Positions 1 to 64,000 of a DNA stretch of 64,000 nt are shown piece by piece. The notes beneath the pieces were generated by a model, which ran no database searches, was not told the origin of the DNA, and saw nothing but the letters and a program-made list of their open reading frames with translations. Position numbers and translations under genes: made by a program. The stretch covers positions 1,116,001-1,180,000 of the forward strand of contig NZ_VFMO01000001.1 of the NCBI RefSeq assembly GCF_006715095.1. Reading direction: 5' to 3'. This DNA is from Yimella lutea (GTDB taxonomy: Bacteria; Actinomycetota; Actinomycetes; Actinomycetales; Dermatophilaceae). Position 1 is the stretch's first letter. The number at the start of each line of letters is the position of its first letter.

Positions 1-1
1 G

Positions 2-352
2 GTCCGCCGGCTGGTCGACAACGGCAGCCTCCCGGCAACGACGGACGCCAGCAATCGCAAGGTGATCGACGGACGCGTCCTCGCACAGTTCGCCAAGGAG
101 CACCCGTCCGGCGCCATGGCCGACCCGTCGTCCGTCGGACGTTCGGCGCGCAACAGGTTCGTCGGCATCGTGACCGAGGTCATGATGGACAAGGTGATGG
201 CGCAGGTCGAACTGCAGTGCGGACCCTTCCGCGTCGTGTCGCTCATGTCGAGCGAGGCCGCCCGCGAACTCGGCCTCGAACCCGGTTCGGTCGCGGTCGC
301 CGTCGTGAAGTCGACCAATGTCATCGTCGAGACCGCCGGGGGCATCTCGTGA
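2..352 (+). CDS. HTH-TOBE molybdate-responsive regulator, 5' end outside window
   Basis: The reading frame is open from base 2, so the start lies upstream. The first visible residues (VRRLVDNGSLPATT, then RKVIDGRVLAQFAK) look like the second half of a MerR/excisionase-type winged helix. The remainder, from about RNRFVGIVTEV to VAVAVVKSTNVIVE, is a single TOBE (molybdate/tungstate-binding) domain. Small HTH-TOBE proteins of about 130 residues commonly precede modABC in actinobacteria and are thought to sense molybdate. Its TGA overlaps the modA GTG (GTGA), so it is translationally coupled to the transporter. A stand-alone molbindin role cannot be excluded. Confidence 0.85.
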   Translation, partial: VRRLVDNGSLPATTDASNRKVIDGRVLAQFAKEHPSGAMADPSSVGRSARNRFVGIVTEVMMDKVMAQVELQCGPFRVVSLMSSEAARELGLEPGSVAVAVVKSTNVIVETAGGIS

Positions 353-1113
353 AGATATTCTCGGCGGTCGTTGTGTGCGTGGCAGTGGCCGCTGGTACCA
401 CCGGCTGCTCCGGCGACGAACCGGACGCGAAGGTCCTGCGGGTCTACGCGGCGGCCTCGCTGAAACAGGCCTTCACCGAGATCGGCGCGACCTTCGAGGA
501 GAAGAACCCCGGCGTGACGGTGGAGTTCAACTTCGCCGGGTCCTCCGACCTCGCCACTCAGTTGAAACAGGGCGCGCCGGCCGACGTCTTCGCATCGGCA
601 GATCCAGCGAACATGAAGAAGGTCGCGGACGACGGACTGCTGGCCGGCGGCTCCACGGTGTTCGCCTCGAACATCCTGCAGATCGCGGTGCCGCCGAGGA
701 ACCCGAGGAAGATCAACTCACTCGCCGACCTCACCGGGAGCGGCATCAAGGTCGTGGTCTGCGCGCCGCAGGTGCCGTGTGGTTCAGCGACCCTGAAGGT
801 GCTGCGTGCCGCGAGCCTCACCCTGAAACCGGTGAGCGAGGAGTCGTCGGTCACCGACGTGCTGAACAAGGTCGTCACCGGCGAGGCGGACGCCGGCCTC
901 GTCTACCACTCCGATGTCAGGGGCGCGGCGGGCAAGGTCGAGGGCATCGACTTCGAGCAGTCGACGGCGGCGCGTAACAAGTACCCGATCGCCGTCCTCC
1001 GCGCGAGCGAGCAGTCCGATCTGGCGAAGGCATTCATCGGTGCGGTTGCCGCGCCGAAGGGGCAGAGTGTCCTGGGGCACGCCGGCTTCCAGCAAGCGTT
1101 CCGGGTCGAGTGA
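349..1113 (+). CDS. modA: Molybdate ABC transporter substrate-binding lipoprotein ModA
   Basis: This 254-residue protein is the extracytoplasmic molybdate/tungstate-binding component. The GTG start at 349 overlaps the previous stop and gives a short basic and hydrophobic leader ending in TTGC, a plausible lipobox, so the protein is probably lipid-anchored outside the membrane. Typical ModA blocks follow: [11 protein letters not shown] near the mature N-terminus, [26 protein letters not shown], and [15 protein letters not shown]. The sequence ends in GHAGFQQAF, as family members do. The gene is followed by modB with a GTGA overlap, so modABC is one translationally coupled operon. Confidence 0.95.
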
Positions 1114-1919
1114 GGCGCGAACCCGTGCGCACAACGCGGCGATCGGACTACACCGGCCTGCCGCGGTGGGTCTACGCACCCGCGGCCCTGGGGGCGGTGT
1201 TCGTGCTGCTGCCGCTGGTCGCGATGATTGCGAAGGTCGACTGGGCGCGTTTCCCCGGACTGGTCACCTCGGATGCGTCGCGGGACGCTCTCGTCCTCAG
1301 CCTGAGGACCTCGAGCGCCTCCACCGTCCTTTGTCTGATTCTCGGCGCCCCCATGGCAATGGTGTTGGCGCGCAACAGTTTTCCCGGACAACGTGTCGTT
1401 CGATCGCTGGTGCTCCTACCCCTCGTACTGCCGCCGGTGGTCGGCGGTATCGCGCTGCTCTACACGTTCGGGCGACGCGGTCTGCTGGGCAGCACGCTCG
1501 ACGTCCTGGGCGTACAGATCGCGTTCTCGACGACCGCAGTCGTCCTCGCCCAGACCTTCGTGGCGCTGCCCTTCCTCGTGCTCAGCCTCGAAGGCACGTT
1601 GCGCAGCGTCGGTCAGCGTTACGAACAGGTGGCTTCCACACTCGGCGGCACGCCGACCTTCGTGCTCATCCGGGTGACGCTGCCGCTGGTGCTGCCCGGG
1701 GTGTTGTCCGCAGCGGTGCTCGCGTTCGCCCGCTCGCTCGGTGAGTTCGGGGCAACCCTGACCTTCGCCGGCAGCCTGCAGGGAGTCACCCGCACCCTGC
1801 CATTGGAGATCTACCTGCAACGTGAGTCGGACGCCGACGCCGCGGTCGCGCTCTCCCTCGTCCTGGTCGTGGTCGCGGTGCTCGTCGTCGCACTGGCGCA
1901 GGGCAGGCGGGACCGATGA
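1110..1919 (+). CDS. modB: Molybdate ABC transporter permease ModB
   Basis: This 269-residue inner-membrane permease forms the molybdate channel. Several hydrophobic segments are visible (first near residues 22-42, last near 245-262). The EAA-like cytoplasmic loop that docks on ModC is seen as [22 protein letters not shown], followed by [18 protein letters not shown], which is diagnostic for ModB/CysT-type permeases. The GTG start overlaps the modA stop, and the modB TGA overlaps the modC ATG. Length is usual for the family. Confidence 0.95.
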
Positions 1920-2977
1920 CCGGGGCTCTGTCGCTGCGGGCATCCCACGAAACCAGAGGGCTCGACGTCGCGCTCGAGGTGAAGCCGGGGGAGCACGTCG
2001 CGATCCTCGGCCCGAACGGCGCCGGCAAGTCGACGGTGCTGTCGCTTATCGCCGGGCTGTTGCGTCCCGACACCGGCCGCGCCGTCCTCGACGATCGCAC
2101 GCTCTTCGACGAGAGGACCTTCGTGCCGCCGCACGCCCGCGGGGTCACCCTGCTGGCCCAGGATCCGTTGCTGTTCCCGCACCTGTCGGTGCTCGACAAC
2201 GTCGCCTTCGGCCCACGGGCGTCGGGCGCGACGGCGAAGCAGGCACGCGCCACCGCCGAGACCTTCCTCGACGAGGTCGACGCGTCCGAGTTCGTCGACC
2301 GCAGGCCGGCGCAGCTTTCCGGTGGGCAGGCGCAACGGGTCGCGATCGCGCGGGCGCTCGCCGCAAGACCGTCATTGCTGCTGCTCGACGAACCGATGGC
2401 GGCCCTCGACGTCGCAGCCGCCCCGTTGTTACGTCGCGTTCTCAAGCGGGTGCTCGCCGACAGGTCCGCGCTGATCGTGACCCACGACGTCCTCGACGCC
2501 TTGCTGCTGTCCGACCGGCTGATCGTGCTGGACCACGGACGAATCGTCGAGGACGGCCCCACCCAGGACGTCATCGCCCGCCCGCGTACTCCGTTCACCG
2601 CTCGTATCGCCGGACTCAACCTGATCAACGGCACCGCAGCGTCCGGAACCCACCTGGTCGATGCGCACGGTGTCGACGTCTCCGGGGCACCGACCGAGCA
2701 GCTCGCGACGGGGGAGTCGGCGCTCGCGGTCTTCAGCCCGAACGCCGTCGCCGTGTACGAGACGCCGCCGCACGGCAGTCCGCGCAACACCTTCGAGGTC
2801 ACCGTCGTCGAGCTCGAACCGCGGGATGCGCAGGTGCGGGTACGCGCGCACGACCGCGCCGGACACACCCTGCTCGCCGACCTGACCGCGTCCTCGGTGG
2901 GGGAGTTGGACCTGTACCCGGGCAAGCGCGCCTTCTACTCGGTGAAGGCGACGGCCGTGACGATTTATCCGTCCTGA
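1916..2977 (+). CDS. modC: Molybdate ABC transporter ATP-binding protein ModC
   Basis: This 353-residue cytoplasmic ATPase drives molybdate import. It has Walker A GPNGAGKS near residues 34-41, a Q-loop in [17 protein letters not shown], the ABC signature LSGGQAQR, Walker B LLLLDEP and the switch His in VTHD. The C-terminal third (from about residue 230) contains a regulatory TOBE-type segment around [13 protein letters not shown]. The ATG overlaps the modB stop as ATGA. It is the last gene of the modABC operon; the next gene has its own promoter-like hexamer. Confidence 0.95.
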
Positions 2978-2998
2978 GTCCGTGGCACACTGACGCCC

Positions 2999-3721
2999 AT
3001 GTCAGGGGCGAGACTCACGATCGATTTCGCAGGCGAGATCTTCGAGGTCTCCCCGGAACGCACGTTCACCGTCGGGCGCACCGGCGACCTCGAACTGGAC
3101 GACAACGGGTACCTGCACCGTCATTTCCTGGAGTTCGCGCATCGCGACGGGCTGTGGTGGATGCACAACGTCGGCAGTAGGTTGCCCGCGACCATCACCG
3201 GCGGCAGCGGCCTGATGCGCTCGACCGTCGCGCCCGGTGCCGGCGTCCCGATCGTGTTCTCGCCGTCGGTGGTCACCTTCTCCGCGGGCGCAACCACCTA
3301 CGAACTCGAACTCACCACGAACACCGACATCTTCGAGTCCACGCCGCATGTCGTCGATCCCGGCCGCGGCAAGACCACGATCGCGCCGACGACCTTCACC
3401 GTCTCGCAGCTGCAGGCGATCGTCGCACTCGCCGAGCCGATGCTGAAGTACAGCGGGTCGGGTGCGTGGCAGATCCCGACCTCCGCCGACGCCGCCAAGC
3501 GACTGGGGTGGACGCAGACCAAGTTCAACCGCAAGCTCGACAACGTGTGCGACAAACTCGCGCGCGCCGGCGTCCGCGGTCTGCGCGGATCGGAGAGCGA
3601 TCTTGCCGTGAACCGTCGGATGGTGCTGGTCGAGTACGCGGTCGCGACTTTGCTGATCACCGCGGACGACCTGCACCTGCTGGCCCTCGGCGAGGACACG
3701 CCCGACCGCATCGTCCGCTGA
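2999..3721 (+). CDS. FHA-like domain protein with C-terminal helical/HTH-like region
   Basis: This 240-residue protein begins with a beta-rich segment resembling a forkhead-associated domain (TFTVGRTGDLELDDNGYLHRHFLEF, about residues 23-47), with the GR and the L-x-R-H-F pattern expected for phosphothreonine binding. The C-terminal half (about residues 125-235) is helical, with AAKRLGWTQTKFNRKLDNVC resembling a winged-helix recognition segment. The ATG at 2999 lies 7 bp after a CACACT hexamer, so it is probably leaderless. FHA-plus-HTH architecture suggests a phosphorylation-linked regulator, possibly read by a PknB-type kinase such as the one at 7823; that link is inference. Confidence 0.6.
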   Translation: MSGARLTIDFAGEIFEVSPERTFTVGRTGDLELDDNGYLHRHFLEFAHRDGLWWMHNVGSRLPATITGGSGLMRSTVAPGAGVPIVFSPSVVTFSAGATTYELELTTNTDIFESTPHVVDPGRGKTTIAPTTFTVSQLQAIVALAEPMLKYSGSGAWQIPTSADAAKRLGWTQTKFNRKLDNVCDKLARAGVRGLRGSESDLAVNRRMVLVEYAVATLLITADDLHLLALGEDTPDRIVR

Positions 3722-3741
3722 GCCCACCCGAATCCGCTCGA

Positions 3742-3772
3742 TTTGGGCGCAGTGGGCCACCCGGCGTAAGCT
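3742..3772 (+). promoter_or_regulatory. Candidate promoter of the infA ribosomal-protein operon
   Basis: TTGGGC (3742-3747), a 19-bp spacer, and TAAGCT (3767-3772), a TAnnnT -10, lie about 100 bp before infA. The -35 sits in the string CGATTTGGG, which also occurs before rplM. A second TTGACA (3794-3799) has no convincing -10 at the right distance. Confidence 0.45.
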
Positions 3773-3869
3773 GGTGCGTCGGTTCGGTATGTCTTGACAA
3801 CACCCCGATCCGCAACCACAGGGCCGCCCATCCGGGGCGGAACCGTTGACCAGTGAGTATGTGGAGGAT

Positions 3870-4091
3870 ATGGCCAAGAAGGACGGTGTCATCGAGATCG
3901 AGGGCACGATCGTCGAAGCTCTCCCGAACGCAATGTTCCGGGTGGAGCTCACGAACGGTCACAAGGTGCTCGCACACATCTCGGGAAAGATGCGTCAGCA
4001 CTACATCAGGATCCTCCCCGAGGACCGTGTTGTGGTCGAGCTTTCCCCGTATGACCTGACCCGCGGCCGCATCGTCTTCCGCTACCGCTGA
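3870..4091 (+). CDS. infA: Translation initiation factor IF-1
   Basis: This 73-residue OB-fold factor binds the ribosomal A site during initiation. The sequence [20 protein letters not shown] through RGRIVFRYR is nearly invariant in actinobacteria. The ATG at 3870 is chosen because the family begins MAKKDG; further upstream in-frame codons are not conserved. GGAGG lies only 2 bp before the ATG, an unusually short spacing. It opens the infA-rpmJ-rpsM-rpsK-rpsD-rpoA-rplQ run. Confidence 0.97.
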
Positions 4092-4162
4092 TCGCAATCG
4101 CACACCGCCGAGACCTGTCCAGTGATGGGTGAGTCGCGGCCTGATCCGAAGACAGTAGGCAG

Positions 4163-4276
4163 ATGAAGGTCCAGCCGAGCGTCAAGAAGATCTGCGACAA
4201 GTGCAAGGTGATCCGCCGTAACGGCCGGGTCATGGTCATCTGCGAGAACGCTCGCCACAAGCAGCGCCAGGGCTGA
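4163..4276 (+). CDS. rpmJ: 50S ribosomal protein L36
   Basis: This is a 37-residue protein starting [19 protein letters not shown] and ending RHKQRQG. Cys11, Cys14, Cys27 and His32 form the zinc ribbon, so this is the zinc-binding C+ form. It lies 71 bp after infA and 231 bp before rpsM, its usual place in actinobacterial genomes. It is too short for most gene finders but unambiguous by sequence. Confidence 0.97.
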
Positions 4277-4377
4277 CCAAACCCGCACGAGTCGTGTCTT
4301 CGAGCAAGACGCAGACGAAAAACTGAAGATCGCCCCGTTCACCTGGACGAGGCGAACCATCGCAGCGCCCGACCCCC

Positions 4378-4450
4378 GTTCCTCAGCTGAGGAACAGGAC
4401 GTCACCTTCGGCTCGGAGGCCGAAGACCCGCACCACTCACTCCTGAGTGA
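4378..4450 (+). promoter_or_regulatory. rpmJ-rpsM leader with three consecutive hairpins
   Basis: The 231-bp gap before rpsM contains three back-to-back inverted repeats: a perfect 18-bp palindrome GTTCCTCAGCTGAGGAAC (4378-4395), an 8-bp stem with a CGGA loop (4406-4425), and TCACTCCTGAGTGA (4437-4450). They could form structured leader RNA, for example for autogenous control or RNA processing. No protein-binding site is recognised. Confidence 0.4.
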
Positions 4451-4507
4451 ACACGGGACCGGCGACTGCACCAGACCTCCGGACGAAAAGCACAGGAGAA
4501 AGCCGAC

Positions 4508-4879
4508 ATGGCACGACTCATCGGTGTCGACCTGCCGCGCGACAAGCGCGTCGAGGTCGGCCTCACGTACATCTACGGTGTGGGCAAGACCCGCGCCGCC
4601 GAGGCGCTCGCCGCCACGGGCGTGAACCCGGACACCCGGGTTCGCGACCTCAGCGAAGAGGAACTCGTCAAGCTTCGCGACAACCTGGAGCAGTACCGCC
4701 TCGAAGGCGACCTGCGACGTGAGGTTGCCGCGGACATCCGCCGCAAGGTGGAGATCGGTTCCTACCAGGGCCTGCGCCACCGCCGTGGCCTGCCGGTCCA
4801 CGGCCAGCGCACGAAGACCAACGCTCGTACTCGCAAGGGTCCGAAGAAGACGGTCGCCGGCAAGAAGAAGGCCAAGTAA
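4508..4879 (+). CDS. rpsM: 30S ribosomal protein S13
   Basis: This 123-residue protein of the 30S head contacts the 50S subunit and P-site t[33 protein letters not shown] at the N-terminus and [25 protein letters not shown] near the C-terminus are family hallmarks. The C-terminus is lysine-rich. An AGGAGA site lies 9 bp before the ATG. Confidence 0.98.
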
Positions 4880-4956
4880 TCCAGGCCTTCCGGCCAGTCG
4901 GGCACGCACTCGCGTGCCAACCCATTCGCTGAAGTCTTACCCGTAGGAGAAAGTTC

Positions 4957-5361
4957 ATGCCTCCCAAGAGCCGTACGGCTGCGGGCGCCAAGAAGGTGCG
5001 CCGCAAGGAGAAGAAGAACGTTGCCGCTGGTCACGCATACATCCGCAGCACGTTCAACAACACCATCGTTTCCATCACTGACCCCACCGGTGCAGTGATT
5101 TCGTGGGCCTCGGCCGGTCAGGTCGGTTTCAAGGGCTCGCGTAAGTCCACCCCGTACGCCGCCCAGATGGCTGCTGAGGCTGCTGCCCGCCGCGCCATGG
5201 ATCACGGCATGCGCAAGGTCGACGTCTTCGTGAAGGGCCCGGGTTCGGGCCGCGAGACCGCGATCCGCTCGTTGGCCGCGGCCGGCCTCGAGGTCGGCGC
5301 GATTTCCGACGTCACCCCGCAGCCGCACAACGGTGTCCGCCAGCCCAAGCGTCGCAGCTGA
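4957..5361 (+). CDS. rpsK: 30S ribosomal protein S11
   Basis: This 134-residue protein of the 30S platform carries a basic N-terminal tail ([18 protein letters not shown]) and the conserved core [19 protein letters not shown], followed by [18 protein letters not shown] and the terminal [20 protein letters not shown] ribosome-binding site precedes the ATG. It sits between rpsM and rpsD as in other alpha operons. Confidence 0.98.
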
Positions 5362-5390
5362 GCTGACGAGAACTTCAAGGAGAAAATGAC

Positions 5391-5999
5391 ATGGCCCGTT
5401 ACACCGGTCCCATCACCAAGAAGTCGCGTCGCCTCAAGACCGACCTCGTCGGCGGCGACAAGAACTTCGAGATGCGTCCCTTCCCGCCCGGCCAGCACGG
5501 CCGCGGTCGGGTGCAGGAGAAGGAATACCTGACCCAGCTGCAGGAGAAGCAGAAGGCTCGCTTCGCCTACGGCGTCATGGAGAAGCAGTTCGTCCGGTAC
5601 TACAAGGAAGCGGCTCGCCGCTCCGGCAAGACCGGTGAGAACCTGCTCATCATCCTCGAGTCGCGCCTCGACAACGTGATCTACCGCGCCGGTCTGGCCC
5701 GCACCCGTCGTGCGGCCCGCCAGCTGGTCAGCCACGGTCACTTCGAGGTCAACGGCGTGCGCGTCGACGTCCCGAGCTACCGCGTGGAGCAGTACGACAT
5801 CATCACCGTCCGTGAGAAGTCGCGCGAGAAGTTCCCGCTGCAGCTGGCCCGCGAGACCGTCGGCGACCGTCCGATCCCGGCGTGGATGCACGTCGTCCCG
5901 GGCAGCCTGCAGGTGCTGATCCACCAGCTGCCGACCCGCGAGCAGATCGACGTGCCGCTCACCGAGCAGCTCATCGTGGAGCTCTACTCGAAGAACTGA
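5391..5999 (+). CDS. rpsD: 30S ribosomal protein S4
   Basis: This 202-residue primary 16S rRNA-binding protein contains the S4 RNA-binding domain in the middle (LDNVIYRAGLARTRRAARQLVSHGHFEVNG). Because there are no N-terminal zinc-cysteine pairs it is the Cys-free form of S4. AAGGAG precedes the ATG. In many bacteria S4 represses its own operon; the leader before rpsM has hairpins, but no S4 pseudoknot is recognised. Confidence 0.98.
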   Translation: MARYTGPITKKSRRLKTDLVGGDKNFEMRPFPPGQHGRGRVQEKEYLTQLQEKQKARFAYGVMEKQFVRYYKEAARRSGKTGENLLIILESRLDNVIYRAGLARTRRAARQLVSHGHFEVNGVRVDVPSYRVEQYDIITVREKSREKFPLQLARETVGDRPIPAWMHVVPGSLQVLIHQLPTREQIDVPLTEQLIVELYSKN

Positions 6000-6009
6000 T
6001 TCGACTTCT

Positions 6010-6038
6010 CGGGTTCGCTTGTCCTGCAAGCGAACCCG
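6010..6038 (+). terminator. Hairpin between rpsD and rpoA
   Basis: A perfect 12-bp stem (CGGGTTCGCTTG paired with its complement) closes a 5-base loop just after rpsD. There is no T-run. In this position it probably attenuates read-through or stabilises the upstream mRNA, since rpoA continues the operon. Confidence 0.5.
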
Positions 6039-6139
6039 GGAATCGGTCGGTCTTCACGGCACAACCCTGATCCGGGGGACAGAGCCCGATCAGGTTTCGT
6101 CAGGCGTCAAATAGCGGTCGCCTGTGGAAAGGAAACAAC

Positions 6140-7159
6140 GTGCTCATCGCACAGCGTCCCGTCCTCTCGGAGGAAGTTGTCTCCGAGAACCGCTCCCGGT
6201 TCGTCATCGAGCCGCTCGAGCCGGGCTTCGGTTACACCCTCGGCAACTCCCTTCGTCGCACCCTGCTCTCGAGCATCCCGGGTGCCTCGGTCACCAGCCT
6301 GCGCATCGACGGTGTGCAGCACGAATTCTCCACGATCCCCGGGGTCAAGGAGGATGTCACCGAGATCATCCTGAACATCAAGGGTCTGGTCGTCTCCTCC
6401 GAGCACGACGAGCCGGTCGTCATGTACCTGCGCAAGCAGGGCCCGGGCGTCGTCACCGCGGCGGACATCGCGCCGCCGGCCGGTGTCGAGGTGCACAACC
6501 CCGACCTGGTGATCGCCACCCTGAACGACAAGGGCAAGATCGAGATGGAGCTGACCGTCGAGCGCGGTCGCGGCTACGTCTCGGCCAACCAGAACAAGTC
6601 CGCAGACCAGGAGATCGGTCGCATCCCGGTCGACTCGATCTACTCGCCGGTGCTGGCCGTCACCTACAAGGTGGAAGCCACCCGTGTCGAGCAGCGCACC
6701 GACTTCGACAAGCTGATCGTCGATGTCGAGACCAAGAACTCGATGGCTCCCCGCGACGCGATGGCGTCGGCCGGTAAGACGCTGGTCGAGCTGTTCGGTC
6801 TGGCTCGCGAGCTCAACGTCGAGGCTGAGGGCATCGACATGGGTCCGTCGGCCACCGACGCCGCGCTGGCCGCCGACATGGCACTGCCGATCGAGGACCT
6901 CGATCTCACCGTCCGCTCGTACAACTGTCTCAAGCGCGAGGGCATCCACACCGTGGGTGAGCTCGTCGGACGCAGTGAGGCCGACCTTCTCGACATCCGC
7001 AACTTCGGTACGAAGTCGATCGTCGAGGTCAAGGACAAGCTGCACGAGATGGGCCTTCAGCTCAAGGACAGCCCGCCCGGGTTCGACGCGAGCGCGATTG
7101 CCGACCGTTACGAGGACGACGCTGACGAGATCAGCTTCGCCGAGGACGAGCAGTACTGA
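6140..7159 (+). CDS. rpoA: DNA-directed RNA polymerase subunit alpha
   Basis: This 339-residue subunit nucleates RNA polymerase assembly and contacts activators and UP elements. The N-terminal domain shows [31 protein letters not shown]; the C-terminal domain shows [16 protein letters not shown] and [15 protein letters not shown]. The tail is acidic ([15 protein letters not shown]). The start is GTG at 6140, preceded by GGAAAGGA and matching the family start MLIAQRP. Confidence 0.98.
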
Positions 7160-7201
7160 GCCGCAACGCTTTTCGCGTAGCAAAGACCAACAGGAGAAAT
7201 C

Positions 7202-7735
7202 ATGCCTACCCCTACCAAGGGCCCCCGCATCGGTGGCGGTCCCGCGCACGAGCGGCTCATCCTCGCCAACCTGGCGCAGTCGCTGTTCGAGCACGACCGG
7301 ATCACCACCACCGAGGCCAAGGCCAAGCGCCTTCGTCCGCTGGCCGAGCGTCTGATCACCTTCGCCAAGCGCGGTGACCTGCACGCCCGTCGTCGCGTGA
7401 TGACCGTCATTCGTGACAAGGGTGTCGTCCACCGTCTCTTCGTCGAGATCGCGCCGGACATGACCGACCGTCAGGGTGGTTACACCCGCATCACCAAGAT
7501 CGCGCCGCGCAAGGGCGACAACGCGCCGATGGCCGTGATCGAGCTCGTCCGCGAGCCCGTCAACGCCAAGCCGAAGCGCGCTGTCGTCGCCGAGGCCGAG
7601 GCTGCCACCAAGCGTTCCGCCAAGGACGCGGAGGCTGCTGACGAGGCGACCGCTCCCGCGCCCCTGGGCGACACCGAGGACGCTGCGGCCGGCTCCGAGC
7701 CGGCCGATGGCGAAAAGGTCCAGCAGGAGGCCTGA
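7202..7735 (+). CDS. rplQ: 50S ribosomal protein L17 with acidic C-terminal extension
   Basis: The first 120 or so residues are canonical L17 ([45 protein letters not shown]). The protein is 177 residues, against about 120 in E. coli, because of an Ala/Glu/Asp-rich tail (from about residue 130) that is typical of actinobacterial L17. AGGAGA precedes the ATG. It ends the operon, before a strong terminator. Confidence 0.97.
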
Positions 7736-7752
7736 GTCCTCACGCACGCGTG

Positions 7753-7786
7753 ACCGGCGTCGTTCCCGAGAGGGAGCGGCGCCGGT
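7753..7786 (+). terminator. Intrinsic-type terminator after rplQ
   Basis: A 15-bp GC-rich stem with two G-U pairs (left arm ACCGGCGTCGTTCCC) closes a GAGA tetraloop, 17 bp after the rplQ stop and just before the kinase promoter. There is no U-tract, as is common in actinobacteria. Confidence 0.65.
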
Positions 7787-7822
7787 TCGCATCTGCCGAA
7801 TCTGCAACTAGGGTCCTGCGTC

Positions 7823-9349
7823 ATGGGCAGGACGCTCCGGCAGGGGGAGATCTTCGCCGGCTTCCGGGTGCAACGACGTCTGGGCGCCGGTGGCATGGGC
7901 GCGGTGTACGCGGTCGATCATCCGCGCCTGCCACGCCAGGTGGCGCTGAAGTTACTGACGGCGGACGCCACCGACCAAGGTGCCGCTGCCCGCTTCGAGC
8001 GCGAGGCCGAGACCATCGCGCGGCTGGACCACCCGAACATCGTCGGAGTGCTCGATCGCGGCATCGAGGACGGCCACCCGTGGATCTCCATGCAACTCAT
8101 CGACGGGGTGGACGCCGACAGCCTGCTGCGCAGCGACGGTCCGCTGCCGCTGGGTCGTGTGGTGCACATCGGGACGCAGATCGCCGAAGCACTGGACGCT
8201 GCACACCGCCGCGGCGTGGTGCATCGCGACGTGAAGCCTGCCAACATCATGCTTGCCCGCGCCGAGCACGGGCAGTCCGAACGTGCGCTGATCACCGACT
8301 TCGGCATCGCCCGGTTGGAACAAGCAGCGGACGTGGGCGGTACTTCGCCCGGCGAGGATTCCACCGCGCCGGTCGACATCACCGGCAGCCTGGACGGCGT
8401 CCGGGCGACCGCGGCGTACGCGTCCCCGGAACAACTCGCCGGTGATCCGACCGACGGGCGGTCCGACCAGTACTCCCTGGCGTGCACCGTGTTCGCCCTG
8501 CTGACCGGCCACGGCCCGTACCCCGGCCCGGCGCGGACGGCGATCATGGGTCACCTGAACGCCCCGATACCTTCGGCGGACGTCGAGCGTCCCGACATTC
8601 CGAAGGCCGCGGCCGTCGCACTGCAGCGGGCGATGAGCAAGCACGCTGCTGATCGGTACGACAACTGTGCGCAGTTGATGCAGCACTTCCGGACGAGCCT
8701 GGCGGCCCCTGCCGTGCCTGCTGCGACGAAGCGGAATCGGATGCTCCTGCCGGCCGTCGGTGTTGCTGCGCTCCTCGGGGTCGGCGGAGTCGGACTGTGG
8801 CAGGTGCTGGGGGCGGACGCGGACCAGAAACGGATGGTGATCGGCACGACCACCGCCACTCGCACGACCGCTTCGACCAGCACGAAGCCCACCGAGGACG
8901 ATCTGTGGCGCAAGGGTGCTCCGGTGCTGGCGATGTGGCCGAACCTTTTCCCACAGTCACCGTCGGCCGAGGGCTACCAGAACATGCTGTGTTCGCCGAA
9001 CGACGAGGATAAGTCGTTCCGTAAGGTGCAGAGCTCGTACCGGTTCATCTGCGCGGTGCGGCAGCAGGGACCGAGCAAGCCGGTGATCGATGTCGATCTG
9101 GTGGTCTACAAGCCGGGGGACGGGCAACGCGCACAGGACGCGATGGTCGACGGCGTCCCACCGCTCCCGGTCGTCGCGCACGGCACGAAGCTGCGTAGCT
9201 ACCACCTCAACGATCCGGTGGCGGGCAGCTGGATCCTGGTGCGGTACAACGCTGCTGACAAGAAGGACATCCACATCCAGGTGGGCACGAAGGATGGCTC
9301 GCTGAGCTACTCCGAGCTGTACGACTGGATCGCAGCCGCCCCGTTCTGA
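7823..9349 (+). CDS. Membrane-anchored PknB-type Ser/Thr protein kinase
   Basis: This 508-residue kinase has an N-terminal Hanks-type catalytic domain (about 14-285): glycine loop LGAGGMGAVY (20-29), catalytic Lys43, HRDVKPANI with Asp136, DFG at Asp159, and an SPEQ in place of APE. One membrane helix follows at about 312-332 (LLPAVGVAALLGVGGVGLW), so the last 175 residues are extracellular. This tail has no PASTA repeats and no fold I recognise. The ATG lies 8 bp after TAGGGT (7809-7814), so it is likely leaderless. It is located, unusually, between rplQ and truA. Confidence 0.9.
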   Translation: MGRTLRQGEIFAGFRVQRRLGAGGMGAVYAVDHPRLPRQVALKLLTADATDQGAAARFEREAETIARLDHPNIVGVLDRGIEDGHPWISMQLIDGVDADSLLRSDGPLPLGRVVHIGTQIAEALDAAHRRGVVHRDVKPANIMLARAEHGQSERALITDFGIARLEQAADVGGTSPGEDSTAPVDITGSLDGVRATAAYASPEQLAGDPTDGRSDQYSLACTVFALLTGHGPYPGPARTAIMGHLNAPIPSADVERPDIPKAAAVALQRAMSKHAADRYDNCAQLMQHFRTSLAAPAVPAATKRNRMLLPAVGVAALLGVGGVGLWQVLGADADQKRMVIGTTTATRTTASTSTKPTEDDLWRKGAPVLAMWPNLFPQSPSAEGYQNMLCSPNDEDKSFRKVQSSYRFICAVRQQGPSKPVIDVDLVVYKPGDGQRAQDAMVDGVPPLPVVAHGTKLRSYHLNDPVAGSWILVRYNAADKKDIHIQVGTKDGSLSYSELYDWIAAAPF

Positions 9350-9408
9350 GCGCTTCCCCGTCGAGGTGGCGTGGTCTCGATCGCGGCACTCCGCTAACGC
9401 TCCGCACC

Positions 9409-9505
9409 TACTCGACCACCGTGGATCCGCACGTACTCGACCACCGTGGGTCGCGCCTACTCGACCACCGTGGGTCGCGCCTACTCGACCACCGTGGATC
9501 CGCAC
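9409..9505. repeat. Four tandem copies of a 24-25 bp repeat
   Basis: Units beginning TACTCGACCACCGTGG start at 9434, 9458 and 9482, with the first at 9409; periods are 25, 24 and 24 bp. Copies 2 and 3 end in GTCGCGCC, copies 1 and 4 in ATCCGCAC. The array is preceded by a GGTCTCGAT...TCGACC half-palindrome (from about 9372), a type of interspersed sequence familiar from actinobacteria. It lies between two convergent genes, where it may help terminate both. Confidence 0.75.
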
Positions 9506-9512
9506 CCATCTG

Positions 9513-11072
9513 TCAGGCGGCCGGCGGCTCTTGCGTCGGCGTCGTCTCGCTCTCCAACCACGTGGTGATCCAGGTCTTCAGATCGACGCCGATCTTGTCA
9601 CTGAAGTGCTTGATGAGGTCGTCGCGGGTGACGTTGCCGTACTTCTTGACCGACGGCCAGGTCTTGAGCGCCGCCCAGAATTTGTCGCCGTAGGCGGTGG
9701 CCATGCGGTCGTACATCACGGCCCCGCACACGTAGACGTTGGAGGCTGCGAAGTCGTCCTTGTCGTACTTGCCGGGAGGGCCGGACTGACGGCGCAGACC
9801 GGGTTCCATCGACCGGTAACCACTCATCGTCATCTCGTACGGCGAGAAGCCGGCGTGGTCCTCGTACTTCGCCTGGAGGAAGAGAGCCAGACCCTCGTTC
9901 AGCCACACGTCACGCCAGTCGACCGGGGAGATGACGTCACCGACCCACTGGTGTGCGTACTCGTGGGCGAGGGTGGGCAGGAAGTATTCGCGCTGATTCG
10001 CGGTGCTGTCGCCCATCGTGTTCATCGTCTGGGTCTCCATAGCCGAATCCGACGGCACCATCAGCGAGCCGCCGGTCGCGAACGGGTAGGGCCCGAGGTA
10101 CTTCTCCAGCCAGGTCAGGATCTCGGGCGACTTCTTCAGACCGTCGACGACACGCGTTCGGTCGGAGCGATCGGGGCGGTACCAGTAGAACAGCGGCAGA
10201 TCGCGAGGACCCTTGTCGGTGAGCAGCGCGTAATCACCGAAGGCCACAGTGGTCAGGTAGGACGATGCCGGCTGATCGAGGTGGAACCTGCGCACGCTGG
10301 TCTCGCCGGTGACCTTCTCCGGGCCGGGGCGACCGTTGAACACGCCCTTCGTGCCCTCGTGAGCAGTGAGTGTCGCGTCGTAGAACGCCTTGTCGGCCGG
10401 CTGGTCATTGACCGGGTACCAGGTGAACGCCCCGAACGGCTCCTGCATCGTCCAGGCGGTGCCGTCGGGCGACACGGTGAAGCCGAGCCCTTCGTCCTGG
10501 TCGCTGCGTTTGGACGGTGCGGGGACGGGCGCCGGGGTGCCGGAGTAGTCGACCACGAGTTCGTGGCGGCTGCCCTTGTCGAGCATGCCGGTCGCAATCT
10601 TGAGGACGCTGTCGCCGCGGCTCGAGGTGACCGGTTTTCCGTCGAGAGTGGTCGCGTTGACGGTGAGCGGGGAACCGAGGTCGAACTGGACGTGGGTGCG
10701 CTGCTCGGTGACCCGGAAGGTGATCTTCGCTTTGCCGCTGAGCGTCTTCGTGCTGGGCTTCCAGTCGAGCGCGAGGTCGTAGTGGAGAGTGTCGAGGTAG
10801 GGCTCACCGCGGTGCGGGTAGTAACTGTCCTCGACCGGGTTCGACTGTGCCGCAGACAGATCCGACGGCTTGTCGGGCACGGGAGGCAGGTTCGGTTCCG
10901 ACGGCCGATCGCCGGACGGCGATGTGTCCGGGCCGCTCGGTTCGGACGTGCCGCTCGACGTGGGCGCCGGGGTCACCGACGTGTCGATCCCGTTGCACCC
11001 GGCAAGGAGGGACCCGGCGAGGGCGAGTGCGAGCAGTCGGGTGGCTCGATGGCTGCGCCGGCGTACGTCCAT
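9513..11072 (-). CDS. Secreted M1-family zinc metallopeptidase (lipoprotein)
   Basis: This 519-residue aminopeptidase-like protein has a signal peptide ending in LLAGC, a lipobox, followed by a Pro/Ser/Thr-rich linker. It is therefore probably tethered outside the membrane. The M1 domain contains the zinc site HEYAHQW (HExxH), with the third ligand Glu in WLNEGLALF. The substrate-contact GxMEN motif is changed to SAMETQTMN. The start at 11072 is preferred because GAGGGGA sits 6 bp upstream and the protein then starts at the signal peptide; an in-frame start further upstream would add a non-signal extension. It probably trims external peptides. Confidence 0.88.
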   Translation of the reverse strand: MDVRRRSHRATRLLALALAGSLLAGCNGIDTSVTPAPTSSGTSEPSGPDTSPSGDRPSEPNLPPVPDKPSDLSAAQSNPVEDSYYPHRGEPYLDTLHYDLALDWKPSTKTLSGKAKITFRVTEQRTHVQFDLGSPLTVNATTLDGKPVTSSRGDSVLKIATGMLDKGSRHELVVDYSGTPAPVPAPSKRSDQDEGLGFTVSPDGTAWTMQEPFGAFTWYPVNDQPADKAFYDATLTAHEGTKGVFNGRPGPEKVTGETSVRRFHLDQPASSYLTTVAFGDYALLTDKGPRDLPLFYWYRPDRSDRTRVVDGLKKSPEILTWLEKYLGPYPFATGGSLMVPSDSAMETQTMNTMGDSTANQREYFLPTLAHEYAHQWVGDVISPVDWRDVWLNEGLALFLQAKYEDHAGFSPYEMTMSGYRSMEPGLRRQSGPPGKYDKDDFAASNVYVCGAVMYDRMATAYGDKFWAALKTWPSVKKYGNVTRDDLIKHFSDKIGVDLKTWITTWLESETTPTQEPPAA

Positions 11073-11126
11073 TGCTTTCCCCTCAGGATTCGGAACGGTC
11101 CTCAGGGTAGACGCCGCTGCCGACAC

Positions 11127-11279
11127 TCAGGTTCGAAAAGCCTTGGCCAGCGGCAGGATCGCCAGCAACGAGCACCATCGGCACCGCGAACCCGAGGCGC
11201 AGGTTGTCGTTGCCCACGGCCCCGGTCATCACGGCGCCGAGGAGTCCGCCGACGTAGTTGAACTGGTTCGGTGGGCCGC
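11127..11279 (-). pseudogene. Relic of an MFS transporter C-terminus
   Basis: On the minus strand PPNQFNYVGGLLGAV...NDNLRLGFAVPMVLVA resembles the last helices of a major-facilitator protein. After a one-base frameshift it continues as ILPLAKAFRT and a TGA at 11127-11129, a typical MFS end. No N-terminal part is seen. The identification rests on short similarity recognised by eye. Confidence 0.4.
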
Positions 11280-11380
11280 GATGGCCTCGCGGTGGGTCAG
11301 TGCATCGTCCATGACGACTTGCAAACATCCCTTTGCGGTTCAGGGCGGCCACCGGCTCCGCGAGTCGTTAGGCTGCCGAC

Positions 11381-12211
11381 GTGCGACTACGGGTGGATTT
11401 CGGCTACGACGGCACGGACTTCTCCGGCTGGGCTGCGCAACCCGGACGGCGCACGGTCGAGGACGAACTGGCCAAGGCCTGGGCGACGATCCTGCGCGCC
11501 GATGCACCCAAACTCACGGTCGCCGGACGTACCGACGCAGGCGTGCACGCGCGCGGTTCGGTCTGCCACCTGGACGTCGACGAAGAACTGCTGGCCAAGC
11601 TGCCCGGGCGCTCGGACCGCGACCCGGTGGACGCCGCAGTCACGCGTCTCAACGGAGTGCTGCCGGACGACGTCGTCGTCCATTCAGTGTCGCTTGCTCG
11701 GCCGGGCTTCGACGCTCGCTTCTCTGCCAGCTCGCGTCGCTACCTCTACCGTATCGCCGACGCCGACGCGTTCCGTGACCCGCTGCGCCGGCGCGACACC
11801 GTCTGGATCAAGTCCCCCCTCGACCTCGACGCGATGGACGAAGCAGCCGCGAAACTGTTGGGGCTCAACGACTTCGCCGCCTTCTGCAAGAAGCGCGAAG
11901 GTGCCACCACCGTCCGGACGCTGCTGCGCCACGACTGGGCGCGCGCTGCTGACGGTGTGCTCGAAGGCACTGTCGTCGCGGACGCCTTCTGCCACTCGAT
12001 GGTGCGTGCCCTGGTCGGTGCGATCGTCCCGGTCGGGGAGGGGCGGCGTCCTGTCGACTGGCCCGCACAGGTGCTGACGGCCGCCGTCCGTGATCCCGGT
12101 GTGGCGGTGATGCCGGCGCACGGCCTCAGCCTCGAAGAAGTTGCCTATCCGCCGGACGCCGAGCTGGCCGATCGCGCCCAACAGGCTCGATCGGTGCGCA
12201 CGCTCGATTGA
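11381..12211 (+). CDS. truA: tRNA pseudouridine(38-40) synthase TruA
   Basis: This 276-residue enzyme isomerises uridines 38-40 of tRNA anticodon stems. The catalytic Asp lies in [12 protein letters not shown] (about residues 48-59). [20 protein letters not shown] opens the protein and [11 protein letters not shown] is the C-terminal hallmark. The GTG at 11381 is 6 bp after TAGGCT (11369-11374), so the mRNA is probably leaderless. truA often directly follows rplQ; here a kinase and peptidase lie between. Confidence 0.96.
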
Positions 12212-12351
12212 TCAGCCGCGGTTCGAGGCCGCGCGCGATGCCACCGCCGCGTGGACTTTTTGCACAGAAGTTGTGCAATTGATCGTCCGGCAGTGCGCGG
12301 TCGTCGCCCCAAGCGGTTTGATTTCGTTGCTACGCAAGGGAATCGCCCGAT

Positions 12352-12381
12352 TTGGGTGGACGCTCGTGCGCTCCCTATCAT
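12352..12381 (+). promoter_or_regulatory. Promoter of rplM-rpsI
   Basis: TTGGGT (12352-12357), an 18-bp spacer and TATCAT (12376-12381) precede rplM by about 80 bp. The -35 region reads CGATTTGGG, the same nonamer as before infA. Confidence 0.6.
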
Positions 12382-12461
12382 TGAACAGTTGCCTGCGCCC
12401 AGTGCGGCAGGCCGATCCGCTCCACCGAGCGGACCACCCGACAGACCAGAAGGAAAGACGA

Positions 12462-12911
12462 GTGCGTACCTACACGCCCACGACCGTCGCCGCTCAGGCC
12501 GACCGCAAGTGGCACGTCATCGACGCCACCGACGTCGTTCTCGGCCGCCTCGCGGCCCAGACCGCGACGCTGCTGCGCGGCAAGCACAAGCCGACCTTTG
12601 CTCCGCACATCGACACCGGTGACTTCGTCATCATCATCAACGCCGACAAGGTCGCGTTGACCGGTGCGAAGCTGGAGAAGAAGCGCGCTTACCGTCACTC
12701 GGGCTTCCCGGGTGGCCTGAAGTCGGTGTCCTACACCGAGCTCATGGCCAAGGACCCGGCGAAGGCCGTCGAGAAGGCCGTCCGCGGCATGCTGCCCCAC
12801 ACCTCGCTCGGCCGCAACCAGCTGGCCAAGCTGAAGGTCTACACGGGTTCCGAACACCCGCACGCTGCGCAGCAGCCCGTTCCGTTCGAGATCAACCAGG
12901 TCGCGCAGTAA
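12462..12911 (+). CDS. rplM: 50S ribosomal protein L13
   Basis: This 149-residue 23S rRNA-binding protein starts at GTG 12462 ([24 protein letters not shown]), with AAGGAAAG upstream. Family blocks are [31 protein letters not shown] and [20 protein letters not shown]. It is co-transcribed with rpsI 33 bp downstream. Confidence 0.97.
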
Positions 12912-12944
12912 GCGCCCCCGGTTACATAGTTTTCAAGGAGAATC

Positions 12945-13451
12945 GTGGCTGACCAGCAGATCGACAACGAGGCCCTCGAGGCCGACGAGCCCACCCTGAG
13001 CTCGTACACCAGCGAGTCCACCGAGGCCCCGACGAGCGAGCCGACCCGCCGCCCGTCCGCTTCGGCACCGGGCGGTGCCACCGGCCGCCGCAAGCAGGCC
13101 GTGGCCCGCGTCCGCATCGTCCCGGGAACGGGCGAGTGGAAGATCAACGGCCGCACGCTCGAGGCCTACTTCCCCAACAAGGTGCACCAGCAGATCGTCA
13201 ACGAGCCGCTGACGCTGCTCGAGCTCGACGGCGCATACGACGTGCTCGTGCGCGTCCACGGCGGTGGCCCCTCCGGCCAGGCCGGCGCCGTCCGCCTGGG
13301 TGTCGCCCGTTCGCTGAACGGTGTCGACGAGGAGCTCAACCGTCCGGCCCTGAAGAAGGCAGGCTTCCTGTCCCGTGACGCTCGCGTCCCGGAGCGCAAG
13401 AAGGCCGGTCTCAAGAAGGCCCGTAAGGCACCGCAGTACTCCAAGCGTTGA
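12945..13451 (+). CDS. rpsI: 30S ribosomal protein S9 with acidic N-terminal extension
   Basis: The 168-residue protein has an actinobacterial acidic N-terminal extension (about 45 residues rich in Glu, Thr, Ser). The S9 core follows: [24 protein letters not shown] and, at the end, [19 protein letters not shown]. The final KR reaches the P-site tRNA in known ribosomes. The start is GTG at 12945 with AAGGAG 5 bp upstream. Confidence 0.97.
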
Positions 13452-13467
13452 TCCGACGCTTTTCCTC

Positions 13468-13500
13468 GAACGCCCCGTCGCTCAGTGCGACGGGGCGTTC
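13468..13500 (+). terminator. Intrinsic terminator after rpsI
   Basis: A perfect 14-bp stem (GAACGCCCCGTCGC and its complement) with a 5-base loop is followed by a T-rich stretch (GTCGTTCTGTTCTGTCTTCTT). It starts 17 bp after the rpsI stop and is the most canonical terminator in the window. Confidence 0.85.
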
Positions 13501-13521
13501 GTCGTTCTGTTCTGTCTTCTT

Positions 13522-13898
13522 GCGCCGGTTTCGTATCGCCTTCCGGCGCCGGACTTCTCGTGGCGTCCGGTGCTCAAGCAGGCTTCGGACGAGGAGGGAT
13601 GCCCGGGTTTCGACGCTTTCTCGCCTTTCTCGGCCGTCATCGATGCGCACCGTACGTACGGATGCGCAGGTTATGTACAGGTGCCCGCGCTGCGTCCGGA
13701 TGCGCAGGTTATAACGTGCGCATCCGGACGTAACCCGGGCGTGCGTACGTAACCTGCGCATCCGTGCGCAAGGTGCGCATCGCCGCACCACTCAAGGACG
13801 CAACACGGCACCAAGAGCCCGCGCCTCCTCTCCTTCGAAGCCTGCTTGAAAACTCAGGCCAACGGGGAGTCCGGCGCCGGAAGGCGATACGGAACCGC
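13522..13898. repeat. About 375-bp imperfect inverted repeat
   Basis: The left arm (13522 to about 13706) and right arm (about 13717-13898) are diverged reverse complements. Matching blocks are TCGTATCGCCTTCCGGCGCC (13531-13550) with its complement at 13871-13890, TCAAGCAGGCTTCG (13574-13587) with its complement near 13836-13849, and CGATGCGCACC (13641-13651) with its complement at 13772-13782. The centre is near 13712. No gene is visible in this stretch; peptides read on the two strands resemble each other only because of the inversion. It may be two facing copies of a roughly 185-bp interspersed element. Confidence 0.8.
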
Positions 13899-13916
13899 CC
13901 GAAATGGCGACCACTC

Positions 13917-14036
13917 GAAGGCCCGGCCCCGAAGGCCCGGCCCCGAAGGCCCGGCCCCGAAGGCCCGGCCCCGAAGGCCCGGCCCCGAAGGCCCGGCCCC
14001 GAAGGCCCGGCCCCGAAGGCCCGGCCCCGAAGGCCC
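13917..14036. repeat. 14-bp tandem array, eight and a half copies
   Basis: The unit GAAGGCCCGGCCCC is repeated perfectly from 13917 to 14028 (eight copies), followed by GAAGGCCC. The array ends 6 bp before the stop codon of the minus-strand regulator. It is 100% G+C apart from two A per unit. Uniform copies suggest recent slippage, so copy number may vary among strains. Confidence 0.92.
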
Positions 14037-14042
14037 AACGAG

Positions 14043-14576
14043 CTACTGCGGCGGGTCGACGGGATACGGCGCGAGAAAGACCGCCACCCGCTTGGCTCCA
14101 GGGCTACCCGCACCGATGCGTCGGTAGCGCTCGTTGAGCTCGTCCAGCTCGGCCAGATAAGCGACGAACTGTTCCTCGGTCGCCAGGACCGGCGCATCGC
14201 GCAGGCCGCACGACTCCTGCCAGATCGAAGCCCACGCGTCCTGATCGTCGATCCAGCGGTGCGCCCGCTGGGCGAAATGGTCGACGTAGTCGTGATCGAG
14301 CCAGCGCCCGGTGGGGTCGTCCTCCGCGACGTCGTCGAAGGACTCGTCGTCGTCCTCGTCGTCGGCGATCGCCCAGACCCGGGTCTTGGCGTTGCCCAAG
14401 CCGGTGTCCTCGACCAGGCCGGCCGCTTCGAGCACGCGCACGTGGTAGCTGATGACGCCGGTGTTGGTCTCCAGGACGCGGGCCAGCTCGGCTCCGGTGG
14501 CGGCACCGTCGATGCGCAGGTGCGCGACGATGCGCGACCGCAGCGGGTGGGCGAGGGCCCTGCGTGGCTGTGACAT
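14043..14576 (-). CDS. ArsR-like winged-helix transcriptional regulator
   Basis: This 177-residue protein starts MSQPRRALAHPLRSRIVAHLRIDG and continues TGAELARVLETNTGVISYHVRVLEAAGLVEDTG, a clear ArsR-type winged helix (about 5-75). An acidic stretch (about 80-100) and a tryptophan-containing C-terminal domain follow; no metal-binding Cys cluster is seen, so it probably does not sense metals. The ATG at 14576 lies 8 bp after TAGGAT (14585-14590), consistent with a leaderless mRNA. Its target is unknown. Confidence 0.8.
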   Translation of the reverse strand: MSQPRRALAHPLRSRIVAHLRIDGAATGAELARVLETNTGVISYHVRVLEAAGLVEDTGLGNAKTRVWAIADDEDDDESFDDVAEDDPTGRWLDHDYVDHFAQRAHRWIDDQDAWASIWQESCGLRDAPVLATEEQFVAYLAELDELNERYRRIGAGSPGAKRVAVFLAPYPVDPPQ

Positions 14577-14762
14577 CGCCCTCGATCCTAGGCCGTCGTG
14601 CCTGGTCAGCGCGTCGGCCGTGGCCGGATCGGTGGCACCGGACGCCGTCGGGCGTACACTCGTCCGGATGCTCCGCCTCAGGGCTGCGAGCCCAAGGGAG
14701 TGTGAGCAAGTCAGACAAGGGGTCCGTCGTGGCTCCGGCATCGATCGAAGCTAGGTGAGTAA

Positions 14763-16112
14763 GTGACGCGTCTGTTCGGCACCGATGGAGTACGAGGACT
14801 GGCCAACGGCCCGGTGATCAACGCCGACAAGGCGCTGCGGCTGTCCGAGGCAGCAGCCAGGGTCTTCGGACGCACGATCACCGGCGGCGGCGAACGCATG
14901 ACCGCGGTCGTGGGACGCGACCCGCGCGCCTCGGGTGAGTTCCTCTCCGCGGCGGTCATCGCCGGCCTGGCCTCCAGTGGAGTCGACGTGTACGACGTCG
15001 GCGTTCTGCCGACGCCTGCCGTCGCGTTCCTCACCGCAGACCTCGGCGCCAACTTCGGCGTCATGCTCTCGGCAAGCCACAACGCGATGCCGGACAACGG
15101 CATCAAGTTCTTCGCTCTCGGTGGCCACAAGCTGCCTGATGAGGTCGAGGACCGCATCGAAGACGCGATGGACGCCACCCCCGACCGCCCGACCGGTGCC
15201 GCCGTCGGACGCGTCCGCCCGTTCACCGAAGGTGCTGCGCGCTACACCGATCGGCTGCTCTCGTCGCTGCCGCACTCGCTCGACGGGCTGCATGTCGTCA
15301 TCGACGCCGCCCACGGTGCGGCCAGCGAGGTCGGCCCGGATGCGTTCCGCCGCGCAGGTGCGAAGGTCACCGTCATCGGCGCCGAGCCCGACGGTCTCAA
15401 CATCAACGACGGCTACGGCTCCACCCACCTGGACAAGCTCCAGGCGACCGTCGTGGAGGCGGGTGCCGACTTCGGCGTGGCCTTCGACGGCGACGCCGAC
15501 CGCTGCCTCGCGGTCGACGCGTCCGGCACCCAGGTCGACGGCGACCAGATCATGGCGATCCTCGCGGTCGGCATGAAGCAGCGCGGTGCGCTCGCGGGTG
15601 ACACCCTGGTGGCCACCGTGATGAGCAACCTGGGGCTGCACAAGGCGATGGAAAAGCATGGCATCACGGTCAAGCAGACCGCGGTCGGTGACCGTTATGT
15701 GCTCGAGGAGATGCGTCGCAGTAGCTACAACCTGGGCGGCGAGCAGTCCGGCCACGTCATCCTGACCGACGTCGGCACCACCGGTGACGGGGTGCTCACC
15801 GGACTCATGCTGGCGGCGCAGGTCGCATCCTCCGGCCGCACGATGGCCGAACTTGCCACCGTCATGTCCCGCCTGCCGCAGCACATGATCAACGTCAAGG
15901 GCGTCGACAAGGCGGCTGTGGGAAGCAATGCCGCTGTGCAGGAAGCAATCTCGCAGGCGAGCGCTGAGCTCGGCGTCGACGGACGCGTGCTCCTGCGTCC
16001 CTCGGGTACCGAGCCGGTCGTCCGGGTGATGGCCGAGGCCCCGACCGCTGAGCTCGCCGAGTCGGTGACCGCGCGTCTGGCGCAGGTGGTCCAAGCAGAG
16101 CTGGCCCTCTAG
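14763..16112 (+). CDS. glmM: Phosphoglucosamine mutase GlmM
   Basis: This 449-residue enzyme converts glucosamine-6-phosphate to glucosamine-1-phosphate for UDP-GlcNAc and peptidoglycan synthesis. The phosphoserine loop is [13 protein letters not shown] (about residues 98-110), the Mg-binding loop FDGDADRC is near 243, and the phosphate-binding loop [12 protein letters not shown] is near the C-terminus. It starts at GTG 14763. A TACACT hexamer (14655-14660) could serve as -10 with a leader of about 95 nt. Position after rplM-rpsI is the usual actinobacterial one. Confidence 0.96.
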
Positions 16113-16114
16113 AG

Positions 16115-16234
16115 CCACCACCCGAAAGTCCGCAGTTCTGGCGAGTTGATCTCGAAGAACTGCGGACAGTCGATTTCCTCCGTCCGTAGAACGCGCGGGT
16201 GGAGTCGCCGGTTGTGCGGACTTTCAGGTGTGGG
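16115..16234. repeat. Nested inverted repeats between glmM and the MOSC gene
   Basis: A perfect inner stem pairs GTCCGCAGTTCT (16128-16139) with AGAACTGCGGAC (16156-16167). An outer pair matches CGAAAGTCCGCA (16123-16134) with TGCGGACTTTC (16215-16225), running into the end of the minus-strand gene. The two flanking genes converge, so it probably acts as a bidirectional terminator. Confidence 0.7.
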
Positions 16235-17066
16235 GGATGACCTCGTCGCCGAGGGAGATCTCCCCTTCGGAGTCGGGGATGAGGGCAACGGCCATCCAGG
16301 TCTTGCCGCCCGAACGCCGGTGCTGCGCAAGGGTTCTGATTGGTTCCTTCGCCGTGCGATAGGTCTGTGGATCGATCGTGGTCATCACGCATCGGTCGAC
16401 CCGTTTGGCGACCCGGAAGTCGACCTCTGCGATACGGACGCCGCTCCATCCGTCCTCGGCGAACGCCTCGGGCACGCCGTCGATCAGGATGTTCGAGCGG
16501 AAGCGGTCGGATCCGATGGTCGCAGCATCCTCGCCGCGTTCCACCGCGTGTTCGGTCACCCAGTCCTGCAATCGAGCGACGGACGCCGTCGACAGCAGGG
16601 TGACCGGGTAGCCGTCCTGAAAAGCGGCATGGTCGTCCGGTCGTGAGAACTCCGGGTTCAATTGTCGTGCAGTCGGATTCGAGCACCACACCAAATGGAA
16701 TCCCCGGGTGCCGAGGGCGCGGTCGAGCCAGGCGTCCGCCTGCGCACCGGCGGCCCGCGCGGTCATCGGCGGACGGGTGAACATTCGCACCGAACATTCC
16801 TCGTCGTCGTGCGGAAGGTCGACGGTGAGCGGCTCGATGCCGGGCGCCGACAGCTTCAGCGCCACCTGGGCGAGCCCGGTCGCAGCGTTGTCGGCCACGA
16901 CGCTGAACAGCGGCGGGAATTCACGGGCGGAGATCAACTCGCCGAAGTCGTTGACGACCATCCAGTCGCGGTCGCCGGCCAGTCCGGCACGGGTGACGGA
17001 CGCCTTCTCGACCGGTCGGATCGCGGTGCTCTTGACGGGGTGGACGGCCAGGGAGACGACCCGCAT
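16224..17066 (-). CDS. MOSC-domain protein (YcbX-like, molybdenum cofactor-dependent)
   Basis: This 280-residue protein has an N-terminal MOSC beta-barrel (MRVVSLAVHPVKSTAIRPVEKASVTRAGLAGDRDWMVV) and a C-terminal MOSC domain with the conserved cysteine in VDRCVMTTIDPQT (about residue 225) and GSDRFRSNILIDG. YcbX/mARC-type members bind Mo cofactor and reduce N-hydroxylated compounds; whether this one does is inference. It starts 3 bp after the SCO6745-family gene stop, so both are co-transcribed. The molybdate importer at the start of the window could supply the metal. Confidence 0.85.
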   Translation of the reverse strand: MRVVSLAVHPVKSTAIRPVEKASVTRAGLAGDRDWMVVNDFGELISAREFPPLFSVVADNAATGLAQVALKLSAPGIEPLTVDLPHDDEECSVRMFTRPPMTARAAGAQADAWLDRALGTRGFHLVWCSNPTARQLNPEFSRPDDHAAFQDGYPVTLLSTASVARLQDWVTEHAVERGEDAATIGSDRFRSNILIDGVPEAFAEDGWSGVRIAEVDFRVAKRVDRCVMTTIDPQTYRTAKEPIRTLAQHRRSGGKTWMAVALIPDSEGEISLGDEVIPHT

Positions 17067-17069
17067 CGA

Positions 17070-17927
17070 TCAGCTCTTCGGCTTGGTGCCCGGTAGGTAG
17101 CCGGTGTCGATGACTGCTTTCACGAACGGTTTCGCCTTGTCCAACAGACCGGCGGCATCGGGTACGTGCGCCCAGAACGAGGCTGCGCTGTGGTCGGTCT
17201 CGCGTTCCATCTCGTCGTAGAGCTTCGCGCCGGCGTCGGTCATCGCACCGTCGGCGCCAAGAACTCCCTTGGCGCGCAACGATTCTGCGGCGCCGTCCCA
17301 ATCGGCGTCCGACCACCCGCGGGTCTTCTGCGAGATCTTGCGCCCGAGGGTGCGTCGGCGCAGGTCGGGGTCGGGGTGCGGGGCCTCATGGAAGACCAAC
17401 GCCTCAGCGGGGGAGAGACCGGCGAGGACGAGTGCCGCCACGTGACCGTCGCCGCGGTACTCGCGGGCGATCGCGATCGCGTGCCAGAACTGCAGGTGCG
17501 GCTCGTCCGGCCACGGCGCGAAGGCCCACGCAGCGGCCAGGGGGCGTCCGGCGTAGGACGCTTCGCCGATCGCGACGCGCAGCGCGCCGACCATCTCGCT
17601 GAGTTCGGGAGCCTCGACACGGTCACCGAGCGCATCGCGCAGGGATGCATCCACCGCACGGGTCCGCGCTGCGTCCACCTCGGGCAGGCCGGCGGTCAGC
17701 GCCGCGTTCCAACCGTGGTTCACGTATGCCGGATTGAAGTTGTAGAACGTGGCCGCGACGACCGCTGCGGTGCACCGTCCGAGCGGTGCGGCGCGTCCGC
17801 CGAAATAGAGGCCGAGCGGGTCGAGGCCGAGCGACTGCTGAGCGGCCTCGTTGTGCGGGTTGAAGTAGGCGAGCACGTGATACGGCTCGAGGGTCTCGTA
17901 CGCGGCGCGGGCCATCAAGGAGCTCAT
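17070..17927 (-). CDS. SCO6745-family protein
   Basis: This 285-residue protein has the actinobacterial SCO6745-type pattern: MARAAYETLEPYHVLAYFNPH near the start, YFGGRAAPLGRCTAAVVAATFYNFNP, then WAFAPWPDEPHLQFWHAIAIAREYRGDGHVAAL and a C-terminal winged-helix-like region (GAMTDAGAKLYDEMERETD). No biochemical role is established to my knowledge. ATG at 17927 is 6 bp after TAGGGT (17934-17939): probably leaderless. It leads a two-gene unit with the MOSC gene. Confidence 0.75.
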   Translation of the reverse strand: MSSLMARAAYETLEPYHVLAYFNPHNEAAQQSLGLDPLGLYFGGRAAPLGRCTAAVVAATFYNFNPAYVNHGWNAALTAGLPEVDAARTRAVDASLRDALGDRVEAPELSEMVGALRVAIGEASYAGRPLAAAWAFAPWPDEPHLQFWHAIAIAREYRGDGHVAALVLAGLSPAEALVFHEAPHPDPDLRRRTLGRKISQKTRGWSDADWDGAAESLRAKGVLGADGAMTDAGAKLYDEMERETDHSAASFWAHVPDAAGLLDKAKPFVKAVIDTGYLPGTKPKS

Positions 17928-17963
17928 GCGCCGACCCTACGCCCCGTGCGGGTTGAGCCGGCT

Positions 17964-18455
17964 TCAGTCGAGCGGGTTGAGCAGGCCGGTGTCGACGTCG
18001 TAGATGAACCCGCCCACCTCGGCGCGCTCGCCGATCAACGGGTGGCTGCGCACCTTCATCAGGTCGGTGCGCAGCGCCTTGCGCTGGTCGTCGACCACAT
18101 GGAATCGCTGCCAGGTGGAGTCGGTGCCGGTGAGTTCGTTGATCTTGGCGTGCAGTTCGTCTTCGGTCTGCGCCGCCATCGCGCACTTGGTGTGCGGGAT
18201 GACGACGATCCGGTTGACGTTCAACAGGTGCACCGCGAGCACCAGGGCCTCGAGGGCCGGCTCGTTGACGCGTCCGCCGGGGTTGCGGAAGATCTTCGCG
18301 TCACCGGGCTTCAGGCCGAGCATGCCGAGCGGGTCGATACGTGAATCCATGCAGGTGACAACGGCGACACCGGCCTTCGCGATGCCGTCGAATCCCTTGA
18401 GCGAGAACGCATCTGCGAACGCACGGTTCGCTTCGAGCAGGTCGTCGAATGCCAT
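17964..18455 (-). CDS. Beta-class carbonic anhydrase
   Basis: This 163-residue zinc enzyme interconverts CO2 and bicarbonate. The zinc ligands are Cys35 in TCMDSRIDP and His88/Cys91 in HTKCAM; the Asp-Arg pair of CMDSR orients the active site. It resembles the small Mycobacterium Rv1284-type beta enzymes in length. Its ATG follows the fumarase stop by one base (TGA-C-ATG), so the two are translated from one mRNA. Confidence 0.93.
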   Translation of the reverse strand: MAFDDLLEANRAFADAFSLKGFDGIAKAGVAVVTCMDSRIDPLGMLGLKPGDAKIFRNPGGRVNEPALEALVLAVHLLNVNRIVVIPHTKCAMAAQTEDELHAKINELTGTDSTWQRFHVVDDQRKALRTDLMKVRSHPLIGERAEVGGFIYDVDTGLLNPLD

Positions 18456-18456
18456 G

Positions 18457-20142
18457 TCATAGCCCCAGTCGTGTGGTGATGGTGAATGCGGTCGGCCTCG
18501 CGGTGGAAGCGAAGAAGTCGTTGCCCTTGTCGTCGACCACGATGAACGCGGGGAAGTCCTCGACCTCGATCTTCCAGATCGCCTCCATACCGAGTTCCTC
18601 GTACTCGACGACCTCGACGCTCTTGATGCAGTCCTGCGCGAGGCGAGCAGCGGGGCCACCGATCGATCCGAGGTAGAAGCCGCCGTGCGCGTGGCAAGCG
18701 TCGGTGACCTTCGTGCTCCTGTTGCCCTTGGCCAGCATCACCATCGATCCACCTGCGGCCTGAAACTGGTCGACATAGGAGTCCATGCGGCCGGCTGTGG
18801 TCGGGCCGAAGGAGCCGGACGCGTAGCCCTCGGGGGTCTTGGCCGGTCCGGCGTAGTAGACGGGGTGATCCTTGAGGTACTGCGGCATCTCCTCGCCGGC
18901 GTCCAGGCGTTCCTTGATCTTCGCGTGGGCGATGTCGCGGGCGACGACCAGCGGGCCCGTGAGCGACAGTCGGGTCTTGACCGGGTGCTTGGACAGCTCG
19001 GCCAGGATCTCGGGCATCGGTCGGTTCAAGTCGATCGCGACGACATCGTCAGAGCCCTTGTCCTCCAGTTCCTCGTGCGTGGTCTCGGGCAGGAAGCGCG
19101 CGGGGTCGGTTTCGAGCTGTTCGATGAACACTCCCTCCGGCGTGATCTTGCCCAGGCACTGGCGGTCGGCCGAGCACGACACCGCGATCGCGACGGGCAA
19201 CGAGGCGCCGTGGCGGGGCAGGCGCACCACCCGCACGTCGTGGCAGAAGTACTTCCCGCCGAACTGCGCACCGATACCGAAATTGCGGGTCAGCTCCAGC
19301 ACGCGCTCCTCGAGCTCGGTGTCGCGGAAGCCGTGCGCGGTCATCGAGCCACTGGTCGGCAGTTCGTCCAGGTACTTCGCGGACGCGTACTTGGCTGTCT
19401 TCAGGGCGAACTCGGCACTCGTGCCGCCGATGACGATCGCCAGGTGGTACGGCGGGCACGCGGCCGTACCCAGCGAGCGGAGCTTCTCGTCGAGGAACTT
19501 CAGCATCGCGTCAGGGTTCAGGATCGCCTTGGTCTCCTGGTAGAGGAACGACTTGTTCGCCGAGCCTCCGCCCTTGGCCATGAACAGGAACTTGTACGTC
19601 GTTTCGTGCCCGGCCTGGGTGTCGGCGTACAACTCGATCTGTGCGGGCAGGTTGGAGCCGGTGTTCTTCTCCTCCCACGTGGTGATCGGAGCCATCTGTG
19701 AGTAGCGCAGGTTGAGCTTGGTGTACGCGTCGTACACACCGCGGCTGAGCGCCGCCTCGTCCGGGGCGTCACCCTCGACGAGAACCTGAGATCCCTTCTT
19801 GCCCATGACGATTGCGGTACCGGTGTCCTGGCACATCGGTAGCACGCCGGCGGCAGCGATGTTCGCGTTCTTCAGCAGGTCGAGTGCCACGAATTTGTCG
19901 TTGTTGGACGCGTCCGGATCGTCCAGGATTCCCCGCAGCTGGCTCAGGTGCGCCGGGCGCAGGTAGTGCGCGATGTCGTGCATCGCGGTGGACGCAAGCA
20001 GTTGCAGAGCCGAAGGATCGACCTCGAGGAAGGTTCGGCCGCCGGGACCCTCGACGGTGCGGACTGCCTCGTCGGAGAGTTTGCGGTACGTGGTGGTGTC
20101 GGGCCCGATGGGCAGCAGGTCCTCGTAGGCGAATTCGGCCAT
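18457..20142 (-). CDS. Fumarate hydratase class I (iron-sulfur)
   Basis: This 561-residue [4Fe-4S] enzyme hydrates fumarate to malate in the TCA cycle. It is the single-chain form with fused alpha and beta parts. Cluster cysteines are in [28 protein letters not shown] and [14 protein letters not shown]; the beta part shows [22 protein letters not shown]. The start at 20142 has GGAG upstream and begins [18 protein letters not shown] hexamer (20172-20177) is a candidate -10. It is divergent from the sugar importer. Confidence 0.95.
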
Positions 20143-20331
20143 CGCTTGCTCCTTGTCGTCGATGCGGGACCAGCGTATTCCCGTGCCGAGGATGCCCGGC
20201 GGCAGGATCGGGCGCTTACGCCTGGAACGACGACGGGGTTCCGGTCGGATAGCCGTCGTGTCCGGATCGAGACCAAAACCGTTACCGGCGATACGGTCCG
20301 AATGACCCAACCATCAGTAAGGTCTGTTTGT

Positions 20332-20347
20332 CGTGACATTTGTCACA
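20332..20347 (+). promoter_or_regulatory. CRP/GlxR-like operator before the sugar ABC operon
   Basis: CGTGACATTTGTCACA matches the TGTGA-N6-TCACA consensus of cAMP receptor proteins with one mismatch, and is itself symmetric (GTGACA-TT-TGTCAC). It is 54 bp before the lipoprotein start and about 9 bp after a TAAGGT -10 candidate (20318-20323), so binding there would fit repression or fine control. It lies in the 258-bp gap shared with the divergent fumarase gene. Confidence 0.6.
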
Positions 20348-20400
20348 TGCGGGTGGTGGGACATGCCGATCACTCGAAAGGACACGACAGGAGCGATCAC

Positions 20401-21720
20401 ATGACAGGCCGAACGCCACCTCGGCGCAGTGCCGCGTTCATCGCGGCGACTGCCCTCGTGGCCAGCATGGGGCTCGCTGCGTGCGGCAGCGACGACTCCG
20501 CCGGGGGCACCCCGACCCTCACCTGGTACATCAACCCCGACGTCGGTAACGCCGACCCGTCGGCCGCGAAGGGTGGTCAGGCCTACCTGGCCAAGCGTTG
20601 CGCGGACGGATCCAAGGGTAAGTACAAGATCAAGGTGCAGTTGCTGCCCAACGACGCGAGTGACCAGCGACTGCAGTTGCTGCGCCGTCTCGCCGCAGGC
20701 GACAAGACGATGGACATCATGAGCGTCGACCCGGCGTTCTCCACCGAGTTCGCGGCGGCCGACTACTACGCACCGGTGCCCGACAACCTGCAGGCGCAGT
20801 TCAAGCAAGACCGGGTCCAGTCGTCCGTCGACGCGTCGATGTACAAGGACAAGCTCGTGTCGGTGCCGTTCTGGGCCAACACCCAGCTGCTCTGGTACAA
20901 GAAGTCGGTCGCTCAGAAGGCCGGACTCGACCCGCAGAACAAGCCGGTCACCTGGGACCAGCTGATCGAAGCTGCCAAGAAGACCAACACCCAGATCGGC
21001 GTCCAGGCCAAGCTCTACGAGGGCTACGCGGTGTGGATCAATGCGCTGATCACCAGTGCCGGCGGCGCGATCGTCGAGAACCCCGGCGAGACCTACGACA
21101 ACCTCAAGCTCGGCATCGACAGCGCAGCCGGCAAGAAGGCCGCCGACATCATCCGCAAGGTCGCGACGTCCGGCGTGGCCGGTCCGGCGATCGGTTCGTC
21201 GACCGAGACCGAGTCGCTCGGTCTGTTCGACGGACGCAACGGTGGGTTCCTGGTCAACTGGCCCTACACCTACGGCGCACTCGCCAACACCGACAAGAAG
21301 GACGTCGGTGCCGCGCTCTACCCGCGCGTCTCAGCGGGCGAGGAGTCCAAGCCCCCGTACGGCGGCATCCAGCTCGCTGTCGGCAAGGGATCCAAGCATG
21401 CCGACCTGGCCTATCAGGCGATCTCCTGCATCACGAACCAGGAGAACCAGACCATCTACATGACCAAGTCGGGCAACCCCGCCAGCCGCAAGAAGGTCTT
21501 CGACGACGCAGGTGTGGAGAAGGCCTTCCCCGGCGGCATCGCGAAGTTGATCCGGGAGAACCTCGACAACGCCGCACCGCGTCCGCTCACTCAGTACTGG
21601 GGTGACATCTCGTTGGCGCTGCAGCAGCGGTTCAGCCCGCCCGGGGCGCTCACCCCGCAGACCCCGGCGAGCACCCAGAAGTACATCGGCGAGGTCCTCA
21701 ACGGAAAGGCACTGTTGTGA
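20401..21720 (+). CDS. Sugar ABC transporter solute-binding lipoprotein (LpqY/trehalose type)
   Basis: This 439-residue extracytoplasmic receptor has a signal peptide with lipobox LAAC at about residue 28, starting from ATG 20401 with AGGAG upstream. The body is a family 1 solute-binding protein: RLQLLRRLAAGDKTMDIMSVDPAFSTEFA, VSVPFWANTQLLWYKKS and GGIQLAVGKGSKH. The arrangement binding protein-permease-permease-ATPase and the RLQLLRRL block recall mycobacterial LpqY-SugABC, a trehalose importer, but substrate is not provable from sequence. GTGA overlap couples it to the permease. Confidence 0.85.
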   Translation: MTGRTPPRRSAAFIAATALVASMGLAACGSDDSAGGTPTLTWYINPDVGNADPSAAKGGQAYLAKRCADGSKGKYKIKVQLLPNDASDQRLQLLRRLAAGDKTMDIMSVDPAFSTEFAAADYYAPVPDNLQAQFKQDRVQSSVDASMYKDKLVSVPFWANTQLLWYKKSVAQKAGLDPQNKPVTWDQLIEAAKKTNTQIGVQAKLYEGYAVWINALITSAGGAIVENPGETYDNLKLGIDSAAGKKAADIIRKVATSGVAGPAIGSSTETESLGLFDGRNGGFLVNWPYTYGALANTDKKDVGAALYPRVSAGEESKPPYGGIQLAVGKGSKHADLAYQAISCITNQENQTIYMTKSGNPASRKKVFDDAGVEKAFPGGIAKLIRENLDNAAPRPLTQYWGDISLALQQRFSPPGALTPQTPASTQKYIGEVLNGKALL

Positions 21721-22667
21721 GTACCGCTACAGAAGCCGCTGCCGACACCCGCAAGCGCAAGGGCGGACTCTCCGACCGCGCGAAGGGTGAGCGGTCGCTC
21801 GGATGGAAGCTGGCCGGCCCCGCGTTCGTCATCATGCTGCTGGTGACGCTCTACCCGATCGCGTACGCGATCTACCTGTCGCTGTTCAGCTACCGCCTCA
21901 CCGACCCGAGCGCACGCAAGTTCGTCGGGTTGCAGAACTACGTCACCGCTCTGGGTGACGGCCTGTTCTGGGAGGCGTTCATGACGACGTTCTTCATCGT
22001 GGTCGTCACGCTGGTGTTCGAGTTGATCCTCGGTTTCGCGATCGCGTTGCTGATGAACAAGGTCGTGCTTCCGCGGCGTACGCTGCGCACGATCGTGCTG
22101 ATTCCGTACGCGATCATCACCGTTGTCTCCGCGTTCGCGTGGTTGTACGCGGCGCAACCGGACACCGGATTCATCAACCACTGGCTGCACACGCTGAGCT
22201 TCGGCGCCTGGGACCTCAACTACGACTGGTTCGGCGGACGCTGGAGCGCGCTGTTCATCATCTGCCTGTCGGAGATCTGGAAGACCACCCCGTTCGTTTC
22301 GCTGCTCCTGCTGGCCGGTCTGGCCCAGGTGGACGGCGCGATGGAGGAGGCCGCGAAGGTCGACGGTGCGTCCTGGTGGCAGCGTTTGACCAAGGTGATC
22401 CTGCCGAACATGAAGGCGGCGATCATGGTCGCCACCCTCTTCCGCACGCTCGACGCGGTGCGTATCTACGACAACCCGGTGGTGATGACCGGTGGTGCGA
22501 ACAAGACCACGACGCTGTCGATGCTGGTCGGCCGGGAAACGGTCGAACGCGTCGAGATCGGCATGGGCTCCGCGCTCGCCGTGATCCTGTTCATCATCGT
22601 GCTCATCATCGCGGGCATCTTCGTCAAGGGCTTCAAGGTCGACCTGGCCGGTGGAGGGAGGAGCTGA
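21717..22667 (+). CDS. Sugar ABC transporter permease (MalF/SugA type)
   Basis: This 316-residue membrane protein has about six hydrophobic segments and the EAA loop EEAAKVDGASWWQRLTKVILP (about residues 203-223) that binds the ATPase. It is the first of two permeases forming the channel. The GTG start overlaps the lipoprotein stop. GLQNYVTAL near residue 70 is a family block. Confidence 0.92.
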   Translation: MSTATEAAADTRKRKGGLSDRAKGERSLGWKLAGPAFVIMLLVTLYPIAYAIYLSLFSYRLTDPSARKFVGLQNYVTALGDGLFWEAFMTTFFIVVVTLVFELILGFAIALLMNKVVLPRRTLRTIVLIPYAIITVVSAFAWLYAAQPDTGFINHWLHTLSFGAWDLNYDWFGGRWSALFIICLSEIWKTTPFVSLLLLAGLAQVDGAMEEAAKVDGASWWQRLTKVILPNMKAAIMVATLFRTLDAVRIYDNPVVMTGGANKTTTLSMLVGRETVERVEIGMGSALAVILFIIVLIIAGIFVKGFKVDLAGGGRS

Positions 22668-22670
22668 TCC

Positions 22671-23534
22671 ATGGAAACCAACGTCAGCAACAAGGCAAAG
22701 TGGGGAATGTTCGCCTTCTCCATCCCGGTGATGATCTGGACGATCATTCCGATCATCTGGATCTTCGCGACCTCGCTGAAGAAGCCGGGCGACCTCACCA
22801 ACCCGGACAAGAGCTCGTTCGGCAACTTCTGGCCCAAGGAACCCACTTGGGACAACTACAAGCTGATCTTCAGCTCCGACGGTGCTGGTGAACTCTTCAA
22901 GCCGGCCCTGTGGAACTCGATCATCATCTGTCTGCTCGCGACTTTCATCGCGGTGATCCTGGCGACGTTCTGTGCGTACGCCATCGCCCGACTGGACTTC
23001 CCGGGCAAGAAGCTGATCCTCACCACGGCGCTCGCGGTGTCGTTCTTCCCGGTCATCGCGATGGTCACTCCGCTGTTCAACCTGTGGCGTCAGATCGGCC
23101 TGTTCGACACGATGCCCGGTTTGGTCATCCCGTACCTGGCGTTGACCCTGCCGTTGTCCATCTGGACGCTGTCTGCCTTCTTCCAGCAGATCCCGTGGGA
23201 GATGGAGCAGGCGGCGCAGGTCGACGGCGCAACCAGTTGGCAGGCCTTCACCAAGGTCATCGCCCCGTTGGCCGCACCCGGTGTGTTCACGACCGCGATC
23301 ATCGCGTTCTTCACCGCCTGGAACGACTTCGTGTTCTCCAGCAACCTGACCTCGGAGAACGCGCGGACCGTCCCGGCTGCGCTGGCCTTCTTCACCGGCG
23401 CCAGCCAGTTCGAACAGCCGACGGGCGCCATCTGCGCGGCCGCGGTCGTCGTCACCATCCCCGTCGTCATCCTCGTGCTGCTCTTCCAGCGCCGGATCGT
23501 CTCGGGCCTCACCTCCGGTGCCGTCAAGGGCTGA
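22671..23534 (+). CDS. Sugar ABC transporter permease (MalG/SugB type)
   Basis: This 287-residue second permease has the EAA loop MEQAAQVDGATSWQAFTKVIAPLAAPG and the terminal pattern RRIVSGLTSGAVKG typical of MalG-like proteins. It starts 3 bp after the SugA-like stop, with GGAGG just upstream. Six membrane segments are visible. Confidence 0.93.
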   Translation: METNVSNKAKWGMFAFSIPVMIWTIIPIIWIFATSLKKPGDLTNPDKSSFGNFWPKEPTWDNYKLIFSSDGAGELFKPALWNSIIICLLATFIAVILATFCAYAIARLDFPGKKLILTTALAVSFFPVIAMVTPLFNLWRQIGLFDTMPGLVIPYLALTLPLSIWTLSAFFQQIPWEMEQAAQVDGATSWQAFTKVIAPLAAPGVFTTAIIAFFTAWNDFVFSSNLTSENARTVPAALAFFTGASQFEQPTGAICAAAVVVTIPVVILVLLFQRRIVSGLTSGAVKG

Positions 23535-23576
23535 CCGGGCACATCTCGTACGCCCTGTTTTCGAAAGGCAGATTCC

Positions 23577-24881
23577 ATGTCAAGCATCGAGTTGAAGAAC
23601 ATCGTCAAGAAGTACGGTGACGGCTTCCCGGCAGTGAACGACGTATCGCTGGACATCGCGGACGGCGAGTTCATGATCCTCGTCGGCCCGTCCGGTTGCG
23701 GTAAGTCCACGCTGCTGCGGATGGTCGTGGGCCTGGAGGACATCACCTCCGGTGACCTGCTGATCAACGGCAAGCGGGTCAACGACCTCGCGCCGCGTGA
23801 CCGCAACCTGTCGATGGTGTTCCAGAACTACGCCCTCTACCCGCACCTGACGGTGGGGGAGAACATCGCCTTCCCGCTGCGGCTGGCCAAGGGTCAGCAC
23901 AGCGAGGAGGAGATCAAGTCCAAGGTGCAGGCCGCCGCCGACATGCTGGAGCTCAACGAGCACCTCGAGCGCAAGCCGGCCAACCTGTCCGGTGGTCAGC
24001 GGCAGCGTGTGGCCATGGGTCGCGCGATCGTCCGTGACGCGGACGCGTTCCTGTTCGACGAACCGCTGTCGAACCTGGACGCCAAGCTGCGCGGTCAGAT
24101 GCGTACCGAGATCGCGCGTATGCAGCGCCGCCTCGGCATCACCACCATCTACGTCACCCACGACCAGACCGAGGCGATGACCCTCGGCGACCGGGTCGCG
24201 GTGCTGAAGAAGGGTGTGCTGCAGCAGTGCGCATCGCCGCGGGAGTTGTACGAACAGCCGATCAACCTGTTCGTCGCCGGGTTCATCGGTTCGCCGCCGA
24301 TGAACTTCCTGCCCGCGCGGGTTGATGGCGACACCCTGCACCTGCCGTTCGTCGACGTCCTTATGGACGGCGATCTTGCGGCCAAGGTGAAGGGCAAGGA
24401 TCTGGTGATCGTCGGTCTGCGTCCCGAGCACATCAAGGACGCCTCGCTGGGCGACAAGATCGACGGTGTCACGTTCACTCCGAACGTCGACCAGACCGAA
24501 TGGTTGGGCAACGAGCAGTACGCTTACATCCCGTTCGAGGCTGACTCCGCGGTGCGCGACAAGCTCGAGGAACTCGACCGCGACCTCGACGGTGAGGGCA
24601 TGCGCACCCAGATGATCGTCAACCTCGACTCCCGTTCGCGGGTGCTCGAGGGAGACGACGCCGAGTTGATCTTCGACCCGTCGTTGATGCACGTCTTTGA
24701 TCCCGAGTCCGGCGACAACCTGACCCGCGACGACGACAAGGCGGCCGAGATCGCTCGCGACTCCGAGCAGCAGCGCAAGGCTGCCCTCGATCGGGCCAAG
24801 GCGCTCGAGGCGAAGTCCTCGAACACCCCGGCGCACGCCGGCGGCCGTGATCGGGACGGTGGCTCCTCGCGGGCGTCCTGA
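23577..24881 (+). CDS. Sugar ABC transporter ATPase (MsmX/UgpC/SugC type)
   Basis: This 434-residue ATPase has Walker A GPSGCGKS (about 37-44), Q-loop VFQNYALYPHLTV, signature NLSGGQRQR, Walker B AFLFDEPLSNLD and switch His in VTHDQTEAM. The C-terminal regulatory OB/TOBE region (from about 240) is followed by an extra charged, low-complexity tail of about 55 residues (DDDKAAEIARDSEQQRK onward), longer than in most relatives. It closes the four-gene importer and is followed by a terminator. Confidence 0.93.
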   Translation: MSSIELKNIVKKYGDGFPAVNDVSLDIADGEFMILVGPSGCGKSTLLRMVVGLEDITSGDLLINGKRVNDLAPRDRNLSMVFQNYALYPHLTVGENIAFPLRLAKGQHSEEEIKSKVQAAADMLELNEHLERKPANLSGGQRQRVAMGRAIVRDADAFLFDEPLSNLDAKLRGQMRTEIARMQRRLGITTIYVTHDQTEAMTLGDRVAVLKKGVLQQCASPRELYEQPINLFVAGFIGSPPMNFLPARVDGDTLHLPFVDVLMDGDLAAKVKGKDLVIVGLRPEHIKDASLGDKIDGVTFTPNVDQTEWLGNEQYAYIPFEADSAVRDKLEELDRDLDGEGMRTQMIVNLDSRSRVLEGDDAELIFDPSLMHVFDPESGDNLTRDDDKAAEIARDSEQQRKAALDRAKALEAKSSNTPAHAGGRDRDGGSSRAS

Positions 24882-24895
24882 CCGCAGGTACACCA

Positions 24896-24928
24896 AAGGG
24901 CCCGTCCCGGTTCGCCGGGGCGGGCCTT
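24896..24928 (+). terminator. Terminator after the sugar importer
   Basis: A 14-15 bp GC-rich stem (AAGGGCCCGTCCCGG and a near complement) with a TTCG tetraloop lies 15 bp after the ATPase stop. Confidence 0.75.
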
Positions 24929-25087
24929 GCCCGTCCACCTTCTGCCGTTCACTCCAGCTCGGCGAAGCTACTGAACGCGTGCGAACCCACTAGGTGTGTG
25001 AGGTAGGGACGCGTTGGACCAGTAGGTTTGCGGGGATCCGGGGGAAACATATGCGACTGGGTCGCATCAAGGAGTAGGGTCCTTCGC

Positions 25088-25780
25088 ATGCACGTACCCG
25101 ACGGATTCCTCGACGTACCGACGTCGCTCGGCACGGGCGTCATCGCCGCCGGCGGCGTGGCTCTCGCGCTGCGCGGAGCACGCCGCGAACTCAGCGAGGC
25201 CGCTGCACCTCTCGCCGGTCTGGTCGCGGTGTTCGTGTTCGCCGCGCAGATGCTGAACTTCCCGGTCGGCGCGGGCACCTCGGGTCACCTGCTCGGCGGC
25301 GCGCTCGCCGCGATCCTGGTCGGTCCGTACACGGCAACCCTTGCGCTGACCGTCGTGCTGCTCGTACAGGCGCTGCTGTTCGCCGACGGCGGCATCACCG
25401 CGCTCGGCACGAACGTCGTGCTGATGGGCATTGTCGGTGTCTGGGCCGGCTGGTTGGTCTTCCGTGGACTGCAGGCCGTTCTTCCCAAGAAGCGGACGAT
25501 GGTGCCACCCGCCGCGTTCGTCGCCGCGTTGCTGAGCGTCCCGGCCGCTGCGCTGGCGTTCACCGGCCTGTACGCCATCGGCGGCGAAGCCCCGATCCCG
25601 CTCGGCAAGCTCGCGGTCACGATGCTCGGCTGGCACCTGCTGATCGGCCTGGGTGAGGCGCTGATCACGACGCTCGCCGTCTCGTCCGTGCTCGCCGCAC
25701 GTCCGGACCTGGTGTACGGCGCGCGCCGCTACCGGGCCGACAACGAACTCGTCATCCGCCGCACGGAGGTGGCCGCATGA
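25088..25780 (+). CDS. cbiM: Cobalt/nickel ECF transporter substrate-binding membrane protein CbiM
   Basis: This 230-residue S-component has six or so membrane helices. The start at 25088 gives MHVPDGFLD; in CbiM/NikM the N-terminal amine, His2 and a loop His (here in GAGTSGHLLGG) coordinate the metal, so this start is functionally required. TAGGGT (25075-25080) lies 7 bp upstream, so the transcript is probably leaderless, leaving no room for a B12 or NiCo riboswitch. The operon is cbiM, PDGLE protein, cbiQ, cbiO. Confidence 0.93.
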   Translation: MHVPDGFLDVPTSLGTGVIAAGGVALALRGARRELSEAAAPLAGLVAVFVFAAQMLNFPVGAGTSGHLLGGALAAILVGPYTATLALTVVLLVQALLFADGGITALGTNVVLMGIVGVWAGWLVFRGLQAVLPKKRTMVPPAAFVAALLSVPAAALAFTGLYAIGGEAPIPLGKLAVTMLGWHLLIGLGEALITTLAVSSVLAARPDLVYGARRYRADNELVIRRTEVAA

Positions 25781-26136
25781 GCACCGATCTCGACCAGACG
25801 GCCGAGCCGCACAGCGAATCGTCCATGAAGCGGGTCTCCACCCGCACGGTCCTGATCGTCGGGACAATCGTCAGCATCCTTCTCGCGGGCGTCGTGTCCT
25901 TCTACGCGTCCGCCAATCCTGATGGTCTGGAGTACGTCGCCGAGTCGCTCGGCTTCGCCGACTCCGCGAAGGACCATCAGACTGCAGACTCACCGCTCGC
26001 CGACTACACGGTCAGCGGTGTGGCGGACTCGCGAGTGTCGGGGGGACTCGCGGGTCTGGCCGGTCTGATCGTCGTTGCCGCGATCATGGCCGGTCTCATC
26101 TGGCTGCTGCGCCGCAGCTCGCGCAAGAACGACTGA
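25777..26136 (+). CDS. PDGLE-domain (CbiN-like) component of the Co/Ni importer
   Basis: This 119-residue protein has two membrane helices (about 24-46 and 89-110) flanking an extracellular loop that contains NPDGLEYVAE, the PDGLE signature of small accessory subunits that replace CbiN/NikL. The ATG overlaps the cbiM stop (ATGA). It is needed for metal loading in related systems. Confidence 0.88.
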   Translation: MSTDLDQTAEPHSESSMKRVSTRTVLIVGTIVSILLAGVVSFYASANPDGLEYVAESLGFADSAKDHQTADSPLADYTVSGVADSRVSGGLAGLAGLIVVAAIMAGLIWLLRRSSRKND

Positions 26137-26141
26137 CCGCT

Positions 26142-26903
26142 TTGGGTGGTCCGCACGGGCACGCCCTGCACTGGCACGGTCACTCGCCGGTGCACGCGCT
26201 CGCACCGCAGGTCAAGCTGGTGGCACTGGCGCTGTTCGTCGTGTCGGTCGTCGCGACCAGCACGAGCAACTGGTGGGCGTTCGGAGTCCACGCTCTGCTG
26301 CTGGGCGGTGCGATCACCGTCGCGCGGGTGCCGGTGACCTCCCTGGTGCGTCGGATGTGGATCGAGGTGCCGTTCGTCGTGTTTGCGGTGCTGATGCCAT
26401 TCGTGTCCACCGGTCCGCGGACGCAGCTGCTCGGGGTCACGGTGTCCGAACCCGGCCTGCATGCCGGTCTCGCGTTACTGGCCCGAGGGACGCTCGGCGT
26501 GCTCGCGTCGCTGTTGTTCGCGGCCACGACCGAGGCGCCGGACGTCGTCCGCGGCCTGGACCGGTTGCGGTTGCCGCAGCAACTGGTGCAGATCCTTGGA
26601 TTCACCGTGCGCTATCTGGACGTCGTGACCGATCAATTGCGCCGGATGCGGATGGCACGTGAATCCCGAGGATTCACAGCCACATCGGTGCGTCAGTGGC
26701 CGGTGCTTGCGTCCACCGCCGGCGCCTTGTTCATCCGTTCCTACGAGCGCGGCGAACGAGTGCACTTGGCCATGTTGTCGCGCGGGTACGGTGGGCGGAT
26801 GCCGCGCGCCGAAGCAGAACACGTGAGTGCCCGGGCATGGATCCTCGGTCTCACCGTCCCGGTTCTTGCAGCGACCGTCGCCATCGTGAGCCACCTGCTG
26901 TGA
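26142..26903 (+). CDS. cbiQ: ECF transporter T component CbiQ
   Basis: This 253-residue transmembrane coupling protein contains the two Ala-Arg-Gly-type coupling motifs as RMARESRGF and MLSRGYGGRMP, which contact the ATPase. The start is TTG at 26142, 5 bp after the upstream stop; no ATG or GTG in frame is near. The N-terminus is His-rich (GPHGHALHWHGHSPVH), which may help handle the metal. Confidence 0.9.
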   Translation: MGGPHGHALHWHGHSPVHALAPQVKLVALALFVVSVVATSTSNWWAFGVHALLLGGAITVARVPVTSLVRRMWIEVPFVVFAVLMPFVSTGPRTQLLGVTVSEPGLHAGLALLARGTLGVLASLLFAATTEAPDVVRGLDRLRLPQQLVQILGFTVRYLDVVTDQLRRMRMARESRGFTATSVRQWPVLASTAGALFIRSYERGERVHLAMLSRGYGGRMPRAEAEHVSARAWILGLTVPVLAATVAIVSHLL

Positions 26904-27655
26904 GCACACCTGTTCTCGACGTCCGCGGACTGGCTTTCGCCTATCCGGACGGCCACCAGGCGCTGTTCGGTGTCGATCTGCACGTGCACCGTGGCGAGCG
27001 GGTGGCGTTGCTCGGTCCCAACGGTGCCGGCAAGACCACACTTGTGTTGCAGCTCAACGGGATTCTGCGCGCCGGGGCGGGGTCGGTGGCTGTCTCCGGG
27101 ATGCCCGTCGACGACAAGAACCTGCTCGAGATCCGGCGCCGCGTGGGCATCGTCTTCCAGGACCCCGACGACCAGTTGTTCATGCCGACGGTGGGGGAGG
27201 ACGTCGCGTTCGGACCGCGCAACCTGGGGCTGCGCGGAGCCGAACTCCAGCAGCGGGTCGAGCACGCTCTGGAATTGGTCGGTATGGCCCAGTTCGCGGG
27301 GCGTCCGCCGCATCACCTGTCGTTCGGTCAACGGCGTCGCGTCGCCATCGCGACCGTGCTTGCGATGGAGCCGGAGATCCTGGTCATGGACGAACCGAGT
27401 TCGAATCTCGACCCGGCTTCACGCCGCGAGATCGCCGAGATCGTCCAGTCGCTCGATGTGACGATGCTGATGGTCACCCACGACCTGCCGTACGCGGTGC
27501 AACTGTGCGAGCGATCGGTGATCCTGTCGGACGGCGTGATCGCCGCCGACGGCCATACCGTCGACCTGCTGTCGGACGACGATCTGATGAAGCGCCACCG
27601 TCTCGAGATGCCCTTCGGGTTCGACGTGCGTGGCCTCAAGCGCGCCACCGACTGA
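26900..27655 (+). CDS. cbiO: ECF transporter ATPase CbiO
   Basis: This 251-residue ATPase starts at GTG 26900, overlapping the cbiQ stop. Walker A is GPNGAGKT, Walker B ILVMDEPSSNLD, switch His VTHDL. The signature is LSFGQRRRV rather than LSGGQ, which is normal for CbiO. It powers cobalt or nickel uptake; a choice between the two metals cannot be made from sequence. Confidence 0.94.
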   Translation: MSTPVLDVRGLAFAYPDGHQALFGVDLHVHRGERVALLGPNGAGKTTLVLQLNGILRAGAGSVAVSGMPVDDKNLLEIRRRVGIVFQDPDDQLFMPTVGEDVAFGPRNLGLRGAELQQRVEHALELVGMAQFAGRPPHHLSFGQRRRVAIATVLAMEPEILVMDEPSSNLDPASRREIAEIVQSLDVTMLMVTHDLPYAVQLCERSVILSDGVIAADGHTVDLLSDDDLMKRHRLEMPFGFDVRGLKRATD

Positions 27656-27664
27656 ACCCCAACC

Positions 27665-27726
27665 AAATCCGCGTGAGTTTGTGCCCTTCGCCGGGCCCGG
27701 CGAAGGGCACAAACTCACGCGGATTT
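27665..27726. repeat. Perfect 62-bp palindrome, likely bidirectional terminator
   Basis: Bases 27665-27695 are the exact reverse complement of 27696-27726, with no loop; the centre is CCGGGCCCGG. The left arm begins AAATCCGCGTGAGTTTGTGC. It starts 9 bp after the cbiO stop and its last base is the first base of the pfkB-family TGA (27726-27728), so it fits exactly between convergent genes. Confidence 0.95.
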
Positions 27727-28649
27727 CAGTCGATTGCGAGGTCTGCTCGGGTCGGCGGGTTGGCTCCGGCACGGGACACCGTGATCGATGCCGCCGCGAC
27801 TGCACGTTCGAGTGCGGGCAGGACGTCGTCCCAGCCGGCTTTCTGAAACCGGGACCGTGCTGCGAGGCTGCCCAGGAAGCCGGCGTCCGACAGGCCGCTC
27901 AATAGCCCGGACATGAACGAGTCGCCCGCACCGACCGTGTCGGTCACCGAAACCGATTGGCCGGCAACGGTTTTCACCGCATCGTCGGAGCCGGCGGACG
28001 GCAGGCAGGCGACCGCACCGTCGGACCCCCGCGTCACGACGACCAAGGCCGGACCGAGCTGCGCCCACAGGCGCGCGATCTCCTCGACCGGTACCTCGCC
28101 GTACAACCAGCGCACATCCTCGTCACTGGCCTTGACCACGTCGCAGAGCCCGACCAACTGCTCGATGTCGGACCGCGCGTCGCCCGGCTCACCCATCAGC
28201 TGCGGACGGCAGTTCGGGTCGTAGGAAATGGTGCCGTGGGCGCGTTGGGTGAAACACGCCTCGCGGATGGCGGACGCGCCCGGTTGCAGTACGGCCGCGA
28301 TGGATCCGGTGTGCAGGTGCTCGGCCGCGGGAAGCTCGTACGGCACCTGCCAGTCGATGTCGAACGTGTACGTCGCCGCACCCGTCTCGTCGAGGACGGC
28401 CTCCGCGGTGGCCGTACGTTCGGCACCGTCGCTGCCGGCCACCAACTGGACGTCGTCCGCGGCGAGGTGCGCGCGGATCGCGGCGCCGCGGTCGTCGTCC
28501 CCGATGAACGTGGCCAGTTGTGCCGGGTGCCCGAGCCGGGCCAGCCCTATGGCGACGTTAAGCGGCGACCCACCGACATGCTCGGCGACCTCGCCGTTCA
28601 CCGGGCGCACGACGTCCACAAGCGCCTCACCGACCACCAACGTCCGCAT
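27726..28649 (-). CDS. PfkB-family carbohydrate kinase (fructokinase-like)
   Basis: This 307-residue kinase has the ribokinase-fold motifs: VVGEALVDVV at the N-terminus, GGSPLNVAIGLARLG, and the C-terminal DTVGAGDSFMSGLL with the catalytic Asp. The pattern is nearest to fructokinases, so fructose is the likely substrate. It starts 14 bp after glpX, giving a fructose-1,6-bisphosphatase/fructokinase pair in one operon. The ATG at 28649 matches the family start MRTLVVGE. Confidence 0.88.
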   Translation of the reverse strand: MRTLVVGEALVDVVRPVNGEVAEHVGGSPLNVAIGLARLGHPAQLATFIGDDDRGAAIRAHLAADDVQLVAGSDGAERTATAEAVLDETGAATYTFDIDWQVPYELPAAEHLHTGSIAAVLQPGASAIREACFTQRAHGTISYDPNCRPQLMGEPGDARSDIEQLVGLCDVVKASDEDVRWLYGEVPVEEIARLWAQLGPALVVVTRGSDGAVACLPSAGSDDAVKTVAGQSVSVTDTVGAGDSFMSGLLSGLSDAGFLGSLAARSRFQKAGWDDVLPALERAVAAASITVSRAGANPPTRADLAID

Positions 28650-28663
28650 GATCAAGATTCCGC

Positions 28664-29653
28664 TCAGCGGTAGTCGTCGACCTTGGCCGCGATGTGCCGG
28701 GCCTCGACCATCCGGATGGTGCCACTGGTGGAACGCATCACCAGCGACTGCGTGGTGGCGCCGCCACCTTCGTAGTGGACGCCCTTGAGTAGTTCGCCGT
28801 CGGTGATGCCGGTGGCGACAAAGAAGCAGTTGTCGCTCTTGACCAGTTCGTTGGTCGACAGCACCGCGTCGATGTCGTGACCGGCATCGATCGCGCGCTG
28901 CTTCTCGTCGTCGTCGACGGGCCACAGACGACCCTGGATGACGCCACCCATGCAGCGCATCGCGCACGCGCTGATGATCCCCTCGGGGGTGCCACCGATA
29001 CCGAGCAGCAGGTCGATACCGGTGCCCTCGCGGGCGGCCATGATCGAGCCGGCGACGTCGCCGTCGCTGATGTAGCGGATGCGGGCGCCGGCGTCGCGCA
29101 CCTGGCGACCGAGCTCCTCGTGGCGCGGGCGGTCGAGCATCACGACGGTGACGTCGGAACGGTTCATTCCCTTGGCCTTGGCGACCCGTCGGATGTTCTC
29201 GGCGACCGGCAAGCGGATGTCGACGACGTCGGCCGCTTCCGGGCCCGCCGCGAGCTTGTCCATGTAGAAGACCGCGCTGGGGTCGTACATCGAACCGCGC
29301 TCGGAGACCGCCATGACCGACACCGCGTTGTTCATGCCCTTCGCGGTGAGGGTGGTGCCGTCGATCGGGTCGACCGCGACGTCGACCTCGGGGCCGGTGC
29401 CGTCACCGACACGCTCGCCGTTGAACAGCATCGGCGCGTTGTCCTTTTCGCCCTCACCGATCACGACCACGCCGTTCATCGCGACGGTGGAGATCAGTTC
29501 GCGCATGGCTGCGACGGCAGCGCCGTCGGCGATGTTCTTGTCGCCACGGCCCACGAATCGTGCGCCGGCCATTGCGGCGGCCTCGGTGACACGCACCAGT
29601 TCGAGCGCGAGGTTGCGGTCGGGTTTGATCGAGATCGACGGTTGTTCGGACAT
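28664..29653 (-). CDS. glpX: Fructose-1,6-bisphosphatase class II
   Basis: This 329-residue gluconeogenic enzyme dephosphorylates fructose-1,6-bisphosphate. Motifs: [37 protein letters not shown] (metal and substrate site) and [15 protein letters not shown]. The start at 29653 gives [27 protein letters not shown] and has GGAG upstream; TAGGCT (29688-29693) is a candidate -10. Confidence 0.96.
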
Positions 29654-29764
29654 GGGTCTCCTTCGAACGGGCGTGGGGCTTGGGCTGAGCCTATCGGCCA
29701 TGTGGCGTGCGCCACCGTCCGATCCGGGTAGTCGATGGCGCGGTCACGCCCGCGATGAGGGACG

Positions 29765-30376
29765 ATGGACGGCGTGACCGTCGACGAAACCGCCACGCAG
29801 CAGCACCCGCAGGAGCCCGGCACGCAGCAGCCGGCACCGAAGCGACGGGGTATGCGCGGTAACGCAAAGAGCATGATCATCTCGATGCTCGTCGTCATGC
29901 TCGGCGTCATCGGTTGGAACGCGCTGATTCCCCGGGTGAACAAGATCGATCGCGAAGGCGTCGACGTCGCCGCCATCGCGCGCGAGACCAACATCTCGCT
30001 GAAGTGGCAGGTGTCCTACCCGCAGCCGGCGCCGAAGGAGTGGATCCCTGCCAACGTCCGGGTCATCCGTTTCCAGAACCAGCCACCGACCTGGCAGGCC
30101 GGCTACGACCTGCCCGACAGCAAGTACATCGCCGTCCAGCAGACGGCCGAACCCACCGAGATGTGGGTGAAGCACCAGACCAACTACGCCGAACCGCAAG
30201 GCACGGTGCAGGTCGATGGTGCCGAGTGGACCAAGCTGTACCGCTCGAGCAACAAGCAGTCGTCGCTGGTGCGCAAGGATCCGTTGAACGGCCTCTCGAC
30301 GATTGTGACCGGTCGTGGCGAGTGGTCCGAGCTGCAGAAGTTCGCCTCGCTGTTGAAGCCGGCCAAGACGTCCTGA
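29765..30376 (+). CDS. DUF4245 membrane-anchored protein
   Basis: This 203-residue protein has a basic N-terminal region, one membrane helix (about 35-55, MIISMLVVMLGVIGWNALIP) and an extracellular DUF4245 domain with NVRVIRFQNQPPTWQAGYDLP and YIAVQQTAEP. Members are common beside glpX in actinobacteria, as here on the opposite strand; function is unknown. GTG 29777 is an alternative start, 7 bp after GACGAT, and may be the leaderless one. Confidence 0.82.
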   Translation: MDGVTVDETATQQHPQEPGTQQPAPKRRGMRGNAKSMIISMLVVMLGVIGWNALIPRVNKIDREGVDVAAIARETNISLKWQVSYPQPAPKEWIPANVRVIRFQNQPPTWQAGYDLPDSKYIAVQQTAEPTEMWVKHQTNYAEPQGTVQVDGAEWTKLYRSSNKQSSLVRKDPLNGLSTIVTGRGEWSELQKFASLLKPAKTS

Positions 30377-30438
30377 GGTTCGCCCTCGGCAATCGGTCCT
30401 GGTAGCAACCGGTTTCGTTTACTACGGATGTAGCGAGG

Positions 30439-30696
30439 TCAGTCGTCGGCGGGCTCGTCGCCGGTGAGTTGCTGCACCCGCTCCTGCGCGTCGTCCAGCC
30501 AGGTGTGGCAGTGCTTGGCCAAGGCCTCGCCGCGCTCCCACAGCCGCATCGACTCCTCGAGCGACACCGAGCCGGCCTCCAACGTCGAGACGATGCGGGC
30601 CAGCTCGTCCCTCGCCTCTTCGTAACCGAGTTCCTTCACGTCGGCGAACTCGTCGCCGGCGGCGGCTGCTTCGGTCTTCGGTTGCTGCTTCGGCAT
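30439..30696 (-). CDS. xseB: Exodeoxyribonuclease VII small subunit
   Basis: This 85-residue helical subunit carries the family core GYEEARDELARIVSTLEAGSVSLEESMRLWERGEALAKHC. Start ATG 30696 is 7 bp after TAGGCT (30704-30709), whose first three bases are the xseA stop codon. It may thus be both coupled to xseA and expressed from its own leaderless transcript. Confidence 0.94.
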   Translation of the reverse strand: MPKQQPKTEAAAAGDEFADVKELGYEEARDELARIVSTLEAGSVSLEESMRLWERGEALAKHCHTWLDDAQERVQQLTGDEPADD

Positions 30697-30706
30697 GCGT
30701 GCCAGC

Positions 30707-31945
30707 CTACGACGCGGGCTCCGCGACGGGACGGACGGCGAAGTCGCCGCGCGCCACGGTGACCCGCAGCAGGTCGTCCGCTGAGACGTCCGCGACGTCG
30801 GTGATCACGGTGCTGTCGACCTGACGCACGACCGCATACCCGCGCTCAAGGATCTGCTGCGGCGACAGTGCGCGCAGTTGCCCCTGCAGGTGCGTAACGC
30901 TGTCGTGCGAGCGTTCGAGCCTGTGCGACAACCGAAGTCGTGCGCGTTCCTGCAGTCGGACGATCTCCTCGCGGCGCGTCTGCACCATCGTCTGCGGGTC
31001 GGCGAGCACCGGACGGCTGGTCAGCATGTCGATCCGCTGGCGTTCGTGGGAGATGCGCCGGTGCAGGCTGTGTGCACCCGTCTCGCGCAACCGGCGAACA
31101 CCGGCAAGCTGCTCCTGCAGGTCGGGGACGATCAGCTTTGCCGCGTCGGTCGGGGTGGACGCGCGGACGTCGGCGACGAAGTCGAGCAACGGACTGTCCA
31201 CGTCGTGCCCGATGGCGCTGACCACGGGGGTGCGCGCCGACGAGATCGCTCGGATCATCGTCTCGTTGGAGAACGGCAGCAGATCCTCGAACGATCCGCC
31301 GCCTCGGGCGATCACGATGACATCGATGTCGGGATGCGCGTCGAGCTCGCTCAGCGCGGTGGTGACCTCCTCGACCGTCGACGACCCCTGGACGGCAACC
31401 TGCCGGATCTCGAATCGCGTGGCCGGCCAACGGCGCCGAGCGTTCTCGACCACGTCGCGCTCGGCCGCGCTGTTGCGTCCGCAGATGAGTCCGACGGTCT
31501 TGGGGACGAACGGCAGCGGCCGCTTGCGGGACGCATCGAACACCCCTTCGCTGCGCAGCAACTGCTTGAGGCGCTCGACCCGGGCGAGCAGTTCGCCGAT
31601 GCCCACGGCGCGGATCTGACGCGCGTCCAACTGCAGCGAACCGTTGCGCGACCAGAAGGTCGGCTTGGCATGCATCACCACGCGAGCGCCCGGCTGCACG
31701 GACGGTCCCATCGCGTTCAGCGTGTTGACGTGGGTGGTGACCGACATCGACAACTCCGTGTCGGCGTCGCGCAGGGTGAGGAAGACGGTGGGCGCTCCCG
31801 GACGGCGGTTGACCTGCACCAGCTGCCCCTCGACCCAGACCGGTGACATCTTGTCGATGTAGTCGCCGATCTTCATACTCAGCAGGCGCAGCGGCCATGG
31901 CTCGTCGGCCGTGGTGTCGGCGGCCTTCTCGGGCAGGGGAGTCAC
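30707..31945 (-). CDS. xseA: Exodeoxyribonuclease VII large subunit
   Basis: This 412-residue nuclease subunit has an N-terminal OB fold (YIDKMSPVWVEGQLVQVNRRPG...FLTLRD) and the catalytic block (GLICGRNSAAERDVVENARRRWPATRFEI, then VIARGGGSFEDLLPFSNE). The start is placed at GTG 31945, 7 bp after TATTCT (31953-31958); an upstream in-frame ATG would add 32 residues of unconserved sequence. With xseB it degrades single-stranded DNA to oligonucleotides. Confidence 0.93.
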   Translation of the reverse strand: MTPLPEKAADTTADEPWPLRLLSMKIGDYIDKMSPVWVEGQLVQVNRRPGAPTVFLTLRDADTELSMSVTTHVNTLNAMGPSVQPGARVVMHAKPTFWSRNGSLQLDARQIRAVGIGELLARVERLKQLLRSEGVFDASRKRPLPFVPKTVGLICGRNSAAERDVVENARRRWPATRFEIRQVAVQGSSTVEEVTTALSELDAHPDIDVIVIARGGGSFEDLLPFSNETMIRAISSARTPVVSAIGHDVDSPLLDFVADVRASTPTDAAKLIVPDLQEQLAGVRRLRETGAHSLHRRISHERQRIDMLTSRPVLADPQTMVQTRREEIVRLQERARLRLSHRLERSHDSVTHLQGQLRALSPQQILERGYAVVRQVDSTVITDVADVSADDLLRVTVARGDFAVRPVAEPAS

Positions 31946-31992
31946 GCTGCCGAGAATAAGCCGCGTTCGTCTTGCCGACGTGGGCACATGGA

Positions 31993-32038
31993 AAGGTCCC
32001 GCGTATGTCCTCCCCTGAATGACATACGCGGGACCCTT
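31993..32038. repeat. Strong hairpin between divergent xseA and ispH
   Basis: GGTCCCGCGTATGTC (31995-32009) pairs perfectly with its complement at 32021-32035 around an 11-base loop, and flanking AA/TT extend it. On the minus strand it is followed by TTTCC, so it looks like a leftward terminator, but no gene ends there. Confidence 0.75.
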
Positions 32039-32197
32039 CACCCCCGTGAGCGCGGCACCCCCGTGTCCGCGTCATAACCATCGACGCCGTGACCGCGGTG
32101 AACGGTTGCCTGGAGTCGGGAAGATCTCGCGATGTGAGACAGATCGCAGGGTGGCTGCAATTCGGGACGCGGCGCTCGCTCACCTACCATGGCAAGC

Positions 32198-33232
32198 ATG
32201 ACTTCGACGACCGAGACCGTTCGCGCTGAGAGCACCGACACCAAGCGCGTCCTGCTGGCTGCGCCGCGGGGGTACTGCGCCGGTGTCGACCGCGCGGTCA
32301 TCACCGTCGAGAAGGCGCTCGACCTGTACGGACCGCCGGTGTACGTCCGCAAGGAGATCGTGCACAACAAGCACGTGGTGACCACGCTGGAGAAGCGTGG
32401 GGCGATCTTCGTCGACGAGACCCAGGAAGTACCCGAGGGCGCCACGGTCATCTTCTCCGCCCACGGAGTCGCGCCGGTCGTGCATGACGAGGCCGCTGCG
32501 CTGTCGTTGAAGACGATCGACGCCACCTGCCCGCTGGTCACCAAGGTGCACCGCGAGGCCAAGCGGTTCGCGTCCGACGACTTCGACATCCTGCTCATCG
32601 GGCACGAGGGCCACGAGGAGGTCGTCGGCACGTCCGGCGAGGCACCCGAGCACATCACGCTCGTGGAGAGCCCTGACCACGTCGACGAGGTCACCGTGCG
32701 CGATCCGGAGAAGGTCGTCTGGCTGTCGCAGACCACGCTGTCGGTCGACGAGACGATGGAGACCGTGCGCCGGCTGCGGGAGAAGTTCCCCAAGCTGCAG
32801 GATCCGCCCTCGGACGACATCTGTTACGCCACGCAGAACCGTCAGCTTGCGGTGAAGCAGATGGCGCCCGACACCGATCTGATGATCGTGGTCGGCAGCC
32901 GCAACTCCTCCAACTCGGTGCGCCTGGTCGAGGTGGCCGTCGAGCACGGCGCCCGGGCCGGGTATCTGGTCGACTACGCCGACGAGATCGACGAAGCGTG
33001 GCTCGAGGGCGTCTCGACGGTCGGCGTCACCTCCGGTGCATCGGTGCCGGAGGTGCTGGTGCGCGATGTGCTGAGCTACCTGGCCGAGCGCGGTTACGAG
33101 GACGTCAAGCCGATCGTGGCCGCCGAGGAGAGCCTGCTGTTCTCGCTCCCGAACGAACTACGTCGCGACCTCAAGGCCAAGAACGGCGCGGACGCCGACA
33201 AGGTGCGCCACGACGCCGGCTCACTGCACTGA
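32198..33232 (+). CDS. ispH: 4-hydroxy-3-methylbut-2-enyl diphosphate reductase IspH
   Basis: This iron-sulfur enzyme makes IPP and DMAPP in the last step of the MEP isoprenoid pathway. Cluster cysteines lie in [25 protein letters not shown] and the SGASVPE region context; [12 protein letters not shown] and FSAHGVAP are hallmarks. ATG 32198 is preferred over ATG 32189 because TACCAT (32185-32190) sits 7 bp upstream of it and overlaps the earlier ATG. The protein is then 344 residues. Confidence 0.94.
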
Positions 33233-33341
33233 GGTCATTCCTCCGCCGTCGCTGACATCGGCGCCAGTGGCGCGGGGTATCGAGATTCGCTCGCGTCCTG
33301 ACGCGGGCGGTTCTCGTCACCCCAGGCATCTGGCCGAAGCT

Positions 33342-34595
33342 TCAGCGGGCGGCGGCACTCGCCCGCCGGGACCGTGCCGCGACGTAGGCCAGGCGCACCA
33401 AACGGGCCAGCGTCGTGCCGATCACCAGGCCGAGGGCGACCGCGAGGATCACGCCGGCCGCGAGAGCTGCGGTCGGGCCGGAAAGCTCCGGTTCCAGCCC
33501 GAGTTGAGCGACCGAGACCAGGCCGATCGACCCTGGCACGAGCAGCCAGAAGCTCGGTAGGAAGAGCACCATGCGGGGCAACCCCCGGCGAAGCACCGCG
33601 ACAGACCACGCAGTGACGCTCGCAACGATCGCGCCCACGAAGGCACCGGTCCAGGCGGTGTTCGTCAGTGCTTGGGTGATCAGCTGAGCGGTCATCGTCG
33701 CGGCGAGCACCAACAGCACCCAGGGCGCGATGGTCCGAGGCACGGACTCCTGCAAGCAGATCCCGGCGGTCACCAGCAGCAGTCCGAGAGCCGGGCTCCA
33801 CCAGCCGAGGTCGTCGGTGCGGGCGTTCTGCAGGGCTCCGGCGTCGACGTCCAACAGTGCAGCGGCGCCGACGATGCCGATTGCGAACATCACCAATTGC
33901 GTTGCGCCCGAAGTCAATCGGGCTGTTCCGCTGACGACCGCACCATTGACCAGCTCAGAGAGGCCGGTCACGATCGTTGCGCCGGGAAGCAAGACCGCCA
34001 CCGGCGGCAGGAGGGTGCGCAATGGACTTGCCACGTAACCGTGTCGGTACGCCCAGAACGCGGCGAGCGAGACTCCGAACGCAGCCACGCATGGAAGGAG
34101 GGCAGCGGGTAGCAGCCCGCGTCCCGTGCCGCGCATGAGCATCGCGACGAACGGCGACATGAGTGCTCCGAACGCGACCGCTGCCCAGGACGGTTGCAGG
34201 ATGAGGGCCAGCCCGACGCCGACGCACAGACCGCCGAAGTACATCCCGCTGACGGGGTGTCGGTGCGGCTGGGCGCGAAGGCCCCGCAGGCGCAGAAGGG
34301 CTTCATCCGGATCCATCGAACCGGCCAGAAGGCCTTGCTGGATCGCAGCGACCGCTGCGGACTGATCGAGACGCAGCGGACCCTCGACGGACTCATAGGT
34401 CGCGGGTTTGCCGTGGCCGAGCGACAGCGCCACGCCGACCGGCTGCGCGTGCAGCTGGACGCCCGGGTGTCCGAGTCGAGTGGCGATGACCCGAATATCC
34501 CGCTCGACCTCATGCGATCCGGCGCCGCCGGCGATGAGTGCTGCAGACAGGTACACCAGCAGTTGGCGCACCTGGTCGTCACTGGCTCGGTTCAC
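33342..34595 (-). CDS. ThrE-type threonine/serine exporter
   Basis: This 417-residue membrane protein has the ThrE/DUF1212 architecture: a soluble N-terminal half (AGGAGSHEVERDIRVIATRLG) and about ten helices, with LPGATIVTGLSELVNGAVVSGTARLTSG as the diagnostic block. Corynebacterial ThrE exports threonine and serine; substrate here is inferred. It starts at GTG 34595, 7 bp after the TetR gene ends on the same strand, so that regulator probably controls it. Confidence 0.85.
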   Translation of the reverse strand: MNRASDDQVRQLLVYLSAALIAGGAGSHEVERDIRVIATRLGHPGVQLHAQPVGVALSLGHGKPATYESVEGPLRLDQSAAVAAIQQGLLAGSMDPDEALLRLRGLRAQPHRHPVSGMYFGGLCVGVGLALILQPSWAAVAFGALMSPFVAMLMRGTGRGLLPAALLPCVAAFGVSLAAFWAYRHGYVASPLRTLLPPVAVLLPGATIVTGLSELVNGAVVSGTARLTSGATQLVMFAIGIVGAAALLDVDAGALQNARTDDLGWWSPALGLLLVTAGICLQESVPRTIAPWVLLVLAATMTAQLITQALTNTAWTGAFVGAIVASVTAWSVAVLRRGLPRMVLFLPSFWLLVPGSIGLVSVAQLGLEPELSGPTAALAAGVILAVALGLVIGTTLARLVRLAYVAARSRRASAAAR

Positions 34596-34602
34596 CCGCC
34601 GA

Positions 34603-35190
34603 TTATTGCGGAGGGTCCGGTGCCCAACCGCGCAGCAGGGCGGCCTCGACCGCGCGGTAGAGCGATTCGTCAGCCAGTCCCTGGCTCTCCAGCGAGACGG
34701 CGCCGTGCACGGCGGCCCAGATGGCGCGAGCGATGAGCTCGGGATCCTCGGGGCGCAGCATGCCGGCGTCGACTGCTCGTGCGACGCGAGCGACCAAGGG
34801 GGCGAGGGCGCGCTCGCCCGCCTGAATCGTGCGACCGGTCTCGACCGGTTGGCCCAGACGTCCGCCGAAGATGACCGCGTAGAGGGCAGGGCGTTGGATG
34901 GCCCATCGTCGATAGGCGTCGCTCAGCGATCGGAGATCGACCAGTGGATCGTCGCTCAGCGGTGCGGACTCCTGGGCTGCGGCGAAGCTGGAGAGGGCGT
35001 CCACGACGGCGGCCTCGATCAGTTCGTTCTTTCCGCCGAACAAGGTGTAGATGGCGTTCGTCGAGGTCCCGGCGGCGCCGGCGACGCGCCGCAGCGACAG
35101 GCTGTCTGCGCCACCGTCGGCCAGTTGCTCGGTCGCGACACCGATCAGTCCGGTTCGCAGCGCATCGTCGTACACCTGGGGTCTTGCCAT
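34603..35190 (-). CDS. TetR-family transcriptional regulator
   Basis: This 195-residue repressor has a TetR helix-turn-helix (SLRRVAGAAGTSTNAIYTLFGGKNELIEAAV, about residues 32-62) and a C-terminal TetR_C-like domain (WAIQRPALYAVIFGG). The start at 35190 gives MARPQVYDDALR. It precedes the ThrE-like exporter and diverges from the DUF4188 gene across 64 bp that contain an AT-rich stretch (35206-35223, two ATAAC repeats), a possible operator. Confidence 0.88.
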   Translation of the reverse strand: MARPQVYDDALRTGLIGVATEQLADGGADSLSLRRVAGAAGTSTNAIYTLFGGKNELIEAAVVDALSSFAAAQESAPLSDDPLVDLRSLSDAYRRWAIQRPALYAVIFGGRLGQPVETGRTIQAGERALAPLVARVARAVDAGMLRPEDPELIARAIWAAVHGAVSLESQGLADESLYRAVEAALLRGWAPDPPQ

Positions 35191-35254
35191 ACCTCGAATC
35201 GTCTCATAACCTTGTTTTATAACGTCGTTCTGAAACTCGAAGAGGTGGTGCGCG

Positions 35255-35764
35255 ATGGCACGGACGGGCAGCGGGATCCACTGCGGCCGATACACGAACC
35301 AGCCGGTCGACGCAGCGGTCGTGTTCTTGATCGGTATGCGGTTCAACGCGATTCATCGGCCGGATCGGTGGGCGCCGGTCTTCACCGCGATGCCGAAGAT
35401 GCTGAAGTACCTCGCGCAGCGGCCCGAGGTGGGGATGATGGCGTACGACCTGTGGTTCGGCCGTACCACGCTCGCGCTGACCTACTGGCGCTCCGTGCAG
35501 CACCTGCAGGACTTCGCCTCCGACCGTGAGGCTCCCCACCTCGAGCCGTGGCGCGCGTTCATGCGGCGCGTCGGCGACGACGGCACGGTCGGCATCTGGC
35601 ACGAGACCTACGAGATCTCGCCCGGCAGTCACGAGACGGTCTACGCGAACATGCCGGCGTTCGGGCTCGGTAAGGCCGTCGGGGTTCGACCGGTCGGGGC
35701 GGGCACCACGACGGCTCGCCGGCGCATGCAGGAAGCCGGAACCGGCAGGCAGCTCACCGGTTGA
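35255..35764 (+). CDS. DUF4188 (dimeric alpha/beta barrel, monooxygenase-like) protein
   Basis: This 169-residue protein matches the DUF4188 pattern: VVFLIGMRFNAIHRPDRWAPVFTAMPKM, SVQHLQDFASDREAPHLEPWRAF, and GIWHETYEISPGSHETVYANMPAFGLGKA. The family has a ferredoxin-like fold; some relatives are called phenylacetaldoxime dehydratase-like or monooxygenases without firm proof. It is divergent from the TetR gene, hence a likely regulatory target. Confidence 0.78.
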   Translation: MARTGSGIHCGRYTNQPVDAAVVFLIGMRFNAIHRPDRWAPVFTAMPKMLKYLAQRPEVGMMAYDLWFGRTTLALTYWRSVQHLQDFASDREAPHLEPWRAFMRRVGDDGTVGIWHETYEISPGSHETVYANMPAFGLGKAVGVRPVGAGTTTARRRMQEAGTGRQLTG

Positions 35765-35765
35765 A

Positions 35766-36965
35766 TCAGGCCGATTCGGACCCGCGCTGCGTGCTCGGTG
35801 GGGCACCGAAGTCGAGGGCCGGTCGGCCGACCTCGTCGTCGAGCGCGTCGATGAGTTCAGCGGCGGTCAGTGGGCGCGGTGCCTGCTCGATCGGCGGCAC
35901 GTCGGGCACTGGCTCGGAAGCAAGACCCAGCGACTCCATCCGCCGCGCGGACACCAGCACACGTGCTTCGAGCGTGCCGACCATCGCGTTGTACGCCTCG
36001 ACCGACCGGCGCAACGAGTCGCCCATGCGATGGGTGTGCCTGCCCAGGGTGCCGAGGCGTTCGTACAGCTCGCGTCCGATCGTGAGCAGTTCCTGGGCAT
36101 TGGACTCCAGCGCGTCCTGACGCCATACCAGCGCCGTGGTCTGCAGGGCACTCAGCAAGGTGGCGGGGGAGACCAGCAGTACCCGGCGCGCCATCGCGCG
36201 ATCGATCAGGTCGGGGTCGGTACGGACCGCCGCCGCGAGGATCGCCTCGGACGGCACGAAGCAGAGCACCGCCTCGGGCGTCGTCGCGAAGCCGCTCCAG
36301 TAGTCCTTGGCCGACAGCGCCTCGACGTGGCCGCGCAGGGCGGTGCTGTGGGTGCGCAGCAGACGCTCGCGCTCGGTGTCGTCGACCTCGCCGGACTGCG
36401 CCGCGAGGAAGTGCTGGATCGGTGCCTTCGAGTCGACCACGAGCACTTTGCCACCGGGAAGGCGGACGACGGCGTCCGGGCGAATGTCTTTGCCGTGCCT
36501 ACTGATTGCGCGCACCTGTTCGTCGAAGTCGCAGTGCTTGATCAGGCCGGCGTGCTCAAGCACCCGGCGCAGTTGCATCTCACCCCAGGCCCCGGAGGTG
36601 TTCGAGGACTTGAGCGCACCGGCGAGCACCGCGGTCTGCTGATGGAGCGCGCCGGTGGTTTCGTTGACCGCGCGCAGTTGTGCACCGAGGGCGCCGTACT
36701 GGGACGCGCGGTCGCGTTCGAGCGCCTCCACCTGCCGCTCCACCCGGGCGAGCGTCGAGGAGAGCGGGGCCAGTGCCTGGGCGGTCTGCTGGTCTTCACC
36801 CAGCGCTGCTTCGAGGTCGATCACCCTCTCGCGCAGTAGCCCGGCCTCGGTGGTCGCGCCCACCATGCGCGCCTCGTACCGCGTGCGCAACCAGGACCAC
36901 AGCACCACTGCGGCCACCGCAGCACCGACGACCATGCCGAGGACGAAGAACCCGATCTGACTCAT
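35766..36965 (-). CDS. rmuC: DNA recombination protein RmuC
   Basis: This 399-residue protein starts with a membrane anchor (IGFFVLGMVVGAAVAAVVLWSWL), then a coiled coil (about 45-125) and the RmuC nuclease-like domain (WGEMQLRRVLEHAGL, DIRPDAVVRLPGGKVLVVDSKAP, CFVPSEAILAAAV). The start at 36965 matches other RmuC proteins. RmuC limits certain DNA rearrangements in E. coli. Confidence 0.92.
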   Translation of the reverse strand: MSQIGFFVLGMVVGAAVAAVVLWSWLRTRYEARMVGATTEAGLLRERVIDLEAALGEDQQTAQALAPLSSTLARVERQVEALERDRASQYGALGAQLRAVNETTGALHQQTAVLAGALKSSNTSGAWGEMQLRRVLEHAGLIKHCDFDEQVRAISRHGKDIRPDAVVRLPGGKVLVVDSKAPIQHFLAAQSGEVDDTERERLLRTHSTALRGHVEALSAKDYWSGFATTPEAVLCFVPSEAILAAAVRTDPDLIDRAMARRVLLVSPATLLSALQTTALVWRQDALESNAQELLTIGRELYERLGTLGRHTHRMGDSLRRSVEAYNAMVGTLEARVLVSARRMESLGLASEPVPDVPPIEQAPRPLTAAELIDALDDEVGRPALDFGAPPSTQRGSESA

Positions 36966-37072
36966 GACTTCAGCCTTGCATCGACCACCGACAAGCACCG
37001 TAGGCGGCGAACTGCCGCACGCGAGTCACCGGGGCGATAGATTTCGCACCGCACCCGCACCCAGGAGGACCT

Positions 37073-38425
37073 ATGTCCAGCGCCGTCAGCACTGAGGGCA
37101 CCAGGAGCGTCGCCAATGGCGAGCTCACCCGCAGCCAACGGCTCGACCGGTTGCCGTTCAACAAACTGCACGGACGGTTGCTCGGCGGCTCCGGCATCGG
37201 CTGGGCCCTCGACGCCATGGACGTCGGACTGATTTCCTTCCTGATGGTCGCCATCAAGCAGGAGTGGGGCCTGTCGACCGCGGAGATCTCCTGGATCGCG
37301 TCCGTCGGCTTCATCGGCATGGCCGTGGGCGCGTCGATGGGCGGATACCTCGCCGACCGCATCGGCCGGCGTAACGTCTTCGCGCTCACCTTGATCGTCT
37401 ACGGCCTGGCGACCGGGTTCTCGGCGTTGTCGACCGGTTTCTGGATGCTCATCGTGTTCCGCTTCGTGATCGGCCTGGGCCTCGGCGCTGAATTGCCGGT
37501 CGCGTCCACGTTGGTCAGCGAGTACGCGCCGGCTCGGATCCGGGGGCGCATGGTCGTGTTGTTGGAAGCCTTCTGGGCGGTCGGCTGGATCCTCGCCGCG
37601 CTCATCGGCTACTACGTCGTGCCGCAGGAGAACGGCTGGCGCTGGGCGCTCGTGCTCGGTGTCGTCCCGGCGCTGTATGCGATCTACGTCCGCCGGGGAC
37701 TGCCGGAATCAGTGCGCTTCCTGGAGAAAGCCGGACGGATCGACGAGGCGGAAGCGTCGGTGCGGCGCTTCGAGGAGGCGTCCGGGATAGAACCCGTGCC
37801 GTCACCGACACCGCCGCCCGCTGCGAAACCGTCGATCAAAGCGTTGTGGGAGAAGCGTTTTGCCGGACGCACGGTCGCGCTTTGGCTCACCTGGTTCGGG
37901 GTGAACTTCTCCTACTACGGGGCCTTCCTGTGGATCCCGACCTTCCTGGTCGCGCAGGGTTTCCCGATGGCGAAGTCGTTCGAGTTCACGCTGTGGATCA
38001 CGCTCGCCCAGTTGCCCGGCTATGCGGTTGCGGCGGTGCTGATCGAGAAGATCGGACGCCGGTTCACCCTCGCCACCTTCTTGCTCGGGTCGGCGGCCTC
38101 GGCCATCGCGTTCGGGCAATCGAGTTCGGAGTCGGCGATCCTGCTGACCGGCTGCCTACTGTCGTTCTTCAACCTCGGTGCGTGGGGTGCGCTCTACGCG
38201 GTCACCCCCGAGGTCTACCCGACGACGATGCGTGCCACGGGCAGCGGCAGCGCGACGGCGTTCGGCCGGATCGCGTCCATCATCGGCCCGTTGCTCGTGC
38301 CGTGGGTGCACGATAACTACGGCACCGGCACGACCTTCGTCCTGATCGCGGTGTCATTCGCCGTGGCGATGTTCGCGGCCCTCGGACTGCCGGAATGGAA
38401 GGGCAGAGAGCTGCAGAGCAACTGA
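37073..38425 (+). CDS. MFS metabolite:proton symporter
   Basis: This 450-residue protein has twelve predicted helices and the MFS signatures GGYLADRIGRRNVF (loop 2-3) and IEKIGRRF (loop 8-9). The LDAMDVGLISFLM first helix and RGRMVVLLEAFWAVGWILAA resemble the sugar-porter/SV2-like and aromatic-acid/nicotinate group; substrate is unknown. AGGAGG precedes the ATG by 4 bp. Confidence 0.85.
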   Translation: MSSAVSTEGTRSVANGELTRSQRLDRLPFNKLHGRLLGGSGIGWALDAMDVGLISFLMVAIKQEWGLSTAEISWIASVGFIGMAVGASMGGYLADRIGRRNVFALTLIVYGLATGFSALSTGFWMLIVFRFVIGLGLGAELPVASTLVSEYAPARIRGRMVVLLEAFWAVGWILAALIGYYVVPQENGWRWALVLGVVPALYAIYVRRGLPESVRFLEKAGRIDEAEASVRRFEEASGIEPVPSPTPPPAAKPSIKALWEKRFAGRTVALWLTWFGVNFSYYGAFLWIPTFLVAQGFPMAKSFEFTLWITLAQLPGYAVAAVLIEKIGRRFTLATFLLGSAASAIAFGQSSSESAILLTGCLLSFFNLGAWGALYAVTPEVYPTTMRATGSGSATAFGRIASIIGPLLVPWVHDNYGTGTTFVLIAVSFAVAMFAALGLPEWKGRELQSN

Positions 38426-38595
38426 TCGAGACGGGGTTCGTCCGAGACGAAGGAAAATTGTTCCAATCCGTTTCCCACCCCGCTCCGAATCACTGGAGCA
38501 AGGCCGGGAACGAGCACCGCGGCAGTCACCGCGCACGCGGCTCCCGAGTCTGAACGGTCGACACCGGGTCGGCCGCATTCCAGGAAGGCCGAACG

Positions 38596-39369
38596 ATGAA
38601 TTCCAAGATGCTTCTCCTCGCTCCGATCGCCGCACTCGCGGCGGGTGCGACAGTGCTGCCGGTAGCTCAGGCCGACACGGGTTGGACCTATGAGGCCAAC
38701 CTTGCCCCGATCAACGGGTCCGGTGCGTCCGGCTCGCTCTGGCTCACGCTGCAGGGCAACCAGGCCACGGTCACCCAGAAGGTGTCGGGCCTGGCAAGTA
38801 CGTTCATGGATGCGCCGTACCCGCACGTTCAGCACATCCACGGCGGCGCGATGGGCATGTGCCCCGACACGTCCGCAGACAGCAACGGTGACGGCGTGGT
38901 CAGCACCACCGAAGGCGCTCCGCACTACGGCGGCATCGTCACCACGCTTTCGGTCAAGGGCGACACCAGCCCGGCCGCCGGCGTCGACGTCAAAGCGGCG
39001 CCCAGCGGCTCCGAGTACACCTACAAGCGCACCATCTCCCTCGACGCCAAGTCGGTGGAGGCGCTGAAGAAGGGGACCGCCGTGGTCGTCGTCCACGGGC
39101 TCGACCCGGCGAAGATCCCGGCGGCCGCACGAGCCGCGAAGAGCGACCTCGTGCCGTCCCTGCCGCTGGCCGCCACATCGCCGGCACTGTGCGGAAAGCT
39201 CAACCGCTCGCAGATGAACGAGATGCCTGACGGCGGTGTGCCGACCGGTGGTGGCAGCACCGCCAGCGGTTCGGGTGACACCGGCGCGTACTACGCCGGT
39301 GGCGGAGTACTGCTCATGGGCGCGGGTGCGTTGCTGGTGACGCGTCGACGCTTCAGCAAGCAGCACTGA
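38596..39369 (+). CDS. Secreted CHRD-like surface protein with C-terminal anchor
   Basis: This 257-residue protein has a signal peptide (cleavage near AQADTG), a CHRD-like domain (YEANLAPINGSGASGSLWLTLQGNQATV, then HVQHIHGGAMGMCPD) and a Gly/Ser linker. It ends in a hydrophobic helix and a basic tail (GGVLLMGAGALLVTRRRFSKQH). This is a cell-wall sorting layout, but LPxTG is absent; the residues before the helix are SGSGDTGAYY. A class F sortase is the next gene. GGAAAATTGTTCC (38452-38464) upstream is an inverted repeat of unknown role. Confidence 0.75.
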   Translation: MNSKMLLLAPIAALAAGATVLPVAQADTGWTYEANLAPINGSGASGSLWLTLQGNQATVTQKVSGLASTFMDAPYPHVQHIHGGAMGMCPDTSADSNGDGVVSTTEGAPHYGGIVTTLSVKGDTSPAAGVDVKAAPSGSEYTYKRTISLDAKSVEALKKGTAVVVVHGLDPAKIPAAARAAKSDLVPSLPLAATSPALCGKLNRSQMNEMPDGGVPTGGGSTASGSGDTGAYYAGGGVLLMGAGALLVTRRRFSKQH

Positions 39370-39403
39370 GCCCCGAACAGCGATCCGACGAGCGGAGATT
39401 GTC

Positions 39404-40129
39404 ATGAGAACCCAGCTGTCCGGGCCGATGGGAAGAAGTCTCGTCCTGGTGGTCGCGGTACTGATGGCGCTCGTCGGATCGCTGCTGGTGGTGCACGCCC
39501 TGCGGGCTCCCGCACCGCCCAGTTCCCCTTCGGCCGCCGCATCGTTGCCGGCGGCTGAAGGGGAGCCGTCCACCGTGCCGGCGCCTTCCACCCCCGGGCA
39601 GGGGCCCGCGTCCGGTTCGGGGGCGGCCGCTCCCAAGGCGACGAAGGGTCCGGTCATCAGCCGGTCGCGGCCGGTTCGGCTCGATGCGCCGGCGATTTCG
39701 ATGAGCCGCGAGCCCCTTACTTCTTATGGACTGGACGCCGACGGTGTGGTGGCCATTCCACCCGCTGACCTGCAGACGCCCGCCGGCTGGCTCGACCGCT
39801 CGCCGACACCCGGTGAGATCGGCCCTTCTGTCATTGTCGGCCACGTCGACTCGCAGAAAGCCGGACCTTCCGTTTTCTATCGCTTGGGTGAGTTGAAGCC
39901 GGGTGAGACCGTGTCGGTCACCCGCGCCGATGGCATCGTCGCGGTGTTCCGGGTCGAAGGGGTGGAGCAGTACCACAAGGCGGAGTTCCCGACCCTGAAG
40001 GTCTACGGAAATCTCGATCACGCCGGGCTGCGGTTGATCACCTGCGGCGGCAAGTTCGACCGGTCGGTCGGCCATTACGAGGACAACATCGTGGTTTACG
40101 CGCGGTTGATGAGTTCGCACCGTGCGTGA
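39404..40129 (+). CDS. Class F sortase
   Basis: This 241-residue protein has an N-terminal membrane anchor (about 11-32), a Pro/Ala/Ser linker and a sortase domain. Catalytic His is in VGHVDSQKAG, Cys in LRLITCGGKFD, and the Arg follows in the FDRSVGHYEDNIVVYARL segment. Class F enzymes are typical of actinobacteria and join sorting-signal proteins to the envelope. It lies 34 bp after the CHRD surface protein, the likely substrate. Confidence 0.9.
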   Translation: MRTQLSGPMGRSLVLVVAVLMALVGSLLVVHALRAPAPPSSPSAAASLPAAEGEPSTVPAPSTPGQGPASGSGAAAPKATKGPVISRSRPVRLDAPAISMSREPLTSYGLDADGVVAIPPADLQTPAGWLDRSPTPGEIGPSVIVGHVDSQKAGPSVFYRLGELKPGETVSVTRADGIVAVFRVEGVEQYHKAEFPTLKVYGNLDHAGLRLITCGGKFDRSVGHYEDNIVVYARLMSSHRA

Positions 40130-40145
40130 CCGGACGGAGGGAATC

Positions 40146-40715
40146 ATGCGCCGCGCACCGGTACTCGCCCTGACTTTGTTCGCGCTCACCGGATGTGCTT
40201 CTTCAGCACAATCGTCGTCGACCCAGGCGACCACGCCGCCGAGCGCGGTCGTGAAGAGCTCGGGGGGCACGTCGTCCGGCGCTGCGCCGGACGCCGCCTC
40301 GATGGTGTGCGGGCCGGAGATCCAGGACAGCCTGCAGCGACATCTGCAACTCGGGTCCAAACCCCGGGGGGCGAGCACTTGGGACGGCAAGCAGTTCGTG
40401 TGCACCTTCCGGCTGGCGGACGGCCCGCTGGTACTCACCGTGCTGGCCCACCGGTCGCCGACCGCCGCGACCCAGAGCCTTGCGCAGCAGCGTTCGAGCA
40501 TCGCCGGCTCCCGCCCGATCACTGGGCTCGCGGCCTTCGGTCTGCCTGCGGCTCAGGCCGACCCGGGCATCGTCCTGTTCGCCAGGGACGCGTTCACCCT
40601 TCGCGTCGACAGCACCGGGATGGACGATCCGATCGGACCGTTCAAGCGCAGCCGGGTGGAGTTCGCCTACTCCATCGCTGCCGACGTCATTGCGTGCTGG
40701 AAGGAACATCACTGA
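40146..40715 (+). CDS. Small lipoprotein of unknown function
   Basis: This 189-residue protein starts at ATG 40146, with GGAGGG upstream, giving a signal peptide with lipobox LTGC (MRRAPVLALTLFALTGCASS). The mature part has four cysteines or so in MVCGPEIQD, QFVCTF and VIACWK. I recognise no domain. It is 16 bp after the sortase gene and probably in the same operon. Confidence 0.75.
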   Translation: MRRAPVLALTLFALTGCASSAQSSSTQATTPPSAVVKSSGGTSSGAAPDAASMVCGPEIQDSLQRHLQLGSKPRGASTWDGKQFVCTFRLADGPLVLTVLAHRSPTAATQSLAQQRSSIAGSRPITGLAAFGLPAAQADPGIVLFARDAFTLRVDSTGMDDPIGPFKRSRVEFAYSIAADVIACWKEHH

Positions 40716-40813
40716 ACATCACCGAACCTCCCCGACCATCACCGGGCGGGGATGTGGTGCTGGGTGCGTGCACGTGCAGGGGTTGGCGAAGGGGTCGGTA
40801 GACTCCTTGTCCC

Positions 40814-41893
40814 GTGGCCCTCACCATCGGAATCGTCGGACTGCCCAACGTCGGCAAGTCCACCATGTTCAACGCTCTGACCAAGAACAATGTGCTCGCC
40901 GCGAACTACCCGTTCGCGACCATCGAGCCCAATGTCGGCGTCGTCCCGTTGCCCGACCCGCGCCTGAAGGTGCTCGCCGGAATCTTCGGTTCCGCGCAGA
41001 TCCTTCCCGCGACGGTCTCTTTCGTCGACATCGCCGGCATCGTCAAGGGCGCCTCGGTGGGTGAGGGGCTGGGCAACAAGTTCCTGGCCAACATCCGCGA
41101 GGCCGACGCCATCTGTCAGGTGGTGCGCGCCTTCGTCGACGACGACGTCCACCACGTCGACGGCAAGGTCGAACCATCGTCCGACCTGGAGACGATCAAC
41201 ACCGAGCTCATCCTGGCCGACCTGCAGACCTTGGAGAAGGCCGTGCCGCGTCTGGAGAAGGAGGTCAAGGGCAAGAAGACCGACAAGGCCGTCCTGGACG
41301 CCGCCGTCGCCGCCCAGAAGATCCTGGAGACCGGTGACCCGCTGTCCAAGCACCCGGGCGAGATCGACCTCGAAGCCGTCCGCGAACTCGGTCTGCTGAC
41401 CACCAAGCCGTTCATCTACGTCTTCAACGTGGACGAGGACCAGCTCACCGACGATGACTTCCAAGCGAAGATGCAGGAACTCGTCGCTCCCGCCGACGCG
41501 ATCTTCCTGAACGCCAAGCTGGAGTCCGAGGTCGCCGAACTGGACGACGCCGAAGCGCGTGAGTTGCTGGAATCAGTCGGCATCGAGGAACCGGGTCTGG
41601 ATCAGTTGGCGCACAAGGGTTTCAACACTCTCGGCCTGCAGACCTATCTGACGGCAGGTCCGAAGGAGACCCGCGCCTGGACCATCCGCAAGGGTTGGAC
41701 CGCGCCGCAGGCCGCCGGTGTCATTCACACCGACTTCCAGAAGGGCTTCATCAAGGCCGAGATCATCTCCTTCGACGACCTCGTCGAGACCGGCTCCGTC
41801 GCCGAAGCCCGCGCCAAGGGCAAGGCCCGCATGGAGGGCAAGGACTACGTCATGCAGGACGGCGACGTGGTGGAGTTCCGCTTCAACGTGTGA
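40814..41893 (+). CDS. ychF: Redox-regulated ATPase YchF
   Basis: This 359-residue Obg-like ATPase has [20 protein letters not shown] (P-loop), [31 protein letters not shown], and a C-terminal TGS domain ending [14 protein letters not shown]. The non-standard G4 motif makes it prefer ATP. GTG 40814 lies 9 bp after TAGACT (40799-40804). The 3' end of this gene appears to be the attachment site of the neighbouring island, yet the gene itself is intact. Confidence 0.96.
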
Positions 41894-41894
41894 A
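41875..41894 (+). other. Candidate left attachment site (ychF 3' end)
   Basis: These 20 bases, covering the last codons and stop of ychF, recur at 56698-56717 with 18 identities. Both copies read FRFNV-stop. The position, directly at the border of the defence genes, fits integration into the 3' end of ychF with the gene left whole. The following 245 bp hold no recognised gene. Confidence 0.6.
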
Positions 41895-42104
41895 TCGGCG
41901 TGTTTGTCCAGGTCAGAGTGAATGTAGGCCCCTGCGGTCCGCACGCAGTCCGCAGGAAACTCCGCCACGCGGTCGATGAGGAGCAGATTCGGACGCCAGT
42001 CGCGTTGTGCTGCGAGCCGGTCGGGTCGGCGGGATCAGGCCCGGTACGCACTCTCCCTCGAGGTCGCCGAGTCGAGGGGCGACAAGACGCAAAGCGACAA
42101 TCGC

Positions 42105-42133
42105 TTGAAAAACTTTCCGCGAAATGTCACAGT
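42105..42133 (+). promoter_or_regulatory. Promoter of the acidic-protein/ImmA/Gabija-like operon
   Basis: TTGAAA (42105-42110), a 17-bp spacer and CACAGT (42128-42133) end 6 bp before the ATG at 42140, giving a leaderless mRNA. It is a near-consensus arrangement and is more AT-rich than the host promoters. Confidence 0.6.
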
Positions 42134-42139
42134 AGTCGC

Positions 42140-42757
42140 ATGGATCTCATGCACCAGCTCGCCGACTGCATCCTCGAGGCGTTCAGCGAGCGCGGCCACA
42201 AGATCGAGAAGGCTGTCCAGTCAGACCGTGCCTTTAGAAGGACAAGGCGGCCGCAGTCCAGCATGGGACGTGAACTCGTCCTCAGCACGATCGACGAGCG
42301 CGCGACTGGCCTCGGTCTCGGTCGGATCCCTGTCGTCGGGGGCGGTTGCGACGTGCAGTGCCTCGTCGAAGAAGACCACACCGACCGTAGGTTCCGGGTG
42401 CTCAAGGCTGACCCGGACCCTGAGACGGGTGGTTACGACATCCTCTGCACCTCCGAATCCATCATGACCATCTCCGACGCCGAGCCCGACTCTTTGTACC
42501 GGCACGAGAGGTGGGTGATGGCCTACACAGTCGACGACACCGGCATGATCGTCGACATCTTCGCGGCCCGTGTCGACGGGCTGACCGACGACCGTGTCCC
42601 GCGTCTTCGTCTTGGCCCGATTACCCCGCTTGGTACCGCTACGGCGCCGATCGATCCCAACACCGGCTTCCAGCCCGACGACGAGGATGACTTCGGTGTC
42701 AGCTTCGACGACGACGAGGACGACACCGCAGAGGGCGAGATTGGCCAGGCGATGTAG
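42140..42757 (+). CDS. Acidic protein of unknown function, first gene of Gabija-like operon
   Basis: This 205-residue protein is not recognised. It has a mixed N-terminal domain (MDLMHQLADCILEAFSERGHKIEKAV), a central beta-rich part and a strongly acidic tail (DDEDDFGVSFDDDEDDTAEG, about 180-200). It lies 98 bp before the XRE-ImmA/IrrE gene. Acidic tails are common in DNA mimics and in partners of DNA-binding proteins, so a regulatory or antitoxin-like role is possible; this is speculation. Confidence 0.6.
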   Translation: MDLMHQLADCILEAFSERGHKIEKAVQSDRAFRRTRRPQSSMGRELVLSTIDERATGLGLGRIPVVGGGCDVQCLVEEDHTDRRFRVLKADPDPETGGYDILCTSESIMTISDAEPDSLYRHERWVMAYTVDDTGMIVDIFAARVDGLTDDRVPRLRLGPITPLGTATAPIDPNTGFQPDDEDDFGVSFDDDEDDTAEGEIGQAM

Positions 42758-42855
42758 TCGCACCCCGGCCCGTCACCCTGGCAGCCACTTCCCCCGACCG
42801 CCACCATCCCCAGGCGCCACTGCTCGGCCCGCCTGAGCCACGAAGGAAGGTCATC

Positions 42856-44013
42856 GTGCACGCCTACCTCGACAGCGGGCGTCTAAACCGCCTCCGCACC
42901 GCCCGTGCCACCACGCAGTCCGACCTAGCCGCCCAACTGAACACGTCTGTCAGCCTTCTCAATCGGATCGAAAGCGGTCACCAGCAAGTCGACGATGAGA
43001 CGGCGGTGCGGCTCGCGCACGCCCTTGACTGCTCGACCGACGTGCTCGGCCGTCCGCTTCCCGACCAGCTCTACACCCGCCCTTGGCTTCGCGCTTACGC
43101 CGACGCCCCGAAGAAGACTGTCGACGAGTACGTCGCTGACACTCTGCTTGCGATGGAGTTCATCGGTCAGCTTCACCTCAGGCGAATCCCGGAGCGGCTG
43201 CCGTTGTTCGATGGTGATCCTAACAACGACGACGACATCGAGGAGTTCGCACTCGAGGTTCGCGAGGAAGCCGGGGTCGACCCGGTCAAATGGGTGCCGA
43301 ACGTGACCCGAGCTGCCGAGCGTCTCGGATGTGTAGTTCTGCCCCTCGATAGCGAGCTCGGGAAGCACCTGGGCATGTCGATGCACGTCGACGGGGTCTC
43401 AGTTCTGAGGGCGAGCCGTCCGGCGCCGGGCGGTGGCGTCCCAGGAGACCGCCAGCGCTTCACCCTCGCCCACGAGCTCGGCCACGTCACTATGCACGCC
43501 ACCTGGCCTCCGCCTGGCACAGCTGAGCAGGCCAAGGCGATTGAGAAGCAGGCTCATCGCTTCGCCGGCGCGTTCCTTCTCCCTGGGGACGCGTTCCTTA
43601 GTGACCTAGAGGCTTTGGGTGGTCGAGTCACGCTCACTACCCTCGCCAATCTCAAGGGCCGGTGGGGCGTCGCCATCAAGGCGATGGTGGTGCGACTTCA
43701 GAACCTGGGCCGCATCGACGCCGATCAGGCCCGCAGCTTGTACAAGCAGATATCCGCAAGAGGCTGGAACAAGAACGAGCCCGTGACAGTCGGCAACGAG
43801 CGCGCCGTGTGGATGAAGCAGGCGCTTGAGCGGCGATTCCTAGGTGACGCCGACGCTCTGAGCGCGGCGGTACAGCAGTGCGGTCTGGGACGCTCTTACT
43901 TCGAGAGTTGGGTGTCATGGGAACCACTGTCGAGCCTCGATGCCGACGTGCTCGACCTGTCGGCCCGGCGACGATCCGGAGCGCTTCCCAAGGGGAGCCG
44001 AGACCGGCGATGA
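42856..44013 (+). CDS. XRE helix-turn-helix and ImmA/IrrE metallopeptidase fusion
   Basis: This 385-residue protein has an N-terminal XRE DNA-binding domain (RLNRLRTARATTQSDLAAQLNTSVSLLNRIESGHQQV, about 9-46) and an ImmA/IrrE M78 zinc peptidase domain with HELGHVTMHA (about residue 212). Related proteins cleave or de-repress phage or stress regulators. GAAGGAAGG precedes the GTG. Its TGA overlaps the ATG of the OLD-nuclease gene, so regulator and effectors are translationally coupled. It may sense infection and switch the system. Confidence 0.85.
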   Translation: MHAYLDSGRLNRLRTARATTQSDLAAQLNTSVSLLNRIESGHQQVDDETAVRLAHALDCSTDVLGRPLPDQLYTRPWLRAYADAPKKTVDEYVADTLLAMEFIGQLHLRRIPERLPLFDGDPNNDDDIEEFALEVREEAGVDPVKWVPNVTRAAERLGCVVLPLDSELGKHLGMSMHVDGVSVLRASRPAPGGGVPGDRQRFTLAHELGHVTMHATWPPPGTAEQAKAIEKQAHRFAGAFLLPGDAFLSDLEALGGRVTLTTLANLKGRWGVAIKAMVVRLQNLGRIDADQARSLYKQISARGWNKNEPVTVGNERAVWMKQALERRFLGDADALSAAVQQCGLGRSYFESWVSWEPLSSLDADVLDLSARRRSGALPKGSRDRR

Positions 44014-45950
44014 GGTTTTCTCAGCTCCGTCTCAGCAACTTCCAGTCGTTCGGTCCTGGACCGACCGCGATCGAGCTCGAGGACGTCACTTATGTCCTAG
44101 GGCCTAACGGAGCAGGCAAGACAGCGGTCTTGGAAGCGCTCTCGCGACTCTTTAGCCCGATTCTCGCGCAGCGCAAGATCCGAGTTGAGGACTTCCACGT
44201 GCCAGTCGACCGGACGGCTCGCGAGGTTCACGCCGAGCAGCCCAGACTGTGGCTTGAGGTTGACATCGAGTTTCGCGAGGCAGACAGCGACGATGTGCAC
44301 GCATCCGTTCCGCCGAACTTCTCGCACATGACGATCCAGAGCGAGAACGCTGTTCCTCAGGTGCGAGTCCGCCTGACCGCGGTCCTCGCAGCGGATGGCG
44401 AGATCGACGAGAAGATCGAGTACGTCCTAGCTGTCGACGAGGACGACGAGCCAACAAGCTGTGCGGACATGTCGCGATACGACCGCGGCCACATCGAGGT
44501 CCACTATCTTCCGGCGCGCCGGGACCCCGCCGACCACATCTCATACACGACCGCATCGCTCATAGGCCGCACCCTTCGGGCGGCCGACTGGAGTACCGAA
44601 CGCGATTCACTGAACGACCTCATGGCCGACGTAACCGACGTGCTCGTCGGCAACGCCGCCGTTGCGAGAATTGGCACCCAGTTGGCGGAGGAGTGGGCGG
44701 GGCTGCACACGGGGTCCTTCTTCGCCGATCCCTCCATTGCCTTCGGGCGTGGTGAGCTTGAGGGAGTCCTGCGTCAGCTGACGGTGACCTTCTCTCCGTC
44801 GCACCACGAGGCGCCATTGCCGTTTGAACGGCTCAGCGACGGCCAGAAGTCCCTGCTGTACATCTCGATGGTGCTTGCATGGCAGGGGCTGGCTCGGCAA
44901 GTACTCGCCGGCAAGGAACCGTCGCTGGACCCCGATCGCCTGCGGCCGCCCGTCCACACCCTCATCGCGCTCGAGGAGCCCGAGAACAGCCTTGCTCCTC
45001 AATACCTTGGTCGGATCATTCGACAGCTGCGCGGAGCCTGTGAGGAGGGCGACGTGCAGGCACTCATCGCCACCCATACACCAGCACTGCTGCGCCGGGT
45101 TCACCCTGAGTCGATCTGCTTCCTCCGCCTCGACGCTCAGCGAGAAACGGCGGTGCGCCGCATCATCCTGCCTGACGACGATGAGGATGCGGCAAAATAC
45201 GTCCGGGAGGCTGTCCAGGCCTACCCGGAGCTTTACTTCTCCAGGTTGGTTGTGTTGGGCGAGGGAGACAGTGAGCAGGTTGTCCTGCCACGTGTCCTGG
45301 CGGCGTCAGGTGTTGCGGAAGACGACGCATCGGTCTCTGTGGTGCCGTTAGGTGGTCGCCACGTCAATCACTTCTGGCGGTTGCTGAATGGGCTGGAGAT
45401 TCCGTTCGTCACGCTACTCGACCTCGACTCGGGGCGTTTCCACGGCGGATGGGGGCGTGTTCGCAACGCGCTGCGGCAGGTCAACAAGATCAACGCGACC
45501 CCGCCGTTCAAGGAGGAGGCGATCAGTGCTCTTCCTAAGTGGAACGACGACACTGACTTCCCGAAGCTGGACGATCCCAAGTACGAGGCCGGTCGCGGTC
45601 CGGTTGCGGCGCTCGAGCGTCGAGGTGTCTTCTTCTCGGCACCTCTCGACCTTGACCTGATGATGCTTGAGGCATACCCGGATGCGTATGAAGTCGAGGA
45701 ATCCACACCTGACGAGTCGACAATTGTCGCCGTGCTGGGCAAGAGCCACGTCAATGAGGACCGGCTCGGCGATGACCTCCTAGACCTGTTCGACGACTAC
45801 CACGCCAAGTTCGACCTCGCGAGCAAGCCAGCGACGCACCTCGCGGCACTATCCCGGTTGACCGACGAGGAGCTCCTCAATGGTCTCCCTGACGTACTCG
45901 CCAGACTGGTCGAGCAGGTAGAGGCGAAGCTAGCGGAGTTGCCCGAGTGA
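44010..45950 (+). CDS. GajA-like OLD-family ATPase/TOPRIM nuclease
   Basis: This 646-residue protein begins with a RecF/SMC-like ATPase (LRLSNFQSFG, Walker A GPNGAGKT at about 31-38, signature RLSDGQKS near 275, ALEEPENSLAP, switch ATHTPALL) and ends with a TOPRIM domain (VLGEGDSEQ near 415, metal motif LLDLDSG near 470). This is the OLD class 2 architecture. Directly followed by a UvrD-like helicase with GTGA overlap, it matches the Gabija anti-phage pair; GajA is a sequence-selective DNA-nicking enzyme. It is somewhat longer than the described GajA. Confidence 0.88.
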   Translation: MRFSQLRLSNFQSFGPGPTAIELEDVTYVLGPNGAGKTAVLEALSRLFSPILAQRKIRVEDFHVPVDRTAREVHAEQPRLWLEVDIEFREADSDDVHASVPPNFSHMTIQSENAVPQVRVRLTAVLAADGEIDEKIEYVLAVDEDDEPTSCADMSRYDRGHIEVHYLPARRDPADHISYTTASLIGRTLRAADWSTERDSLNDLMADVTDVLVGNAAVARIGTQLAEEWAGLHTGSFFADPSIAFGRGELEGVLRQLTVTFSPSHHEAPLPFERLSDGQKSLLYISMVLAWQGLARQVLAGKEPSLDPDRLRPPVHTLIALEEPENSLAPQYLGRIIRQLRGACEEGDVQALIATHTPALLRRVHPESICFLRLDAQRETAVRRIILPDDDEDAAKYVREAVQAYPELYFSRLVVLGEGDSEQVVLPRVLAASGVAEDDASVSVVPLGGRHVNHFWRLLNGLEIPFVTLLDLDSGRFHGGWGRVRNALRQVNKINATPPFKEEAISALPKWNDDTDFPKLDDPKYEAGRGPVAALERRGVFFSAPLDLDLMMLEAYPDAYEVEESTPDESTIVAVLGKSHVNEDRLGDDLLDLFDDYHAKFDLASKPATHLAALSRLTDEELLNGLPDVLARLVEQVEAKLAELPE

Positions 45951-47620
45951 TCCGGGCAGAGGACTGGCGGCCCGTCGATGACCTCACCCTCGAGCCCAAT
46001 GCGCTCACCGCCGCGACCACAACCGACTTGAGCGTTGTCGTCGCTGCAGGCCCGGGCGCCGGCAAGACCGAACTCCTGGCGCAGCGCGCGGACTTCCTGT
46101 TGCGTACCGGTGAGTGCCCCTACCCACGGCGGATTCTCGCCATCTCCTTCAAGGTCGACGCCGCCCGAAACCTCAGGGAACGTGTACGCAAGCGATCGGG
46201 AGCGCAGCACGCGGCACGGTTCGACAGCTTCACATTCCATGCCTTCGCCAAGCACCTGATCGACAATTACCGGCCAGCGCTAACTGGTCAGAACGAGCTG
46301 CAGCCCGACTATCGCATCGATGCTGGCACTCGCGTCCACGGCGTGCAGATCACGTTCGATGACCTCGTTCCACTCGCACTCGAGATCCTGGAGAACAACT
46401 CGTACGCCCGAGGCGCTCTGCGCCAGACCTACAGCCACGTGTTTCTGGACGAGTTCCAGGACGCCACCAGGAACCAGTATCAGCTCGTGAGAACCGCCTT
46501 CCTGGGCACGAACGCGAAGCTGACAGCTGTCGGGGACGTCAAGCAACGAATCATGGCTTGGGCCGGCGCTCTCGACGGGATCATGAAGAGGTTCTCTGAA
46601 GACTTTGGCGCGGCGTCGTTGCCTCTCTACCAGAACTTCCGGGCCGCGCCGCGCCTTCGTCGAATGCAGAACCGCATGATCGCGGACATGGATCCCGCAG
46701 CCGCCAGCCCAGATGAGGACCTCTTGGGCGACGAGGGTGTCATTCGCGTGCTCCATTTCGACAGCCAGATCGAAGAAGCAGCGGCAGTCGTGGATCTCAT
46801 CGATGGCTGGCTCGATAATGGCGTGCCGCCAAGCGAGATAGCAGTCTTGGTCCGCCAGCAGTCCAAGCAGGTGACCGAGGCGCTTGCGGAGGAACTCCAT
46901 GATCGCGGCATTGCGTACCGCAACGAGCAGGAGAGTCAAGATCTAGCCGCCGAGCCCGCCGCGGCAATGATCTTCAACTTCATGTGGGTCGTGGCTGGCG
47001 AGCGCAATCCCGAGGCGTACGCCGAACTGGTGCGAGTCGCCTCGCGCGCCAGCGCATCTGAAGAAGCAGCGCGTCAGTTCGACAGCCAGCTCAAGCGAGT
47101 ACTCCGGGGCGCGCGGGCACGGGTCCAGATGCCCTCGTTCGCGCGAGAAGACGTCGCTGCCTGGCGGCCAGTCATCACCGAGTTCCTGGACGTCGTGACG
47201 CGCCCAGTGATCAACGCCTTGTCGCCGGCTTACCAACAAGGCACCCGACTTGATGAGGTCATTGAAGGCGCTATGGAGGCGCTCGGAAGAGAGTTGGCCG
47301 TAGACGGGAGCCCTGTGGAAGCACTCAAGCGGCTATCCGAACTAGACGCGGTGCGGATTCTGACGATCCACAAGTGCAAGGGCCTCGAGTTTGAGAAGGT
47401 GATTGTGCTTGGAGTCGAGGAGGAGCTCTTCTGGGGCGACGCGGCTACATCGGAATTCTTCGTCGCGATCTCGCGAGCCAAGGAAGAACTAGTAATGACA
47501 AGTGTCGACTTTCGCGCGAGGCCGAGCACCCCCGTCAAGTACTGGCGCGAGAACCGGTCCACTCACGCCGAGTTCCTCGCCTATGCGGATGACGACCGTA
47601 GGGACGAGCAACCCTTCTGA
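45947..47620 (+). CDS. GajB-like UvrD/Rep superfamily 1 helicase
   Basis: This 557-residue helicase has Walker A AAGPGAGKTELL (about 33-44), motif II LDEFQDATRNQ (about 167), LYQNFRAAPRL, motif V TIHKCKGLEFEKVIVLG and motif VI VAISRAKEEL. The start is GTG 45947, overlapping the GajA-like stop. In Gabija, GajB senses DNA ends or nucleotide depletion products and supports GajA. Length and order fit; it is the last gene before the integrase relic. Confidence 0.86.
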   Translation: MIRAEDWRPVDDLTLEPNALTAATTTDLSVVVAAGPGAGKTELLAQRADFLLRTGECPYPRRILAISFKVDAARNLRERVRKRSGAQHAARFDSFTFHAFAKHLIDNYRPALTGQNELQPDYRIDAGTRVHGVQITFDDLVPLALEILENNSYARGALRQTYSHVFLDEFQDATRNQYQLVRTAFLGTNAKLTAVGDVKQRIMAWAGALDGIMKRFSEDFGAASLPLYQNFRAAPRLRRMQNRMIADMDPAAASPDEDLLGDEGVIRVLHFDSQIEEAAAVVDLIDGWLDNGVPPSEIAVLVRQQSKQVTEALAEELHDRGIAYRNEQESQDLAAEPAAAMIFNFMWVVAGERNPEAYAELVRVASRASASEEAARQFDSQLKRVLRGARARVQMPSFAREDVAAWRPVITEFLDVVTRPVINALSPAYQQGTRLDEVIEGAMEALGRELAVDGSPVEALKRLSELDAVRILTIHKCKGLEFEKVIVLGVEEELFWGDAATSEFFVAISRAKEELVMTSVDFRARPSTPVKYWRENRSTHAEFLAYADDDRRDEQPF

Positions 47621-47687
47621 GGCATTCCTATCTGCGGCAAAGGATGCCATGGGAGTGCCATACCCCCGGTGACTGCGGTCCGTTGCT

Positions 47688-48299
47688 CTACTCGGCGAGC
47701 ATCACGGCGGCCGCGCCGAGAGAGGCGGACATGATCGACTCCGCTGCGTTCCTGGTGCGGTCCTCGGCGGTCGGCCAGAGGTGGGCGTAGGTGTTGAGCG
47801 TCGTGGTCGCCTTCGCATGGCCGACCGAGCGTTGCACAGTCACCACGTCGCACCCTGCGGCGATGAGCCCGGAAGCGTAGAAGTGCCGCAGGTCGTGAAG
47901 CTTGATGCCGCACAGGCCGGCGTCGCGCAGCGTCTTGCGCCACCAGTAGCCGACGGTGTTCTGGTGCGGAGGGTTGTCACCCTCCCCGCCGAAGAGCCAC
48001 CGATCCTTGCCGGTGGTGCCGTGAGTGGTGACGTGTTCGGCGAGCACGTTGACCAGGCTGTCAGCGAGGTAGACGACGCGTTCTGATCCGTACTTCGGGG
48101 CCCGAACGTCGATCGCGCCGCCGTTGACGCGCTGGACTTGGCGGGAGACCTTCAGCGACCTGCGGAGGAAGTCGACGTCGCCAAACTGGACCCCGGCGGC
48201 CTCGCCGAGCCGCAGGCCGGCGAAGGCGCAGAGGGCGATGAACGGCTGGAACCGGTCGTCGGCCACGGCCATGAGCTGCCCCACCTCCTCCGGAGGTCC
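47688..48299 (-). pseudogene. Tyrosine recombinase (phage integrase) catalytic domain, N-terminus lost
   Basis: The visible 200 or so residues are an integrase catalytic domain with Arg in AGLRLGEAAG, HDLRHFYASG (HxxR), the second His in GHAKATTTLNTY and Tyr in the same block, so all active-site residues remain. The arm- and core-binding N-terminal parts are missing: the frame is closed by TGA at 48300-48302, directly after PPEEVGQLMAVADD. Upstream of that stop, in the same frame, is an AbiEi-like fragment. It is unlikely to be an active recombinase. Confidence 0.85.
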
Positions 48300-48494
48300 T
48301 CAGGAGCAGAGGGGCCAGTCGGGAAGCCGGAAGAGGCCGCGGTCGACACGCAGCCAGTTGCCACTGTCGGCGTGGTATTTCTGTGCCTGATAGCTGTAGC
48401 CAAGGTCGAGCGCCTGGGCGGCGGTGAAGTAGCCAACCTGGCTGAACGCAAGGCGCTGGAGGGCCAGCCTTAGGTCCTGTCGTGTGCCGGCCAC
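48300..48494 (-). pseudogene. AbiEi-type antitoxin N-terminal domain, truncated
   Basis: These 64 residues (MAGTRQDLRLALQRLAFSQV, then GYFTAAQALDLGYSYQAQKYHADSGNW, ending RVDRGLFRLPDWPLCS) match the winged-helix N-terminus of AbiEi-family antitoxins, normally 180-300 residues. The rest is missing and replaced by the integrase fragment. The start is GTG 48494, 6 bp after TATGCT (48501-48506). No AbiEii toxin gene is adjacent. Confidence 0.7.
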
Positions 48495-48516
48495 GGCTTC
48501 AGCATAGCACCACGCG

Positions 48517-48537
48517 AACTCAATATAGACTTTAGTT
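48517..48537. promoter_or_regulatory. Operator-like inverted repeat before the AbiEi fragment
   Basis: AACTCAA and TTTAGTT (6 of 7 complementary) are separated by 7 bp in a locally AT-rich stretch just upstream of the TATGCT -10. Type IV antitoxins bind inverted repeats at their own promoter, so this may be the remnant operator. Confidence 0.35.
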
Positions 48538-48566
48538 CTACGTAGCCCGCGTCGCTAAAGTAAAAC

Positions 48567-50934
48567 TCACGCTGAGTACAGCCACTCTTGAAGTTCGCTG
48601 ATTGCCTGACGCCACCCCTCGACACCGCCGAAGTGCCGTGCCGCTTCGACCGGTGAGCCGAAGTTGCTCAAGGGCGGCACTTGGAAGGCGTAGACGTGGG
48701 TCATCTCCTCGACGCCGTACTCCTCGTAGCGGTCGAGGAGGGCGGAGATGATCTCGCGCGCGGTCGGCACCAGCGCTTCGAGATCGTTGGCGTGGTCCTC
48801 GCGCGCCAGCCGAGCGCGTTCGGCCCTGGTCCGTTGGGGGACGTTCCATGCCGCGTGTGCGAGGACGTCGAACGGGTCAGTATCGGTCGAGAGCTCGAGG
48901 CGCCTCGCCATCTCCTCGATGGAGACGCCGCGGGACGCGAGGCCCTCCTCCAGAACCGCACGTAGCTGGGGATCGGCCCAGCGTGCGCGAAGATCATCGA
49001 TGGTCGGACACAGCACGCGGACCTGGCCGGCCAGATAGTCCGCGTACTCCACGAGGCGGAGGGCGCCCGTGCTGGTGTCGGCGACGTAGTAGGCCTCGGC
49101 GGTAACCGTGACCTCCGTGCCGTCGACGTAGTACTTCCGCGCTGGGGGCTGGTCGAGTTCTCCCTCGGACTGGCTGCGGTCGGAGTCGGGCTCCGGTTCG
49201 CCCAGCGACGGCATCGAGGGGGCGACGTCTCCGGCGTCGCTCTCGACGATCTCGCCGCACTCGTCGATGCGCTCGGTCCGGATGCGCACCGGCTCACCAT
49301 CGAAGCCTGGATCGGAGAAGAGGACAGACGCGCCAACGTAGTCCACGATCTCGAAGGAGTACTTGTCGTTGTCGGGGTACAGACGCGAACCTCGTCCGAC
49401 GATCTGCTTGAACTCGACCGATCGAGCCGATCGGGCGAAACAGGACGACGTACTTCAGGTCCTGGACGTCGATGCCGGTGGACAGCATCCGCGATGTCGT
49501 GGCGACGACGGGGGACGACGACTCCGGGTCACACAATCGGTCGAGTTGACGCCGGCCGGTCTCGCCTTCGGCACTGACGATCCGGACCACCCAGAAGGGA
49601 TCGGCCGCCACCTCCGGCAGATTGTGCGCCACCATGGCCTGCCGCATCTGCTCCGCATGTTCGGAGTCGACGCAGAACACGACGGCACGCCCGGGGCGAT
49701 CGCGGAAGATCTGAGTGAGGTGCCGAGCCGCAGCGTCCGTTCGGCGCAGGAGAGACACGAGGCGCTCAAAGTCACGGGTCGTGTAGAGACCATCCGGGAT
49801 GTCCCGACCAAAGGTGTCGACCTCGCCTGGATCGGGCCGCCAGCCTTCGGCATCGGGAGTCAGTACGACGCGCCGCACGGTGTACGGGGCGAGGTAGCCG
49901 TCCTCGATGCCCTGGCGCAGGGAGTACTCGAACACCGGCTCGCCGAAGTAGTCGTACGTGTCGACGTTCTCGTCGCGTTTTGGCGTGGCGGTCAGGCCGA
50001 GGTGGACTGCGGACGTGAAGCGGTCGAGCACCGCACGCCACGATGACCCGGGCACGGAGCCGCGGTGGCACTCGTCGACGATCACCACGTCGAAGAAGTC
50101 CGGCGGGTAGCCCTCGAACGTCGACTCAGCGTCGTTGCTGTTCTTCAACGACTGGTAGGTGGCGAAGTAGATCTCTCGACCCATGACGGCGTGCCCCTGG
50201 ATGCGCGTCGCGCCCTCACCGAACACGGGTCGGAAGTAGCCATTGAGCGGGGACTTGATGAGCGCGTCGCGGTCAGCGACGTAGAGGATTCGTCGGGGTC
50301 GCTCGGCATCGACAGCCCGCCAGTACGAGAGGAGTTTCCAGCAGAGCTGTAGTGCGGTGAGGGTCTTGCCAGAGCCCGTGGCCATCAGCAGCAGCACACG
50401 AGGCTCGCCGGCGAGGATGGCACGCAGGACGCGGTTGATCGCGACCACCTGGTAGTAGCGCAGCTGCCGTATGGATCCGTCGGCGTTGGTCAGGGTTTGC
50501 GAGAGGGGCTGGGAGAGCGCCGACCGCGCCTCCTCATCCAGGTGGTGGTGGCGGGCGTATCGGTCCCAGAGCTCGGGTGGGGTCGGGAAGGCGTCCAGGT
50601 GTCGCTCGGTCCCCGTCGATAGGTCGCGCTCGATGATGGCGTGACCGTCCGAGGCGATCGCTGTCGGGAGGTCGAGGGCGACGGCGTACTCGATGGCCTG
50701 CTGGAGTCCCTGTCCGGGGCTCGAGTACTCGCGCTTCGCCTCCACCACCCCAACGGGCAGGCCGGGCACGATCTCAAGCAGGTAGTCGACCCGGCTATCG
50801 CCACCGAGGGTGGTGTTGGTGGCAAGGTCCGAGCGGACCACGTACTCGGTGCGGAAGCTGTCCGCCCAGCCGGACTCCACCAATCTCGGAACGACGAACT
50901 CGCGGCAGGTGTCCCGCTCGTTTCGCCCCGTCAT
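48567..50934 (-). pseudogene. Orphan HsdR-like restriction ATPase, one-base frameshift
   Basis: The upstream part (about 500 residues) has an HsdR_N nuclease domain (RVDYLLEI then VVEAKREY, the PD-(D/E)xK site) and helicase motifs LMATGSGKTLTAL, VDECHRGS, LGLTATPKR and TSRMLSTGIDV. At about 49418 one extra G shifts the frame: removing it joins LFRPIGSI to VEFKQIVGRGSRLYPDND and on to DYVGASVLFSDPG and a C-terminal domain of about 240 residues. No hsdM or hsdS is nearby. ATG 50934 lies 6 bp after TAGCCT (50941-50946). It may be a pseudogene or a sequence error. Confidence 0.85.
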
Positions 50935-51046
50935 GCTCAAAGGCTAAGGGGACGCGCAGTGGAGCCGCCGGAACTTGGCGTCCAAGAGGGCCGGAACGCA
51001 GCACGGAAGCACGCGCGCTGTCGGAGGCCTGTGGAACTCTTGCGGC

Positions 51047-51808
51047 GTGAGCGACATAGAAACGATGACGGTGTGGGAACTCCTCCGGGACTACGCCGCG
51101 ACCCAGTCCGGGGCCTTCACTTCGCAAGAGGCGCTCTCGTGGTTTCGCCGCCACGCGCCCGACAAGGCCAACGAGCGGACCATTCGCACTCACATCCGCG
51201 GCGCATCTTGGAACGTGGATAACCGCTCCCAGTTCTCGTCCAAGGAGCCGTTCCTGACCAAGCTCGACCGAGGTCTGTTCCGGCGAGCGCGCCCCGAGGA
51301 GATCGAAGGCTGGCGAGCAGATGTCCCCGCTCCGGCGGTTACACCGCTGCCGTCTGTCCCAGCAGAGGGGGACCCGGCGTCGGAGTGGCACACGGAGGAG
51401 AACACCCAGCGCCTTCTCGTTGAATGGCTCGCTGATGAGGGATGGACCATCGTCCGAACGGCGAACACGGCGACGCGCGAGCACGGCCTCGATGTCGTTG
51501 CCGAGCGCGACGGTCAGCGCCTCGGGGTTGAGGTGAAGGGCTACCCGTCTCGCTTCTATGTCGCCGGTCCGAAGAAGGGCCAGGTGAAGACCAGCACACC
51601 CAAGGAGCAGGCGAAGAAGTGGTACGCGCACGCGCTGGTGCCGGCCATGCGACTTCGGACGCAAGAGCCCGACTCGCTGTCGGTGATGTGCTTCCCCGAC
51701 TTCCCTGTGTACCGGGCTTTGTACGCGGACACAGCTCTGTCGTTGCGCGCGGCGGCCATCGAGGTTTGGGTGGTCTCGCAGAACGGCGGAGTCGAGCGTA
51801 TCGACTAG
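51047..51808 (+). CDS. Winged-helix plus PD-(D/E)xK nuclease-like protein
   Basis: This 253-residue protein has an N-terminal winged-helix-like segment (VWELLRDYAATQSGAFTSQEALSWFRRHAPDKANERTIRTHI) and a C-terminal Mrr/VSR-like nuclease core: ADEGWTIVRTANTATREHGLDVVAERDGQRLGVEVKGYP, where Asp of GLDVV and Glu-Lys of VEVKG are the catalytic residues. GTG 51047 is taken as start, with AACTCT 6 bp upstream. It is divergent from the HsdR-like gene and may be a DNA-modification-dependent nuclease; this is inference from fold only. Confidence 0.65.
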   Translation: MSDIETMTVWELLRDYAATQSGAFTSQEALSWFRRHAPDKANERTIRTHIRGASWNVDNRSQFSSKEPFLTKLDRGLFRRARPEEIEGWRADVPAPAVTPLPSVPAEGDPASEWHTEENTQRLLVEWLADEGWTIVRTANTATREHGLDVVAERDGQRLGVEVKGYPSRFYVAGPKKGQVKTSTPKEQAKKWYAHALVPAMRLRTQEPDSLSVMCFPDFPVYRALYADTALSLRAAAIEVWVVSQNGGVERID

Positions 51809-51909
51809 TCCTCGCTGCGGAGCGGATCGAGGCGAGGCCTCACTCCGACTCTGAGGCCGAAGCGGTGATCGCCGAGCTCGACCAGATGCGGAGGCGCGCA
51901 ACACCTCCC

Positions 51910-51974
51910 CAGGCCGCAAGTAGTCCCGCAAGGAATCCGGCAGAAACAGAGATCACCAACGACGCCCGACGCTC
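51910..51974 (+). repeat. Direct repeat, copy A, left of the four-gene operon
   Basis: About 65 bp starting CAGGCCGCAAGTAGTCCC align with 56550-56614 at roughly 52 of 66 positions, with two one-base gaps. The rest of the gap 51809-52070 shows no recognised gene. Confidence 0.65.
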
Positions 51975-52070
51975 ATGCGATGGCCCCGCCAGTGAAAGAG
52001 TCAGCCTCTGCAAGACGTGTAACCGCAAGCCGCCGCCAGCTCATCTACATGAACTAAGGAAGGGAACCAC

Positions 52071-52910
52071 GTGCTGCTTCCTGCAATCGTTCCTCTTCCG
52101 GGGGTCCCGCTTTCGAATGCTATCGAGATGGTTCAGCACTGGAAGTACGAACTGGAGAGGGTCCGCCAGTCATCCGCCGAGGAGAGCCTCGCGACCTACC
52201 AGCGGTGGGCGCCTCTGGCCTCCGAGGTTCTCGGCTCGACGTTCGGCTTGTTCGAGCTTGAGTCTCTGATCGCTACGCTTCGTCACGACACACTGCTGCA
52301 GCTGCACGCTGGTGACAGCCACTCGCTCATCAACGGAGTGATCAGCGCCGAGCTGACCGATCGGATGAGGGCGTTCGACGTCCTACTCCAGTCCCTGAAG
52401 GACCTGGACGCACGGTGCAATGCCCTTCCGAAGTCGTACTCGCCCTCCGTCCTGGTCCCGGACACCAACGTCTTGCTCCACCAGGACGAGCCGTTCGACG
52501 AGCTGGACTGGAAGGCCCTGATCCCAACCTCGGACGACGTGCGGGTCGTGATCCCGATGGTGGTGATCCGCGAGTTGGACCGCCACAAGCGCTCGCCGGC
52601 CAACAACGTCGTGAGCCGCAACAACAAGGAAGCTGTTCGAGATCGTGCGCGCCGCACATCGAGAGAGTTGGGCGTGCTCTTCGCTCGACCCATGGACGTC
52701 GTGACTCTTCACCCGAGAGCGGTGACGATGGAGCTTCTACTCGATTCGGTCGGACACGTTCCTGCCGGGGACCCAGACAGGGAGCTGATCGAGCGAGCGT
52801 CAGCGTTGAAGGGCGTCACCGATCGGAACGTCGCGATCGTGACGAGCGACAACGGCATGAAGTTCGCTGCTGCCGTAGCCGGCATCGACGTCATCAGCAC
52901 GAACAATTAG
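52071..52910 (+). CDS. PIN-domain ribonuclease-like protein
   Basis: This 279-residue protein has a helical N-terminal part (about 1-120, unrecognised) and a C-terminal PIN domain: VLVPDTNVLLHQDEPF (first Asp near 130), VVIPMVVIRELDRHK (Glu near 166) and VAIVTSDNGMKFAAAVAGIDVI (third acidic residue near 264). These are the metal ligands of a PIN RNase. It starts at GTG 52071 with AAGGAAGGG upstream. It opens a tightly packed four-gene unit and has no VapB-like antitoxin next to it. Confidence 0.82.
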   Translation: MLLPAIVPLPGVPLSNAIEMVQHWKYELERVRQSSAEESLATYQRWAPLASEVLGSTFGLFELESLIATLRHDTLLQLHAGDSHSLINGVISAELTDRMRAFDVLLQSLKDLDARCNALPKSYSPSVLVPDTNVLLHQDEPFDELDWKALIPTSDDVRVVIPMVVIRELDRHKRSPANNVVSRNNKEAVRDRARRTSRELGVLFARPMDVVTLHPRAVTMELLLDSVGHVPAGDPDRELIERASALKGVTDRNVAIVTSDNGMKFAAAVAGIDVISTNN

Positions 52911-52919
52911 CGGGGACAC

Positions 52920-53747
52920 GTGGAAGCCAGGAAGAACCCGGAGTATCTGCGCTCCGTGCAGACGGCCGTGATCCAGTTCAAGGAGGTGCTGCAGGAGTAC
53001 CTGGAAGCCCATGTCTTCAACCAGTTCATGGCTCGCGGCATTGCTCCCGCGATCCTGCCCCGGGAGGGGTCAACGGACGAGCAGATCGCACATCTCGCTA
53101 CGTCGGTGGGGCAAGCGGCGGGGCGGGCTGCGAAGGCCCCTGGCCTCACCGGGTGCTACTACGAGGTGCAAAAAGTGGGCCGTGTAGACCCGATCGCAGC
53201 CTGGGCGTCGATGGCACAGCCGAAACCGGTACTCGAACCGCGCAACATCCTAGACGCATGCGATCAAATGATCGGGCGCCTCGACGGAATGATCCTCGAG
53301 GCGGAGGCCGAGGCACCACCGATCCTGGGCGCCGAGGCGATGCACCCACTGATCTGGGGTTCGGCTGCGCCGCTCTGGAAGGACCGCCACTTCCGTCAGG
53401 CTGTCGCCGCTGCTGCGGAGTCGCTGGCCTCCCAAGTCAAGGTGCGCACGAGTCGCTTCGACGTAGCCGAGACTGCGCTCTGGCAAGAGGTCTTCTCGGA
53501 CAAGCCGCCGGCACCTAGCAAGCCGCGGTTGCGATGGGCCGGTGATCCGACCGATCGCACCGTGAAGAACATGAACGACGGCCTGCGTCAGTTCGCTCCT
53601 GGTGTGCAGATGCTCGTGCGCAACCTGGCGACCCACACGACAGGGGAGTGGGAAGAGCAATGTGCCCTGGAGAATCTGCCAACGTTGAGTCTTCTGGCCG
53701 GGTGGGTCAGCCAGTGCGATCTCGTCGAGGCGGATGGAGAGGCCTGA
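52920..53747 (+). CDS. TIGR02391 (Ymh) family protein, HEPN-like
   Basis: This 275-residue protein has a TIGR02391-type C-terminal half: MHPLIWGSAAPLWKDRHFRQAVAAAAESLA, then NMNDGLRQFAPGVQMLVRNLATH, ending ENLPTLSLLAGWVSQC. RNLATH (about 234-239) fits the HEPN RNase motif R-N-x3-H. TIGR02391 proteins recur in restriction and abortive-infection loci. The GTG start is 9 bp after the PIN gene, and the TGA shares a base with the next ATG (TGATG). Confidence 0.78.
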   Translation: MEARKNPEYLRSVQTAVIQFKEVLQEYLEAHVFNQFMARGIAPAILPREGSTDEQIAHLATSVGQAAGRAAKAPGLTGCYYEVQKVGRVDPIAAWASMAQPKPVLEPRNILDACDQMIGRLDGMILEAEAEAPPILGAEAMHPLIWGSAAPLWKDRHFRQAVAAAAESLASQVKVRTSRFDVAETALWQEVFSDKPPAPSKPRLRWAGDPTDRTVKNMNDGLRQFAPGVQMLVRNLATHTTGEWEEQCALENLPTLSLLAGWVSQCDLVEADGEA

Positions 53748-54958
53748 TGGCGGCAAGGGAGACAAGGGCAACGAAGACCGCCAAGAAGGCGCCCGCCAAG
53801 CCAGCTCACCGCAAGCGGCGCAACTCCACGCTGCTGCAAGGCGACGTGGGGGAGAAGATCGTCGCGGACGCCATGCCTGGGCAATGGTTGGTTAGGAAGG
53901 TCGATAAAGACTTCGGTATCGACCTTCACGTCGAGGTCTTCGATTGGGTGCCCGATGACCCAACCGCGGCGGATACGTTGGGGGAGCACTTCTTCGTTCA
54001 GGTGAAGTCTCAGGCGACGCTCAAGACCGTCAGGCACGTCGCCCATAGCCGAGGCAACGTGGCCAAGTACGTCCCAGATCCTGGCGAAGGGGATGCCGTC
54101 GAGTTCAGGGTTGTTGCGTGTTCCCTCGAGGTGGGCGAGCTAATGACCGTCGAGGCGATGGGCAACGCCGTCCCCGTACTCCTGTGCGTCGCCGCGGTCG
54201 ACACCGGGGACGTCTACTACCTGTGTCTGAACGACTACATCTCCAAGGTGCTGCTGCCTAACAACCCGAACTACGCCGCCGAAAACCAACACATCACCGT
54301 TCACCTGCCGACGTGGAACGTTCTCGACCGAGACGACGACAGCATTGGGTATCTCTGGCTGCTCGCTCGACGTCCGAAGTTCTACTCGGCGTTCAACACG
54401 TTCAGCTATCAAAGCCATGAGATGGACTACGTCCATGATCAGCTGCTGCACCTGACCTGGGCGATGGATGACGACGCCGCGCTACCTGTCCCGGACGACA
54501 TCATCACGATGCTCGAGGTCTTCCTGAAATCCAACCTGCGCCTCGACATTTGGGAGCCAAGCGGACCAGCCTACTGGTCTCCCCTCGACGACGTTCAGAA
54601 GGACTTTCTCACCCTCCAGGCGGCTTTGCCCCAGCTTCGCGAGCCGCACAGCGCTGGCCGTCTGATGGCGGTGGCAATGCAGCTGATCCAGTCATTCAAC
54701 CGCGCAGCGAACCTCGGGCGTATGTACGAGGAGCTTTGTCGTGAGTGGCGCTTACCAACCGCTCTCGCCGTCTTGATGGACGATCATCCTGGGCTCAAGT
54801 ACAGACCCGAGGCCGTGCCCAAGGTGATCAAGAAGCGTCCTGCCAGAGAAGCTCCCGCTAAGGCGACGAAGGCTGCACCGGCTAAGAAGACCGCCGCAGC
54901 GAACAAGAGGGGCGCAGCGCCGACTAGTAATTCCGCAGCCAAGAAGGCCAGCTCATGA
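53747..54958 (+). CDS. DUF4365-domain PD-(D/E)xK nuclease-like protein with basic tails
   Basis: This 403-residue protein has a DUF4365 domain (about 25-165): GDVGEKIVADAM, KDFGIDLHVEVFD and FFVQVKSQ, in which Glu, Asp and the QxK form a nuclease-like active site. Both ends are Lys/Ala/Pro-rich and histone H1-like (TKTAKKAPAKPAHRKRR at the start; repeated AKKT/AAKK near the end), suggesting nonspecific nucleic-acid binding. The middle (about 200-330) is unrecognised. ATGA overlap with the next gene. Confidence 0.78.
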   Translation: MAARETRATKTAKKAPAKPAHRKRRNSTLLQGDVGEKIVADAMPGQWLVRKVDKDFGIDLHVEVFDWVPDDPTAADTLGEHFFVQVKSQATLKTVRHVAHSRGNVAKYVPDPGEGDAVEFRVVACSLEVGELMTVEAMGNAVPVLLCVAAVDTGDVYYLCLNDYISKVLLPNNPNYAAENQHITVHLPTWNVLDRDDDSIGYLWLLARRPKFYSAFNTFSYQSHEMDYVHDQLLHLTWAMDDDAALPVPDDIITMLEVFLKSNLRLDIWEPSGPAYWSPLDDVQKDFLTLQAALPQLREPHSAGRLMAVAMQLIQSFNRAANLGRMYEELCREWRLPTALAVLMDDHPGLKYRPEAVPKVIKKRPAREAPAKATKAAPAKKTAAANKRGAAPTSNSAAKKASS

Positions 54959-56238
54959 CGTTGCACCTGCTCGTCGAACTCGTGAACTCCGTGCCGACGC
55001 CGATGCCGTCACCGAGTCCCGGTCTCGAGGGAGGCGGTGGGGCGACCACGCCCTCGTCCACGCCCGCATGGGTCCCGTACCTCACCCTCATCGCAGCGGT
55101 ACTGGCAGCGGGTGTCGCCTTCTTCGCAGCCATCTTGCAGAGAAGGTCCGGTAGGGAGTCAGCCGAGGCCGCTCGTGCGTCAGCCAATGCCGCAAAGAAG
55201 AGTTCCCAAGCGTCGGAGCGGTCGGCAAAGGCTGCCGAGGACTCGGTGGCGCTCAACGCCGAGACGTCGCGAGCTACCGCTGAGCGACTCGACTCCGAGG
55301 CGTTGGGGAAGCGGTTTCAAGACGCCGCTTCGCAGCTCGGCAACGCCAACGCAGCGGTCAGGCTCGCCGGGGTCTACTCGTTGGCTCGGTTGGCGGATGA
55401 TTGGCCGGAGCAGCGCCAAACATGTGTCAACGTTCTCTGCGCGCTGCTCCGGATGCGACCGCAGATGAAGACCTACACGGAGGAGCAGCACTACCCAGTT
55501 GAGTTGCCCGACGACGGTGACCAACAGGTGCGCCGGACGGTCAGTGATCTCATTAGCAACAGGGTCACTGGCACGGACGCCCTGTGGGCGACGTGCGACT
55601 TCGACCTCACCTACGCCCATCTCGTCGACTTCAGGTTGCGAGACGCCACCATCAGCGGGCGATTCATCATGAACGGCGCCACCATCGAGCGGGACTGCTC
55701 GTTCACCCGCACGGTGTTCGGGGGCGGCCTCGACGCACAGGAACTCAGGATCAACGGGACCCTCAAGCTCACCGACGTGTTACCTGGTCCCGGCAAGACC
55801 GTGTCGCTGACCGGCTCGTACATCGATGAAGGGGCCACGCTCGACTTCGTGCTTTCCAAGCCGCCTCCGGCAACAGAGCAGTGGGCGGTATGGCCAACCA
55901 AGATCGTTTGTCGGGGCGAGCTCATTCTCAAGGTCACCAAGACCACTTACGAGCAGGCGACGTTCCACGTCCCCGGGTTGCAGCTCGAGCCCACGGCGAG
56001 CTTCCGGATCATTCAGACGCCTGCGTCCGAAGCGGACAGCTCGAAGCTCCCGAAGATCGAAGCGAAGGAATGGTCAACGACTGCCTCCGCGAAGATCGCG
56101 ATACCCGGGTCGATCCGAAAGAAGCACATCTTCAAAGCGTCCGAGTGGACCGGTGTTCCGCAACCTCAGTTCGAGTACGCGTACGTGACGCCGCCCGACA
56201 TCGATGCGATCTTGGGGTTGGACGATAACGATGCCTGA
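54955..56238 (+). CDS. Membrane protein with degenerate pentapeptide-like repeats
   Basis: This 427-residue protein has a Pro/Gly-rich N-terminal segment, one membrane helix (about 39-61, VPYLTLIAAVLAAGVAFFAAIL), a coiled coil (about 65-115, Ala/Ser/Glu-rich) and FQDAASQLGNANAAVRLAGVYSLARLADDWPEQRQTCVNVLCALL, a block usual in pentapeptide-repeat membrane proteins. Degenerate repeats follow (DLTYAHLVDFRLRDATISGRFIMNGATI). It could be the membrane effector or anchor of the operon. A truncated copy of its 5' end lies just downstream. Confidence 0.7.
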   Translation: MTLHLLVELVNSVPTPMPSPSPGLEGGGGATTPSSTPAWVPYLTLIAAVLAAGVAFFAAILQRRSGRESAEAARASANAAKKSSQASERSAKAAEDSVALNAETSRATAERLDSEALGKRFQDAASQLGNANAAVRLAGVYSLARLADDWPEQRQTCVNVLCALLRMRPQMKTYTEEQHYPVELPDDGDQQVRRTVSDLISNRVTGTDALWATCDFDLTYAHLVDFRLRDATISGRFIMNGATIERDCSFTRTVFGGGLDAQELRINGTLKLTDVLPGPGKTVSLTGSYIDEGATLDFVLSKPPPATEQWAVWPTKIVCRGELILKVTKTTYEQATFHVPGLQLEPTASFRIIQTPASEADSSKLPKIEAKEWSTTASAKIAIPGSIRKKHIFKASEWTGVPQPQFEYAYVTPPDIDAILGLDDNDA

Positions 56239-56286
56239 CGGCGCGAAGCGAACATTGGGTGGGGCTTTGCCTAGCCCACGGTCTTC

Positions 56287-56440
56287 GTGATTGGTGCACG
56301 CCTTGACGTGCCACTCTCACTCGTCGAGTTGTTGGTCGCCGCGCCGACGCCCTTACCCGGTCCTCGCACTGGTTTAGGGGGAGGCTCGGGCACGACGACA
56401 CCCATGACGAGTTCATGCGTGCAGTACGCGGACTGCTCGG
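56287..56440 (+). pseudogene. Truncated duplicate of the 5' end of the preceding membrane-protein gene
   Basis: The translation VPLSLVELLVAAPTPLPGPRTGLGGGSGTTTP parallels LHLLVELVNSVPTPMPSPSPGLEGGGGATTP at the start of the gene at 54955. Similarity stops before the membrane helix. This looks like a partial tandem duplication or the residue of a second cassette. Confidence 0.6.
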
Positions 56441-56549
56441 CCGTCAGCGCTGTTGCCGTCAGGGGCCATTGTGGCACTCGCTGCCCTGCCCGAGAGTCCG
56501 GAGAAGATCAGGCGGAGGAGCTCATTCAAGGGTGTGGCTCGCCTACCCT

Positions 56550-56614
56550 CAGTCCGCAAGAAGTCCGCAAGAAGTCCGGCCGAGACCGACGATCGTCAAC
56601 GACGCTCAACGCTG
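56550..56614 (+). repeat. Direct repeat, copy B, right of the four-gene operon
   Basis: This is the counterpart of 51910-51974 (CAGTCCGCAAGAAGTCC at its start). The copies flank the four-gene operon and the truncated duplicate in the same orientation. No gene is recognised between 56440 and 56698. Confidence 0.65.
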
Positions 56615-56697
56615 CGGTGAACGTGTTTCCGCAGGTCAAACCGTGTTTTCCGGCACCGACCGGCGATGACCAACAACAGCCGAAACCCCGCGTGATC

Positions 56698-56717
56698 GTT
56701 CCGCTTCAATGTCTGAA
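56698..56717 (+). other. Candidate right attachment site (ychF 3'-end duplicate)
   Basis: GTTCCGCTTCAATGTCTGAA matches the ychF 3' end (41875-41894) at 18 of 20 bases; both differences are at third codon positions and synonymous, so both read FRFNV-stop. Defence genes lie to the left, decayed chromosomal genes to the right. Confidence 0.6.
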
Positions 56718-56945
56718 GTTGCTCGTCTTCGCGCGTGAAGATTTTCGATCGGGATCACCGGTGTGCAGGTGCCCGCTGTGTCGATCGCCGAGGGCGAGTC
56801 GCCTGAGGATGCCGTCGTACGCGGGGTTGAGGAGCAGGGGGCCGGCATCACGGCCAGGATCGTTCGCTCGCTCGGACTTGAGTCGTACGACATGTGGCCC
56901 GCAAAGCCCGAGGTTAACGAACGGCACTTCTTCCAGCTCGTCAAT
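56718..56945 (+). pseudogene. NUDIX hydrolase relic
   Basis: LLVFAREDFRS in one frame and, after a one-base shift, ITGVQVPAVSIAEGESPEDAVVRGVEEQG in another recall a NUDIX fold with a degenerate Nudix box (normally GX5EX7REUXEEXGU). SYDMWPAKPEVNERHFFQL follows, then similarity ends. It starts right after the candidate right att site and is certainly non-functional if the reading is correct. Confidence 0.6.
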
Positions 56946-57102
56946 TGGACGTGCTGGTAGATGTCGCTGGGGGATGCTCGCGTTCTCTGCGTAGGCCTTG
57001 GCGCACGCCTTGGAAGCACTGAGAGCGATGGTGGCCTCAAAGGTCACCCTGCGCCTGCATGACTTACTTGTCCTTTGCTGGGAGGGTCGACGCACCCCTG
57101 AG

Positions 57103-57118
57103 GTAGGTACGTTCCTAC
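57103..57118. promoter_or_regulatory. Operator-like palindrome before the Phd relic
   Basis: GTAGG-TACGTT-CCTAC, 14 bp before the ATG at 57132, is a symmetric site of the kind that Phd-family antitoxins bind for autoregulation. Confidence 0.4.
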
Positions 57119-57131
57119 AGGACGCTCGGTC

Positions 57132-57234
57132 ATGACGACGATGAGTGCACGCGAGTTCAATCGCGACGTCAGCGCGGCCAAGCGGGAGGCTGCGCGGGGT
57201 CCGGTGGTGATCACGGATCGCGGCGAGCCGGCGT
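57132..57234 (+). pseudogene. Phd/YefM-family antitoxin, C-terminus deleted
   Basis: MTTMSAREFNRDVSAAKREAARGPVVITDRGEPA is the DNA-binding N-terminal part of a Phd-type antitoxin. The normal continuation into the toxin-neutralising tail is missing; the sequence jumps directly to the second half of a PIN toxin in another frame. Confidence 0.8.
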
Positions 57235-57537
57235 GTGCTCGAGGTCGAGATGGGGATCGCCCGCCTCGGTCGTCGGGACGTGGAGCAAGCGCAGCGTCTG
57301 CGCACATGGCTTGAGGACGACCTGCTCGCAGTGTTCGACGGCCGGATACCCTCGATCGACGTCCCGGTAGCCCAGCGGGCGGCACGGCTTCACGTCCCGG
57401 ACCCGCGGCCCGAGCGGGATGCTCTGATCGCAGCGACGGCCACCGTGCATGGACTGACCGTCATCACACGCAACGTCGCGGACTTCGAACCGATGGGGGT
57501 GGCGCTCATCAATCCGTGGAGTCATGTCGGCGGCTGA
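57235..57537 (+). pseudogene. VapC/FitB-type PIN toxin, N-terminus deleted
   Basis: MLEVEMGIARLGRRDVEQAQ through DALIAATATVHGLTVITRNVADFEPMGVALINPW is the C-terminal three quarters of a FitB-like PIN toxin. The first metal-binding Asp motif (xDTN) is lost with the N-terminus, so it should be inactive. A single deletion explains this and the truncated antitoxin before it. Confidence 0.82.
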
Positions 57538-57590
57538 CTGCCGGCCTGGGCACTGCGACAGGGCATCGAAACACTGCCGGGTTCAGCCGG

Positions 57591-58565
57591 CTACTTCTTC
57601 TTCGACAGCCGGTGCCAGAGCGTGTCCTGACGGTGCGGGTCATCCAGCAGGTGCAGGTCGAGTTCGTCGCTGAGGCGCTTGAAGGCCGCACGGCCGCGGA
57701 CGCTGGTGCCGTGGGCGTCCAGCCGCGGTGAATAGGTGGCCAGACCGGCGCGACCGGGGAGGGCACCGACGATCGAACCGGCGACACCGCTCTTGGCAGG
57801 AATGCCGATCTCGGACATCCAGTCGCCGGCCGAGTCGTACATGCCGCAGGTCATCATCACGCTCATCGCCTGACGGGCGACGTGGACGGGCATGATCTGT
57901 TCCTCGGTGCCGGGCCGGTAACCGCCATTGGCCAGGGTCGCCGCCATCGTCGCAAGATCGCGAACGGTCACCAGGATCGAGCACTGGCGGGTGTAACCGG
58001 TCACCACTTCGAACGGGTCGTCCGGCAGCACGTCCTCGGCACGCAGCATGTGAGCGATCGCGAGGTTCCGATTCGCCTGTGCGAGTTCATCTTTCGCGGC
58101 GTCTTCGTCGACCGTGAGTTTGCGTCCGGCCATCGCGGACAGCCGCTCTACGATGCGGTCGACCCGTTCTTCCGGCTTCGCCTTGGCTCCTGCGACGAGG
58201 CCGTGGATGGTCAGCGCGCCGGCGTTGATCATCGGATTGCGCGGACGCTTGCTCTCGGGTTCGACCGAGACGACGTTGTACGCCTCGCCGGACGGTTCGA
58301 CGTCGACAGCGCGCAACACTTCGCCGATTCCGTGCTCCTGCAACGCAATTGCGTAGACGAAAGCCTTCGACACCGACTGGATGGTGAACTCGTGCTCGTC
58401 ATCTCCTGCCGAGTGGATCTCGCCGTCCGTGGTGCACAGTGCCGCGCCGAAGAGGCCGGGGTCGGCCTCGGCGAGCGCCGCCGGTGCCTGCTCGACCTCG
58501 CCGCCGGCTTCGTCCCGCAGTTCGTCCAGCGTGCGTGCGAGGTACTCGTCGAAGTTCTCAGCCAT
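57591..58565 (-). CDS. glsA: Glutaminase A
   Basis: This 324-residue enzyme hydrolyses glutamine to glutamate and ammonia. It has a serine beta-lactamase-like fold with the catalytic SVSK (Ser-x-x-Lys, about residues 64-67), NPMINAGAL, and SGVAGSIVGALPGRAGLATYSPRLDAHG. The start ATG 58565 is 6 bp after TAGGCT (58572-58577), so probably leaderless. Confidence 0.95.
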   Translation of the reverse strand: MAENFDEYLARTLDELRDEAGGEVEQAPAALAEADPGLFGAALCTTDGEIHSAGDDEHEFTIQSVSKAFVYAIALQEHGIGEVLRAVDVEPSGEAYNVVSVEPESKRPRNPMINAGALTIHGLVAGAKAKPEERVDRIVERLSAMAGRKLTVDEDAAKDELAQANRNLAIAHMLRAEDVLPDDPFEVVTGYTRQCSILVTVRDLATMAATLANGGYRPGTEEQIMPVHVARQAMSVMMTCGMYDSAGDWMSEIGIPAKSGVAGSIVGALPGRAGLATYSPRLDAHGTSVRGRAAFKRLSDELDLHLLDDPHRQDTLWHRLSKKK

Positions 58566-58602
58566 CGTTCGAGCCTACGGTCGGAGACAGCCGATCAGGA
58601 CA

Positions 58603-59007
58603 TCGAGTGTGGCGGGTGTTCAGCCACCCGCAGTGGTTCGGTCAAGCCCTCGTACGCGCGCAGATCGACGGACGGGTGGTCGGCATGCTCGCCAACTCAT
58701 TGCCGTCGGTCTCTCGACCCGCTGTTGGTCTCGCTCGCGTTCTCCCGGACCTCGACGATAGGGCCGGTCCTGCGAGAGGTGAAGCGCCGGGGGCATCAGC
58801 GTGCTGGGTGATCGGCACGCCGATCTGGTCTCACTTCTGTCGCGTCCGACGGCGTCGCGCTTCGAGGGCATCGAGTTCGCGATCTGCGCCGACGGGGCCG
58901 CGGTCCTTCCGCAGGCGCTCGCATCATTCACCGTCGACCGCCACGCGCAGATCGACGCGGGCGACCACGTCCTCATCATGCTGCACGCGCTGCAACTGCA
59001 CCGCGAC
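58603..59007 (+). pseudogene. Flavin reductase-like relic with several frameshifts
   Basis: Three pieces in three frames line up with a flavin-reductase domain: QIDGRVVGMLANSLPSVS, then DPLLVSLAFSRTSTIGPVLRE, then SVLGDRHADLVSLLSRPTASRFEGIEF through DAGDHVLIMLHALQLH. At least two indels separate them. No intact start is apparent. Confidence 0.7.
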
Positions 59008-59318
59008 CCGCAGCAGGCCGCCACGCGTCTTTACCTGGCCGACGCAGACACGCCGGACATCCGTCTCGGCAAAGTGCACGGCACGCTCATGGTCGACGTA
59101 GTGGCGACCAACGCGAAGCTGCAACGTCGCGCCTTGCGCATCGTGACCGAGACGACCGGCACGACGACGCCGCCGCCGCTGCGGCGCTCGCAGCCTGTGA
59201 CGGCAACGCGAAGTCGGCCATTGCCTCCGTACTGCTGGACATCCCGGCCGAGGAGGCAGTGCGTCGGCTCGCTGCGGTGGACGGACATCTCGCGCGTGTC
59301 CTGAGCGGCAGCGAATAG
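59008..59318 (+). pseudogene. MurQ (N-acetylmuramate 6-phosphate etherase) C-terminal relic
   Basis: TPDIRLGKVHGTLMVDVVATNAKLQRRALRIVTETTG matches the MurQ C-terminal half. A frameshift near 59157 leads to a second frame with DDAAAAAALAACDGNAKSAIASVLLD and a TAG at 59316-59318. It is fused in frame to the flavin-reductase relic, so a large deletion joined two decayed genes. Confidence 0.75.
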
Positions 59319-59411
59319 CCGCTCACGCGGGAATTGCGCTGCGCCGGAATCGGTTTCAGGTATTCGTCCGTAACAGGCGCCGAAAGGTCGCCGGGGTGAT
59401 GGAATGGACTC

Positions 59412-60308
59412 ATGGTGCAGCACATGAACCTTCGTGAGTACATCGACAAGCTGAAGACCGAGGGCTACTCGGTCGCCGGCGCGAGCGAGGAAGACCCGGT
59501 GCTGATCGCACCCGACGGCAAGGCTGTCGAGACCTGGCGCCAGGGCTACCCGTACGAAGAGCTTCTCGACCGGGACGTGTACGAGGAGGAGAAGTACAAG
59601 CTGCAGGTCGAACTGCTGAAGTTCCAGTACTGGACGCAGGACGTCGGCGCCAAGCACGTCATCGTCTTCGAAGGCCGCGACGCCGCCGGCAAGGGCGGCA
59701 CGATCAAGCGCTTCGTCGAGCACCTCAACCCGCGTGCCGCCCGTGTGGTCGCGCTCAACAAGCCGTCCAACACCGAACAGGGCCAGTGGTACTTCCAGCG
59801 CTACGTCAACCACCTGCCGACCGCCGGTGAGATCGTGATGTTCGACCGCAGTTGGTACAACCGCGCGGGTGTCGAGCGCGTCATGGGCTTCTGCACCGAC
59901 GAGGAGTACGACGTCTTCATGCGCCAGGCGCCCCGCTTCGAGCGGATGCTCGTCGAGAGCGGCACGACCGTCACCAAGTTGTGGTTCTCGGTGACCCAGG
60001 ACGAGCAGCGCACCCGCTTCGCGCTGCGCCAGATCGACCCGGTGCGTCAGTGGAAGCTGTCGCCGATGGACCTGGAGAGCCTCGACCGGTGGGAGGCCTA
60101 CACCAAGGCCAAGGAAGCCAACTTCGAGCTAACCGACAAGCGGTACGCGCCCTGGATCGTGGTGAAGAGCAACGACAAGAAGCGGGCTCGCATCAACGCG
60201 ATGCGCGCCTTCCTGCACCAGTTCGACTACGAGGACAAGGACGAGTCCGTCGTCTTCGCCCCCGACCCGAAGATCGTGACTCGCGCGAAGCACACCGTCG
60301 GCGACTGA
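59412..60308 (+). CDS. ppk2: Polyphosphate kinase 2
   Basis: This 298-residue class I PPK2 transfers phosphate between polyphosphate and nucleoside diphosphates. Walker A-like VFEGRDAAGKGGTIKRF (about 79-95) and Walker B-like MFDRSWYNRAGVERVMGF are complete, as is QEKRWKLSPMDL-like RQWKLSPMDLESLDRWEAY. ATG 59424 (MNLREY) is an alternative start. Confidence 0.94.
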   Translation: MVQHMNLREYIDKLKTEGYSVAGASEEDPVLIAPDGKAVETWRQGYPYEELLDRDVYEEEKYKLQVELLKFQYWTQDVGAKHVIVFEGRDAAGKGGTIKRFVEHLNPRAARVVALNKPSNTEQGQWYFQRYVNHLPTAGEIVMFDRSWYNRAGVERVMGFCTDEEYDVFMRQAPRFERMLVESGTTVTKLWFSVTQDEQRTRFALRQIDPVRQWKLSPMDLESLDRWEAYTKAKEANFELTDKRYAPWIVVKSNDKKRARINAMRAFLHQFDYEDKDESVVFAPDPKIVTRAKHTVGD

Positions 60309-60423
60309 TCGGCGGTCCCCGCCCCCCCGCGTTTCAGGTCACAGTTTCGTCGAGCCTGCGGCGGCCGGTCCGGCGCGGTCCAGAGTTCGGCGGGCACGCT
60401 CGGGAAACCCACGACCGGGCGCG

Positions 60424-60552
60424 TCCAACCTCAACTACGTCAAGGACGGCACGATCGCCAATCAGGCGATCGTCAGAGTGGGCTCCGACGGCAAGATTGC
60501 CCTTTTTCACCGCAGCGTCGGCCCATGTGCTCGTCTATCTCACTGGGTCCGG
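60424..60552 (+). pseudogene. Relic of a secreted-protein C-terminal repeat domain
   Basis: SNLNYVKDGTIANQAIVRVGSDGKIALF, then after a shift inside a T5 run TAASAHVLVYLTG, resembles the beta-rich module found repeatedly in actinobacterial secreted proteins (NYV-GQTVAN-V-VPV--DGKI-LFN--GS-H-V-DV-GY). The rest of the 351-bp gap 60309-60659 shows nothing else. Confidence 0.5.
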
Positions 60553-60659
60553 CCCTTTCGTCGTGCGTTCCGGTCCGGTCGGCGAGAAGCACGGTGTGGC
60601 AGTGCGCCGCTCGCTATCAAGGCGTGGTGTGATGCATGGCACAAACGAAAGGAGGGACG

Positions 60660-62069
60660 ATGGCGTTCCTGGACAAACCGAGCTCGGTCGCACCACCGGA
60701 CTACAGCCGCTGGCTCATTCCGCCGGCGGCGCTCGCGGTACACATGTCGATCGGGCAGGTGTACGCGTTCTCCGTCTTCAAGGCCTCATTGGTGGCCCGC
60801 TTCGACTCCTCACAGACCGCGGTCGCGTGGGTCTTCTCGATCGCGATCGTCTGCCTGGGTCTGTCCGCGGCGATCGGCGGAAGCTGGGTCGAGCGCAACG
60901 GTCCGCGACGGGCGATGCTGGTCTCCGCCGTCTTCTGGTTCACCGGCTTCCTGGTGGGCTCGCTCGGCATCGCCACCGGTCAGCTCTGGCTGCTCTACCT
61001 CGGGTACGGCATTCTCGGCGGCATCGGTCTGGGCATCGGCTACATCTCACCGGTCTCGACGCTGATCAAGTGGTTCCCCGACCGCCCGGGCCTCGCGACC
61101 GGAATGGCGATCATGGGATTCGGCGGTGGCGCCCTCGTCGCCGCGCCGCTGTCGAACTCGCTGATGCAGCGCTTCGACGGTGACTTCGACCCCACCGCGA
61201 AGGGTTCGGTCGCCTCGACGCACGCGTTGACGATGACCTTCCTGACGCTCGGCGTCATCTACCTGATCTTCATGATGATCGGTGTCGCACTGATCAGATT
61301 GCCGCAGGGATACGGCGGACACGACGACACCGTCGCCCACCATCCCGGACGAAACGGCGCACTGGTGCGGGCGAACGAGGCGATCAAGACCCGCCAGTTC
61401 TGGCTGTTGTGGATCGTGTTGTTCTGCAACGTGACTGCCGGTATCGGCATCCTCGAGCAGGCCGCCCCCATGATCCAGGACTTCTTCCGCAGCGGCGGCA
61501 GCTCGGCGATCACCGCAGCCGTCGCGGCCGGGTTCGTCGGCATGCTCAGCCTGGCCAACATGGGCGGACGCTTCGTCTGGTCGGCACTGTCGGACTACAT
61601 CGGACGCAAGCCGATCTACATGTTGTACCTGGGTGTCGGAGCGGTCATGTACCTGCTGCTCGCCTCGACCGGACACAAGGCGACGTGGATGTTCGTCGTC
61701 TTCGCGCTGGTGATCATCTCCTTCTACGGCGCCGGCTTCGCGACCGTCCCCGCCTATCTGAAGGACCTCTTCGGCACGCTGGAAGTCGGCGCGATCCATG
61801 GCCGGTTGCTGACCGCGTGGTCGGCGGCGGGTGTCGCCGGACCGCTGATCATCAACGGCTTCCTGGATGCCGCCGGTAAGCCAGGATCGCTCACGGCGGC
61901 CGATTACCGTCCGGCGATGTTCACGATGGTCGGTGTGCTGGCGGTCGGCTTCGTCGCCAACCTGCTGATCACCGTCGTGAACGAGAAGCACTTCGACCAG
62001 CTCGCCGAGCCGGAGAAGAATTACCGCTCGCGCGATGCAGCCGCAGCGACCACGGGAGGATTCGAATGA
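60660..62069 (+). CDS. OFA-family MFS transporter
   Basis: This 469-residue protein has twelve helices and the oxalate/formate antiporter-family pattern: SIGQVYAFSVFKASL, GLGIGYISPVSTLIKWFPDRPGLATGMAIMGFGGGAL, and SALSDYIGRKPIY. ATG 60660 is preferred (GGAGGGA upstream, MAFLDKPSS). Members move small organic acids such as oxalate, formate or lactate; substrate is unresolved. It is coupled to a small subunit gene by ATGA. Confidence 0.88.
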   Translation: MAFLDKPSSVAPPDYSRWLIPPAALAVHMSIGQVYAFSVFKASLVARFDSSQTAVAWVFSIAIVCLGLSAAIGGSWVERNGPRRAMLVSAVFWFTGFLVGSLGIATGQLWLLYLGYGILGGIGLGIGYISPVSTLIKWFPDRPGLATGMAIMGFGGGALVAAPLSNSLMQRFDGDFDPTAKGSVASTHALTMTFLTLGVIYLIFMMIGVALIRLPQGYGGHDDTVAHHPGRNGALVRANEAIKTRQFWLLWIVLFCNVTAGIGILEQAAPMIQDFFRSGGSSAITAAVAAGFVGMLSLANMGGRFVWSALSDYIGRKPIYMLYLGVGAVMYLLLASTGHKATWMFVVFALVIISFYGAGFATVPAYLKDLFGTLEVGAIHGRLLTAWSAAGVAGPLIINGFLDAAGKPGSLTAADYRPAMFTMVGVLAVGFVANLLITVVNEKHFDQLAEPEKNYRSRDAAAATTGGFE

Positions 62070-62242
62070 GCAACAACGAGATTCGGGAAGAACCCCGGGA
62101 CGAGGTCCGGCACGAGCAGGTGCCGGGTCAGCACGCGAGCACCAGTCCGCTGATGGTCGCCCTCGCGTGGGCGCTCGTCGCGATGCCGCTGCTCTACGGG
62201 CTGTGGCAGGCCGTCATCAAGGCGTCCAAGCTGTTCGCCTGA
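62066..62242 (+). CDS. MFS transporter small subunit
   Basis: This 58-residue protein (MSNNEIREEPRDEVRHEQVP, then one membrane helix about 29-50, LMVALAWALVAMPLLYGLWQ) overlaps the OFA transporter stop by ATGA. Small single-helix proteins encoded directly after OFA transporters are annotated as MFS small subunits in actinobacteria; their role is unclear. Confidence 0.82.
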   Translation: MSNNEIREEPRDEVRHEQVPGQHASTSPLMVALAWALVAMPLLYGLWQAVIKASKLFA

Positions 62243-62250
62243 ACAAACGC

Positions 62251-62288
62251 GAATCGGCCGGCCGGGAGTCATCCCGGCCGGCCGATTC
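62251..62288. terminator. Bidirectional terminator between the MFS small subunit and katG relic
   Basis: A perfect 17-bp stem (left arm GAATCGGCCGGCCGGGA) with loop GTCA starts 8 bp after the stop. A further palindrome, GAATCAGGCTGATTC (62295-62309), lies directly after it, close to the end of the converging katG relic. Confidence 0.85.
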
Positions 62289-62315
62289 AGTGGTGAATCA
62301 GGCTGATTCGATCAA

Positions 62316-62969
62316 TCAGCGGTGCAGGTCGAAGCGGTCCAGCTCCATGACCTTGACCCAAGCGTCGACGAAGTCGCGGGTGAACTTCTCCCGCGCGTCG
62401 TCCGAGGCGTACACCTCGGCGACGGCGCGCAGCTCGGAGTTCGCACCGAAGACCAGGTCGGCGCGGCTACCGGTGAAGGTGGCACCGGACGTGGCGTTCT
62501 TGCCGTTGTAGAGGTCGCCCTCGCCGCGCTCCCAGGAGGTCTCCAGGTCCAGCAGCGTGACCAGGAAGTCGTTGGTCAGCGCACCCTCGCGGTCGGTGAG
62601 CACGCCCACCTTGGAGCCGGCGGTGGCGGCGTGCCAGGCCATGCGGATCATGAACGGGGCGTAGGTGCCGAAGTCGGCCGGCCACCAGTCCTTGGAGTCG
62701 GTCATCACGTGTGCGATGTCCTTCTTCACCTCGGCCAGGTCGAGGGCCTCGAACGCCTTGACGTAGTCGAACTCCTCGCCGAGCGGGTTACGGGCCGGGG
62801 AGTTCTTGGCGAGGATCTTGATGTTCAGGCGGTTCGGCCACCACCGCTTGTTGTGGTCGGGGTCCGCTGCCGCGCTGTGGGTCACCGGGCAGCGGGCCTC
62901 CTTGGCCTCGCCCTGGTCGTTGGTCTCCTCGATCGTCGTGGTCTCGATCGGGTCGGACACATCAGTCAT
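62316..62969 (-). pseudogene. katG: katG with large internal in-frame deletion
   Basis: The 217-residue product starts like catalase-peroxidase ([30 protein letters not shown] with the distal Arg-Trp-His) and ends like its C-terminus ([56 protein letters not shown]). About 500 residues between, including the proximal haem His, are missing; the join is near 62618-62636 (WHAA to TAGSKVG). It keeps a proper start, overlapping the furA stop by 8 bp. It cannot be a normal catalase-peroxidase. Confidence 0.9.
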
Positions 62970-63417
62970 TTGTGATTCCTGACTTCGTCAGGGTTGAACC
63001 GGCGGTCGTGCAAGCGGGGCACATGCCCCAGTAGATGACCTCGGCCTCGTCGATGACGAAACCGTGGTCGTCGTTCGCCGTCAGGCAGGGTGCGTGGCCG
63101 ACCGAACAGTCGACGTCGGCGATCACCCCGCAGGATCGGCAGACCAGGTGGTGATGGTTGTCGCCGCGTCGCCACTCGTACCGGGCGGGGGAGCCGGCGG
63201 GTTCGATCTTGCGCAACAAGCCGGACGCCGTCAGCGCCGACAGGCAGTCGTACACGGCCTGGTGCGAGACGGCCGGCAACTGTGCGCGTACAGCCCGCAG
63301 GATCTCACTCGCGTCCGCGTGTTGGTTGGCGCGGACAGCGTCGAGCACGGCGACGCGAGGGCGAGTCACGCGCAGGCCGGCCTCACGCAGGCTGCGGTCG
63401 AGCTCCTCGGTCATCAC
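62962..63417 (-). CDS. furA: Fur-family regulator FurA
   Basis: This 151-residue metalloregulator has a winged helix ([41 protein letters not shown]) and a metal-binding domain with [17 protein letters not shown] and a second pair in GMCPAC, for structural zinc. In mycobacteria FurA represses furA-katG and responds to oxidation; the gene pair is kept here although katG is gutted. AGGAGGGG lies just before the ATG. Confidence 0.92.
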
Positions 63418-63423
63418 CCCTCC

Positions 63424-63452
63424 TGTCTATCCCGTTTTCTTGAACGATTCAA
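63424..63452 (-). promoter_or_regulatory. furA promoter with overlapping operator
   Basis: On the minus strand TTGAAT (63452-63447), a 17-bp spacer and TAGACA (63429-63424) form a promoter. The -35 lies inside the 13-bp palindrome TTGAACGATTCAA (63440-63452), the likely FurA autoregulatory site. Confidence 0.6.
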
Positions 63453-63511
63453 AACAGGCAGGTGAACGGTCTCCCATTGTGGACGCCGCCACACTGTGCT
63501 GCAGTGGGCGC

Positions 63512-63958
63512 ATGGACAGCAGCCAGGAACGGGTCGTCTCGGCCACCCGCGTCATCGACGCACCCGCGCACGTCATCTTCGAACTCATCGCCGATCCTGC
63601 CCGGCAGCCGGAGTGGGACGGAAACGACAACCTCTCGAAAGCCGCTGCAGGACAACGGGTTCACCAGGTCGGTGATGTTTTCCGGATGACCACGACGAAG
63701 GGCAAGGAACGCGACAACCACGTCGTCGAGTTCGAGGAGGGTCGGTTGATCGCCTGGAAGCCCTCCGGTGTCGGCGAGCCGCAGGCGGGCCATCTGTGGC
63801 GCTGGGAACTCGAACCGATCGACACCGGCTCGACCCGGGTGACGCACACCTACGACTGGACCGGCCTCACCGACGAACAGCGCTTCGAACGGGCGCGCTG
63901 GACGACGTCCGAACGGTTGCTGGGTTCGATCGACCGACTGGCAGCTGCGGTCGAATAG
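63512..63958 (+). CDS. SRPBCC (START/Bet v1-like) protein
   Basis: This 148-residue protein has the polyketide-cyclase/SRPBCC pattern: SATRVIDAPAHVIFELIADPARQPEWDG at the start, a central beta sheet, and RVTHTYDWTGLTDEQRFERARW then the long C-terminal helix. The fold forms a hydrophobic ligand cavity; the ligand is unknown. It diverges from furA across the operator and could share its regulation. Confidence 0.82.
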   Translation: MDSSQERVVSATRVIDAPAHVIFELIADPARQPEWDGNDNLSKAAAGQRVHQVGDVFRMTTTKGKERDNHVVEFEEGRLIAWKPSGVGEPQAGHLWRWELEPIDTGSTRVTHTYDWTGLTDEQRFERARWTTSERLLGSIDRLAAAVE

Positions 63959-63961
63959 ACC

Positions 63962-64000
63962 TCAGCCGCAACAGCTTCCGCCGCAGCAGCCGCCGCCTTC
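63962..64000 (-). CDS. C-terminal end of a Gly/Cys-tailed protein (cut by window edge)
   Basis: The minus strand reads EGGGCCGGSCCG and a TGA at 63962-63964. Such Gly-Cys tails occur on several unrelated bacterial proteins, so no function is assigned. Confidence 0.45.
   Translation of the reverse strand, partial: EGGGCCGGSCCG

Follow-up and report, generated by a model that had tools for sequence, protein, structure and literature searches.

A four-gene cassette of predicted nucleases and a membrane protein in a Gabija-containing island of Yimella lutea: one system or stacked modules?

Are four closely packed genes at the edge of a defence island one anti-phage system, or separate parts that stand together? 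In the window (the whole stretch of DNA analysed, 64,000 nt), the ORF list gives four + strand genes that span 52071-56238 and encode a PIN protein, a Ymh-type HEPN protein, a DUF4365 protein, and a one-helix membrane protein:

52071..52910, + strand: gene 1, PIN_4 protein, 279 aa, GTG start (PF13638 60.2 bits, cut-off 21.9)
52920..53747, + strand: gene 2, Ymh-family HEPN protein, 275 aa, GTG start (PF09509 68.8 bits, cut-off 25)
53747..54958, + strand: gene 3, DUF4365 PD-(D/E)xK-like protein, 403 aa from the ATG at 53747 (PF14280 31.4 bits, cut-off 24.3)
54955..56238, + strand: gene 4, membrane protein with one helix, from a pentapeptide-repeat family of actinobacteria, 427 aa, ATG start (alignment A7)

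The original prediction took these genes for one new four-gene system, and the arrangement that it described can be read directly in the sequence. Genes 1 and 2 are separated by a 9-nt gap, genes 2 and 3 overlap at TGATG (53745-53749), and genes 3 and 4 overlap at ATGA (54955-54958). The starts at 52071 and 52920 match those in most aligned relatives, and the mechanical ORF of gene 3 extends further upstream than its ATG. Because of the reading-frame overlaps, the four genes are probably co-transcribed. Such overlaps point to coordinated expression of the whole set in this strain, which counts against reading the genes as separate modules. Even so, the explanation that we prefer, with moderate confidence, is that the four genes are separate anti-phage nuclease modules and a membrane protein, stacked as a cassette in a hotspot at the ychF end, and not one obligate machine.

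Domain families and candidate active sites

The earlier family calls for genes 1 to 3 (PIN_4, Hypoth_Ymh, and DUF4365) were all borne out by scores above cut-off. In gene 1, the PIN_4 domain lies behind an N-terminal half of about 127 aa. The candidate catalytic residues D131, E168, D170, D236, and D260 are identical in 19/19 aligned loci (of 21 PIN loci), and the profile of gene 1 matches the PIN structure of EST1A/SMG6 (2dok, E 0.004). PIN-domain toxins are part of type II toxin-antitoxin pairs. Gene 1 shares with them the PIN fold and conserved candidate acidic active-site residues, but it differs in its long N-terminal half, and no antitoxin domain was found among the four proteins or the DUF7669 neighbor in a Pfam scan of these ORFs. 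A Phd-like piece and a second PIN piece stand separate from the four genes, 0.9-1.3 kb downstream.

Gene 2 had been called a TIGR02391 (HEPN-like) protein with an RNLATH motif. The Ymh/HEPN assignment stands through PF09509, but the NCBIfam model TIGR02391 scored 17.3 bits, under its cut-off of 39.45; a literature search by that name gave nothing. RNLATH is present at residues 234-239, and the R, N, and H of this motif (R234-N-x3-H239) are kept in 18/18 loci and in the 20 rows of alignment A3. The HEPN R...H motif, Ymh HEPN solos, and their restriction-modification (R-M) neighbors have been described (PMC3710099). Gene 2 keeps the R...H, and an R-M neighbor was seen in the relative locus L074. 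Gene 2 is different in that it stands between PIN and DUF4365 genes, and such neighbors were found in 0/18 relative loci.

In gene 3, residues D59, E63, E80, and Q85-x-K87 are identical in 46/46 DUF4365 loci. The predicted Lys/Ala-rich (histone-like) tails were confirmed, with 10 K/R in residues 1-25 and 12 in residues 360-403, and comparable long C-terminal tails are absent in most of the 29 aligned relatives. The C-terminal part is conserved and unnamed (alignment A1). Sequence searches of the PDB with genes 2 and 3 found nothing. The DUF4365 domain with the conserved Q-x-K is shared with SPARDA, and in TmuRE of SPARDA this is the motif that was mutated (Q62/K64; PMC10810196). In contrast to SPARDA, where a short prokaryotic Argonaute goes with a DUF4365-APAZ nuclease, gene 3 gave no sign of being an APAZ-bearing Argonaute partner: it matched none of the Argonaute-associated models in PADLOC, which the positive control, the SPARDA protein of one PIN locus (L069), matched at E 5.7e-139. 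There was also no Piwi/pAgo match among the island ORFs scanned.

Gene 4 has a single strong hydrophobic segment from residue 43. The claim of a membrane protein with degenerate pentapeptides holds as far as this segment and the alignment to a pentapeptide-repeat family, but Pentapeptide_3 scored 18.9 bits, under its cut-off of 27. PADLOC gave only marginal matches for genes 1 and 4 (E 0.03-0.08) and nothing for genes 2 and 3 (E 0.1).

The island at the ychF 3' end

The four genes close the right end of an island of about 14.8 kb that holds Gabija. Congeners are without the island genes. The features of the island are:

41875..41894, no strand: proposed left att repeat, formed by the ychF 3' end; the sole other match in the window at 3 mismatches or fewer is 56698-56717, and 100 shuffles gave none
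41938..41954, no strand: copy of the tandem motif TCCGCA-N5-TCCGCA that marks the left end of the island (sequence match)
42856..44013, + strand: RmrA-like HTH and ImmA/IrrE regulator (PADLOC E 4.7e-60)
43878..45950, + strand: GajA of Gabija, matched from residue 45 of the mechanical ORF (PADLOC E 3.4e-247)
45947..47620, + strand: GajB of Gabija (PADLOC E 2.4e-196)
47688..48284, - strand: short tyrosine integrase ORF, 198 aa (PF00589 70.1 bits)
48300..48494, - strand: AbiEi-like fragment, 64 aa (PADLOC E 3.1e-21)
48567..50940, - strand: type I restriction hsdR, split in two ORFs (NCBIfam EcoAI-type matches for both)
50975..51808, + strand: DUF7669 and Hjc-like protein, 262 nt upstream of gene 1 (PF24706 83 bits, PF01870 21.9 bits)
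51910..51973, no strand: left copy of a direct repeat of about 65 nt with a degenerate tandem motif, just upstream of gene 1 (80% identity to 56550-56613, E 2.5e-9)
56320..56616, + strand: gene 4 remnant, like its 5' part (35% identity to residues 6-103, E 6e-7; DNA alignment)
56550..56613, no strand: right copy of the 65-nt repeat, with TCCGCA-N5-TCCGCA at 56553-56569 (alignment to the left copy)
56698..56717, no strand: copy of the ychF 3' end, proposed right att repeat (18/20 identical)

There are three copies of TCCGCA-N5-TCCGCA in the 3.53-Mb genome and two of them are at the island ends, while a control pattern had none. The repeats are probably att sites or arms. Those of 65 nt enclose the four genes as a single cassette, and this counts against separate modules. 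Gabija is a neighbor in the same island, and weaker GajA and GajB matches are beside the PIN gene of L069, but no Gabija component is among the four genes.

In the reading that we prefer, an integrative island would have inserted at the ychF 3' end, and the four genes would be defence cargo at its right end. The PIN RNase, the Ymh HEPN RNase, and the DUF4365 DNase would be separate toxic effectors, each directed at phage or mobile DNA and acting by abortive infection or by direct destruction of nucleic acid. The membrane pentapeptide protein may partner the PIN protein. The make-up of the island, the domain families, the unvaried candidate active sites, and the separate occurrence of relatives are observed; we infer that the predicted nucleases are active, that they have an anti-phage role, and that the stacking is recent.

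Relatives of the three nuclease families

We collected 85 relative loci (21 PIN, 18 Ymh, and 46 DUF4365). Near-duplicates are counted in these numbers: L101 and L021 are a single place, L115 and L117 share one sequence, and L075/L076 (98%), L123/L124 (96%), L036/L037 (86%), and L128/L130 (85%) are close; some loci are cut short by contig ends. None of the 85 had three or four of the families together. The original prediction had stated beforehand that a four-family order not conserved elsewhere would refute it, and this order was not found in the collections searched.

Relatives mostly occur singly. PIN relatives are on 8 plasmid records (context read in 8/8) and Ymh relatives on 48 (context read in 11/48). 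Other Ymh relatives are behind an hsdM-hsdS-hsdR operon (type I R-M) or beside integrases. Ymh matches confined to the HEPN part were viewed in 1.5-kb flanks in the class sample, and eight such matches of the family sample (L091-L098) were left out. Within the family of G223, Ymh was found in one of 150 genomes, G223 itself. One PIN relative (L069) is in a defence island, behind SPARDA and Gabija-like genes. The same locus also carries an Argonaute-linked type of DUF4365-domain gene, which counts against separate modules. For DUF4365, 31/44 loci have no same-strand ORF within 60 nt of the relative, but the other 13 do, and these again count against that reading. Among viral sequences, gene 1 had no match in the Phages collection and three relatives in IMG/VR viral contigs, two of which are the same sequence; genes 2 and 3 had none in IMG/VR.

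Known-defence models match neighbors of several DUF4365 relatives (10 neighbors, picked by hand, were checked), in agreement with the predicted defence-island setting. Some other neighbors are core genes, and the evidence for a defence role is mechanical only; both points count against the preferred reading. The neighbor scans covered 88 of 164 listed ORFs, with L037 and L101 left out, and the families listed are 25 of 149 for PADLOC and 25 of 92 for Pfam. The non-Argonaute DUF4365 family is a single-gene defence candidate: its candidate active site is unvaried from Actinobacteria to Bacteroidota and cyanobacteria, and several members are beside known defence genes.

Since relatives elsewhere mostly occur separately, the four genes are better read as independent stacked defence parts than as a four-part machine. 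Near-identical proteins are present in metagenomes, and thus close kin of the strain may have the same four-gene set; the sizes of metagenome contigs with PIN matches were not repeated among the listed gene 2 and gene 3 matches, a weak comparison made by eye.

The PIN and membrane-protein pair and other explanations

The only recurring pair was PIN with the pentapeptide membrane family. A gene of this family is present in 4/21 PIN loci, compared with 0/18 Ymh loci and 1/46 DUF4365 loci (7 kb off). Within 14 kb, three co-locations were seen in 10 genomes against 0.019 expected (Poisson 1e-6, rising to 1e-3 if the rate is taken ten times higher), an enrichment that was noticed post hoc and counted with a profile (A7) that includes the adjacent copies. 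At E 1e-12, no copy other than the adjacent one was found in G261 and G509. These observations could point to a core pair: a two-gene unit for defence or toxicity, made up of the PIN RNase and a membrane protein that senses damage or holds PIN, with the Ymh and DUF4365 genes inserted between the two later. We consider this unlikely, as the membrane gene is missing in 17/21 PIN loci and order and strand vary. It adjoins PIN in L070 and L152 (membrane gene first, same strand) and in L121 (divergent), is about 4 kb off on the other strand in L151, and is downstream of PIN in the window. The family is also common on plasmids (134 records), and therefore the L121 pairing is weakened; the identity of L115 and L117 further weakens the case. 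Literature found on pentapeptide repeats together with the PIN domain and phage defense did not deal with this pair. It is similarly doubtful that the PIN RNase and the one-helix pentapeptide protein are an undescribed actinobacterial two-gene anti-phage unit, placed here around a Ymh HEPN protein and a non-Argonaute DUF4365 protein with an unnamed C-terminal domain, and moved as a cassette into the ychF 3' end. The pair can be tested on its own.

A single abortive-infection system formed jointly by all four products is less probable still. The coupled reading frames, all open and full length, the unvaried candidate active sites, the repeat-bracketed cassette, and the near-identical metagenome proteins are consistent with it, but the absence of the set from all 85 relative loci, where each nuclease is mostly alone or with other partners, argues against it. 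Of the original interpretation, the nuclease families, the unvaried candidate active-site residues, and the defence-island setting stand, while the single conserved four-gene system is not supported. It is very improbable that these are plasmid or island maintenance or selfish genes, some decaying, without an anti-phage role, for although plasmids often carry PIN and Ymh relatives and the island has a split hsdR, a short integrase ORF, an AbiEi fragment, and a gene 4 remnant, each of the four frames runs its full length, the candidate active sites do not vary, and defence genes adjoin relatives in several unrelated loci.

Stacked modules therefore remain our preferred explanation. Genes of a defence island whose reading frames are coupled can be independent cargo that has been stacked, which calls for caution in gene-neighborhood discovery. 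A real lead is hereby told apart from a weak one: conservation of the four-gene set was not seen in the collections searched, but two parts are individually testable.

PIN and Ymh fill the same slot on two related Streptomyces plasmids, a further point in favor of separate modules. Homology between PIN and Ymh was rejected as the cause by a negative profile comparison (probability 0.3%). DUF4238 was rejected as a common upstream neighbor of PIN (L118) and Ymh (L125), as a search of L125 with the L118 protein gave nothing at E 1e-8. The L118 and L125 plasmids have a helicase gene that is 79% identical.

Gene order and its conservation

The Yimella lutea genome is a single contig of 3.53 Mb. At 52071-56238 of the window, four genes follow one another on the plus strand; the first two are 9 nt apart, and the next junctions overlap as TGATG and ATGA, as originally read from the sequence.

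52071-52910 (+): gene 1, PIN (PIN_4, Pfam, 60.2 bits)
52920-53747 (+): gene 2, Ymh HEPN (Hypoth_Ymh, Pfam, 68.8 bits)
53747-54958 (+): gene 3, DUF4365 (Pfam, 31.4 bits)
54955-56238 (+): gene 4, one-helix membrane protein (above the cut-off for no Pfam family)

For the TIGR02391 label first given to gene 2, the score of 17.3 bits is below that family's own cut-off of 39.45. The product of gene 4 has a single strong hydrophobic segment starting at residue 43, and it can be aligned with an actinobacterial pentapeptide-repeat family. Against PADLOC, genes 1 and 4 gave only marginal matches (E 0.03-0.08) and genes 2 and 3 gave none.

Relatives of the four genes were collected from genome samples (own genome counted: DUF4365 in 1/394 and 2/149; Ymh in 16/394, 12/149, and 1/150 in another family; PIN in 4/149 and 9/394; membrane gene in 10/149), from plasmid records (PIN 8, Ymh 48, DUF4365 2), from viral contigs (PIN 3), and, for DUF4365, from GTDB contigs (45 loci). 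Because the DUF4365 locus of genome G430 has the same sequence as the Pedococcus cremeus record, the Y. lutea family includes that genome. When co-occurrence was searched using the members collected for each family, none of the 21 PIN, 18 Ymh, and 46 DUF4365 loci carried three or four of the families, which does not support the original prediction of one new abortive-infection system. Pairs of families were limited to two kinds: 4 of the 21 PIN loci also had the membrane family (relatives of gene 4), and one DUF4365 gene had a membrane match at a distance of about 7 kb. At the domain level, one PIN locus (L069) also carries a DUF4365 gene, of the Argonaute-linked kind. It is quite improbable that genes 1-4 form a single four-part machine. 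Each nuclease would most likely be a stand-alone effector destroying RNA or DNA upon infection, and the membrane protein of gene 4 is perhaps tied to the PIN protein.

Candidate catalytic residues and neighbours

PIN enzymes use acidic residues, and the candidates D131, E168, D170, D236, and D260 of gene 1 were invariant in 19 of 19 aligned loci (two of the 21 had no match at threshold). The PIN profile also matched the PIN domain of EST1A/SMG6 (2dok, E 0.004). HEPN RNases use an R...H motif; R234, N235, and H239 of Ymh were invariant in 18/18 loci. In DUF4365, D59, E63, E80, Q85, and K87 were invariant in all 46 loci, and the Q-x-K of gene 3 corresponds, by motif rather than by alignment, to Q62/K64 of TmuRE, the residues mutated in its inactive form (PMC10810196).

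Most DUF4365 genes (31 of 44) had no same-strand ORF of at least 60 aa inside 60 nt, while 13 had one. Among 10 hand-picked neighbours, six matched defence models (CARF6, DrmB, PDC-S57, Upx, DRT, and type I methylase) and four did not. The families listed for the 88 nearest neighbours included further defence models and five phage integrases, and also core genes (gcvP, aconitase). In two alphaproteobacterial loci (L036:5914-9945 and L041:5950-9981), a gene of 675 aa, one matching CARF6, and a DUF4365 relative run tightly together and may form a nucleotide-signalled nuclease system.

The Ymh gene of L074 lies 3' of hsdM-hsdS-hsdR with a 4-nt overlap; those of L073, L075, and L076 are close to integrases, and others are on plasmids. 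On two similar Rhodococcus plasmids and in one genome, a gene for a one-helix protein of 176-191 aa comes next and overlaps the Ymh gene, which makes a Ymh-membrane pair possible. In L069 (8713-16756) the PIN relative lies behind a SPARDA pair (DUF4365-type nuclease and short Argonaute) and weaker GajA/GajB matches, the one in L070 adjoins NERD and integrase genes, and other PIN genes are on plasmids. A PIN gene and a Ymh gene, one on each of the Streptomyces uncialis and S. clavuligerus plasmids, stand ahead of four common genes (80, 72, 65, and 66% identical), as expected for exchangeable cargo.

L123:3745-5237, L124:5989-7355, L073:7900-9278: Ymh gene with overlapping one-helix gene
L127:5896-10001 and L132:5001-9044: same slot of Streptomyces plasmids, taken by a PIN or a Ymh gene

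Ymh HEPN proteins have been described as solos and within R-M operons (PMC3710099), and in Argonaute operons DUF4365 is known to supply the nuclease (PMC10810196, PMC6299218). Searches of open-licence papers, mostly at the level of listings, brought up neither a DUF4365 gene acting alone in defence nor a PIN and pentapeptide pair.

The PIN and membrane genes

In L070 and L152 the PIN and membrane genes are adjacent on the same strand, membrane gene first; in L121 they are adjacent and divergent, and in L151 they are about 4 kb apart. In genomes G261 (9.2 Mb) and G509 (4.0 Mb), the PIN-adjoining copy is the only membrane-family member at E 1e-12. Across the 10 PIN genomes, three co-locations inside 14 kb were observed against 0.019 expected from copy numbers (Poisson 1e-6, or 1e-3 were island crowding to raise the rate tenfold), for a pair that was noticed after the fact and with a counting profile that includes the adjacent copies. 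Against the pair, the membrane gene is missing from 17 of the 21 PIN loci, the orientation varies, and the membrane family is frequent on plasmids (134 records).

The island and its repeats

Genes 1-4 form the right end of a defence island of about 14.8 kb between ychF and a glutaminase gene.

41875-41954 and 56550-56717: ychF 3' end repeat and tandem motif, at both island ends
42856-47620: RmrA-like regulator, GajA, and GajB, a Gabija system (PADLOC), left part
48567-50940 (-): hsdR of a type I restriction system, divided between two ORFs, left part

The left part also holds a short ORF for an integrase, a fragment of AbiEi, and a DUF7669/Hjc-like gene; the scan of island ORFs showed neither hsdM nor hsdS. 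A stretch of 20 nt at the stop codon of ychF (41875-41894) is repeated at 56698-56717 with 18/20 identical; allowing up to three mismatches, the window has no third match, and 100 shuffles gave none. One copy of a tandem motif, TCCGCA-N5-TCCGCA, lies 43 nt past the left repeat, and another precedes the right one by about 130 nt; these are two of its three occurrences genome-wide (control pattern, 0). The repeats and motifs are likely the att and integrase arm sites of an integrative element targeting ychF. An attB of pneumococcal prophages adjoins ychF (PMC8637289). A degenerate copy of the tandem motif, within a repeat of about 65 nt (80% identity), lies directly 5' of gene 1, and therefore genes 1-4 and the remnant of a second gene 4 beside them are bracketed by repeats. 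This inner copy suggests stacked elements.

The ychF-ppk2 interval is 17.5 kb here versus about 7.5 and 5.2 kb in two congeners. When 11 window proteins were searched in these congeners, only ppk2 (both) and the PIN piece at 57235 (35%, one) matched; a separate search with genes 1-4 gave no match. At 57132-57537 (+), overlapping frames encode a PIN-like piece and one resembling Phd/YefM (below cut-off), likely a decayed toxin-antitoxin pair.
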